This document shows, piece after piece, positions 1-64,000 of a stretch of 64,000 nt of DNA (position 1 is the first letter of the stretch; the number at the start of each line of letters is the position of its first letter). Source of the DNA: Sipunculus nudus (lineage: Eukaryota > Annelida > Sipuncula > Golfingiida > Sipunculidae). The notes under the pieces were generated by a model. It did no database searches, was not told the origin of the DNA, and saw nothing but the letters and a program-made list of their open reading frames with translations. The stretch lies in contig CM049309.1 of NCBI GenBank assembly GCA_026874595.1, positions 69,794,926-69,858,925 of the forward strand. The letters run 5' to 3'. The translations under genes were made by a program, and so were the position numbers.

Positions 1-1197
1 ATTAGAACATTAAAGCATGTCTCCTGCAGCTGGATGACTGATAAATCCTTTTTGTTTTTATTAAGAGGATGCTGAGTTAAATTTGACTTGGGCATGATTC
101 CTTTAATTAACATATATAGCCTAATTTAATCCATTTTTAACAGAATTTCATGGGTTTTATATGTTATGATTATGCTATGAACTTAATAACCTAAGAGACA
201 AAAGATTTAAATATCCATAATATGATGTCTGTCTCATTGTAGATTTTGTGTTTTGAACACTGTGACTGATTACATCATAGATGTGTAATATATTAATTTT
301 TTTTATATCCATATGCCTGGGATCTTGTTGATTTTATATTTGGAACAAACTTAATGTTTTCTCTTATTTTGTTTTTGCTACACCTACACAAGGAGGTATA
401 ATTTTTTTTTTCATCATTTGTCTACTGGTTGGTTGGTTTACAAAAAAGTTTGATTAGGATGATGGGCAGAGGTATATATGCTTATGTGGCCTCTGGCTGC
501 TCTCTAAGTCTGACATGTTGTTGTGGATCTGCCATAAATGTTATCTGTATAGTATCAAGTTGAATCTTTCATTGTACTTAAATTCAGGCTATGTTCTTTG
601 GGGCTGTCATGAAAAAATTGGGTGATCAGCTTATGTGGATTGACAAAATCAATCAATGGCAGTAACATGAATTACTATTAACCCTTTACTGTTTACAGGT
701 GAAGTAAAGATCACTAAGAACTGGCACCATGATCTCCCTCATATGGATATGATTCTCTTAGGTCAAACATACTGCATAATTATTTCCAGTTCTAAAAATT
801 CCAAAAAACATACATCAAACCCTCTCTGTAGGAACTGTTGAAAATTTGGTAATATATATAATAGTTATAACAAAAGCTGAGAAAGATATTTCCTGTAATG
901 TTAATATAAAGAGTGCCAGAATTCAGTCTTTACATACTGGTACCAAAGAGAAAACAATCAGTATGAACACTTCTGTCCATACCTTTGCCAATTATGTTTT
1001 TTTCCCTGTCCTGGTTGGAGGTCAAATGCAAGAAAAGCTTTGCATTTTATATTGTTTAATCCACAAAATTATGCTAAAATATTCTGAATCCATTTTTGAA
1101 TATTTAAGAATATTTGTTTAAAACTTGAATACATTTAATGAGGTTTTTTTTTTATCAGAATGTGCCTTCATTTGTACTTACTGTTATAAAAAATATA

Positions 1198-1373
1198 CAG
1201 TGGAACCCCACAATTACGTCCACCTTGGGGACTGTCCAAGGTGGTCATAATTTGGGGGTGGTCGTATTTGTGAAATTCTAAGTTACCAGGACCATATATT
1301 TGGGACCAAGTAAAAAGGTCATAATTATGGGGTAGTTACAATTGTGAGGTGGTCGCAAGGTGGGGTTCCACTA
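1198..1373. mobile_element. Pogo/Tc1-like MITE, copy 1
   Basis: A 176-bp non-coding element with imperfect terminal inverted repeats beginning CAGTGGAACCCCAC and ending GTGGGGTTCCACTA, set between TA dinucleotides (TA target site). The interior repeats GGTGGTC-type motifs in both orientations. Confidence 0.75.
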
Positions 1374-3094
1374 TACATACAAGAGTCAGATGTATCCTTT
1401 ATATTTATATATTCACCAGAATTATACATGGTCAAAAATATTAAACTTAAGCATGACCTAAAACAGAACTTGGACTGAACTTCCAAGTTTTATGTACCAA
1501 ATAATATACAGTAATTTTTTACTTCACACTAGCACTTTTTCATGCAAAGTTTGTGTTTAAAAGCATTTGAATTTTGCACTTCCTTTTTGGGATATCCTGT
1601 AAAAACTTGAATTTCTGCACTGGATGGTAAAAATTCATGGTTTTTAAGCACCAGATGTGATGCCTCAGCTGAATAAACCTGCTGGTTCCAAAGTTTGATG
1701 GCACTTTCAGTGACTCTTGCAAAATTTTAGATAAAAGTTAAAACTAGATGTATTGTAAGTGTAACCTTGTAGATTTCCCATAGGTACTTATGGTGGCAAG
1801 ATTCTCAGGGGTATGGTTAAATAAAACTTTGTTCTTTTACCAGCAGTCACCACAGTGTAGACTTTGAACCTATCTTATGTTTTACAGTAAGGAATATTAA
1901 CTCACATGATTTAATTTTGCCATTCTTATTGAATCTTTTTTAAAGAATAGCTCATGTTGATGGTACTGTCAATTGATTGGAATGAGGGTGAAGGTAACCA
2001 TACAATATAAATGTTAATTTAATAATTACTATCTTGAGTTAAGGTTTTGAATGCGTAGGGCTGGTAAACTTGTGACATATAAATCATTAACAGCATAGGC
2101 TGATGATGGCCATAAAGATATCTTGCATGTGTATGCGTGTGGGTTGTGTTCATGTAATGGCACTCATGTTTACTTGGATTCCTCTGTATGCTCTTCAGAC
2201 CTCTTTCCTGGACATTCAGGATTCCCTATAGGAAATAAGATCCATATTTAGAGTCCCAGTAATGTAGACAATCTATTTGCTTGCCATCATTTGTCCACAA
2301 GGACCAGTCTCTAGTCTGGATAGCCAGAGGTAAATTGACATATAACAGGAAGGGGTCTGCAAGCAAGCGTAAAGATGTCTATCTATAATATGCTAAAAAA
2401 TACAGCATTCTTGACATGTTAGTTGAATCTTCCACAACTCAAAACATTTGTACTGGGGTGCAATATAATTATATTATTCCTACTTTTGTTAAGGATATTC
2501 ACTGTGTATGTAAAATATGTTTTTGTTAATTTTCTGCTTAATGTTATTGGGTGGGGTTTTATCAAATTGTCTATTTAATCAAATTAGTGACTTGACATAA
2601 TCTTACATGGTGAGAGATTATTTATTATCCATCCCTCTTTGTACTGATGTAATCAGATAATTTTATGTTAATGTGTAATTTTAATAATTTTGAAGAAATA
2701 ATTCATGAAGGATTTTTTTTATGTTTCCATAATATTAAATGCACACTTTTAATATGGACTAGTCTGAACAACATTAGTCATACTGGTAATCATACTGGGG
2801 ACCGGATTGAGTACCCAATTAGTACTTAACAACATAGGCAGAGTGGAAAGTAAAAAAATCTCTCTATATATATGGAACACCATTAGTTTATTGCATTCTG
2901 TTTCAATCATGTATTCATCCATCATCACCCTTCTCTTGTCTGAACACGTCAGATGTAAACAAATATCTGTGTTTATTGTCACCTCGATGGTCAAGAGATA
3001 AACAATTGGCCCATTTTACACCATGCTCTGCATTTATTCTGTATGTACATACTATCAGGAGTTAGCTACAACAAAACATTAAATTATAACATTT

Positions 3095-3147
<53 letters not shown>

Positions 3148-3690
3148 TATCATGTATGTATATAACATAAAAAGCACTGCAGTTTACAGAAGAAGCACAG
3201 ACTAGTCCATGGCACTCAGTTAAGATCATCTGCAAAGTTCATCAAGTGTGGGCTTTCCCACAAGGGTCTACTTAACAAGCTGACTAAGCTAGCAAACTAA
3301 GCAGGCCTCTTTAAGTGCAAATCTTTAGGTGACTGACAACTGGAATTCTTCATAAAAATATAATTTCTGGTGCAGTGTGCATGTTGTATTTACAGTTTGT
3401 GCTTTTTATTGAATTCTTCTATGTTCAGTCAGGGTTTAATCTTTGGCAGTCTTTTCACCAAGCTTGCCACTATATCAATTTCCTCAAGGACTAGATATTA
3501 CACACCAATGATTTTAAGCCAAAACTCAAGGAGACATACTACCATGCTCTAGCTTTGCATTTAAAGCAGCAGAGGACTTAGCCCAAATAAATATCTGGAG
3601 AAAACTAAGCAACTAAAAGACCTGGGATCAGTCGATGTGCAGCAGACGTATCCAGTGCGATGGGAAGCCAGAGTGGAGTCCAGGGTGCAA
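1374..3690. other. Downstream flank of the prohormone gene
   Basis: AT-rich, no convincing ORF. Holds the (TA)n tract and short T-runs. Segments near 1955 (CTGTCAA..GAATGAGG.TGAAGGT) resemble pieces near 8230, 31650 and 33160, probably very old repeats. Confidence 0.5.
3097..3142. repeat. (TA)n microsatellite
   Basis: About 23 uninterrupted TA units. Confidence 0.98.
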
Positions 3691-3696
3691 CGTGTA

Positions 3697-3702
3697 TTTA
3701 TT
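3697..3702 (-). terminator. Polyadenylation signal AATAAA for the prohormone gene
   Basis: AATAAA on the minus strand lies about 36 nt after the stop codon, which would give a very short 3'UTR. Further T-rich and AATAAA-like sites occur around 3400, so alternative longer 3' ends are possible. Confidence 0.6.
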
Positions 3703-3737
3703 ATTGGTGATCCACATGATCAGCCACGAGTCAGGAA

Positions 3738-6299
3738 TCACTGGCTGGTGACTGGGGTCTCCTTCGTGGCTGCCCCCTTCACCGGTGTTTCTTCCTTAAT
3801 TCCCCAGACTTTTTTATTTTTACTAACGTTAGGACTGTTTTTCTTGATCCATGCCATGTCACCACCCCATTTTTTGTCTTTAGCTACCTTTTCATCAGCA
3901 ACTACTTTTCCCTGCTTGGATTTTAACTCTTCTTCATGACTTTTTTTGTCCTTTTCTTGGTCCCTCTTAATCCAAGCCATATCTTGGCCCCATTTCTTAT
4001 CCGCGGAATCGCGCTTCATCCACTGCATATCTGAACCCCATGATTTTTTATCTTTATTGGTGTCCCGTTTAATCCAAGCCATGTCTTTGGAATTAAAGTG
4101 AGGCCCACTTGACCGTTTTTTTATCCAGGCCATATCTTGACCCCACTTCTTATCTGAACCACCACGTTTAATCCACGCCATGTCCTGGCCCCATTTTTTG
4201 TCAGGACCATTTGGCCCATTCCTTTTTATCCAGGCCATATCCTCCCCCCATTTTTTATTTGGTCCATTTCTCTTTATCCAGGCCATATCCTCTCCCCATT
4301 TCTTATCTGGGCCATTTCTCTTAATCCAGGCCATATCTTGTCCCCATTTCTTATCTGGGCCATTTCTCTTAATCCAGGCCATATCCTGGCCCCATTTCTT
4401 ATCTGGACCATTTCGTTTTATCCAGGCCATGTCTTGTCCCCATTTCTTTTCTGGACCATCTCTCTTTATCCAAGCCATATCCTCTCCCCATTTTTTATCT
4501 GGACCATTTCTTTTAATCCAGGCCATATCCTCCCCCCATTTTTTGTCTGGGCCATCAGGGCCATTCCTTTTAATCCAGGCCATATCTTGCCCCCATTTCT
4601 TATCAGGACCATCTGGGCCATTTCTCTTAATCCAAGCCATGTCCTGTCCCCATTTTTTCTCCGGACCATCCCTTTTTATCCAGGCCATATCTTGTCCCCA
4701 CTTTTTGTCTGGACCATTTCTCTTTATCCAGGCCATGTCCTCTCCCCATTTTTTATCTGGGCCATCTTGACCATTTCGCTTTATCCAAGCCATGTCTTGA
4801 CCCCATTTCTTGTTTTGTCCATTTCTTTTAATCCAGGCCATATCTTGTCCCCATTTCTTGTCTGGACTGTCTGGACCATTTCTCTTTATCCAAGCCATGT
4901 CTTGACCCCATTTTTTGTCTGGACCATCAGGGCCATTTCTTTTAATCCAGGCCATATCTTGGCCCCATTTCTTATCTGGGTCATTTCTCTTTATCCAGGC
5001 CATATCTTGGCCCCATTTCTTGTCTGGCCCATTTCTCTTTATCCATGCCATGTCCTGTCCCCATTTTTTATCAGGATTTCTCTTTATCCAAGACATGTCC
5101 TGGCCCCATCTCTTCATCCAGGACATGTCTTCACCCCATCTTTTCTCTCCTTCTCCCCTCTTGATCCATGCCATATCCTGTCCCCATTTCTTGTCATTGG
5201 CATTCCTTTTTATCCAAGACATGTCTGAGCCCCAGTTTTTCTTATCTTTATCTGCCTCTCTTTCAGTTACATGATGTTCACTGGCACTGGAGACATCTCG
5301 TCTTACTCTGACTGGTCCACTTCGCTTGAACCATTCACTATTAGCAGAGGTCCACATTCTCTTGTGGGCATAGGGTGGAACACGTTTGACCCAGTCAATA
5401 CTATCAGGATCAAAATTTCTCTTTTCCAGCCAGTCCAAGTCCGTATTTAGTGGTACATATGACCCAGTGCGCTTCAACCATCCGATAGAATCAGCATCAA
5501 AGGGTGCTCGTTTCAGCCAATCACTATTAGCCACAGACCACATACGTTTCTCAAGTGGTTTTTCATCATAAAAATCTTGGTCAGAGCTGCGTTTCAGCCA
5601 GGCAAGAGCATCCTGCCTGGGCCAGTCCCGTTTACGAAGCCACTGACTGTTGGCATATTTCCAGATCCTCTTTTCCAGATCGGGGTTGGACCTTTTTCGC
5701 TCATCCAGCCAAGCAGCATCAAAGGTATCCCAGCCCTTCTGTGCATCTCTTCGTACCCTTTTACTATGGTCTGCAAGCACTATGTCAAAGGAGCCAGAAA
5801 AACCACTGCCATCTGGTTTGACCATCACTGTTGGAGCTTCAAAAGAGGAAGGGACATCTCCAGCATCATTTGGCATCACCAGGATTTCAGAAGACAGCTC
5901 TTGGTGCTGGGGGCTGGCCACTTTCACAGCAACACTGAATGGAATGTGTTTAGTGGACTTACCTGGCAGCCATGTGGAAAATGAGTAACTGCCATCAGGT
6001 CCACTGACCACTGCACTGTGGCATCCAGCTTCTACCCCATCGTTTTGGAGAATATTTAAGTGCCACACATCTATCCTAGCATCTGACACAAGTGCACAGT
6101 TTTCATCCCTGACATGACCATGTACAGTCACTTTTGGGCCCTGTTTATCCAGCATGTCACATTCTTTCTCCAGTAAAGGTCCACTGATGGATTGTACACT
6201 GTGTCCAAACTGAGGTGTTGGACTGCATGTCTTTACCTCAGCGGCCGCAATGGACACCCACAGGAGAATTATCGTACCTACCAGGCAGGAGTGAGCCAT
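3738..6299 (-). CDS. Secreted multicopy peptide precursor (WGQDMAWI-type prohormone) with intradiol-dioxygenase-like N-domain
   Basis: One uninterrupted 853-codon exon; the ATG has G at -3 and +4 (strong Kozak). Residues 1-20 are a signal peptide ending in AAA. Residues ~45-145 resemble the intradiol ring-cleavage dioxygenase beta-sandwich (ARIDVWHLN, then GPDGSYSFSTWLPG, then KHIPFSVAVKV), with four cysteines (25, 47, 68, 93). The iron-binding Tyr after PG and the second His of HIH are absent, so catalysis is unlikely. Furin-like RVRR sites at 181-184 and 331-334 divide the protein. Between them lie eight peptides ending W-L/V/F before basic sites (e.g. IWKYANSQWL, MWSVANSDWL). Residues 355-820 hold 26 octapeptides: 16 WGQDMAWI, 5 WGEDMAWI and 5 variants, flanked by KK and KR, with spacers such as NGPD. 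No Gly precedes KR, so the peptides should not be amidated. The most likely role is a neuropeptide or hormone precursor processed in the secretory pathway; a structural or adhesive secreted protein is the alternative. I recognise no named family. Confidence 0.93.
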   Translation of the reverse strand: MAHSCLVGTIILLWVSIAAAEVKTCSPTPQFGHSVQSISGPLLEKECDMLDKQGPKVTVHGHVRDENCALVSDARIDVWHLNILQNDGVEAGCHSAVVSGPDGSYSFSTWLPGKSTKHIPFSVAVKVASPQHQELSSEILVMPNDAGDVPSSFEAPTVMVKPDGSGFSGSFDIVLADHSKRVRRDAQKGWDTFDAAWLDERKRSNPDLEKRIWKYANSQWLRKRDWPRQDALAWLKRSSDQDFYDEKPLEKRMWSVANSDWLKRAPFDADSIGWLKRTGSYVPLNTDLDWLEKRNFDPDSIDWVKRVPPYAHKRMWTSANSEWFKRSGPVRVRRDVSSASEHHVTEREADKDKKNWGSDMSWIKRNANDKKWGQDMAWIKRGEGEKRWGEDMSWMKRWGQDMSWIKRNPDKKWGQDMAWIKRNGPDKKWGQDMAWIKRNDPDKKWGQDMAWIKRNGPDGPDKKWGQDMAWIKRNGPDSPDKKWGQDMAWIKRNGQNKKWGQDMAWIKRNGQDGPDKKWGEDMAWIKRNGPDKKWGQDMAWIKRDGPEKKWGQDMAWIKRNGPDGPDKKWGQDMAWIKRNGPDGPDKKWGEDMAWIKRNGPDKKWGEDMAWIKRDGPEKKWGQDMAWIKRNGPDKKWGQDMAWIKRNGPDKKWGQDMAWIKRNGPDKKWGEDMAWIKRNGPNKKWGEDMAWIKRNGPNGPDKKWGQDMAWIKRGGSDKKWGQDMAWIKKRSSGPHFNSKDMAWIKRDTNKDKKSWGSDMQWMKRDSADKKWGQDMAWIKRDQEKDKKSHEEELKSKQGKVVADEKVAKDKKWGGDMAWIKKNSPNVSKNKKVWGIKEETPVKGAATKETPVTSQ
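3840..5239 (-). repeat. In-frame tandem array encoding WGxDMxW peptides
   Basis: This coding tandem repeat corresponds to residues 355-820. Units are mostly 48 or 57 nt, depending on whether the spacer carries one or two GPD blocks. Most central units differ by synonymous changes only, while units at the two ends carry replacements (WGSDMSWI first; WGSDMQWM and WGGDMAWI last). One unit near the 3' end has lost the leading WG and keeps only the DMAWIKR half. The antisense strand stays open in several frames simply because the unit repeats in multiples of three. Confidence 0.95.
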
Positions 6300-6379
6300 G
6301 GCCTGAAAGGAGGCACTATGGCCTTGTGTATTCGGTAAACTTCGTCTTGTAGACTGATTATATCACTTCTCCCTGGATT
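6300..6379 (-). other. 5'UTR segment of the prohormone exon, with splice acceptor
   Basis: Reading the minus strand, a pyrimidine-rich tract ending TTTTTGCAG stops at 6380. It is followed by 80 nt of untranslated sequence before the ATG. This is a textbook 3' splice site, so the coding exon is not the first exon and transcription starts further upstream, at higher coordinates. Confidence 0.75.
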
Positions 6380-7256
6380 CTGCAAAAAGAAAACACAGAT
6401 AATAGTACAAAAGGTAAACATCAAAGAATCCCTGCTATTTTTTCACAATACATCACACTACAACAAACGGTTATGATTATGCTTCATGGCATGAAGATGT
6501 AAAGTTTTCCCTACAAATGATACAGAAACTATGATACAGGGAGTATGATTTCTCTAACCTGAAAATTTTCATTTACATATGACTAAAAACTTCAGTCCCT
6601 GAAGATTATTAAAAATCTATCTACATAAAATATGTAACTATCATATTACTGCTACATGACTGCTACTGTCAAAAGAAATCTGAAGAAATACTGCTATCTT
6701 GAAAGAATGAAAGAAGTACTAAGCCTGCGAGTAAAAATATAAGGAAGCTGCCTTGAAAATGATATGTGTGTGCTCCACAGAGAATGAATGATTGTAAAAT
6801 CCTACACAAGGAAATACCAGGCTAAAGAGTCCCTAACAATAATTCTTTGCAGAAGACCATGGTGACAGAGTACTGGTAGCTGTCGTAATGAGGAGATTTC
6901 TCAGCTGGATGGGTTCTGGATCTAGATCTAAATGTCATGGCTTTCTGCTTCTAACATGTTATACCCTTTGAGATCATGCATTCCTCATGATAACATGATT
7001 ACAGATTTTTAATATATATTTTCCCCAACAATGAATGTGCCCACAGACACAATGTTTTGCTGGTAGTAATTCAATAATCCTGTACATTTTTTTTGGTCTT
7101 TTTCTGGTTTAACCATGTTTTCTTTTTCCTTGTACAACCAGACAGCTGTTGTCTTTATATGGTCAAGAACCCACTGATATTCTTTTTAAAACATATTTTG
7201 CAACTGACTGTCAATCCACTTCTTTGCTTAATACCTTGAAATTAATGTATGAGTAC

Positions 7257-7606
7257 TGTTACGGGGTGACATAAAAGCGGACCGAACTGTCTTGCAGGTG
7301 AAGCTTGCTTTTCTGGTGAAGCGGTTGGAACGCCAGACATGTGCACCACAGACATGTGTACGAATCCCAGATCAGCCAAATATTTTCCCCTGAGCAATCT
7401 GTCTTTGTAACGAATGGGGGCTCGTCCGGGATGATGGCAAACTTTGTGGCCCGGGGAATGGTGGTTTGAAGTAATTGGGAAATTACCACCACCTAGTTCA
7501 CTGAAGGTGTAAGTCTTGTTCTGATAGCAGAATGCTCTTTAGAGGGGAGTGTTACAGGGTGACATAAAAGCGGACCAAACTGTCTCGCTAGTGAAGCTTG
7601 CTTTTC
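7257..7606 (+). mobile_element. Miniature LTR retroelement remnant (TRIM-like)
   Basis: A 156-bp 5' LTR (7257-7412) starts TGTTACGGGG and ends GTAACG (decayed CA). Two bases later TGGGGGCTCGTCCGGGAT (7415-7432) is an 18-nt primer site of the tRNA-Pro type. The internal part, 7413-7549, is only 137 bp and has no ORF. It ends in the purine tract AGAGGGGAG, directly before a second LTR start (TGTTACAGGG, 7550). That LTR matches the first for about 57 bp and is then truncated. There is no gag or pol, so mobility would have depended on an autonomous element. Confidence 0.8.
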
Positions 7607-7609
7607 TTG

Positions 7610-10600
7610 TATTGTTAAGTGGTGATTGTGGATATGCAGAAGAAACACTTTAGACATTTATAGTAGAAGGTATATTTTGTAAACAGAATTTTCTTTTGAA
7701 AACTGCATTAAGGTTTCTTTTTTTGGTGTATACTCTATCATACTTTTCAGAAATTGTTCTCTTTATATTTGCAGAATTAAAATTTTGTTTCAAATTTCCT
7801 TTGTTATATTTTTCCTGAACAATCCCTGAATATGTGAAGATGTATGTAGGAACTTTTTAAGTGTGGTAAGAACATGATGTGACAACACTTCACAACATTT
7901 TTTCAACCTAACAGCTTCAACTTCAAAGGAAAGTAATAAGACTATACTAAAACATAGTCTTTCTTCATACTCTGTGAAACAAGTTTGTAGAAAAAATAGA
8001 TATTCTGGTTTTTATAGTGCTTTCACTCTATAAAATATAGAGAAAATACTTTCAGTGCAGAGATGACATTGTAAGATTGAAGTCCATATACAGACAAAAT
8101 CTAATTAACCAATAACAGATTACTCTTCATTCAACTTATAGTCAATCACCAAATTACATGAAAGATATTGTGATACCAAAATCTCTTAAATGACCTATTT
8201 AATCCTAAGGTCATGGTCTGCTGATAGCACTGTCAAGTGAATGAGGATGAAGGTGTCTATATGACAAAATATGATGTGTTATAATGAAGCCTTCCAGAGG
8301 AAAAGGCATAGAAATGAAAAATGGCACTCAAGCCTCTGAATTTCAAGTTTAATATATTAGATTGTGAACAATAAAGAGCCCACCTCAGGTAATTTTTAAG
8401 TCTTGATAGTGAATTCTGGTGATCAGTTTAAAATTTTAAAATGTATGAGCTCACGGTTAATTTAATTCTGGGACCTTTGGCACTGCAGTGCATCATAAGT
8501 TAATGATGCCCACTCCTGTCACTTGAAATTTAAAAAACTAGCTATATACCAATCATTTCAACATGCGAGCTGTGATATCCAGTTTTTAAAAATGCATAAA
8601 ATTGCAGCCCCCATGAGCAAGAACCTGGGAGACAAACCTGTTAGGTATCTATAGAGGTCAGGGATGCAGATAAATTGTAATCCAATGAGAGTCTCCAGGT
8701 CATCTTTTGGTGGCAAGGGGACAAGTATGTAAAGTTTCAAAAGGAATAACACTTTTTTGGACCACACTAAAATCCTCAATTTATGGTAGGATGTAAACAC
8801 AGGTATTATTATTTAGCATTGTTTGTATATTAAGACTATTTAAGAATGTAATTATGTGCTAGGCCTGTTCTGACAGGTCAGATGTTCTGGTTTGTTCCTG
8901 TGTGTGTATAATAAATAACTGAGAGGTCTGTCATAGGTCACCTGAAATATTTCTCACCAGAAAGCTACCAGATGGCCCCTGTTCCTAGAAATCAAAAGAT
9001 GATATTACAGTGATGCAGAGAGTTAAAAGAAGGCTTTCTGGAGACACACTGAGGTAAATATAACAGGCACAGGTGGGGGATGTGTCAGGTATGAACCAAT
9101 GACGACATACCTGCCCTCTTTACAGCTGAGCCTGAAAATGCCACAACCTAGGACAATGTATGCCGATCAGATTTTCTGTCTCTATTAATACACTCATTTC
9201 ATTGATGAAAATGCCTGCCTTTTAGAACTTAAAAGTCAAAGAGGCCAATAAGAGGTTAAAAGTACACTTTGACATTTCCACATTATGTCTCTTATTCATT
9301 TTTTAATTACAATTTAGAGCTTAAGACATATATACAAGTATACAGTCCTGAGCTGTTTACATAATATTTGTAAATGAATCAAACTGCTAAAATGTATGTT
9401 TATTTTAAAATTTCTCCACTTCAGAGCTTAAATGTAATCTCTCATTCCCAGCAGATTTCTAAGATTAATTTAAGTGGCATCACTAAGAACTATTTAAGTT
9501 GCATCAAGAGTGTTTTATATTCATTTCTTGCATGGATCAAACACTAAATAAAGGGTCTCACAAATATTTTAAAGGTACTGGTATTAGCCACAGTGATGAA
9601 AGGCAAGTTTTGGCTCAAATACATTATTTTATTTATAATAAGAATCTAAGAACTTTGCAATTAAGATTCTAGATTAGAAAAAAAAATTACATATGATGTG
9701 TACTTTTTACTGTCAATTATAAGGTATCCTTAAGAAAGATTTATTAGTATAATTTTAATCCAGCATGAAAACCCATATAGTAATCATAAGAAGCCAAAAC
9801 TTCTCTCCTTGACATTAAAAGCTGATTTTGCATCGACAAAGAATGAAAAATGCCATATGTGAGATTAACTACAATTTAATGAAATAACACTCCCTGCATC
9901 TGCTCCCCCACACCTGAAGCTGCCGAACCCATAAACAATCTGGTCTACAATAAAAGAACAACAACAATGCCGCATGAAGAAATACTTCCTGTTGTCGATT
10001 TTTAGCAATACACAAGCTGGACATCACTCCAATGATTTTTTTTTGGTATATATTAATAATAGAAAAAAAAGAGGAATTTTACTTAGACTGAATCTGAGAC
10101 TGAAATCATTGCTAGACTCTGATAATATGACAAATAAATGCTGCATGTAAACAGGAAACTGCTGGTTTTTGTCCACCTGCACTTTCATTAAAATCCAACA
10201 TGTAATTTTCTTAAAATACCAGTAGTGATAAGAAACATCAACTATGCCTACTATGTTTACATGCCTGTAATTTTTTTTATAAATAAAAATTTTTGGCCAA
10301 ATTGGGTAAAATTGCAAAAAAATTGATGTTATATTCTATTGAACAAATTACATATTTATCTAGATGAAAACAGCAATTTTTTTATTATAATAATCAATAT
10401 TTATATTACAGTTTGTGAACAGAGCTACTGGCCCTTGTGTTATTAAAAATAAAAGCCAACATTTAGATTAACCAATGAAATATGCCCCTGTTCTAATGCT
10501 CATTCTGGCCTTTTCTTTTTTATTTGTTTACATAATTTCCTAGGTCTCTATTTTCAAATCACCACTGCAGTTGATTCACAGTGTTTTTCTTGTCAGGTGA

Positions 10601-11720
10601 TACCTGTGGTTTGATTTGCTTGTCAAAACATGTGCATCTGGACATTAGTATTTCTAAATTAGTAATGAACCCATAATCATAAATGTGGTAGGGATGATAT
10701 GATGTTGATGACCAAATTCATCCTTATGAATGTTTATTATTAATTAAACATAAAACAAGGTGATATTTAGATACTGTAATGCAAATTCTCAAGAATAAGC
10801 TAATGTAAGGAATGTTTAAGGTTTAATCAATACAATATCACCCAGTTAAGATAATCAGTTATTTTTGTTGTATGTCTGGCATCAGGGAAAACTATTCCAT
10901 CTAACCTTCTTCTATATTTAGTATACAAATAAAAAAAAAATAAAATACGAGTACACCTCATGTGTTATTGATATATACTCTACATCATAACAGCCAGGGC
11001 AGGAAATTTTAGCCTAGATTATATAAAGGCTGAGAGTGCAAATGTTATCTGTAATGGTTAGTACAAAATTTATGGACTTGTTAATCTTTCAGGCCTAACC
11101 CAGCCAGAGCCAAGGGAGTGAGGGGACCTGTGGAGGTGGGTGACTGACAGGTCAGCTGCTTCACAGCTGTGGATGTCTGGCTTTACAATAGTGTAGGAGT
11201 AGCTTAGATAACAGCAAGGTGCGCATTTGAACCCTCGCATTATAATTTAACTAAGCTACCTGATGACTTACTCTCCTGTTTCAATGGAATGTCTGACATT
11301 GGAACCAGAATGTTACTGCCTCTCATTGGTGGTTCCCCCTGCACAAGCAGGGCACCTGCCTGTACCTGATATCACTGCTATCTGTGTTATTAATAATTCA
11401 CACCCCAGACTATTAATCACATTTCTCAGGCTTCAGAGGCTCCAGCCCTAGGTTAGAAGACTGACTTGTGTAACAAAGTGGTCAGTTTGATACATGTAAG
11501 TGCCATCACAGGCTAGATCTGGGTGTCCTGCATCAGTAATCACAACTTGGGGACATTCAGGTCAAATGATGTATCACTAATTGTATCTCTGGTTCTCAAT
11601 AGGAAACATTACCATCTGTTCCCCCACTCCCTCAATTATTATTAGAGGGTTAGTACTATAAGTATCATAAATTTTTTTTTATTATCAGTACTACCATACC
11701 ATACAGTTTCCTTTTCATAT
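7610..11720. other. Non-coding, upstream of prohormone coding exon
   Basis: Likely intronic if the distal promoter is right. Nothing coding was seen. 11090-11460 is GC-richer and repeat-free; its 62-codon ORF has no coding character that I can recognise. Confidence 0.5.
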
Positions 11721-11724
11721 TTTT

Positions 11725-12185
11725 AAAGCCAGCTTTTCATTTATGTTTTCTATACAATTTATGTGATTTATGACTTAATCTGCTCACATATTAAACAAAT
11801 TTAGGAAATTCCTATTATGTAAAGTTCTTATTATACCTCAGCGATGGATGAATGAGCTTGTCTAAATACAGGCTTTTAATTAACAGCAATGTTGACAAAC
11901 TGAAAACCATGTAACCTATTGTTGCAAATGTGCTGAAGTTTAAAGGTTGCAAAGACACCCATTGCAAAACTCTGGTTTGTCTGCTTGCTGTCAGATGTCC
12001 TTGTTGAATGTGTTTGGATTATTTTGGCAGCAAGAGAAAAACACATCAGTGGCTATACACAGGACAAACAGCCTGTTCAGCCTGGGATCAGAGTTTTCCA
12101 TTTATATCCTATTTTTATAAAAGGTTTACGGGATTATCTTTAGTTAATAGGTGTCAAATACTGTAATAGGCCCTTTCAAGCATAT
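11725..12185 (+). repeat. ~460-bp dispersed repeat family A, copy 1
   Basis: Shares with 33917-34385 the start (AAAGC..AGCT..), ATTTATGTGATTT, CAAAACTCTGG, GAATGTGTTTGGATTATT and an AGGCCC end. No ORF or clear termini were seen, so the class is unknown. Confidence 0.65.
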
Positions 12186-14054
12186 ATTTTAATGTTAAGT
12201 CCATTCTCTCAGTAGGCATTGTCTTCCAAAGAAGGATGCAGTTAACAATCTAACAACTTGGAAGAAACACTGTTCTAGGGGAAACTATAGTCCAGAGAAC
12301 ACTGGTCTGGAAAAAATATTTCTGCAAAACACTCGTCTTGGGAACATTTAATGACTGATCATAAGTCTACACAAGTAAAACTATTATATAATCTTAACAA
12401 ATCATGTACCTGATACAAATAATTTTAGTTTATTTTTTATACAGGTCTGGTCATGTATCATAAAGTTTTGTCTACCCCTTGCCCCCCCCCCCAAAAAAAA
12501 ATAGTTCCCCATTCACCTACTAAACAGTATGTTACAGGTCCAAACAGGGGACCTGGGTACACAGATGTCACTCCTGAAAAACACAGGAAATAACAAATTC
12601 CCCCAAATTCCAAAGAGGTCCCAGTCTCTTAAGACAGGATGATTCCATACAAAAATACAGAGTGCCAAAAAGCTACCTGGTATGATTAAAGTTCAACTGA
12701 TCACATGTAGCACATTTCCAGTGAAAGAAAAATTATATTAATGTCTGATTCCACATTCACAGGATTCTGACAACACTTATGCAATAGATAATATGCTTTT
12801 ATACAGCTCTCTGGATGTCAAGTTTGGTACTCTAAATACAATGGGCTTGAGCTAAAGCAAAAGTCTTTTTTTTGGAAACAGGCATTAAACAAATCTCTTT
12901 GAATGAGATAAAGTGTACTGTATTATATCTATAAAGAGATAAAAAATGAAATGGGCAAGAAGAGCTAAAAGAACACAGAAATTTGAGGTATTGGGTTTAC
13001 AATATAAACAATTGAACATGCAACCTGTTGTCTTCAAGTCACTTCTTTTATTCAGAAATAATATTAATATCTTTGTAGGATAAATAATCCCTGAAGAATG
13101 CAGAAGTCTTATCCTGAGGTAATGCTATCAGAACTGACCATATGTGTCCAAAATACTTTTAATTTATCAGCATTAACCTGAATTATTTTCTAACATTATC
13201 TCAGTTTTGCACATGAAAAGAACAAAGAACATGTAAGTAAACCACGTTGCTAGCTACTGGATAGCCAAGAAGTTACAAAATGACACCAGGGAATTAAATC
13301 TCAGATTCTCATTTGAACCTCTTCCAGCATCGAGAATAAAAAACGAAAAACTTTTCTGGTGGCAGAATGTAATTACTTAAATTTACTGCAGAAGTAAATA
13401 ATGACATAAGCTAGATGTATGTGAGACAAAAGGTCAGTACCATTTTTCAAGGTAAAACTGGGCAGGCCGAGATTCATTGGAACTGAGCTGAAGTACTGAT
13501 TGTCCTGTGATATGTGAATGCTGTAACACCTTTTCTTAGTAAGAATAGATGCCAGCTCCAGTCAACCCTGAATAACGTATAGATTAAAGACTGTGTGTTT
13601 ATCACCTGACAGCAGCTTCAACAACTATTATGGATGAACCAGACAGCAAACAATCTAGCTCTACCCAGAGCAGAACACAAAAATAGTGCTTAATAACGGA
13701 TCATAACTTCACAAGTCCCGTATACAGAGACAGGCCACACAAACACCCACCCTCATCATCTCTGCTTTTCTCAAGAGATCTCTGCCACCTTTCCAGGCAG
13801 AAATTATCCCATAATGCCTTGTGATGAAATACTGCGATCCCTGAACACCCTCCTCTGTAGTAAATTATGTTTCTTCATTTGCGCTGGCAATTAACATTAA
13901 ACTGTAATATCCCCTTGGTTAATGAAACTGATGGCAAATGAATTACTGAAGCATTTCCCCTTGAGACCACTTTAAAATGGTAACTCAGTGCCTGGGACGC
14001 ATGTCTTCTCCCATGCAAAGGGACCAAATTAGAATGCAGATACGAGGAAGTATT

Positions 14055-14400
14055 AACCATAATTGTTAACTTTTTCTCTCAGTGGATTTACCAGATTTGA
14101 GGGAACATAAATCATAATTCTTCACTTTGTCTCAATTTTCTCAACCATAATTGTGGACTTTTTCTCTCAGTGAATTCAGCAGACATGAGAGAAAATACAT
14201 TATAATTCTCAACTTTGTCTCAAAATGAGTTCCAAAATATAAGAAAAAATTAAACACAATTGATACATTTTTTTCTCAATGGAGTCACCAGAGTGAAGGG
14301 AGAATTAACAACAATTGTTGACTTTGCTGTGGGTCCATTGATATGACAGAGAACAATCCACAAGAGAATTAACAATAATTTCCAATTTGTTCACTACGCC
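14055..14400. repeat. Degenerate ~50-bp modules centred on AATTGTTGACTTT
   Basis: Copies of (C)ATAATTGTTAACTTT or AACAATTGTTGACTTT recur near 14058, 14113, 14147, 14200, 14258 and 14310. Each is followed by TTTCTCTCAGTG-like sequence and a CAGA..GAG block. Alternate copies are more alike, giving a dimer period of about 90 bp. Confidence 0.65.
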
Positions 14401-15723
14401 ATGTGCATTGATAGTATTAAACGGACATGTTTTGGATGGGGCTTAAGAAAATAAAACCAGTGCACAAGAAGGTAGACAGATTCAGCCTCATAAACAGACT
14501 TTATCTCTGCACTACTACCGTAAATAGCTTTTGATTAATTTGTCTGTGCCCATGTTGCTTTGCTTATGTCTGGAATTTCTCTCTTTACTGTTAGTTTCAG
14601 TGTCATTTGTCAGCATTCAGTCCTTTCTTATGCTTCTCCTCCAGCATGCTTAATCCTCTAAGAACTTGGTCTATGTGTTGTGGTCTGGGCATGCACGGAA
14701 AAGTGGCCATGATAAACAAGAGACAATAAAATATCACATTGTATGAGGGTACCGGGACGAACATGGACTTCAGAGGAACCATACATCAACCTGTGCGTTA
14801 CATTCGGCACAGATGATCGAGTCACTATACTTGTAATCACCATAGTAGAGGGCTGAAAAAAGACCAGTGTCTTTGCCCCTATGCTGCTTGTATTTACTGC
14901 TTCACAACACCTCAGCTAATAAATTGATTTGTCGTCTGACCAATGCGTTACAGTCAACAACAGTGCAGAAGCTTGTTTATTTTTCTATAAATATATTACC
15001 ATGCACTTCAGAATATCAGTTTAAGTGCTTTTTACATTAATCATTCTCTCAACACTAAAAAGTCTTTTGATTAACATCAGCATAACAGCCAGCTTCTGTG
15101 GTTTATTCTTGACCTTTTCTTCATTCTGGCCTAGGTATTAAACCGGTCACATGATTGTCATGCGGTTACATATAATCAATTCATTATTTTCAGAAAACAG
15201 ATTATTTTCCAAAGGGCAGTCCGTTTCTTAATCATGTCAATCCTGGTTTTACACAATCTGTAATAATGTTAAATATTTTAAGTTCATATTCTTATGAAAA
15301 TTCTTGTCTTTCAGGTAAAGCCATTTTAATATTATAAGCAAGAGGAACATATATAAATTATATGCATGCACTCTTCAAAGGTCAATGTCACCCTGCAATT
15401 TAGTTTTATAGTATTTTGATTACATAGTCCTTTGTAAGTGAATAACTATTTTTAGCTCAGCTGACTGAAAGACATCTGAGTTAAAGTGATCACTCTTTGT
15501 TTATCTCAGTTAAATCTATCAGAGGAACAAAAATATTTACAAAGTAGCAATACAAAATGAATAATACTAGAAACAAAAGGAGCATGAACAGCACTGGTGA
15601 TAAGAAATGCTGCAGTAAAGGTAACTAGGAGTAAACCAAAGAAGTGGGTGTGAGACAGATTGGTGGTGTTTGTAAAGGCCACAGACATATTAATCAAAAT
15701 CTGAACATCTGCTCAGATTTTAA

Positions 15724-15789
15724 GCAGGACATGACCAAATGGTAAAGGCATTGAATTCACAGCTGAAATTCGCTGGTTCAATTCCTGCC
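15724..15789 (+). mobile_element. tRNA-like relic (SINE head or tRNA pseudogene)
   Basis: The ends GCAGGA and TCCTGC can pair as an acceptor stem. An A-box-like CCAAATGGTAAAGG and a B-box-like GGTTCAATTCC are spaced as in a tRNA. No convincing anticodon stem could be drawn, so a SINE head or decayed tRNA is more likely than a working tRNA gene. Confidence 0.45.
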
Positions 15790-16300
15790 ACTCCCTCTAA
15801 AGTAAAATGGAGACATTTTCAAAGTTACTGAGAGCATTGTACAAACTTTTAAAAGATAAGTCATGACAATTATTATTCCTAAACCCCTGCATATAATACC
15901 TGAAATTTAGAGGTGATAATATAACATATAATTCTTATCCATCTTCAGTCAATAGACAGTGCCACTTACAAGTCTTGGGCCTATCCTTTTCTGAACTACT
16001 GAGATTCCACAATGTCTTCAATTAATTTATACAAAACAGAATTCCAGTTTACATAAGAGTAAAATTATGTGAGAGCCTTCATTCAACGGTAGTGGCAATC
16101 AATAACAGTTTGAATTAATAGATTAGAAGTTTTGTTTTTATCAGTGATGCATGAACTTAGTAACAGTGAGACATGAACACAGTAATAAATATGTTACAAA
16201 TGAAAATCAGTTTAAGGTTAGGTATTTTTTGTGATTATATATATCTGCAGAATGGATGTTTCAGGATTACTTTTATGGGAAAGATGAAGCAAAAACAACA

Positions 16301-16482
16301 AAAAATACCAAATTTCTTTTTGTATTATCCTATTAGAATATGAAGCCACTTGTATATCCTGGAAAAGATTTAACTGTTTGATTTAAGTTAAAAAATATCA
16401 AATTTCTTTTTGTATTATCCTGATGGAATAAAAAGCCACTTGTATATCCTGGAAAACATTTAACTGTTTTGATTTATGTTAA
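16301..16482. repeat. 90-bp tandem duplication
   Basis: Two adjacent copies of a segment starting AAAAATACCAAATTTC; copy two starts at 16391. They differ at few sites, indicating a fairly recent duplication. Confidence 0.85.
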
Positions 16483-16637
16483 AGTTGATACAGTTTTCAT
16501 AAAATCCCTTCAGTTGTTATACAAGCGTGTCCCTAAATGCAACTGAAGGGAATACTGCCATTTTGTTTAAGCTTAATAAAAACTTGTTTGATGTGGACAA
16601 GATTGAAGTAATTCAAACCATCATTGCCAGGTTGGTA

Positions 16638-16806
16638 CAGTAAATCCTCGAAATTATGACCACCAATAAAGTGGTCCGTTTCTAAGGGTTGTCTTCTAGG
16701 CAAGGGCTTATATAAAGAGCAAAATAAGAATCAGGGACAATGGATAGATGGTCATTATTTTGAGGTTGTTGTTGAAGAGCGGTGGTCATTAAACAAGTGT
16801 TTACTG
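16638..16806. mobile_element. MITE with CAGTAAA termini
   Basis: 169 bp flanked by TA on both sides. The termini are CAGTAAA and TTTACTG, and the interior contains GTGGTC-like motifs, so it is probably a diverged relative of the CAGTGGAACC elements. Confidence 0.55.
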
Positions 16807-17168
16807 TATTACATTTTTTAAAGTTATTTAATATGACCTTTGATTATTATTCTGATTAGACTCAGTCACCATTAACAAATTGAAAGTCCAACAGACAAAT
16901 ATTTCTAAACATTGGTGAACAATATGGTCTCTAGGGACTTTCTGGTAATGACTGAATGTAAACAGGTTTTAGAACAACATGGTTTCTTGGGGATTTTTGT
17001 GATAATTGTATGTTCATAAATTATTCTTCAGTTAACCACAAATTACTGTGGTTTCAAAAGCAATCACACTGTGAATAAAAAGGCTATAAAATAATTACGA
17101 TCTGAAAGTAGGTTGACACTGCTAGGGCAGTTTAAACACAAAGTGATTCAAGTGGAAGCAAAAAGTAA

Positions 17169-17420
17169 ACCATCAAAGGGGAGCAGAAGCCAGTCTATCC
17201 TGGTGTGAAAATAAAAAAGTTTGTCCCATCAGGGAGTTTATTGTTAAATGTTCCTGTACAAAGCAAGTTTGTTTATCCTATTAGAAAATTGGAGCAATGG
17301 TTAATATGTGAGGGTGTACCAGCGGAGGAGTGTGCTGGACCATTATTGTTTGATCACTCCAAAATGCTCCAGACATTAACTCTAAATGATGCAACCGTGG
17401 AAAAAATATACAAAGCTTAG
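17169..17420 (+). pseudogene. Orphan coding-like ORF, unassigned
   Basis: Open for 83 codons from a stop at 17166 to TAG at 17420, with no in-frame ATG near its start. The composition is protein-like and balanced (QKPVYPGVKIKKFVPSG, then KLEQWLICEGVPAEECAGP and LTLNDATVEKIYKA). No clear splice acceptor was fixed. It could be a terminal exon, a fragment of a transposon protein or a processed pseudogene. I do not recognise the family. Confidence 0.4.
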
Positions 17421-17424
17421 TTTC

Positions 17425-18290
17425 AGTGCCCTCTGGGCTGTCTCCCTCGTTCCTCGTCGACTGGCAGGATCAAAGGAGGAAGTAGCCACACCACTAGCAC
17501 CCATTATCTTCTTGAAGGCTGGCCTTTCAAGCATTCATCAACCCTTCAGTTAGCACCACTGGGTCCCCAGGAACCCTACATTCCCTTGCTAGGCACGCGT
17601 TTGCTGATAATCAGAGTGGGAGCTCTAGAACTATGATGATCATCTGATGACAATTATTTTTAAGTGGGGATGTCCATCAAGTCAGTGTCTCACCAATAGC
17701 TTCCGCATTAGTTGAATTTAATCGAAAACAACCAAGCTTCCGGAACCAAGCAGAGCCAAAACGTCTTTTTTCACGCCCCCCAAACATTTTTCAGTCAAGA
17801 TAAATGTAAATCCGGAAAAGCTGGGCCAAACACGTTCGCTAGACACACAAATGACACCAAGCAACAGCATTGAGACTGAAAACTTGTCTAATCAAAAGGG
17901 CAGGTGGACTGGTGAGCCACTTGTCTTAGACAAAAGAAACCACTAATCAGCAGCAGGTAGGCTCCATACCTATACAATCCCTGCTACACAATTCAAATTA
18001 GTCACAAGAACAGATCGAAAAGTGGTAATTTACGATTCCTCATATGTACGACGTGACAGTAACGGACTGTAAATAGGAGCCGCTGTGAAAGACCTGGTCT
18101 GGACGAGGGAAGGAAATGCAGGGATATTGCCACAAGCTACAAAAGTAATGGGTGAACGTTACTCAGTCCAGGTCAGCTTCTCCATGACAGTCAACAATGC
18201 CTATTCCCAATGCAACCTTATCTAGGGCATGCAGGAGAGCCAATTGTCCCCGCCATATGGATTGTCACAATTTTCAATTCGTGCTGATTG
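17425..18290. other. GC-richer non-coding island
   Basis: No long ORF. By eye the base composition is less AT-rich than the flanks, with CG dinucleotides and few repeats. Homeodomain/MEIS-like words (TGATGACAATTATT) and HMG-like CTAATCAAAAGG occur. A conserved regulatory block or unrecognised exon is possible. Confidence 0.3.
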
Positions 18291-18504
18291 GTGTTTGTTT
18301 CTTACTGGAGTCTCCGAACATATGTGAACATGCCAAAGTTCAGTGAAAGCCACCAAAAACTAAACAGGTATCATGTTCACAATCATCTGCAGTGTATCAA
18401 TAACATGGCCTGGGATTTAATCAGATTTCTTTCACCTGTTTCCTGCAGGTATTCTTACTTGAATATGGCAAATATATATGTAGCCTGATTATGCCGGTCT
18501 TGTA

Positions 18505-19420
18505 CAATTTGATGCAAGCTTCCCTGGTTTATTTTAGATACAATAAAATATTAGTTTTCTTTATACCTAAACTAATATGGGTATATATAAATAAACTTAA
18601 TACCCACATAAATCCTGCCCTGTATCATTTAAAGGGACTTCTTGGGTTTATATAAGACTGAATAAAATGTTACTTTCCATCAAAATAAGACACATTTATT
18701 TTTGAACTGAACATCTCTACATTCATTGTCATATATCAGGTGATGACTTGTAAATATCAACTGAATAAAAACTATTTTTCATTAAAACAGGGCAATTTAC
18801 CAGTGTGTTTATTCAAACCTAATATTCTTGGCAGACTTCAAGATATGATAGTGTTTCTGGTCTCTACACACAGATGAATATAATGTTACTGTTCAATAAA
18901 ATACATTAATTAATACATATATGCATTAACATATAACATGTTTGAACTTAATATCTGTGCCAAAGCCCACCCTTAGGCATCCCTCAAATTGGTTTAGTTG
19001 TATATATTACTTGTATATACTGGATTGAATAAAATTTTATATTTCCATAAAACACAACTAATAAGTATATGTTTTAAAATAATAAAAATATAAGATATCC
19101 TGTATCTTTTAAAATGATTTTCATGGTTTTAAATTAGATAGAAAAAGATTTTCCTTCAATTATACAAGACCTTGGTGTATTAATTGGAATATCACTATAA
19201 ATCCTGCCCTGTTTCACTTAAAAAGACTTCCCTGGTTTAACTATGATTGGATAAAATGTTACTTTTCATTTTAACAAAACTAATATAGTGAACTTAATAT
19301 CATTATAAATCAATTTTCTTTATCAGCTGATTAACTCTTTCCTGGTTTACTGCAGATTGAATAAAGGTCTACTTGAATTAAACTAATATAATATCTATAT
19401 ATTTGGTTTAAATTATATAA
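18505..19420 (+). repeat. Degenerate ~110-bp tandem array
   Basis: The words TTCCTGGTTTA, then GATTGAATAAAATGTTACTT, then AAACTAATATA recur in this order about nine times (clear copies near 18511, 18615, 18990, 19205 and 19310). Copies are strongly diverged, so the array is old. Confidence 0.6.
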
Positions 19421-22400
19421 ACTTCAAGCTATGATGAGATTTTTCATTGTTTTGACCAAAGGTAAAATAATTCAGAATTTTTAGTAATATATGAACATAT
19501 TGCCATACATTTATGAGAATTAATTATTATAAAAAATAGATAACAAATCACACCTGTAAAAAATTGATCTATAAAAGAAACATATCAATGATTCATTGCT
19601 TGAATTGAGTCTTTGAGTCACCATGTTTCCATTTCAGCTTAAGTGAATCTTTAATTAATTTAGATTCTGTCTTAGGCGCCAAACATGTTCCGTAGCTCCC
19701 ACAGTAATTACTTGAATCTGTGTAAATTAGAAAGACCGCATCACGTTACACACTCCAAGGTTCCTGGTCTGAGAATAATACCCTGAGGTCAAGCTGAGAC
19801 AACATGACTGCAAAATAAAAGTCTACTTTCAAATTAAGAAAAGGTAAAATATTATTCCAACCACAAAGGTGTCAAGAACAGGTTACCCAGCGGGTTCCAA
19901 AGAACCTACAATGTAACATGAACATGTACTAAGTGCCCAGTGGTTTCAACGCTGGCCAATTATACCCTATCATTGATATGCTCATCTGGTCTAATGGACT
20001 TGGGTGGCTCCTCTGAGCTGGCATGGAGAACCCCCATACACCAATGACTCCTTCAGAGTTCCAAGTCCTTCTTTATGAAATGGTCTGACATGCTGAGTTG
20101 AAAGGTGACTTTTAGTGATAAATAACCATAGCCAATGGTTTTTTGCATGCAGGCTACCCAGACATTAACCAGGCAGACTATAAGTGACTGGTTTCTATAA
20201 TGGAATAGAAAAAGAAAAAGCTAGGCTAGTCACACAATATCGCACGGGAGATGTGGCAAGATATCTGTCGGACAAACAAATAAGGCACTTCAACGTTAAG
20301 CAAAAAGTGATTTCTACTGGTTCAAATGGGATATACATTTTGTCTGTGGTATATTTATTTATGATGGGTGTTGAGGGGTATGTTATTTATAGGATCAGAT
20401 GTTTATTCCATTGTCTGGGCAATTCATCTGCTTGAGAACTTTATGGCTTTCACGCTGCATTACATCCCTAAGTCTGAGGGAACCTTTCACCGGAGATGAC
20501 TCTCTCCATTGGTCGGTGCCTTAATTCTTCTATGTCTGAAGTGGACCTTTTCATGATTACATCTTACTATTAGCATTCTATTAGAGTGGAAAATATGAAA
20601 TGGGACATGTGCCAAGGAAATGGGTTGGATGAAAAGACTGAAAACACTAAAAGAAAAAAATCTTCTTATTTCCGGTGAGGGGTGAAAGGTCTATGTAGGG
20701 GTGAATATTATTTATATATCTTATGCTGTAAATGAGAAAATGCATCATTGAAAATCACACTCCATGATCCTGCATGTTATAAATTTGATAACATTTGCTT
20801 TATGGAGATAAAACTCTTACTTTTGATTTCTATTTTGGCCAATGTCATTGTGACAATTAACTAATAGGTAACTTTGCATATATTTTCAGGAAAGCAAGGA
20901 CACTTCAAAGTCCTTAAATAAATGCTATTTGCAAAAAGAAACTTTTCATACTGTCTAAAACTTTGCCATTATTTAGTTAATACCATGTTTAGAAGAACAA
21001 AATCATTTAAATCACTTATAAATTTACAAATATGTCACAAAACATGCTTTAAAAGATATGATATTAAGATACATTTACAAATAAATTGTATTTATGTAAG
21101 GAAGTCATCAGTTTCTCCCATATCTGACTTAACACTGCTGGCTTTCAATAAAATAAAGATGAAATCATCATCTGCTCAGAAATATGCACTGTGACATACA
21201 TCAATTTGAATTAAACCTATACACAGACATAATTTTAAGACTGCCAGATGAGTGCAATGAGTCTTGTTCACTTTGGCAATCAGTCGATTCAAACAAAGTA
21301 TTCTTTAAGGTTTCAGGGCCTCATAAGCATCGTGAGGCATACATAAGGAAATGCTTAAATCAGTAATAATTGAAAGGGAAATACTATTATAACTAAATTA
21401 TACCATGAAGATGAGACTACATGATTTATGTGACTCAATGTACTATTATACTATCACTGTAGTGGTGATGTTACAAAAGAACAATGAGGCTACAAAGAAT
21501 CAATGATGCTACAATTATAAAACTGTATATAAAAGGACAAAGGCGTTCAAGGAGACCATGTCACGTAAAGCCCCATCAGTCTGATATAAACAATGACATA
21601 CGCTTCTTAGACACTCTGGAATCACACAGATTACTTATTCATTTGATTGTGCAATTGAGACCCTGTACCAGTTGGCACCTAGGCTATCCACCCGTGAAAT
21701 TGTAGTGAATCACGAAAATGAATGAAAATTATCTAATGACGTGTGGCCAACTATACCCTCCTGGACTTTCTCTTCTTGAATTCTGTATGTAGTGCACAGT
21801 GTTCAAAGCCTTGGCACATCAATACTAGTCATTAATAAGAAATCTGTTGAATCATAAGATGGAAATTAATGCCCATTTGTTTGTCTTTAAACAGAAAAAA
21901 ATTGAAAATATAACATTATTCAATAGCAAAAATATTATTAAATGTGTAGATTCTCAATGCCTAAGTAAAACAACCAGTAAATATCAAACCAGTATATATC
22001 AAACCAAAAATTGTGAAGGTTCTTGAAAATTAAGTCAAATAACAACTAAAATCAGTCAATATATTTGCCACAGACAACCAATAGGTCTCCCATTTTTTAA
22101 CTTTGTTCTTGAAATTAATTTTTTTTAGTATAAAACTTTGTGTTGAAATATCCAATACTAATATGTTTCTAATCTAAGCTATTGATGAACAGCTGAAATA
22201 TCCTTTACCAGACGTGTGTCTAATCTAGGCAGTTAAGACCTGGTCTTTAAACACTGGTCCTTAAGTATGAAGTGCCTTATTTGGAAAGGTGTCCTACTTA
22301 TAGAGGTGTTTGTTATTAAAGGTTTCCATGCATGGTGAAGGTTTAGGAAGAACTGAGAAAATAAGTTAAGTGATGGCACAGCATACAGCAGATTTCAGGG

Positions 22401-23040
22401 AGTGATGGAGATTGAGCTCTCTCAGAGAGCCATTATGCCTGACAGAAGATACATTGATGATTCTGATTATCTCGATATGAATCCCTGATAATACAACAAT
22501 CTGCTAAATTGCAATATGTTATCCAGTGGCCTTACTTAATTTCAAACTACTCTAGAAATAGTATCTCCCCAAACAGCAGACAAGAAATCAGTGAAACTGG
22601 GTAATATCAACGGAGCTCAACCAGTTGACGGAACTACAACAATATGGACCCCTTTATTTACAGAAAAAAAACTGTTGCAAACAAGGCTTTCACAAGTGTT
22701 TGTTGCTGTGCTAGAAGTGCTTACAGCAGGAATGACTGCATTTAAATAAGTTTCAAATAAAAAAGGAAGGCTTCAAACTTTGCCATGATTGTGGTCAAGG
22801 AAAACCATTAATGATTAATTATGTCTGTTTCTTACACATGTAATGAGTATATAAAACCAAGTAAAATACACTACAGACTAATCATCGTTTGAAATTGAAA
22901 AAGAAAAACTTAAAAGCCAAACCATTTAAATCCTCCAAGTTAATTAAGGAGAGGAATTTCTTTGAATCCTTCACACAAGAATGCTTCAATTAATAGCAAA
23001 GAATTAATCACCGGCAGTTATTGAAGTATAAAGTTAACTT
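19420..23040. other. Non-coding stretch
   Basis: Several ORFs of 60-90 codons are rich in Phe, Lys, Ile and Asn, as chance frames in AT-rich DNA are. No splice-bounded exon was recognised. Confidence 0.5.
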
Positions 23041-23042
23041 AC

Positions 23043-23316
23043 CTTGGAGTGAAGAGACAGTGCTGGTCTCGTCCTGACGACCGCAAGTTCCCGTGCAAGA
23101 GGTGTCAAAATGCTTCACGGCTCTGTGAGGGATATGAATGCGTGGTACAGTTATATACCTGGTACTTCCATGGTGAGGTGTGCTCTGGTCTCTCACTCCT
23201 GGGGGTGTCACTGTCACTGCTGGCACTCCTCACAAGCTGAGTCGGTTGTTGGGCAAAGTGGGCGGATTCAGAGGAGCATGGAGTGACATCACAGAATAAT
23301 TGCATTATTTAGCCAC
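23043..23316 (-). other. Candidate first (5'UTR) exon, possibly of the prohormone gene
   Basis: Minus-strand sequence ends in a strong donor (CCAAG then GTAAGTT at 23042). It begins about 30 nt downstream of a TATAAA box. It holds only short open frames (ATGs at 23305 and 23226, giving 66 codons and a frame running through the donor), which fits a 5'UTR with uORFs better than a coding exon. The next strong acceptor I identified on this strand that leads into a long ORF is the prohormone's at 6380, so a 16.7 kb 5'UTR intron is plausible. The pairing is inference, and the exon could belong to another transcript. Confidence 0.4.
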
Positions 23317-23408
23317 AGGGCTGCTCACAGATTAGACGCCTTTATAGAGTATTGATGGTATAAACTATGGTGCCTGTCAAATAACAGCTGATCTTATTGG
23401 CCACCTGT
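23284..23408 (-). promoter_or_regulatory. TATA/CCAAT core promoter, minus strand
   Basis: TATAAA at 23341-23346 (minus strand) and CCAAT at 23396-23400 sit about 30 and 80 bp upstream of a predicted start near 23315, which is canonical spacing. E-box-like CAGCTG (about 23386) and CAGGTG (about 23402) flank the CCAAT. A CRE-like TGATGTCA (23284-23291, one mismatch to TGACGTCA) lies just downstream of the start. A focused TATA promoter with a CRE-like site suits a regulated neuroendocrine gene. Confidence 0.5.
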
Positions 23409-24772
23409 AGGGGCCACATTGAGGCTGACTTTGCTTGATCCTGCTCTGTTGCCTGGATCACCACAGGTATGACAGGAGATGCTTTTCCATCAGGTATAAA
23501 GCTTCATCCCTTACCTGATCTCGTTATACCTGTGTTGGACCCCGGGCAATCCTTACCTCCAAGGTCTAGTAAACTAATCAAAGAACCCTTAACCCTCTGG
23601 TCACCCTTATGATGGCATAACTGAACTAATTACAGACCCTAAACAAATAATCAAATTCCTAATGTTGATCCACTCTTCTTGACTGTATTGACTTTAATTT
23701 CCTCATCATACAATCTAAGATTCAGTAATAAATAAAAAGCAAGATTATTAAATTAATTTGAGAATAAACATCAAGAACTTAATTGAGTTATATATTAACA
23801 TTTCTGATCCATTCTATGAAAAACAAGGGTTGGTATAAGGTTCAGTCCCATATCAATTAACTGCCAATTTGTAAAGTGACCTTATGATGAGAATAAAACA
23901 ATTTAAACATTTCATTATTCATGATGTATTAAAATTATGTTTCAATTAGGCCTTCTTAAACTCAATCTGATTATACCAGATTAATAAAACTAGAACTAAA
24001 ACTGTAACAATATGTGACTGATCCCATGGTTAAGAGATAAACGGGACTGGGATCAGGAACTATAAATAATATCATTTAAGCTTAAGCCCAGAACAAGGCA
24101 AAAAAAATATCATTATATTAATTTATGACATTGTAAAATTCACCATTATATCTGTCTTTTGACTAATTACTTGAGCTATCACTGAAGCCAAATAATGGAA
24201 AGAAAGCCCTAATACATTTGAAGTTTGAGTCAAAATCTCACTGTAGCAGATAAAATTAATGTTTGACATAAACCTTCTGCCAGTATGTTAGTAGTAAATT
24301 TCCATATTTGACTGATTATGAATGGGACACAGTATGATATATCACTGCATGAGCAGCTTCAGGACAGAGTTATACTTTTTATCTTTTCTTTTATAAACCT
24401 GATGGCTTTAAATGAAGATTGGCTGTGGAATACAAGGACAGTAAGGGGTTGACAAGAAACTCACTGGCCTGTACATTTAGAGAGAAAGAAAGAACTAACT
24501 TATTACAGACAAACATGTTATGAAATTATTTTTGTGAAGTGTTGATAACATCCACATACTTAACTTGTTTAACATTTAAATGAAGACAAATTCTTTTCTT
24601 TAATGTCAACAAGTACATCAACCCATATGTTAATCAATGTCTAGCCCAGTGCAAAATGATGTACTGACTAATTTAAAAGCAAAGTCTAGATATGCTTTAA
24701 CACTTCTTGCTTCATTCACTTCTGTAACAACACTGTCACCTTAGAGGACCCAGCTTCCCATATGTATCAATA

Positions 24773-24952
24773 CAGTGGAACCTGTCTGAAAGACCATCTA
24801 TCTAAAAAGACCACATGTCTATTAAGACCAACCTTGAGTTGACCAAAACCATTTAGATTAGTTACAACCAACCTGTCTAATAAGACCAACTGTGAATTTA
24901 GACTATTTTTGGCCAGTCCCTTATATGTGACCTTATTACACAGGTTTCACTG
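24773..24952. mobile_element. CAGTGGAACCTGT MITE, copy 2
   Basis: 180 bp. Terminal inverted repeats CAGTGGAACCTGT and ACAGGTTTCACTG, flanked by TA. The interior carries repeated AAGACCA words in one orientation. Closely related to the element at 59538. Confidence 0.8.
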
Positions 24953-27111
24953 TATATATATATCCTTTACATGGAAATGTACTTTTCTTTAAGTCCAACC
25001 ATATTCCTATATTCCAGCTGGCCTACCATTGCCAGAAAGTATCAGAAATTTATGTAGACACCAAACGTGTTGCGGGCGTGCAATTCACTCAACATTTGCT
25101 CAACCAGAAGGCATGAAATCTTATATGTCATGATCAATAGACTGTTCCATTTGCAATAACTGTCTCAAGCTTAGATGTTTGACTCTTGGACTCAAGCCCT
25201 AATATGTGATGAAAAACTTCCTGACAAGAACAAAGAATTAGGTTTTACAGCCTAATGCATCGAGCTGATTTTGAGTTATGTAAGTGGTATGGCTCTTGCA
25301 ATGGATGACCAAACCTCGTTATGATATTGTTTTTTTTATATTATTTTTTATAGAATATTATTGACACAAAACAACTAATCAGCAGCTTTTAAAATATAGG
25401 TCTTTATGCAGGTGGTTAGGGAATTTAGCATTCATCAATTGGGATGATGTTGTGAAAAATAGACAGCTTTCTCAAATACTGATTTCATTGCATTTCTCAT
25501 ATAGTAATCTGCATATTGTTTTGGTATGACTTTTGGAGAAATAAGCCATTGTCCCATTACCATACTGCAGTTTGCTTTCTATAACTGATACGACAATTTA
25601 TAAAAATAGTACCACATTTCAACTGGTGCCCTTTGATGAAACACACTACAGCCCAAGATTTCAACTCATACAAATGACTGTGCAGAGTTGGTGAAATGAT
25701 TATCCAAAATATGCCTAAAATTTATCAGGTGGTCACTGGACAAGTAACAAAATACATTTAAAGGTCTGCTTTTAAGAGCTTCTGTAATGACCAGTGATTT
25801 GTTTGGACAAAGACTTCTTCATCACAATGTGAAATCATGTAATTCATTTATGTTTTTTGTTTGTTAATCGTGAGACCATTGATGTCAAAATTTGATCATC
25901 TTTGATGACATAAGTAGAATCATTCATAAATTCTACATAACATATGGACTTTCTGTTCATATGAGCTTCAATAAGATAAGTAGGATGAACTAATCAGCAT
26001 ACAATTATGACCCCCTCAATACAAATTATATTGTCATTTATAACTTTTAAATCTTAAAAACTAAGCTCTTTTTGAAAACCTTGTTTTATAATTATCATGT
26101 ACTTTATTCTGTCTAAGAAATCATTGTCACATGTATATTAATACATGATCTATAAATTACACCACCATCCAAGCTATGGAGAGTGCCTTGCATTAGTTAT
26201 TATAACTAGTTGCACAATCAATGTAAAATAAAGTTTATATTTGAAATAAAGTTAATTTTGTGAATTTGTTTAGGCTTTATTTAGCCATACTCTGCAAATG
26301 TTCAGCAATTAAGTAATTAAGCCAAAATTCATTCAGTAACATCAATCAAAATCTGCTGACCACGTTCAGCAGACAAGGAAAGCAAGCCCACAGTAGGAAG
26401 ACACAGAACAACTGCTGCCTCCTTGTGAGTAGCACAAGTACTTCCAATTCCCTTTTTACAGCAATACCTATCTTTGTCTAGCAAATTATTAGTAGGTAAT
26501 ATTATATTTCAGAAAAATATCAGAGACAAAATTAATATTGAAATTTAACCATGCATCCATACTTGGCTAAAATAACAATATGTATGTAAAAAAATGTGTC
26601 AGAAGTTCTATGAATAACGATACATATAATAAAGTATTCTCTTTAATTGATCAAATGTCAGGTCACTCACAGTTCACCCACCAGTTATGTTAATGATACT
26701 AAGGGTCAAAGGTTTAAAACTAACATTTAAAATGAATTTTCCCTTTTTTTTGCATTTCAAGGTACTTCATAAAAGCTTTGTTCTTCTCACAAAACATGAC
26801 AATATTTAATTAATTATAACTAATTATATAAAAAAAACACTGTTTACAGCATGAGCATGACATATAAATGTCACCACTTTGTTATTTTTGTTATAAAGAA
26901 ATCAACTGTAAAAGTACATGTATTTTAAAAGATACAGAAATGGTTGTAAACAATTTCTGAAAATATTCAAGAGCCCAATAAATAAATTCTTCAAATTCAT
27001 TAATGATCAAAACTTTCAGCTTCATATACCTTACTCAGGCCCAAGTTTTTTTCTGATTCAGAAATGTCTTTTATTAAACAGAAATATATATATACAGAAT
27101 ACATACTTTTG

Positions 27112-27310
27112 TTTAAAGCCAGCTATTAACCTCCCATATCTGTAGAATTTATGTGATTTCTGACTTACTTGGTGTACATATTAGTGAACTATAGGTAATT
27201 TCTGTTTAGAAATAATGCAACTATTATGGATGCATGGAATTTTTAATCTACAAGCAGTTAGTAAACACAGCACATATTGCATCCATGTTGACGAACATAA
27301 AAAATTTGTT
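27112..27310 (+). repeat. Dispersed repeat family A, copy 2 (5' part only)
   Basis: Matches the first ~200 bp of the copies at 11725 and 33917 (AATTTATGTGATTTCTGACTT, TACAAGC..TTAGTAAACAC). The right half is missing. Confidence 0.55.
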
Positions 27311-29204
27311 TGTTGCATATATGTGGAATGTGTAAAATATATATGCAATGTTTACAACATTTTTCAGCCCAGTTAAATTCTGAACATGGATAAACCACAA
27401 AGCTTCATTTACACTCTTATTTCTTTACTTTCTTATTTCATTTATAATTTTACAACTGATTGTTAGGCTTAAAAAAGTAAATTAACTTTAAGCTCAACAA
27501 GATTTAAAGCAATTGTAGTATTCTAAGATGTCAAATGAGTTTGTTGTAAAATATTTTTTACAGTAGAAAATAAAAAAATTTACAAGTTTTAACTCATTTA
27601 AAGCATATAGGTTTTTAAGCCATATATAATAATTTTGTCTGGATAGTGATTTTTAAACTACACCAAGAAAGGCTTGGCGTGAACAACCCCATGTTTTACA
27701 TAGTATAACATTGGCTTTTTGCTGGTACAGCTCTGGAGTCAACATCCCTTTATATTTCACAAGGAAATGTGAATCAACCTGTCTAAAATATGAATAAATG
27801 TTATGAAAAACAGTGCTCATGGTCAACTATTGTGCAATGAGAGAGCATTGAATAGCCTTTAAGGAACACCATTCCTTTACAAAAGTGAACTGGTAAAAAA
27901 ATGTTTGTACAAAAAGGTATTTTTTAATTTATGTCTTGGACAGGAAGGAGAAACCCCTCCCCCAACCAATAGCATTTAAGCAAAAACCAGTATGGCTTGA
28001 GTTAATTTACCTTTAACTTGCACATCCCTGACACTGGGAATACTGGTAACTAATTTTTATACATATATTAAAAAAATACATATTAAAAATAATAAAATAT
28101 TAATATTTCAATGCAAAATGTTAAAGGTCAAAGCAAAAATTAAATTTATTTTATCAAAACTTTTTTAAATGCTAGTTTAAAGTCTTTAGTTTTTCAACAA
28201 AGTTCACAAAGACTTTGGGATACCAAGTTCATTAATTTAAAAAAGACCATAATAAATCGGAAAAAATATTTACCAATACACAGTAAAAATACACGCAAAC
28301 ATCTGCCAAACTTGTCTTTATTGTCCAAAAGTTAATTTTAGGAGCCACTTAGGCACAAATTACCCTTCACTATAAAAAAGGCTACAGCTTGTAATTTTTC
28401 ACAAACTTGCCAGTAAAGAAAAGAGTATATAGATTAATCAAGGGTTATGGCAGCTCAATCCCAAGCTAATATCAACAGGAATGAGGCCAAACTGTGGCAG
28501 GCCACCCACAGATCTACTTACTAAAAACCAGAGACAGAATCTGTAATACACGGAGAAGAAAGCAGGGATGAAGGAAGGGCTTGGGCAGACCAATAAAATA
28601 GCTGGACTCTTCTCACCTTGGTTAATTAAATGACAACCTCAGGCGTGGGAGTCAACACACTGATACAATATACAGGGTTCCGACGGCTCAAAGTTGCGTG
28701 ATGCCCCAGCGTAAAAATCTACAGCAATCATAAAAATCTATGCTTTTCAACTAAAGCCACTTAAAACAAGTGCCTGGGGTCTGGGGTTATGTGTGCTGCT
28801 GAGACAAGAAACTGTGGGGTTAAATATGATCAAGCAATGTCATGTCAAATAAGCATAAACTTCACAATCATGTGCATGGCAAAACAGTGGCATAAAAAAA
28901 TGATTTTCAAAGATTCTGGTGGCCAGGTTCATTAATTCAAAAAGATCACAATATTATATTACATTTTCTAGAGAAATTTGAAATTTAAACCCAGACCTTC
29001 AAATATGAATTTTCTTCAGGTTTTACTGTGGTTTCTGAAGTTTGCCAATCAGGATCCAGTGACAATCATGTTTGAAGGGTGAAAAAGAACAAATGTCCAT
29101 AAACATCTGCACTTCTTGGGTTTATTGGCATTTAAATGTAAAGCAATTTGGGCATGTATGTTAACAAGATGAGGAACAGCACGCTGCCGATCCACTACGT
29201 ATGA

Positions 29205-29380
29205 CAACCAGAGCTTCCTTTTTGACCACGGAAGACTGAGTGATTGCTATAGATCAATAGTGGTCCACATCAGATCTTCTTGCAGTGACAACCCTGCTCA
29301 GACCAATCCTCACCATTCATTGGCTGAATCCCTAGCCAATCAGGCAGGAGCACAGAGGGCCTTCAACAGACAATAGAAAA
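29205..29380. promoter_or_regulatory. Inverted CCAAT pair in a GC-richer block
   Basis: CATTGGCTGAATCCCTAGCC followed by AATCAG places two CCAAT boxes in opposite orientation 12 bp apart; another CCAAT lies at about 29304. No TATA box or first exon could be tied to it. Confidence 0.25.
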
Positions 29381-32300
29381 TTAATGACGCATGCTTTTCA
29401 GTTCTGGTCTACAATATTAAGCTAAATTAACATAACTCTCACTGATTTATGTACCAAGGGTTTTGGGATTAAGCTAGCATATGCTCTGAGAAGAGCAAGC
29501 TCCCGCTTGGCGGAAGACCACCAGCTGCCTTAGAGGGACAGTTTGGACAGGGCAAGAAATAGTAGATATAACAGTGGTCTGTTCTGCTTGCATGGGCTGG
29601 TGCCAAAGTGCTGCACACTGAAACCAGTGGCTTAGTGGTGAGCTTTAAAGAGAACTTATTAATCAATTAGTATCGAGTGGGTCCAAGTGATGTGAATCAG
29701 GAGCATCATACATTACTGGTAGTGATTTCTGAATCCTGTCAAAATAGGACAAACACAGTGCTGATGGCATTGTCAACACTAGCACAACCTATGCTGCATG
29801 GTATATTAGATTACGGTGATGGGAATTCAACTAAGGGTCTTGACACTGACAGGTGAGCTCGCCTTCAACAGCAGCCAGAATTAGAGTTGATGTTTAGCCG
29901 ATATTAATCTGTTTTATTGGCCTCATCTTTCACCCTACCCAGACACCTGCAGTTACATCCAAACATATCTTATTGTCCTGTTCGTGCAGAAAGACACAGC
30001 CAGTTTCTTATCCTCAACTTCTCAACCAGTCTTGGGTTTCTTAATATCTTTTAGACTTGAAAACTCTCACTTTTCATTGGAGATCTGAGTCTGATCTGAA
30101 TCTAATAAGCAAATACCTGAGATTCATTGGACATAATATTACCAGTTAGTCATGACCAAGTCTGAACTCTCAAACTTATGATATGCTGAAGTATTCATGT
30201 GCTCAAACTATGTAGGTAAATATGACAAAGAGATGATAATTGTTGCTTGTATGTACTTATATTACTCAATGACATGATGTTAAGTTATAAATTTTAGTTC
30301 AAATAAATTTTAATTAAGTACAAATAAACAGAACAGTCATATAAATTATACTGTACAACATAGCTCACCAATTAACTGGAAAGTAGAATGCATAATTTAA
30401 GCTGCCCTTTGTGTGTCAGATATCAGTGAACATGACCGCCAACCACCCTCACTCAAGCTCCGAAAAAAATTCCCCTTTACACCTTATTGTACTCAGTCAA
30501 TCTCTGCCTCTTCCCTTCAACTCAATTTTAATCCTTTTTGCAGTGCAGATGGACACATCAATACCACCTGGATTCAATACATGTATCCTTTTTAATGAAC
30601 TGGATCAAACTGTCATATCATGTAAAAATGAAGTGTAAGAGATGGATGAAAGGTGGGAAGGTAGCTCAACTCTTATAATTGATTGATTACTGGTCCTATG
30701 TTAAATAAAAATGAAAAAATTCCTGGCCATCTCTAGAATATGTACCTCATGTTTAACAACACCCTCAATTTGGCATGTATATCTCATATATATGGTTTTG
30801 TCTTATCTCATCTTGTGAAAAGTAATGTTTTGTGCTTAGTGTTCATTTAATGAAAACACTATTTAAGAGCAAAAAACTGCAAGTGGAGCTTTATTTGGAA
30901 AAAAACTTATAAAAACCATTAACTTATAGATTTTGTCTCAAAAGTGTATAAATGTGAGCAAATATACACACCTTATACTTGTTGAAAATACAGAAATTCA
31001 TGCATCAAGTTTTCAGTGGAATAAACTGAAATTCACTTTTCTTTCCCTCTGGAAGAAAGTTCTTAGTTTAAGTTTAGTAACTGAACTTGATGTGTGGAAA
31101 TAACAGGGAAATCACAAGTATTTAATTAGTACTGATACCACTGATGAGTGATTAGCAGGGAATGACTGATTACAGTGCACAGTGCCCCACAGCTCTGTGA
31201 TAGATTTGTTCAAATTAATCACTGTCTAGGTGTGGCATAGGTGCGGGGAGGCCTCTTTTTAGCAAAAACACTATCATTGCTGGGTCTCTTTTTAGGGAAC
31301 AAACTATCAATTCAGTAAATAAATTCTCTCACATTTGAAGGGCCACTGGCTATTTGAGGCTTTGAAAGAGCTTTTATCTTAATAGCTTCACACTCGGGGT
31401 TGAGTCCTCAGAGCCCGACTGAGACTTTTGATTACAATCTGACAGCTGGCAGAGATGGGGAAAGTATGTTGCTCCTATTAGTAGTCACACACTTGAAACC
31501 TGCCGCCTCTTGACATTGGGATACTGTATAACCTTTACAAACACCATTTTTCCCTGTGGTGTATCTTCAGGGTTTAATGTTCTTTTTTTTATCATTTTTT
31601 TTAAATATTTTTTTTTCAAATTCAGTCCATTGCCTATTAGTTGTGAAATCTACTCAATGTTGATGAAGGTAACTATACAATAAGAATTATATGTTATTAA
31701 TAAGCCTTATGGATTACAGGTCCCACATGCACAGTATTGTGAATGATTAAGAAATTATCCGCCTGTGATTAAGACAAGAGAGTGAATCTCTGAGGTTCTA
31801 TCAAATATCCACCTTGTTACCTCAGTGGTTCTGTCAAGGATCAAAAAGGGAGCTCTGAAATGAAATGCTATAAATACTAAGCTACCACATACAATATTTA
31901 TATCTGATTGTATTTTTTATAATATATGATTTTTTTTTTCAAGTTATTTTAGATTATCCGCTACTAGGGCTGAGATTTGGTCCACTACAGCCTTTATTAA
32001 ATTTGTTTATATTATTTTCAACATATGGTTTTACTTAAGCTTTACTTTTAAAAGAACTGAGAGTTTCTGATATTACTATTGGTACTCTGTTGACTTTATA
32101 AAATCAGTTACATAATTTTCTGTATTTACAAGTATGCCAATTTGCTGACATGCCAGGTGTTCAAACCGACATTGGCAGTCAAGTTTCTGTTTAATCAATT
32201 AAATCATTCTAACTTAATTTTTTAGCATTTTCTCTAGGTTTGAACAATCTATAATACAATTTTCATTATCACAGTTTTCAACTTGCAATTATTTTTAATC

Positions 32301-33916
32301 ACAAATATGTTTCGCAATATTGTGCCATCTAACACATTTGAAAAAAAAAATCAGATATGATTTTCAACATCCAGTCATCTAGATATGATTTGATCTTCAA
32401 TATTTAGTTAACTGACATCTAAAGTTAGAAAATTTGATATATTTTGTGAAATTTTTAACATTAGTATTTGTGAATATCTTAATTCTGATACACAGCTGAA
32501 ATCTTGGTTCAAAATGGTTAATATGTGACAGTTTATTACTTACTTGCATAATATTTATTTGTGCATGGATTGGTATATGTTGGATAATGTCCCTGGAGAT
32601 TTAATAACTTCAGTATAAACTCTCAACTCAGGAACTTACATGGTGCAGCATGACAGTTCGCTGACAATGACGGTGTGATACGGTCAAAAGCTACAGCTCC
32701 AAAACAAATGATTTTCTAACATATGGATCACGCAAAGAATATGTCATCACCCTACAAATATAGTAGCCAGACTCTGCAGACTAATAATTCATTTCCAGTC
32801 TCCTGACCTCAACACACCCTGATTCCACACTGCAGACTAAACAATAAGTTTTATTGAGTGCACTCCTCTTCCAGCAGGTAATGAAACAAATCAAAGTTTG
32901 TTTTCCCTGAAATTTATTAAGGACAGACTTTGTCTTTATATCTCTAAATTGAACAAGCCTTTGATGTCTCCGCTGGGAGTCTAGAAAGCATACAATCACC
33001 CCTGGTGAGTCTCTGAGGAACTAACTCTGAGACTGCACACCCAATGACTTCTAACGCATCTTCACAAACATATCAGAATTGGCCTAACAGAAAACATCTA
33101 GTCCTTTGGACTTTTTTTTCTTGTTAAGGATAGGTCCTCTGCTTGTAGGTTGCACTGTCTACTGAATGACAATTAAGGTAATTATATGATGAAGATTATG
33201 TGTTATTATCAGTAAAAGTATTTCTGAAATTTCATGCATGTGGCTTAGAATAATACAGAAGTCACACCCTGTAGTTAAGACATATGAGAAAATTATAAAA
33301 GTTCGACTGATATTTCACCTTTTTTGTCTTTGACGACTTAACTTGGCACCTTCACCTCTGAAGTCCAACACTTATGTCCAACCCATTCCATTTCTACATT
33401 CCTCTAATTTTTTTGTTAAACTGATTTAACTTTATGCATTTAAATTACTTCAAAAGTTAAAAGCATCCTTTGTCCTTGGCATTTAAGCAGATATATGGGC
33501 TCTCCATGCTACTAGTTTTGTTGCTCCACCATGCAAGACACCCATCCATTGTGGAATGGTAACCTTTCAAAATAGGTGTTAAAATTTCATGAGGGATGTG
33601 AGGATATAACGGTAAAGAAAACCATGGTTTTATGCTCTGAACATTTTGTAGGACATCAATTTTACTATTTCTTTTTATATTTTTGGATTGGTTAACATCA
33701 CACTCAACATTCCAAATTACTTTTCTGCTTATGTTCCAAAGTCCTCATCTATATACCAATATGAATATATTAACATGAATATATAAGCTATGTTGATTTG
33801 GTTCACAGTAAGCTTTGCTTGCTGTATTGTCATATCAAGGAAATCAACATCATGAAGTGCTGCTAACAAATATATGGATACAACTCTCACCTGAACAATA
33901 TAACTATTTATAGATC

Positions 33917-34385
33917 TTAAAGCAAGCTATACACCTACCTTTTCTATAGAATTTATGTGATTTCTGGCTTAACTCTGCCTACATATTAATAAACTCTTCC
34001 TGTTATAAAAAGTTCTTATAATGCCCTCTCTGTCAGATGTATTAGCTGCCAGCTTGTTTATCTACAAGCTTTTAGTAAACACTGCAATCTTGTCAAACCA
34101 AAAAAACATGTAACCTGAGGTGGTTGGTTGCCTATACGGGGAACTTGAAAGGACACTAGTTACTAAAACCCTTGGCAAAACTCTGGTTCATCAACCTGGC
34201 ACTACATGTCCTCACTGAATGTGTTTGGATTATTTTGGTGGCCCCCCACATGTTATAAACATGTGGATATAAACAAAACTAACTGCCTGTATGCAAGAGT
34301 TTTCACGTATTCTGGCCTATTTTTTATAAAGGTTCAAATAATTATCAACAGTCATTAGATGTCAGATACCATATTAGGCCCCTAA
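33917..34385 (+). repeat. Dispersed repeat family A, copy 3
   Basis: Near full-length partner of the copy at 11725, in the same orientation. GAATGTGTTTGGATTATTTT is identical between them. It contains a local palindrome, ACATGTTATAAACATGT. Confidence 0.65.
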
Positions 34386-35639
34386 ATAATAATAAGCTAC
34401 TTTATGTTAGTTAATTTGGCCTTATATGGGCAATCAGGTCTTTTGTTTATAACTAGAGGGCTGTACTTTATATAAAGAACTGAACATCACTTTTTTAACT
34501 CTAATTGGAATGTTACAATTTTCACCTGTACAGTGTGAGAGTGTTGATTTCTGGTCCTCTTGTAAGGAATTTAAACAGGGATAATGACTTTCTGCCTAAC
34601 AGCATATTTTATGAACACACAAACTATCCCTCTGGTTACTTAGAATCCAGCTGGGCCAGTCAATGTACTTTTCCATTATGAACAGTAACATGTCATGTAT
34701 TCCCACCACTCACTGATTCAGAGATAATGCCTTCCCCATCTAAAGAATGTGTTGTATGTGTCTTTAAAACACTGGTCAAATAACTAGCATGGTGTTTATG
34801 AAACCAGCTTGGTCAGTCACCTCACAGTTCTGGTGCCAGTGCTTAAGATCCGTCCAATTAGACAAATGAGCACACGTGCCAGACAAATTGTAAAAGAGGG
34901 TTACGGTTCATCCAAATCAACATTTGACTTGCTGGACCAGGCACACTATATTAGCTTTACTGTACCCCTGTGTATATATTTCATGCCAGTAGTCATCATT
35001 GTTCAAAAGACAGATAATGAAGAGCTATACCAGGTACCATTAAGCTCAACAAGAGCTGGGTTCCTCTACCCAGTGATAATTCATTTCACCCAGCCATTGT
35101 GAACACCTACACATTCAAATCTTTACATAAAGTACATATAGGGGTGTGCCAATTATTCAATTATATCAATGATTGATCTTTTTCTTTCATAATCTATTAA
35201 ACTGGTTGCATTTTTGATAACTGATCAAAAACAATTATGTATGCACATGCAAAAAAGTCAAATAAACCAGAAAAACACATTCTAATGTTGTCAGAGTTAT
35301 ATAAACACAGGACACAAAGGGGTGAACAGCATTTGACCTGTACCTTGTGCAGAGAAAAGTGTCACCATCTGGCAGGTACCCTGACCTTTCAGTGTTACAT
35401 GGTCAGACTAAATATGTTAGGTCTAATTCTGTACAGCAGAAAAAATGGTAATATAGCAGGTACACAAAATAATTGATTAATAATCAATCATCAGTCATCT
35501 TTATCTTACAATTATCAAACATGATTTTATGACCAATTGCAAACACTATATTTTCATTTCTTTTGTTTGTCTTCTAAAAAAGGAAAAAATTAATGTCCAA
35601 GGGGCTATGATGCTCAATTAACATACCTTCATTTGTTTG

Positions 35640-36545
35640 ATAAAAGTAAAGGGACCTAAGGGTCATAAATAAATTTTCATTTGTTTCACTATTGACCCAT
35701 GGGTCTCAACGCTCAGCTGAATTTTTCTAAAAGAATACTAATATGAGCTTTTACAAAATGCGGGTCCTGTGATCAAATTTAAAGTGGATCTGTCTACCCA
35801 AACTGGAGATATCATCCATAAACTAATTTGTGAACTAATGGGCCTTGTGACCTTGACTTTTGACTTTGTGACCTAAAATCAAAAACAATGTTCCCCTATT
35901 GACAGGTGAGCTGCATGTGTACGACAGAATATTTGAATGAAAGTTTGATTTAAAATGCATCCACAATATTTTTAAAGAAGTGGGTCCTGAGACGTTGACC
36001 TTTGGCCTCATTCCCCAAAATTAAAAGGGTTCTTACTTTATTGGTGGGTCATATATAAATCAAGTTTGAAACCAATATGTCAATCCAAACTGGAGATATC
36101 ATCTGGTAACAAATATGTTGAGAGATGGCCCCTGTGACCTTGACCTTGTGACCCCCAAATCAATCAGATTCTTCCCAGCTATATGTGGACAATGGAAGGT
36201 AAAGGATAAAAGATTTGGCTAAAAATGTATCCACAATCTTTGTAAAGAATAGGGTCCTGTGACCTTGACCTTTGACCCTAAAATGTTTTGCTCTACAGGT
36301 GGGCTTTATAAAAGGCTAGTTTGAAATCCTTAGTTTAATCCATAGGTCAAAGTTATTTAATTTCAGGTTTCCAAGGAGATTTTTTATTTTCCTACATGAA
36401 TATTCAGTTACCTGTTTCAAAGGTTAGAGTTTACAATTTGTACCCTGAAAATGGATGGCTGGCAGGAGGACAGACAAAGCACCATTCCTTTACCTAAGTT
36501 GGCTTCCAGTCAGCTGAGCTAATTAAAAAACAAAAGACCCAAGGA
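35640..36545 (+). repeat. ~135-bp modules carrying TGACCTTGACC words
   Basis: About four degenerate modules with GTGACCTTGACCTTTGACC-like cores near 35849, 35985, 36130 and 36260. The 3' end has the CAGGTTTCCAAGGAGATTTT segment also found at 60625 and an AGTCAGCTGAGCTAATTAAAAA tail. Confidence 0.6.
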
Positions 36546-36994
36546 TCAGTATGCTCAGGTGACTGATTTTAAATTGTTTCTAAAAAATAGGTGAATCAGG
36601 GATAATTTTACTAAGGTTTGAAAGGACTGATTTTAAAATCAATAAAAACATTAAAATATATTAAAGTGACCAAGTGGTCATGATGCTCAGATAGCATCCT
36701 TTCCTCTATGAAAAAAAAGTGTGACCCCGGGCAAATGATGCTCAGCTGACAGTACTGAAAGTCTACAGCACCAGCTCCCTTGAAACAGGGCAGCTTTCAT
36801 TGATTAACACCAGTACCAAGGATGCATTAATAACATAGCCTCGCCTCTTATATGTCAAATTATTGCACAAGAGTTTTTTAATAGCTTTAATTAATTAAAA
36901 GATTCTTGCATCAGAGAACTAATACTTCACCAGATCTTATCATCATATTTAAGTAGTATCAGTGATTAAGAGCACTGCAAATGGTGCATAATAT

Positions 36995-37475
36995 CTCTAT
37001 CCCATATCCTGTGACCTCTGACCTCATTAAATATTTCTGAGTTTTTGCTGAAAATGGAATTAAGGTGAGAAATGGTATTAGTCAATATTCATAATGAGTT
37101 TCATGAAAATCCATCAGGATTTTTGGTAAGTTATCAAGGAGCCACCAGTCTAATGACCTCTCATCTCATTAAATATGCATGTATTTTGTTGGAAACTGAA
37201 CTTAGCAAGATTAATATTTCTGCTCAGATTTATATCTTTTTAATCCATTATATTCCTGGTAAGTGATTGCAGTAACACCTAGAAGCCTAGTGACCTCTGA
37301 CCTAATTGAATATGCATGGATTTTGCCCATAATCTAAGTCGGGTGAGATAATCTATTGGTCAGTTACTATGGTGAGTTGTATGAAAATCCATCAAAGCAC
37401 CAGTCAGTTATCACGGTGACACTTTAAAGTTAATGGACGGCTGGACCATTGGTATACCATAATACATCCTTTCAA
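36995..37475 (+). repeat. ~145-bp modules with GTGACCTCTGACCT, copy 1
   Basis: About three modules containing TGACCTCTGACCT (37012-37024, 37291-37303; a decayed one near 37155), then AATATGCATG and ATGAAAATCCATCA. The block ends GGTATACCATAATACATCCT. Confidence 0.7.
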
Positions 37476-37499
37476 TGAGGACATATAAAAATTGAGATT

Positions 37500-39510
37500 G
37501 GGACACTTAAACAAGAATGTGCTATGTATTCAGAAACTCATTACTGAGTGAAGCTGCTATCAGACAAATGATACATGGACTATAGACAACTAACAGTTGC
37601 ATTATGACATCATATCCCAGGTAAGCTAGACATCACTGAGCTAATATTTTCCCCCCACAAATTTTTAATTTTATACTGCCATTTAATTCCTTAAGAACAC
37701 AGTTTTTGTATAGACAAATGAGTAAACTGTTTAAAGAAATTGCCATTTTATCTCCCCTTTATGAAATAATCTAACAGTACCAAGTCCACACTTTGGGCTT
37801 TAATGTACAGTGGGGTAATATGCCACAGTGTAATTGAGTCGGGGAATGTATCTCATCTGAGAGCCAGCATCCACTCTGACATTTAAACAACTGTAAAGGA
37901 TGCACAGTCAACACACAAGGAGATAACGAGGACATGTGTGAGTGTAAATGGCAACTACCCACAACCTGCACTGAGACAATTTGTGATGAAGTGACTGCAT
38001 ACATTACAAAGAACATGTTTAAAGCTTCATATGACAACTTGAAAAAGAAGTTAATTCCACAAATACAATCAGGACACTGGCTTTAAATTATTCTGTTTCC
38101 TATTTTCATGAGCTATTAATGTCAAGGACAATGAAAAATGTCTTGTTTTCATGTGATTTCACAATTAAGCTTATTTTGGACTTAGCTATTTAAAGATCAC
38201 TGTTACTTCTGAAAAGTATATCTTATATATAATTTACCCTGACCTCCTTTATAAACTTTTAAATGCTGGAATGTTATGTATCAAGTGACATTCAAAAGCC
38301 TTTTATATCTAAGCATAAAATAAATTAGATTCATGGACTTTGTATTGTACATTATTATGTTTTTATATATTTTGCACCAAGTGATATTCAAAGGTTGATT
38401 ATTTCCAAACAGAAAATATATAATAAACACTGACTTTCTGCAGCATTTTTCAAAATAAGAGTCACTTATTATTTAATGCTCAAAGGGTCATGGTTAATGT
38501 TAATAACAAGCTTATGTTAGAAGTTAATTTCAGAAACTGAAACTGCTCAGCATGGAAATGTCACCTGTGTATGTAGTTGCGATGGAGGCAGATTACCTCA
38601 CTCTAACAAAACAGTGTGTAAAGACCAAGAAAAGTGTCGCATTTGATTTAGTGTAATTTGTAAAAGGACTTCTTCCTGATCCCACAGCACTTGGTATGAG
38701 GGGCTCTGGGGACCAATACAACCAGTTGATTTCACATACAATAACGAGAGTATTCAATCTCCCATCCACCAGTGTCTCTTCATCCTGTTAAAAACATCAC
38801 TGTAATCAAGCTACTGGAGCTTCTGTGGCTTCAGTGATGTGCCATATTTATAGAATTACCTTCCCTGTATATACAATCTGTAAGTATTTTAAAGGAACTC
38901 ACCAATATGTTTATCACAATGTCCCACCTGGGAGCCTGTATACTAAGGTATACGTTATTACACCAGGTATCAAGCTGGGAAATGTCAATTTCTCTAGTCA
39001 TTTCACACTAGTTCATATAAATATGTGTTGGTGGCTTCCATTCTAAGTGCACAATGTGCCTTTACTTGGATAAATCCAATTTTGGTCATAGTCTTATATT
39101 TATTTAGTAATACAATTCCCAGTTATTGAAAAAAGAAGCTAGGGCTGATTAGGAAGGAACCACTGTATCAGGATTATTGATCTATACGTCTGTGTGAACC
39201 ATATAAACCGTAATCACGAAAGTACTATCATATAAATATACCTATCTTAACACCAAAGGGGTATAAGAAAACAAAATAATGGTTCGGTCTAATAAAAATG
39301 AGTCTATATGCCTGTAGAATCTGATTTATAGCTGCAGGAATTGGCTATAACCACAAATAAAACAATGGAACCCACAATTTTTTCATCTCCACGTAAACAT
39401 TTTTAAAAATCTTTTTTACACTTTGATATACTTGTCTACCTATTTGAAAAGATTCACAAAATGCACTGATATATCAATCAAGGCAAGTTGAATGATACAA
39501 TTATCAACTG
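37500..39510. other. Non-coding stretch
   Basis: AT-rich sequence without repeats that I recognise; the minus-strand 88-codon ORF at 37771-38037 has no recognisable similarity. Confidence 0.45.
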
Positions 39511-39513
39511 CAT

Positions 39514-40598
39514 TGACAAGAATCAATATGATAAACAGTATCTCTGATAAGAATCAATGTGTTTATCAATGGCTCTGACAAGAATCAATGTGATTATCAG
39601 TGGCTCTGACAAGAATCAATGTGATTGTCAGTGGCTCTGACAAGAATCAATGTGATTGTCAGTGGCTCTGACAAGAATCAATGTGATTATTAGTGGCTCT
39701 GACAAGAATCAATGTGATTATCAGTGGCTCTGACAAGATTCAATGTGATTGTCAGTGGCTCTGACAAGAATCAATGTGATTATCAGTGGCTCTGACAAGA
39801 ATCAATGTGATTGTCAGTGACTCTGACAAGAATCAATGTGATTATCAGTGGCTCTGACAAGAATCAATGTGATTATCAGTGGCTCTGACAAGAATCAATG
39901 TGATTGTCAGTGACTCTGACAAGAATCAATGTGATTATTAATGGCTCTGACAAGAAACAATGTGATTGTAAGTGGCTCTGAAAAGAATCAATGTGATTAT
40001 CGGTGGCTCTGACAAGAATCAATGTGATTATCAGTGGCTCTGACAAGAATCAATGTGATTGTCAGTGGCTCTGACAAGAATCAATGTGATTGTCAGTGGC
40101 TCTGAAAAGAATCAATGTGATTGTCAGTGGCTCTGACAAGAATCAATGTGATTGTCAGTGGCTCTGACAAGAATCAGTGATTATCAGTGGCTCTGACAAG
40201 AATCAATGTGATTGTCAGTGGCTCTGACAAGAATCAATGTGATTATCGGTGGCTCTGACAAGAATCAATGTGATTGTCAGTGGCTCTGACAAGAATCAAT
40301 GTGATTGTCAGTGGTTCTGACAAGAATCAATGTGATTATCGGTGGCTCTGACAAGAATCAATGCGATTATCAGTGGCTCTGACAAGAATCAATGTGATTA
40401 TCAGTGGCTCTGACAAGAATCAATGTGATTGTCAGTGGCTCTGACAAGAATCAATGTGATTGTCAGTGACTCTGACAAGAATCAATGTGATTGTCAGTGA
40501 CTCTGACAAGAATCAATGTGATTGTCAGTGACTCTGACAAGAATCAATGAAATAATTAATGGCTCTGACAAGAAACTGTGATTATTAATGGCTCTGAG
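39514..40598. repeat. 31-bp minisatellite, about 35 copies
   Basis: Unit begins TCTGACAAGAATCAATGTGA and continues TTRTCAGTGGC. Central copies differ mainly at one A/G position (TTATC or TTGTC). End copies are degraded. One unit near 40170 has a 3-bp deletion. Each unit contains the small dyad AATCA-ATG-TGATT. Confidence 0.97.
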
Positions 40599-41329
40599 AA
40601 GTATTATTACAAAAAATAAATACAATCTTCATAAACTAAAAGAACAAAACAATTGTTTTAGATCATTCTTACTTAATCTGTATGAAGCAGAAAATATTGC
40701 AGCCAGTATGTATTGTGTGAGTCCATCAAGATATTCTGAAGCCTATTTAACATTAATGAACCTTTTGTTGACTTCACCAAGACACAGCTTTCTACCATAA
40801 TCACAGAAACAATGCTGTCAGTGCCAGGTGAGGTAATGTATATAATTTTGACTCTTAACATATTTTTTTATATATTATCAATCACTTTTGGTCAACAATT
40901 GATACTGACACTTCTCCTGATAATCAGCTGTAACTTTTTCAATAACCATTTGCTAAACCCAGGCAGATACTTGATACTAACATATCTCACTACAGCTAGC
41001 CTTATTATTTAATTTAAGAGAATTATGACAGTAGTCATTATTTACAGATTCATCATATCTATAGTTTGTATTTTTTTTCTGATTTCTATATTTTTCAGAT
41101 GCTCAAGTAATATTAATTTATACCATAAACAACAAAAATAAATAATTAAACATAAGTAAAGTACATTCTAATAATTACATGGTCTTCCTAAAATACATTT
41201 TTATCTCTCAGGCAATGTGGGCATATACCACAATTCATTCTCAAGAATTATACCATAATTCACACATACATGGCAAAGACATTCGTACAACCTATTTCCC
41301 CGTTTCAGTATACACTGTAGTACATATTA

Positions 41330-41660
41330 GAAATCACGGAACAATTTAAAATCAATCAGAAGGAGGGCACCAATCTAATTTGTTAAAAAGTAGAATCACT
41401 CCCACATATCATCCTATATCTGATGATTCTGATCACAAATAAAACAAGTACTGTAAGGTACCAGTGTCCACTGATAAGGAAGGCACCAATCTACTTTCAA
41501 AATAAGTAGAATCATTCCCCCACATACCAACCTACATCTGATCACAAATTTAACCAGTGCTGAAGGTACCAGTCTCAACTGATAGGAAGGGAACCAGACT
41601 ACTTTCATAATAAGTACAGCCTTCGTCCCACACATCTGGTCAAAAAAGGGGTCTCTGATG
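41330..41660. repeat. ~110-bp tandem repeat, three copies
   Basis: GGAAGGCACCAATCTACTTT-like words start near 41361, 41479 and 41584. Each is followed by AAGTAGAATCA, CCCACATA and a TGATCACAAAT block. Confidence 0.7.
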
Positions 41661-43521
41661 GTCATTCACATATTCTATGGGTACCTACATTTAAATGTCA
41701 GAGAGACATCACAAAAACTGATCTGTTAATGTCTTTCAAATGTTAAACAAAAATAGGAGAAAACCTTAAATGCCTTTTGCTTACACACACTGATAGAAAG
41801 TGTTCATGCAAATTTTATGGAAGCCAATGAAGATGTTTTTCATATTTTCAATTTTTGTTTAAGATCGATTCCCTCTGATATTATGTTTCAATTGAAAACC
41901 TATCAATTTTAAAATAGAATATGTTATATAAATTATTATAAATGTAATCACTGTGAATATATTTTAACTCAATACACTGGTGGGCCTGGCTGCTGGAGGA
42001 TAAGGAAATACAAACCTATAATAATAAAAAAATTTAATCTTGTTACACAATCAAATTGAGACTTTCTATTATATTAACTAAATCCAAATGAGTTTTTGAT
42101 TTATAAGAATGGATAAACCACAGTCTACCTTGAAAGTGAAAGCTTTTCCCTTTTATGTCAGCACTGGTTCATTTTTTTTTATTTGAAGCTGGTGTAAAAA
42201 CAGACCAAAATGTTCCTGCATCCACACACAGTTCTGGATCAACAGATAAATTTACTCAATGCTTCCTTTCCTTAAGATCTTTATGTCTTAAAAAATCCAT
42301 TTTTATACCAAATTTTCAGGGACATCAAGAAAAAAAATGTTCTATAGACTAGTGGGTGATTTAAAACAAGGGACCTATTGGTCAATGAGTTTTGCTGAAT
42401 TTTGCTGAATTCGCTCAGCTGAAGTTTGGAAAATATTAGTAACTGCAAAATATTTTATTTCTTTTGGTTTTTTATGTATATTACCATTTGAAAAGCTAAG
42501 AGAAATGGCCCTGCTGAAATGAAACTCTGTAAATTATAGACTAATGGACATGAGCTAAAGCATATGCACTGTGTAATAAACGAAATTTTTGGCCTGAAAC
42601 CATTTAGTGATGCACCAAGGGAAAAAAGAGGCCGACAGGAAGTGTTATATAAAGGTTACATTTCATAAACATATAATGTGTGAAGGTAATTAAGTTTTAA
42701 AAAGTTAAATATATGTACATATGAGTTAAAAATTAATCCCACAAAGTTTGACAAATATTCCTGATTCTAAAACTAAGTTTAACAGTGTTATTCACACTTA
42801 GGCCCAGCCAACTTTAAGAGATATGAATGAAATGCTACAAAGTATTTATATCTTCTTAAATCTTGTCAGTTTAAATCTATCTTAAATCTATCTCCTTTGA
42901 ATATTAGGATTAAATTTCTGAACATTTTTTTCTGAAAAAAAAGCAAAATTGTCCAAGTCTCAACAAAAAGAATTTATTTAACATCAAAATTATAAGATTC
43001 GTCTTGTTTATTTTTCCTGTGTATTGAAGGGGTGGGTGGGGGGAGGGTTCTCTGTTGTAACTGCTCCTTGCTGAAAAAAATGTGAAATGAATCATAGCAC
43101 AGTTCTGTCAACAGAATTGGGGGGGGGGAGAAAGTCTCCCTGTGGTATTATCTGCAGACAGCCTGATCAAGCTCAAAAAGAGAGAGGGCTTGCCCCAGTG
43201 ATGGGATAACATAACATCAGCCTGGGGAGCATAGAGAGCTGCACTGAATCACCAACAGTGACCAAAGTGGACTGCTTGACAATGTAAGGGAATACATCAA
43301 GAGCCTCCAAAAAAATTCAATAACTAACCTAATTTTGCAGCTTTTATTTTCAAATTTCAGATTTTATCAGAATAAATCCTTATGTGTACATGCTGTTTAT
43401 AAATTTTACTATATATTTACAGTATAATATATATATCTGAATTTTTAAATTGATTCACAAATCTAAACTGCATCAACATTTTTACTTAATTTAGTCAGGT
43501 AACATCACATTATGCACACAG

Positions 43522-43545
43522 ATATATATATATATATATATATAT
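43522..43545. repeat. (AT)n microsatellite
   Basis: Twelve AT units, in a very AT-rich stretch. Confidence 0.95.
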
Positions 43546-43866
43546 TTTTAATAAAATATATTTTTTTTAATTTGCAAAGCAATATATATATGAAAATAAC
43601 ACTCCAATTCACAATTTTAAATTGCACCTTTATTTATCCATGATTTGTTTCATATATTATCAAATTATGCTTACTGATGGGTTGAATTATATTTTGTTTA
43701 ATTATTTGAAAGAAAATAAATTATTAAAAATGCTACATCAAAACAACATGGCATCTCTTGGATTACTTCTTGAATTAATAGTTCAAGAAAAGTTGTGCAC
43801 AGTGGATCAAAAACAGCTTTGCATTTAAAGAAATACAGCTGACAATAACAAGGTATAGGGGGAACT

Positions 43867-43881
43867 GGGGGGGGGGGGGGG
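43867..43881. repeat. Poly-G run
   Basis: Fifteen consecutive G on the plus strand; shorter C and G runs occur at 12482 and 43119. Confidence 0.95.
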
Positions 43882-44539
43882 TGTTAGGGTAGGGCCAATG
43901 AGAATAAGTGTATGTTTATTACAGCAGGGGTGTTCTGCCAGTGCTGCATCACTAATAAGGTTACCTAGGCAAGGCTGTAGTGATCAAGAGTGGGGTCTTG
44001 GATATACAAAATGCAAATACATTAGAGCATCTGAAAAACTTCAATAATTAGAATAATTTTCAAGCTTTTACTTTCAAACTTCAGAAATAAACAGATTAAA
44101 TCCACATGTATCCCGGCTGTGAAAAATAAATTAAATATACTAACGAAAAAAAAAAATGTGCACTGGTCAAATTTGGGCAAAATTTAAGTACCAATTTTAT
44201 ATTTGTGCTAATATCTTAAAAAATTAAAAGATTTTGATCTAATTTTGGGTATACAATTAAATTTTGATTAATTAAAGTTATATTACTGAAAAAAAGTCCC
44301 TGGCTTTCACATTTTTTGTGTTAAGTGACCAAATATTTTCCTGATTTTTTACAAATTGCAATATGTTTGGGCCCATAATTTTTTTAAATTATATAATACA
44401 GACCTAAATTCTGGCATGTACATAAGAAAAACAGATGAGTGGTTTTGATATTAGGCAGTCCTGAAGTGTGAAAATAGGTTTTTTTTTATAAAAAATTGAG
44501 GTTTTTCCTTAATTTCTCAAAGGAACAAAGTCGCAAAGA

Positions 44540-44700
44540 CCCAGTTTTGGGCTTGGTAGGAGATCTTGGGGACATCTAACATTATGCTGAATTTTGGATT
44601 CCTAGGTCTTATGGTTTCAAAACCTGCCACACCTATGGACGGACGACGGACAATGGACCACCACTATAGCTCAGATGACTTATAGTCAGCTGAGCTAAAA
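44540..44700 (+). repeat. 3'-end fragment of the AGCTCAG/CTGAGCT repeat family
   Basis: GGACGGACGACGGACAATGG followed by the hairpin AGCTCAGATGACT...AGTCAGCTGAGCT and AAAAA, the same 3' end as at 60720-60800 and (diverged) 36450-36540. Confidence 0.65.
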
Positions 44701-46067
44701 AATACTCCCATTGATCCATGTCAAATTGTTAAGAATTTGTGTGAATATTAAATAATTAATATAATAATGGTCCAAAAAACACAGAAAATGAGATGAACAG
44801 ATAACTGCAAAAATCTAACCTTATAAATATGAAGCTAGCAAAAGTATAAAATTATAAACTGAAGGAATATATTCAGAACAATAAAAGGGCATTCTTCATC
44901 CAGGCAAGAAATGTGTCACCATTCACCAAATCAGGGACTTTGGTCTGCTCTGCCTGCCAGATCAAAGGCGGCCTCTCATATCAGTGAATGACTCAAGGTA
45001 AGCCCCCACCTCAGGTGAGCTCTCTGAAGGCATAAGGGGAAACTCCCCCACAGTCATGTTTCACCCACAAATGAGTGCACCTTTCAGGGGTTCCTCAGTG
45101 TTACACACCTAGAACCCACAGGTGCAGGACACAGAGCCTAGTTGATGCCATGTGTTAATTTCAATCCTGTCACAAAGTACGAAACCAAAAATTGGAATTC
45201 TGCAGATGTACATAGTTCCTGGTTAAGCCAGGATTAAACTAGAGGCAGTTTACCCTATCAAATAATATAAAAGAAACATGAAGAGGTACAGAATTTGATT
45301 CTGTGAATGACATCCCTTCAGCTGGCTCATACACTAAAGTGACTAAAAAATGTTGTACTTGGGACTTTACATGGCATGCAACAGCTTTCTTTGTTCATTT
45401 GTAAAAAATAATTTTAATGAGGAGACTGTATAAAAGATACTGGCAATTTTTTTTATTTTTCTTTAGGTCCATCACTTGCTTGAAAAGAGATGATATTTAC
45501 TGGGGGCTGGGGTTGAGCAGCAGATCCAATTTATTCACAAAAGACAGACATGGATAATTACAGTCATAAATTCATCTATGACATGTCTCCTGTTAAGGCA
45601 CTTCACATGTACATGAAAGTGTGATGTCAAAGATGTTCTGCCTGAGCAACCAACCTAGCACAAAGAGCAGAGTAGCTGACTGATTTATATAATTAAATCC
45701 AAACAGACTAAATTAAAGTATGTCATATAGCTGACCACTGGATGAACAGACTTGCCAGAAAGAAATACTATATAATTTTTCATACATGCTCCTCTTGAAA
45801 AAAAGTACCTAGTTCACCATGAATTTTAGATAACTCCTACTATGTATTTACATGTACTTTGTGACTAATATCTCATCTTTTAAGATAAAAATTCTATAAA
45901 ATAAGAAGACGTCAAAAAAGTAGGCAAGTGACCAACTAAAGTTTAAATCTATTATTATATATACAAGACACTGACACAATCATGCCACAAGTTTGTATAC
46001 TTGTCAAATTAAGAGTATGAGAGGTCTCATGTACAACTCAAAATGACATGACCTCTGATACAAACCT

Positions 46068-46544
46068 CACACTGCAGTCATCCCAGACCTCCTTTGCTAT
46101 AACTGCTACTTTATATGGCAAGATTCTCTGGGTTCAACCAGACCAGGGTGGACACACAGCACAAAACTGTAACCAAACGAATGAGAGCACCAGGGTGGGC
46201 ACAGAGCAAAGAATTTTAATCAGAACAAAGATAGTGTAGTATCACATTGTGCATCCAACTCCAGATTTTAAACATGCAACTTCTGCTCTCATTGGTCTGA
46301 TTTCACAAGGATTCCAGCCCTGATTGGTCTGATTCTTGGCCCTGTGCCAGAAGCTGTGTTATCAGACAAAGAAGACCAGGTGTCACATGTTTAAAATTTG
46401 GAGCTGGATGCACCATGTGATACCACACTCTCTTTGTTCTGATTAAAATTCTTTGCTCTGTGCCCACCCTGGTGGTCGAACCATGGGAATCTTGCTATAA
46501 AATCAGCAGGTACAAGAATGGAGATCTGGGACAACTGTAGTGTG
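46068..46544. mobile_element. Foldback element with long inverted arms
   Basis: Arm 1 (46068-46277) and arm 2 (46386-46544) are reverse complements over nearly their whole length (CACACTGCAG... against ...CTGTAGTGTG). Arm 1 holds an extra ~50 bp around a duplicated CCAGGGTGG. The ~108-bp loop contains ATTGGTCTGATT twice. A transcript would form a long hairpin. Confidence 0.8.
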
Positions 46545-46724
46545 TAACTGCTGCGTGAAGAGTTAAGATCTCTGATAATAATCTAATGCCAGTGAAACAG
46601 AATTTCTATAAATGAAATGCTCATGACAAATTAACCAGAGCTCTTATACACTGATTGTGAGAGAGGCAGGGTGTTAAACTGGTACATGTCTTAAAGTTAC
46701 AATTGCTATTTATTGCTTGCTACT

Positions 46725-47640
46725 ATTATCTTGAAACCGTTTTTTCATTTTTTGAATACGGCCACAAGGGTGCGCTGGGTGCAAACCTCCCCAACATATC
46801 ATGTTTTGGCCAAAAATTGTTAGCCTCAATTACATAAACTATAGCTAATTTTCTTCCTCTGAGTCTTCTCAAAACCTGGTGTAGTCATTTGGACTCAATC
46901 TTGAGTCACTTTGTCAGTGTGTCAGTCCGTTAGTCAGCTGTCCTTAAATTCGCCTGCTTGCTGGTTTTTGGGTCTCACATATAGCATTCTACAGGCCACA
47001 GTTTTGAAAGAATCCTTTTGAAACTGGTACATCTTATTTCATACACTAATATCTCAAACCCTATTTTTCATTTTCTCGATATGGCTGCTAGGGGGTGCTA
47101 AAAAACGACCCTCCTACTAATATACTTATATTGGCCGTATCTCCAAAACTCATAGCCTCAATTACATAAACTATACCTTATTTTCTTCCTCTGAGTCTTC
47201 TCCATAATCTGGAGTAGTCATTTGGACTCAATCTTGAGTCACTTTGTCAGTGTGTCTTCTCAAATTCTTCAGTTGTCCTCAAATTCGCCTGCTTGCTGGT
47301 TTTTGCGTGTCACATATACCATTGTACAAACCACAGTTTTGCAGGAATCCTTTTTAACTGGTACAGCTGATGTCATACACTAATATCTCGAAAGTGTTTT
47401 TTCATTTTCAGGACATGTTTGCTAGGGCCGCTGCACTCGAGCCACTGCAACATATGAGTGCTTAGCCTTTCCTCCAAAACTGTGAACTTTATCTGCACAA
47501 ACTATAACTCATTTTGTTTCTATATATCTTCTCCATATGTTAATCTAATCATATGTTATCTAAAATGTGTCAGTGTGTCAGGATGTCTATCCGTTTGTCA
47601 GTTGTTGTCAGCTTTGTATGCTTTCATGTTTTTTGTGTGA
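46725..47640 (+). repeat. ~330-bp tandem repeat, about 2.8 copies
   Basis: CTCTGAGTCTTCTC (46858, 47189), TTTGGACTCAATCTTGAGTC, AAATTCGCCTGCTTGCTGGT and CACTAATATCTCRAA recur at a spacing of about 330 bp. The third copy is diverged and stops near 47640. Confidence 0.8.
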
Positions 47641-48245
47641 TATGTCATTCTCAGGCCCTAATTCCTCGGCATTCACTTTGAAGGTCACTCAATTGATAGA
47701 GAACCAACACTTTGTATGGACTGTCTGTTGTTTCATCTTCCGGCAAGCGCTCGACCTCTGGTCGTCTAGTCTTGTGGATCGTTGAATGAGGTCAGATTTA
47801 ACTCATTTTAGTAATCCAAGATCTAAATTTTACTTGGCAGAACATGCTGCACAGGAAATTCCTTGTACACCCAAGTAGGAAAACTTACCAAGCTGACAAA
47901 ATATACACAGTTAAAGTTCAGCAAGACTGTAACCAAACTGTAGTAAGATTAAAAAAGAAATCAATCACAAAACTGAAGTAACATGGAAATATGGACACAA
48001 ACAACATCATTATCATTTGTAACACAGAGGCTAATTATTTTTAAACATTATGTGGCTGAGACTTTCTCATGGTGGATCACAACTGCACTGTAAGTGCATC
48101 AGAGATTATGACTGAAGCAGAAACAGCTGATGACTGAACACTCAAGTCATTAACTTCAGCAAGCGATGGTCACACAGCTCCCTCTATGGTATGTGAGGGA
48201 CAATCCATCATGGCTATATTTCAGCGAGGGATGCCTTGGCCAGTA

Positions 48246-48377
48246 TCATCTGGTGCAGGTTGTGCTGCATTTTGTGTCATTTATTTCTTGCTCATGGACA
48301 AGCCCCTCCACAGTTCCATCAATGTCTTCTGCTTTATTAACTGTCACATAGATATTTGGGTCCCAACCTGGAGCTAG
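48246..48377 (-). pseudogene. Short coding-like ORF, possible terminal exon
   Basis: 43 codons ending in TGA on the minus strand, reading PGWDPNIYVTVNKAEDIDG, then VEGLVHEQEINDTKCSTTC. An AG (CTCCAG) precedes the GTTGGG start. The composition looks coding but it has no partner exon. It could be the last exon of the gene represented by 50264-50379, or relic sequence. Confidence 0.25.
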
Positions 48378-50263
48378 TCATTGAATCTGTGCTGTGAGTA
48401 GCCCATCGCCAATGATGAACCCAATACATAGATTTCTGGTGTGAGGTCAGAGCCAGATGGTTTGTAAATTCATGAGACATTAAATGGATTGCCCTCATGT
48501 TCCAGAGACCAGAAAAGAGAAAAATGAATTGTCATATGAGCCAATTGTGAACACCAGTTAACCACTTCACAGTACAGATTCATTCACTGAACAAATAAGG
48601 TTAAAACTCAACATTTCAAACAAGCATATGCCAATGACAGCTCATAAAGGCTGTCCGTCAAATTAACACACGGTTTATGTGGCATAAATGAAATAAAACG
48701 CCCTTTCTACAATAAGTCTCTTTCTCAAATTCCAATGAACTGACCTGATAAAAATAAATCTTACACTTGGGGCAAGACTACATTATTTTTTCATGAATTT
48801 CTTGAAGATGGATTACATGTCTGAAAAAATCAGCTCTCTGAAAATGAATACAAGTTTGGCATGTTATCCACACATATCCCAGGATTCTGCCTACACACTG
48901 TCCTTACATTGATACCAGATGGCTATCAGAGGACAATTTACTTTATATATAACCATTTTGAATGTCAAGGGTTTCCTGTACTTCTGGATACATCAGAAAA
49001 CTACTGTTTTTACATTTTCTAGTCACAAAACTGCTCTAAAAATAACCACAAAAGTCTGAACTATTAGGTACCACCAATGACACTAAGCAAATTCAAGTTG
49101 CAAAGGGTCACATATTCCACTATCAGAGTTCAAACCTTTCAGACATTAACTTTGCCCAGTCCATTTACCTCTAAATTCTAACTTCTTACTAAATTAAAAA
49201 CTTATTCTTTATGTATTAGTTTTTATTAACATTTAGACAGTGTAAAAGAGTCAATGAAATGTTCTGCATGATAAGCAAATGAATAGAAATGCACAGAAAG
49301 ATGCCTAAGATATGTGACATTGATGACATGGCATTAACAAGCCACCAAATAGCTTTCAGTCATATTAACATTTGTCAGTCTGTAGATTTTTTCTTTCATG
49401 TAAGATTTATCAATTCATTATCATGTTAAATATAATGACAAAGTAAAAGTATATGCAGATCAGATCATTTTACATAGGTTCATTTGCAATGGTTCACATG
49501 GACCTGTGCCCTTTTACTAAACCAAACCCATGTTTGTTTAGAAGTCTAAATTTGCAACAGAAACCTGATTTTTAAAAATCAATAGATTTCTGTTGTTTGA
49601 CAAAATATTGAGGATACTTATGTATGGAAAGGATATTGCAATACGCAATGTGCATATTACCATATCACATTATACCAAAATGTCTATAAATTTACACACC
49701 CCTTTACAAATGTGTTATGTATGGATTTATTTTAAGGTGGTGAATAGATATGGTTCATCTGTGTCACACTGTATTTAAATAAAAAATAAAATGATTCTAT
49801 CAGGTAAGGTAAGCTGATTATTAGGCCTCTTGTAGCAGATTAAATGACACAGTTTGTTGATGCTACCTTAGTACAGTCAAAAACTACAGCAGTGTCAGTG
49901 CTGACAGTTCAAGATATAAGCACACCACAAAATCACTGCAAATTTCTAATCATCCTTAGTTTTTTGCAGTTTTTTTTAAAGTAATGTTGTGTTGGAAAAC
50001 AACAATAACCAAACCTAATCCTCAGAATCATAATTACATGCTTCAAACCCATCCCCATTTTTTTTTACATTGTCAATTCATGACCTGATTGATATTTCTT
50101 ATAAACAGACTGTACAAGATTTTTTTTTTATTTGTATCTAATTTATAATAAAGAAAATTAGAAAATATCATGGTTTCTTACTCAGAAGAGGGCCAGTCCC
50201 AGATCGGTGCAACAAAATTCAATAAATCTGTGACACACAACATGCATCATACACATTACCAAC

Positions 50264-50379
50264 CTTGGCAGTCAAATAATCCCATCTTAAATTAACATAT
50301 AACTTTTCACCATCAGCATGATGTATCTCAATTCTTGGATTACTGAAGTTTTTGCCCGGAAATTTCAAGGTAAAAAACC
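50264..50379 (-). CDS. Orphan internal exon candidate, unassigned
   Basis: Minus strand: acceptor TGTATTTTAG, then 116 nt (2 nt plus 38 codons), then donor GTTGGT at 50263. The frame reads LKFPGKNFSNPRIEIHH, ADGEKLYVNLRWDYLTAK, which looks like a folded beta-rich protein. Its entry phase does not fit directly after the last FARSA exon (which ends in phase 0), and the sequence does not match FARSA. It may belong to another gene nested here or be a decayed fragment. Unknown function. Confidence 0.4.
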
Positions 50380-50929
50380 CTAAAATACAAAGCTGGAGTT
50401 ACATTCACAAAATTAATTCTTAATTAGCAGAGAATTGACAGCCAAGTAATATCCTATGTTATTGATATCTTCTACTTCCCTTCAATGGAAGCTGAATTAT
50501 CTATCTCAATTATGAGGACTTACAAAGAAATAAAATCTGCTGCTTAATGCTCAGTGGAAATCAAAATTTCATAAATCAAACCATGCTGAACCATACAGCA
50601 CAGATTATAAATATTCCGATTTGTCTAAATGAAGATAAAATCAGTGGGAAACAACTGGGTTTCCTTCTGCCAGTTATTGCCTATTTTCATCATCCTTCAT
50701 GGCACAAAAAGAGACCTAAGATAGATGAAGATTAAATACACATATCCATCTGCAATTGCCTATTAGAACTGGTAACAAAATTACAATTGGAACTTTATGG
50801 TTGGGTCAAAAAATGGTTCCGTCATATACGGTGGCAATAACTATGTATACTTTTAACACTTAGCCCAAAACTGCAATCAGTGAAAAACAGGGTCACTGGT
50901 CTCAGTGCCCTGTGCCTGGTATTGTAGCC

Positions 50930-51130
50930 TCAATTTGATGTAACAAAGTAACACACTGGGGAGCCTAATTAGAGTCGTTTGCTAATTTGCCTAATCAATT
51001 ATCAATAGTGGCTGTGAGAAGGTTCTTGGACCAGCCGGCAGAGATAAAGTCACTCAGCAAATTTCCAGGCTGCCAAGTGGAGAATCAAATTAGCTTAAAA
51101 ACTGAGCAGTCATTAAATCAAATTACCACT
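50930..51130. promoter_or_regulatory. Cluster of TAAT homeodomain-type sites
   Basis: About seven TAAT/ATTA cores in 200 bp, including CCTAATTAGAG, GCTAATTTGCC, CTAATCAATTATCAAT and ATCAAATTACC, within sequence otherwise GC-richer than its surroundings. Enhancer-like by motif density only. Confidence 0.25.
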
Positions 51131-53756
51131 TCATCAGAAGTGTAAAGAACATAACCAGGACTTTTTACCAGCCTAAGATTTTGTCCCCTGCATATATTAA
51201 CGGTACCTTGGACCAGAACCTTATACCTCAGAAGAGTTACATTCATCTCAGACATATTAAGCTGTATCAATTATCAAATCATCTAAGACATTAACCACCA
51301 TACCTGACCACAGACAGCTATACAATAGATGACTTTATACAATATGCTGGCTTCAGCTTGCTATGTAATAAAATATTGAGCAAATGGCAAAGATAATTAG
51401 GTTAAATAAAGATTCATGATAATCCTGTGTTTAATTTGTTAAAAGTTTTTCAAAGTTGTGTTTCATTTCCGAACCACTTTAATAAAATAATGGAAACATC
51501 TTTGGTACCACTGAAAAATTATAATTACACTGAAAAAAAACTTGCAATTTTGTACTGTCAAAGTATAGGGGGATAGCAGAAACTCTGACTCATCCAACAT
51601 TTAATTTTGTTATGATTTCATATACTTTGCAAGGTCAAAGGGCTCATAATCTAAGCTCAGGTGGGATTCTCAACCCAGCAAAGTTTTATATTATATATCA
51701 TACATATGATAACATAATCTCAAATTTACATTGTTAATGTTTATGCACCATTATGGCATCAACCACATTGGTTAAATAACATAAAACTCACTTTCTAAAT
51801 ATGAAAATATCAATAGGAAACTGAAATATTCAACCAAATATCAATCTCCTACTAGAATCAGTTTAATCACCATAATACCAAAATCTCATCAAGTTTTTTT
51901 TTTTTTACAATTCCTTTTTTTTTCGAGAGTCTTCACCTTAAACTTCATGGGACATACTGGATATTATTATTACTGGGTGTTTCTTTGTTATAAGGAGAGC
52001 CTTTTCCTGGATCTGGAAGTATATGAATGAACAAGAAAACGTACTGTACACTCCCACTTACAAAAATAAATCCTGACTTTTATGAATATTTACATTGCCA
52101 AAAACTGGATATTATTTATCACTTTGTAAGCTCTTGGTCACCTGCTCTGGGAGGCATCTGACAAAAGTGAAAAGATATACCACATAGGATTTTAACAGTT
52201 CTGGCTAGCAGCAGCAAGGTGAGTCGAAACATGTTACATTTAATTTTTTTTTTAATAATGTGCCACTGAATTTAGGTAATGCTTGATATTAATTTACCAC
52301 ATTTTCTGAATGCTCATCACTGTGAAACAAGAAAGCAATTTAAAGGGATGATCTTCCAATAAACACATTTTTTTCTTTATTTTTTTTATAATTGTCACAA
52401 ACATACTATTACAACATTTAAAACCAGGAGTTTCCTGCTTGACTGATTCATCAAACAATATAAGTATTCTTCTACACTTTTAAGAATGCTGAGATATAAT
52501 AATTAACAGCACAGATAGAGCACCTTTTAACTCTGATAGATCAATGAAGTTAAACTCAATTGTGTCAAACACATCTGTGCCATTTTCTGCTAAAATTTTA
52601 AGCCAATCATTTCAGTATAATTATTACCAAATAATTGAGGTTGACCTCAGATATGTCCAAGTACTTTTTCTGAGTCTCTTTTACTTCATCCCAATAAGTT
52701 TTACTGTAATTCACAGATATAACACTCGGAATTGATAGATTATGGAGTCAACATAAAAACTTGAATTATCTTCAGACTATATAGTCTGACATATACAACC
52801 TGAAATACAGAAAGAAACTAGTAAGTAAACTACATACAATCAGCCAACATAAGGGTAGACACTATACAATTCAGAGCTTGACATTAATCCCTGCTCACAC
52901 AAGGCTGTTATAATTCAGGGCTTGACATTAATTTGACATTAACAGATCAATCTGAGTTTGAATTTGTCCTCTGGGTAACAATATTACAGAACTGGAAAAA
53001 TTTATGAGCATGAAATTGTCATGAATTTCATGATGATACCTTATTTAATAAAGAAAAACAAATACTCTCAATGTCTCATTAATTGCACACTAGACTTTAG
53101 TATTTCTCCCTAATATATGCACACACAAAGCAAGAATACAAGGTTCAATGCATGGTAAATTTTTTTGTTTTAAATCTATCTATGTAGGGCAGTGACCAAC
53201 ATGTCTTTGTAACTGAAAAAAAAATTATGTAGAAAACAAAAACCCAAACATCTGCAAACATACTTGTGAATTTGCACCTACATATAGCGATAATGATAAA
53301 AGAATGCTTTTAACACAAAAGAGATGATTTGTTGTCAAGTGTGCAAACACAAAGACATGAAGACCCTTTGAACATCAAAGTGAGCCGTCTATGATGATAA
53401 TGACAAGTTGATCATTAGTTCATCTCCCCGAGTAGTTCATAGAATGTAAATGAATAAATATCATAATAAATTTTAGGGACTGCTTTTTTTTTCTGTGAAA
53501 GCTAAGGATTTTTTCGCCTGTACTAGTCCTATGGGGAAAGTGCTAATATACATCATATGAAAAATCTACTGTTTTGTACAAGTAGGCAATTTTGGACTCA
53601 GCAATACAGTAACTGTTACCAAACCTAAACTTGCATAACTGTTACCAAGGCCAAACATTACAACATTATATTTCAATAGCCAAAATTTCACTCCTCACAC
53701 AGCAGTTACACACTACAGTTAATCGAGATCCCCTTTAAGTACTGTACGTACGGGCT

Positions 53757-54269
53757 AATATGTTAAAACAAAAATTCAAACTTTGCTCAGAAACAGTTAA
53801 GATATTATTATTTAAAATGTTTTGTTACTCTTTATATTGTGCCAGTCTCTGGTGTCAATACAGAAAGTCCAGCATAGAAAAGGTGAAAGTGGCGTACAAT
53901 AATGCTTTTAGGATATTTCTTGGCTTTCCAAAACACTGCAGCATCAGCAAAGAATTTATCAGTCGTAACATTACCACCTTTGATGCACTAATGCGCAAAG
54001 AGTTTTATTCATTAAAAATGAGAATAACTGAATCTGACAACCTGTATGTCAGAACTTTGTATGAATCTGATCTATATCTAAAGTCAGACTTGTTTAATTT
54101 TCATAACCAGAAGATGTTTGTTATCAGATTATAAGTAATAATGCAGTTGGCCTAAATCCTATGTTATTTGCTTTCTACTGTTTTTTTCTTTCTATTCTTA
54201 TTTACTTTCATTGTTTCTGTATATGGACCATGAGTCTGTAATAAAACATTATTATTATTATTATTATTT
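53757..54269 (+). mobile_element. 5'-truncated LINE: C-terminal end of a reverse-transcriptase ORF plus 3' tail
   Basis: The reading frame 53760-54134 resembles the conserved C-terminal end of non-LTR retrotransposon ORFs (SLYCASLWCQYRKS, then VAYNNAFRIFLGFP). The catalytic RT core is missing, so this is a dead 5'-truncated insertion. A short 3'UTR follows, ending in an (ATT)n tract at 54248-54269, a tail style of CR1/L2-like LINEs. Confidence 0.8.
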
Positions 54270-54346
54270 AACTTCTGCTTTGCTCATGGGTCTCAACACC
54301 AGGGCTCACACAAGGCCAAGAATTAAAAAAAATGACAGTGGGTTGT

Positions 54347-54527
54347 TGCAAATTTAAAACTTGGAGTTGGACGCACCAGCAATATCATGCTCTCGTTGGT
54401 CTGATTACAATTATTTGCTCTTGTAAGCCCTGGTTGTTTACCAAGAGAATCTTGCTATACAAACCAGAGTTTAAAACAAAGAAGATCTGGAACAACTTCA
54501 GTGTATAATGCTGCATGAGGAGTGTAA
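54347..54527 (+). repeat. Single-arm relative of the foldback element
   Basis: Matches arm 2 and its right flank (TTTAAAACTTGGAGTTGGACGC, AGAATCTTGCTATA, GAAGATCTGGAACAAC, GTGTATAATGCTGCATGAGG). Only one arm is present, so the family also exists without the inverted partner. Confidence 0.65.
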
Positions 54528-55488
54528 ATATGCATTAATGAGATACATTAACATTTAACTTACGATTATAATAGGTGTATGTTTCAAAAGTACCAATTCC
54601 AGATGCAGTCATGTGAGCCCACATTAATTTCATTGGTCATCAATGAATGTACAAGCTCAGTGAGTAACTACCTAACTTCACAAATATTAATTATTCTATA
54701 TATCCTTTTTTTGGCATATATGAGTACTGAAGTCCTGATTCCCAAACTCATACAATGGGTGACATTTAACACAGCCTACTTTCAGCTATGAAACGTGGTC
54801 AAGAACCAAAAGTTATACTAACCTGTGCTGCCACCTGCAGACAAACAGCAATACTATACTGCATATCTACTGGGCCTGAATATCCTGCAACTTTTCTTTA
54901 AAATTATTCCACAACCAAACGGATGTGATTTCCACTTACCTGCTATTTCCTTTGTAATAATTCTTCTGTGGGCATTTCATCTTCAAAACGGAGGTGATTC
55001 CTCAAATGCACGAGGTAGTTTTAACAATCCAGTCAGAAAGAACCCAAAGAAAATGCCTCATGGGCTGTAGAACAGTTATCAACTTGTCAAAAACAGGTAC
55101 CGGTAAATCCATGCTAGATCCTGAAACTGGCTCTTGTGAAAAATGAAACAGGGACAGCAGCAAATAGTCATTACCTAGACAGATGTATAGGTTTGACTCA
55201 AGTTCCTGTGTCAGTGACAGTTAGTTCAACAACTGCCCTGTAGATGTCACTAAATTACAGCATATATATATCACCAAAACACAATGAACTTTTCATGAAA
55301 GTGGAAAATAAAAGAATCTTTATTGCTGCATGCATGCATCCCCCTTGGTGGCACATTTTATGGTGCATCCAATAGGACGACCCCCATACACACAGACACA
55401 TACATTCACACAAACAATCTAGATGACATTTGCCGTGGCTGATGTGTCCAGAACTTGCTCATTATATATCAAATACAAATCTACCTAC

Positions 55489-62606
<7,118 letters not shown>

Positions 62607-62609
62607 CTG

Positions 62610-64000
62610 AAAAAAATTTAAACATACTTGTGGAAATTACAAATAAAAAAGCCAATCGGAGAGGAAACATATGCAGAATAATACTTAAAATGGTAGATGA
62701 CTAACATTTACATTCAGTCTTTACAAATTTGTTTATAGGGGCCTATTCAAATATTTCATGTCTATTAAAAAAAGACAATTCCATGGACTTTTTAATGGAA
62801 ATAAAAAACAAACACTGATCCAACGCTTCACCAGCTGTCCATATTGTTTATATCCACTTGATTATTACATGTGAAGGGAACAAAAATGACAGCTAGTCAT
62901 AATCAAACTCGTCCACTAGGATATTTGATGGCAAATCAGACAAACCAGAGTTTGACAAAAGATTGCATTGCTTCATACATTTTCACCACCTTCTGTTACA
63001 TGCTTTTCCCTTTAATCATAAAAGGCATATGTACCATGTTTACTTACAGCTTGCAAGTTTAAGATAAACAAGCTCACACCTCCATCACAGAGATATTATA
63101 TAAGACCATTTCTTTGCAGGAGTTACCTTCATTAATATGTATGCACAGTAAACTGGAAATCACAAAAATTCTCTTTATGGACAGGTGAATAGCTGGCTTT
63201 AACTTTAGTACAGTAAAATATCAAATTTTATCCAAATTATTCACTCTCTTTGAATTGAGCATACAGGTTTATTTGTATCAATCTGCACAAGCACTTATAT
63301 ATTTCTAGTGAAAAAGTAACTCTTTACAGGTTAGGTAATTACATCTTTGTGTTATATAAACAGAACCTGAGTATTCCTCATATATTTAGATTCAAATGCA
63401 GATATTCATCAGATGAGCCCAAATCAATATCTTTCTTGAAAATTTACATTGATTAACAATCAGTCAATGTCACATTAATGGTATATCAGCCCCAGATGCC
63501 ATTATACAAGGAGAACAGTATACAAATCACAGGGTTTGGTGAAATGAAACAATTGATTTACAGTGATAATTTCCAAGAAAACTACTTCTACTTTGGTCAT
63601 CAATAGCATAATGCTAAGTGACATTTATCTAATGAAAATATGATAAAGACAATGTCCATTTAAGTACATAGACAAATGTGACCTCTTTTTTTTAATTTCA
63701 TTTCACTTGCATTTTTTTCCTCACATTCTGCTGTGTACATCTGAGTTGACTAAAATCAACCTTTATAACAAATCATGCAGTATAACATAGTTATTATGTT
63801 AGGTTCATGTTATAAAATGGTAAATATACAAAGTAGAAAAAAGACTGACACAACAGATTCTTTACACTCAAAGTGAGAACTTCTAATTTCAAAAGTATTC
63901 CCATTTTCTAATACATTGACAACTGTTTTTTGTTTTTTTTTTCTTAATTTCAGACCCATATGCAGCTGATACAACACAGATAGTGAGGCTAAAGGTTATC
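62610..64000. other. FARSA intron reaching the right edge
   Basis: The exon at 62606 starts at an acceptor and lacks the first ~50 residues, so this stretch should be intronic. No N-terminal exon was seen in it; only AT-rich sequence. Confidence 0.55.

Follow-up and report, generated by a model that had tools for sequence, protein, structure and literature searches.

A putative WI-type neuropeptide precursor of Sipunculus nudus with an N-terminal domain related to intradiol dioxygenases

Introduction

The folding of long, repetitive neuropeptide precursors and their sorting into granules are still poorly understood, and a single open reading frame of Sipunculus nudus poses the question in a concrete form: what is a domain resembling a ring-cleaving enzyme doing in front of an array of tryptophan peptides? 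We analyzed this frame within a 64-kb stretch of DNA, called the window throughout. The reading that we lean towards, as a whole only just probable, is that the gene encodes a WI-type neuropeptide precursor whose enzyme-related N-terminal domain (N-domain), lacking most or all of its iron ligands, is predicted to be released by furin and to aid the folding or sorting of the peptides.

Results

Layout of the predicted precursor

The gene occupies the minus strand of the window (Table 1), and its ATG start codon lies in the context GGCCATGG. The first residues reach a best 12-residue hydropathy of 2.54, a signal-peptide-like value. A first-pass annotation had described a secreted peptide precursor with a signal peptide, and its description holds: the frame runs from the signal-like start through the domain, an RVRR site, varied tryptophan peptides and a second RVRR site to the array, and the quoted ARIDVWHLN and KHIP-type motifs are present in it. 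Units of the array are flanked by KK/KR sites and NGPD-type spacers. Next to the candidate splice site listed in Table 1, an alternative candidate AG near the precursor start ends at 6303.

Table 1. Features of the precursor gene and of its intact relative in the same genome
Feature	Position	Strand	Basis
Putative WI-type precursor CDS, 853 aa, uninterrupted	3738..6299	-	single ORF; relatives found by protein search
Signal-peptide-like start, residues 1-20	6240..6299	-	hydropathy
Degenerate intradiol-dioxygenase-like domain, residues 21-179 (Cys 25, 47, 68, 93)	5763..6239	-	profile and predicted structure
Furin-type site RVRR, residues 181-184, joint of domain and first peptides	5748..5759	-	
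Module 2: eight varied peptides with W-L/V/F ends, residues 185-324	5328..5747	-	
Furin-type site RVRR, residues 331-334, joint of module 2 and array	5298..5309	-	
Module 3: array of 26 WGxDMxW[IM] peptides and one degenerate unit, residues 355-818	3846..5237	-	tandem array
Candidate 3' splice site of a 5'-UTR intron (tttctttttgcag)	6380..6381	-	by eye, sequence only
Candidate poly(A) signal AATAAA, about 36 bases past the stop	3697..3702	-	sequence
Exon encoding P0009	L002:1354-1842 (matched part G000 C9:63276939-63277196)	-	genome match

Elsewhere in the window we noted a 31-bp minisatellite (39514-40601; 35 copies, 92% matches) and a 131-residue open frame with the look of a reverse-transcriptase remnant (53739-54134), which has no Pfam match at E 0.1. 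Scans for tRNAs and Rfam families returned nothing in the 64 kb.

Relatives of the precursor among annelid WI proteins

A protein search with residues 1-190 retrieved one protein, the intradiol-domain protein P0001 (E 3.3e-3), and residues 1-400 retrieved P0002 (E 9.4e-17). The profile of P0002 and the window precursor, with 7989 candidates scored, gathered at least seven proteins, namely P0002 itself and P0003-P0008, of which P0004 is recorded as 'WI [Urechis unicinctus]' (E 7.8e-62) and P0008 is the weakest among the matches listed (E 9.7e-6). P0005 comes from Paralvinella palmiformis and P0006 from Ridgeia piscesae; the species named among the seven relatives are these three, all annelids. 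Each of the seven has at least four W-I ends before K or R. Module 2 of the window scored above all 250 shuffles that kept W, K and R when compared with P0004, and again with P0005; against P0006 and P0003 it did not rise above the shuffles, 10 and 22 of 250 reaching the match score. Two peptide patterns, each scanned on viral contigs and on prokaryote genome contigs, yielded no relative there, and Melittin, CD4-tail and Transp_inhibit matches on the repeats lay below cut-off and were taken as chance.

WI precursors are described from Platynereis, with a Capitella orthologue, as giving non-amidated W[I/L] peptides of the motif x-W-x6-7-W-[G/I/L] and as annelid offshoots of the MIP family (Conzelmann 2013, PMC3890597); 'dioxygenase' occurs 0 times in the main text of that paper, whose sequences are in its additional files. 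P0004 we infer to originate from a Urechis study that reports 54 precursors, in which the abstract, outline and sections 5 and 6 make no mention of WI (PMC7737342), and the parts of PMC5747525 covered hold no passage with WI phrases. Since all seven relatives bear W-I peptides, the named species are annelids and one protein is called 'WI', the window peptides thus appear to belong to, or adjoin, the annelid WI family of non-amidated MIP relatives. The first-pass statement that no named neuropeptide family has this architecture is thereby corrected as far as the peptides are concerned.

An N-terminal domain related to intradiol dioxygenases

A profile of the four N-domains (window, P0002, P0003 and P0006), from which enzymes were excluded, matches solved intradiol dioxygenases at E 3.8e-9. 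The predicted domain model, of middling confidence and with one enzyme (P0001) in its underlying alignment, has a mean pLDDT of 67 and a strand core, with 93 of 190 residues at pLDDT >=70, and the better of its two TM-scores against the SACTE_2871 structures is 0.60-0.65. The intradiol-type relation and fold proposed earlier are borne out by these results, as is the joining of the same domain to tryptophan peptides elsewhere, in P0002, P0003 and P0006. The suggested search against PF00775 gave a divided answer, in that the window domain alone scores 17.2, below the Pfam cut-off of 27.3, whereas P0003 and P0006 exceed it. We also considered a transthyretin-like or carboxypeptidase-regulatory origin, which is the weaker match by both the four-domain profile and structure; for P0002 taken alone it is marginally ahead of intradiol.

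Four of the six precursors compared carry the domain, and the WI-named P0004 shows none. It was undetected in the N-termini of P0004, P0005 and P0008 (hhalign E 0.08 against the N-domains and 0.2 against enzymes for the three together), the full-length model of P0005 has a mean pLDDT of 31, and P0007, a fragment without a start, gave no Pfam match to the domain. In these four proteins the domain may be gone, exchanged for another or too diverged to recognize, and because it is undetected in P0004, P0005 and P0008 it is not to be called family-wide; it can serve as an N-terminal marker for some precursors of the WI family. P0006 bears the UniRef name 'intradiol ring-cleavage dioxygenase' and is a WI-type peptide precursor with one of four iron ligands, a warning that this database name can hide a neuropeptide precursor.

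Loss of the iron site and an intact relative in the same genome

Intradiol dioxygenases bind iron through two Tyr and two His. By the family alignment, the window, P0002 and P0003 keep 0 of 4 ligand residues and P0006 keeps 1 of 4. The iron-ligand loss first claimed for the window, and with the profile and the fold the recruitment of an enzyme fold as a precursor N-domain, are thus supported. That claim had the second His replaced and the first kept: the second is indeed replaced, and for the first the outcome depends on the alignment, the family alignment replacing both and a pairwise alignment with P0009 keeping the first, one His at most. On these alignments the precursor N-domains keep at most one iron ligand.

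P0009 was recovered by searching the whole genome (1,426,538,692 bases in 153 contigs), where one match turned up besides the gene itself, at 35% identity (E 6.8e-4) and on a different contig. Its exon has a candidate splice acceptor in front and codes for an intradiol domain (53.3 bits to PF00775) with a stop behind it; in about 5.6 kb of upstream sequence a simple scan revealed no signal-peptide exon. All four expected ligand residues are present, in the contexts DSNY, PGLY and KHIH, and we take these residues to be the iron ligands (Y408 and Y447 variants appear in PDB titles). With this exon an animal genome encodes an intradiol domain whose four ligand residues are all present, be it old or acquired from a microbe.

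Each of the four N-domains has four cysteines behind its signal-like start. Of the cysteines of P0009, the third and fourth align with a cysteine in all four N-domains, the second does so in three (the window being the exception) and the first in none; P0001 lacks the second and fourth of this set. In a six-sequence tree the four N-domains stand apart from P0009 and P0001 with moderate support (bootstrap 79; FastTree 0.89). This suggests that all four N-domains come from one enzyme of the P0009 kind; common descent is no more than suggested because the window domain shares more identity with P0001 (30%) than with any other N-domain (21-23%), its identity to P0009 being 22%.

The lost ligands, the fast divergence of the window domain from those of P0002, P0003 and P0006, and the relatives in which no domain was detected would all fit a passenger, that is, a chance fusion that supplied a signal peptide and left a tolerated remnant with no present role. 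We consider this unlikely, though it is the most serious of the alternatives: Cys 68 and 93 of the window are in register across all four N-domains, each of which keeps its four cysteines, and a furin-type site lies directly behind the domain in the window, P0002 and P0003.

Furin-type sites at the module joints

We counted basic runs past residue 20 in six precursors (window and P0002-P0006). In the window, 2 of 68 runs fit RX[KR]R and both lie at the module joints, and the same placement at both joints recurs in P0002 (2 of 29) and P0003 (2 of 26). The single such run of P0004, among 45, marks the first joint; P0005 (0 of 47) and P0006 (0 of 34) have none. The positions of these sites would give a first footing for early splitting, with both joints marked in 3 of 6 precursors, and their lack in P0005 and P0006 indicates that such splitting is probably not universal.

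A precedent is offered by proSAAS: PMC4141687 describes how furin-like Golgi enzymes cleave it at RxRR sites and how the resulting parts end up in different vesicles, and names the Aplysia egg-laying hormone and proTRH as other precursors with parts sorted apart. Given the joint-placed sites and this precedent, the window precursor may be split into domain, varied peptides and array.

The same sites, which follow the N-terminal region in four of the six precursors (window, P0002, P0003 and P0004), together with the predicted strand core of the domain's own, would also suit a freed domain that is either itself a secreted protein signal or a carrier that remains attached to the peptides, as neurophysin does to vasopressin-type hormones. 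We regard such a role as improbable, since a ligand, or a carrier of conserved peptides, should itself be conserved and the domain is not; moreover, the proSAAS parts split at such sites enter different vesicles (PMC4141687).

Tryptophan peptides and selection on their cores

Beyond residue 184 the basic runs delimit 35 fragments that have W plus a hydrophobic residue at their end, within the last four letters, 8 of them varied (residues 185-324) and 27 in the array. The first-pass count of 34 was right within one; a looser pattern also gives 34 tryptophan peptides, one of which spans a basic site. The 26 WGxDMxW[IM] units comprise 16 copies of WGQDMAWI, 5 of WGEDMAWI and 5 other single forms. 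In the whole precursor, 25 WI and 4 WL ends precede K or R, as in non-amidated peptides, and amidation-type WG[KR][KR] sites number 0. Because no Gly precedes the basic sites, we predict a free C-terminal acid on the peptides.

Of the changes that separate the 26 units from their own DNA consensus, 81 are synonymous and 24 non-synonymous, against an expected synonymous share of 14%; as the units are copies of one another, the binomial p is only indicative and makes the case look too strong, and the useful part is the contrast between cores and spacers. Core pN/pS is 0.069, versus 0.438 in the 13 four-residue spacers tested. The peptide cores of the array are held by selection and the spacers more weakly, and the array is not chance. 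It is therefore highly improbable that the protein is a secreted repetitive structural or mucus protein instead of a neuropeptide precursor: the long low-complexity array and the net charge of +44 in residues 353-853 would fit one, but they are outweighed by this strong selection on the cores, the basic sites around the units, the sequence relation to the WI-named P0004 and the published WI family of Platynereis (PMC3890597).

The distance between the two tryptophans mostly differs from that in the relatives. Across 34 ends of the window precursor it is x5 in 26 and x6-7 in 4, the partner W being absent in 4, versus x6-7 in 99 of 105 ends of the seven relatives. The W-x5-W array peptides are thus 1-2 residues under the usual spacing of the relatives, as though the 'SG' of WxxSGMSWI had been dropped array-wide.

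Discussion

We read the front part of the protein as a pseudoenzyme domain, probably cut off early, that helps to fold or sort the rest. In the mechanism that we propose, the four-cysteine domain would fold in the endoplasmic reticulum ahead of the charged, repetitive chain of about 670 residues that follows it. In the Golgi, furin-like enzymes would next cleave at the only two RX[KR]R sites of the precursor, giving three pieces. The N-domain, once cut off, would travel as a separate piece, and granule convertases and carboxypeptidases would free WGQDMAWI, WGEDMAWI and the other peptides, whose receptor might be related to that of MIP. An aid in folding or sorting is preferred over a ligand role because the window domain has 21-23% identity to those of its relatives, while the pattern of the peptides is kept. 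As to its origin, we offer tentatively, as a possible but rather doubtful scenario, that at or near the origin of the annelid WI neuropeptides a secreted enzyme cleaving catechol rings was stripped of its iron site and turned into a domain dedicated to the prohormone, which it folds and sorts and from which furin splits it before the peptides are packed.

The peptide family has been described before. What appears to be new is the description of the enzyme-derived domain and of the three-part layout bounded by furin-type sites. Among the matches listed in our literature search, with supplements and most subscription papers outside its range, an intradiol domain and an annelid neuropeptide precursor were not found joined, and searches for the short peptide strings returned only word noise among the matches listed. 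Two mite papers contain both 'intradiol' and 'neuropeptide' in the portions covered (PMC12105342, PMC4046741). With an enzyme-derived domain and an intact relative in the same genome, the precursor presents a defined part to delete or swap.

Compared with known systems, the window domain shares a sequence profile and a predicted fold with intradiol dioxygenases (SACTE_2871, 4ILT/4ILV; spider-mite 5VG2/6BDJ); these enzymes have four iron ligands, whereas the window has none by the family alignment and its domain is joined to a peptide precursor. Like proSAAS, which is split into separately sorted parts at RxRR furin sites, the window precursor has similar furin-type sites; to our knowledge, proSAAS has no enzyme-derived domain. 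With annelid WI precursors, among them the Urechis protein P0004 named WI, it shares non-amidated W[I/L] peptides with two tryptophans, and it differs from them in the W-x5-W spacing of its array in place of x6-7. MIPs end in W-amide. The precursor resembles those of the MIP/allatostatin-B family in its many peptides with two spaced tryptophans (PMC3890597), and departs from them in amidation, its WG[KR][KR] sites being absent.
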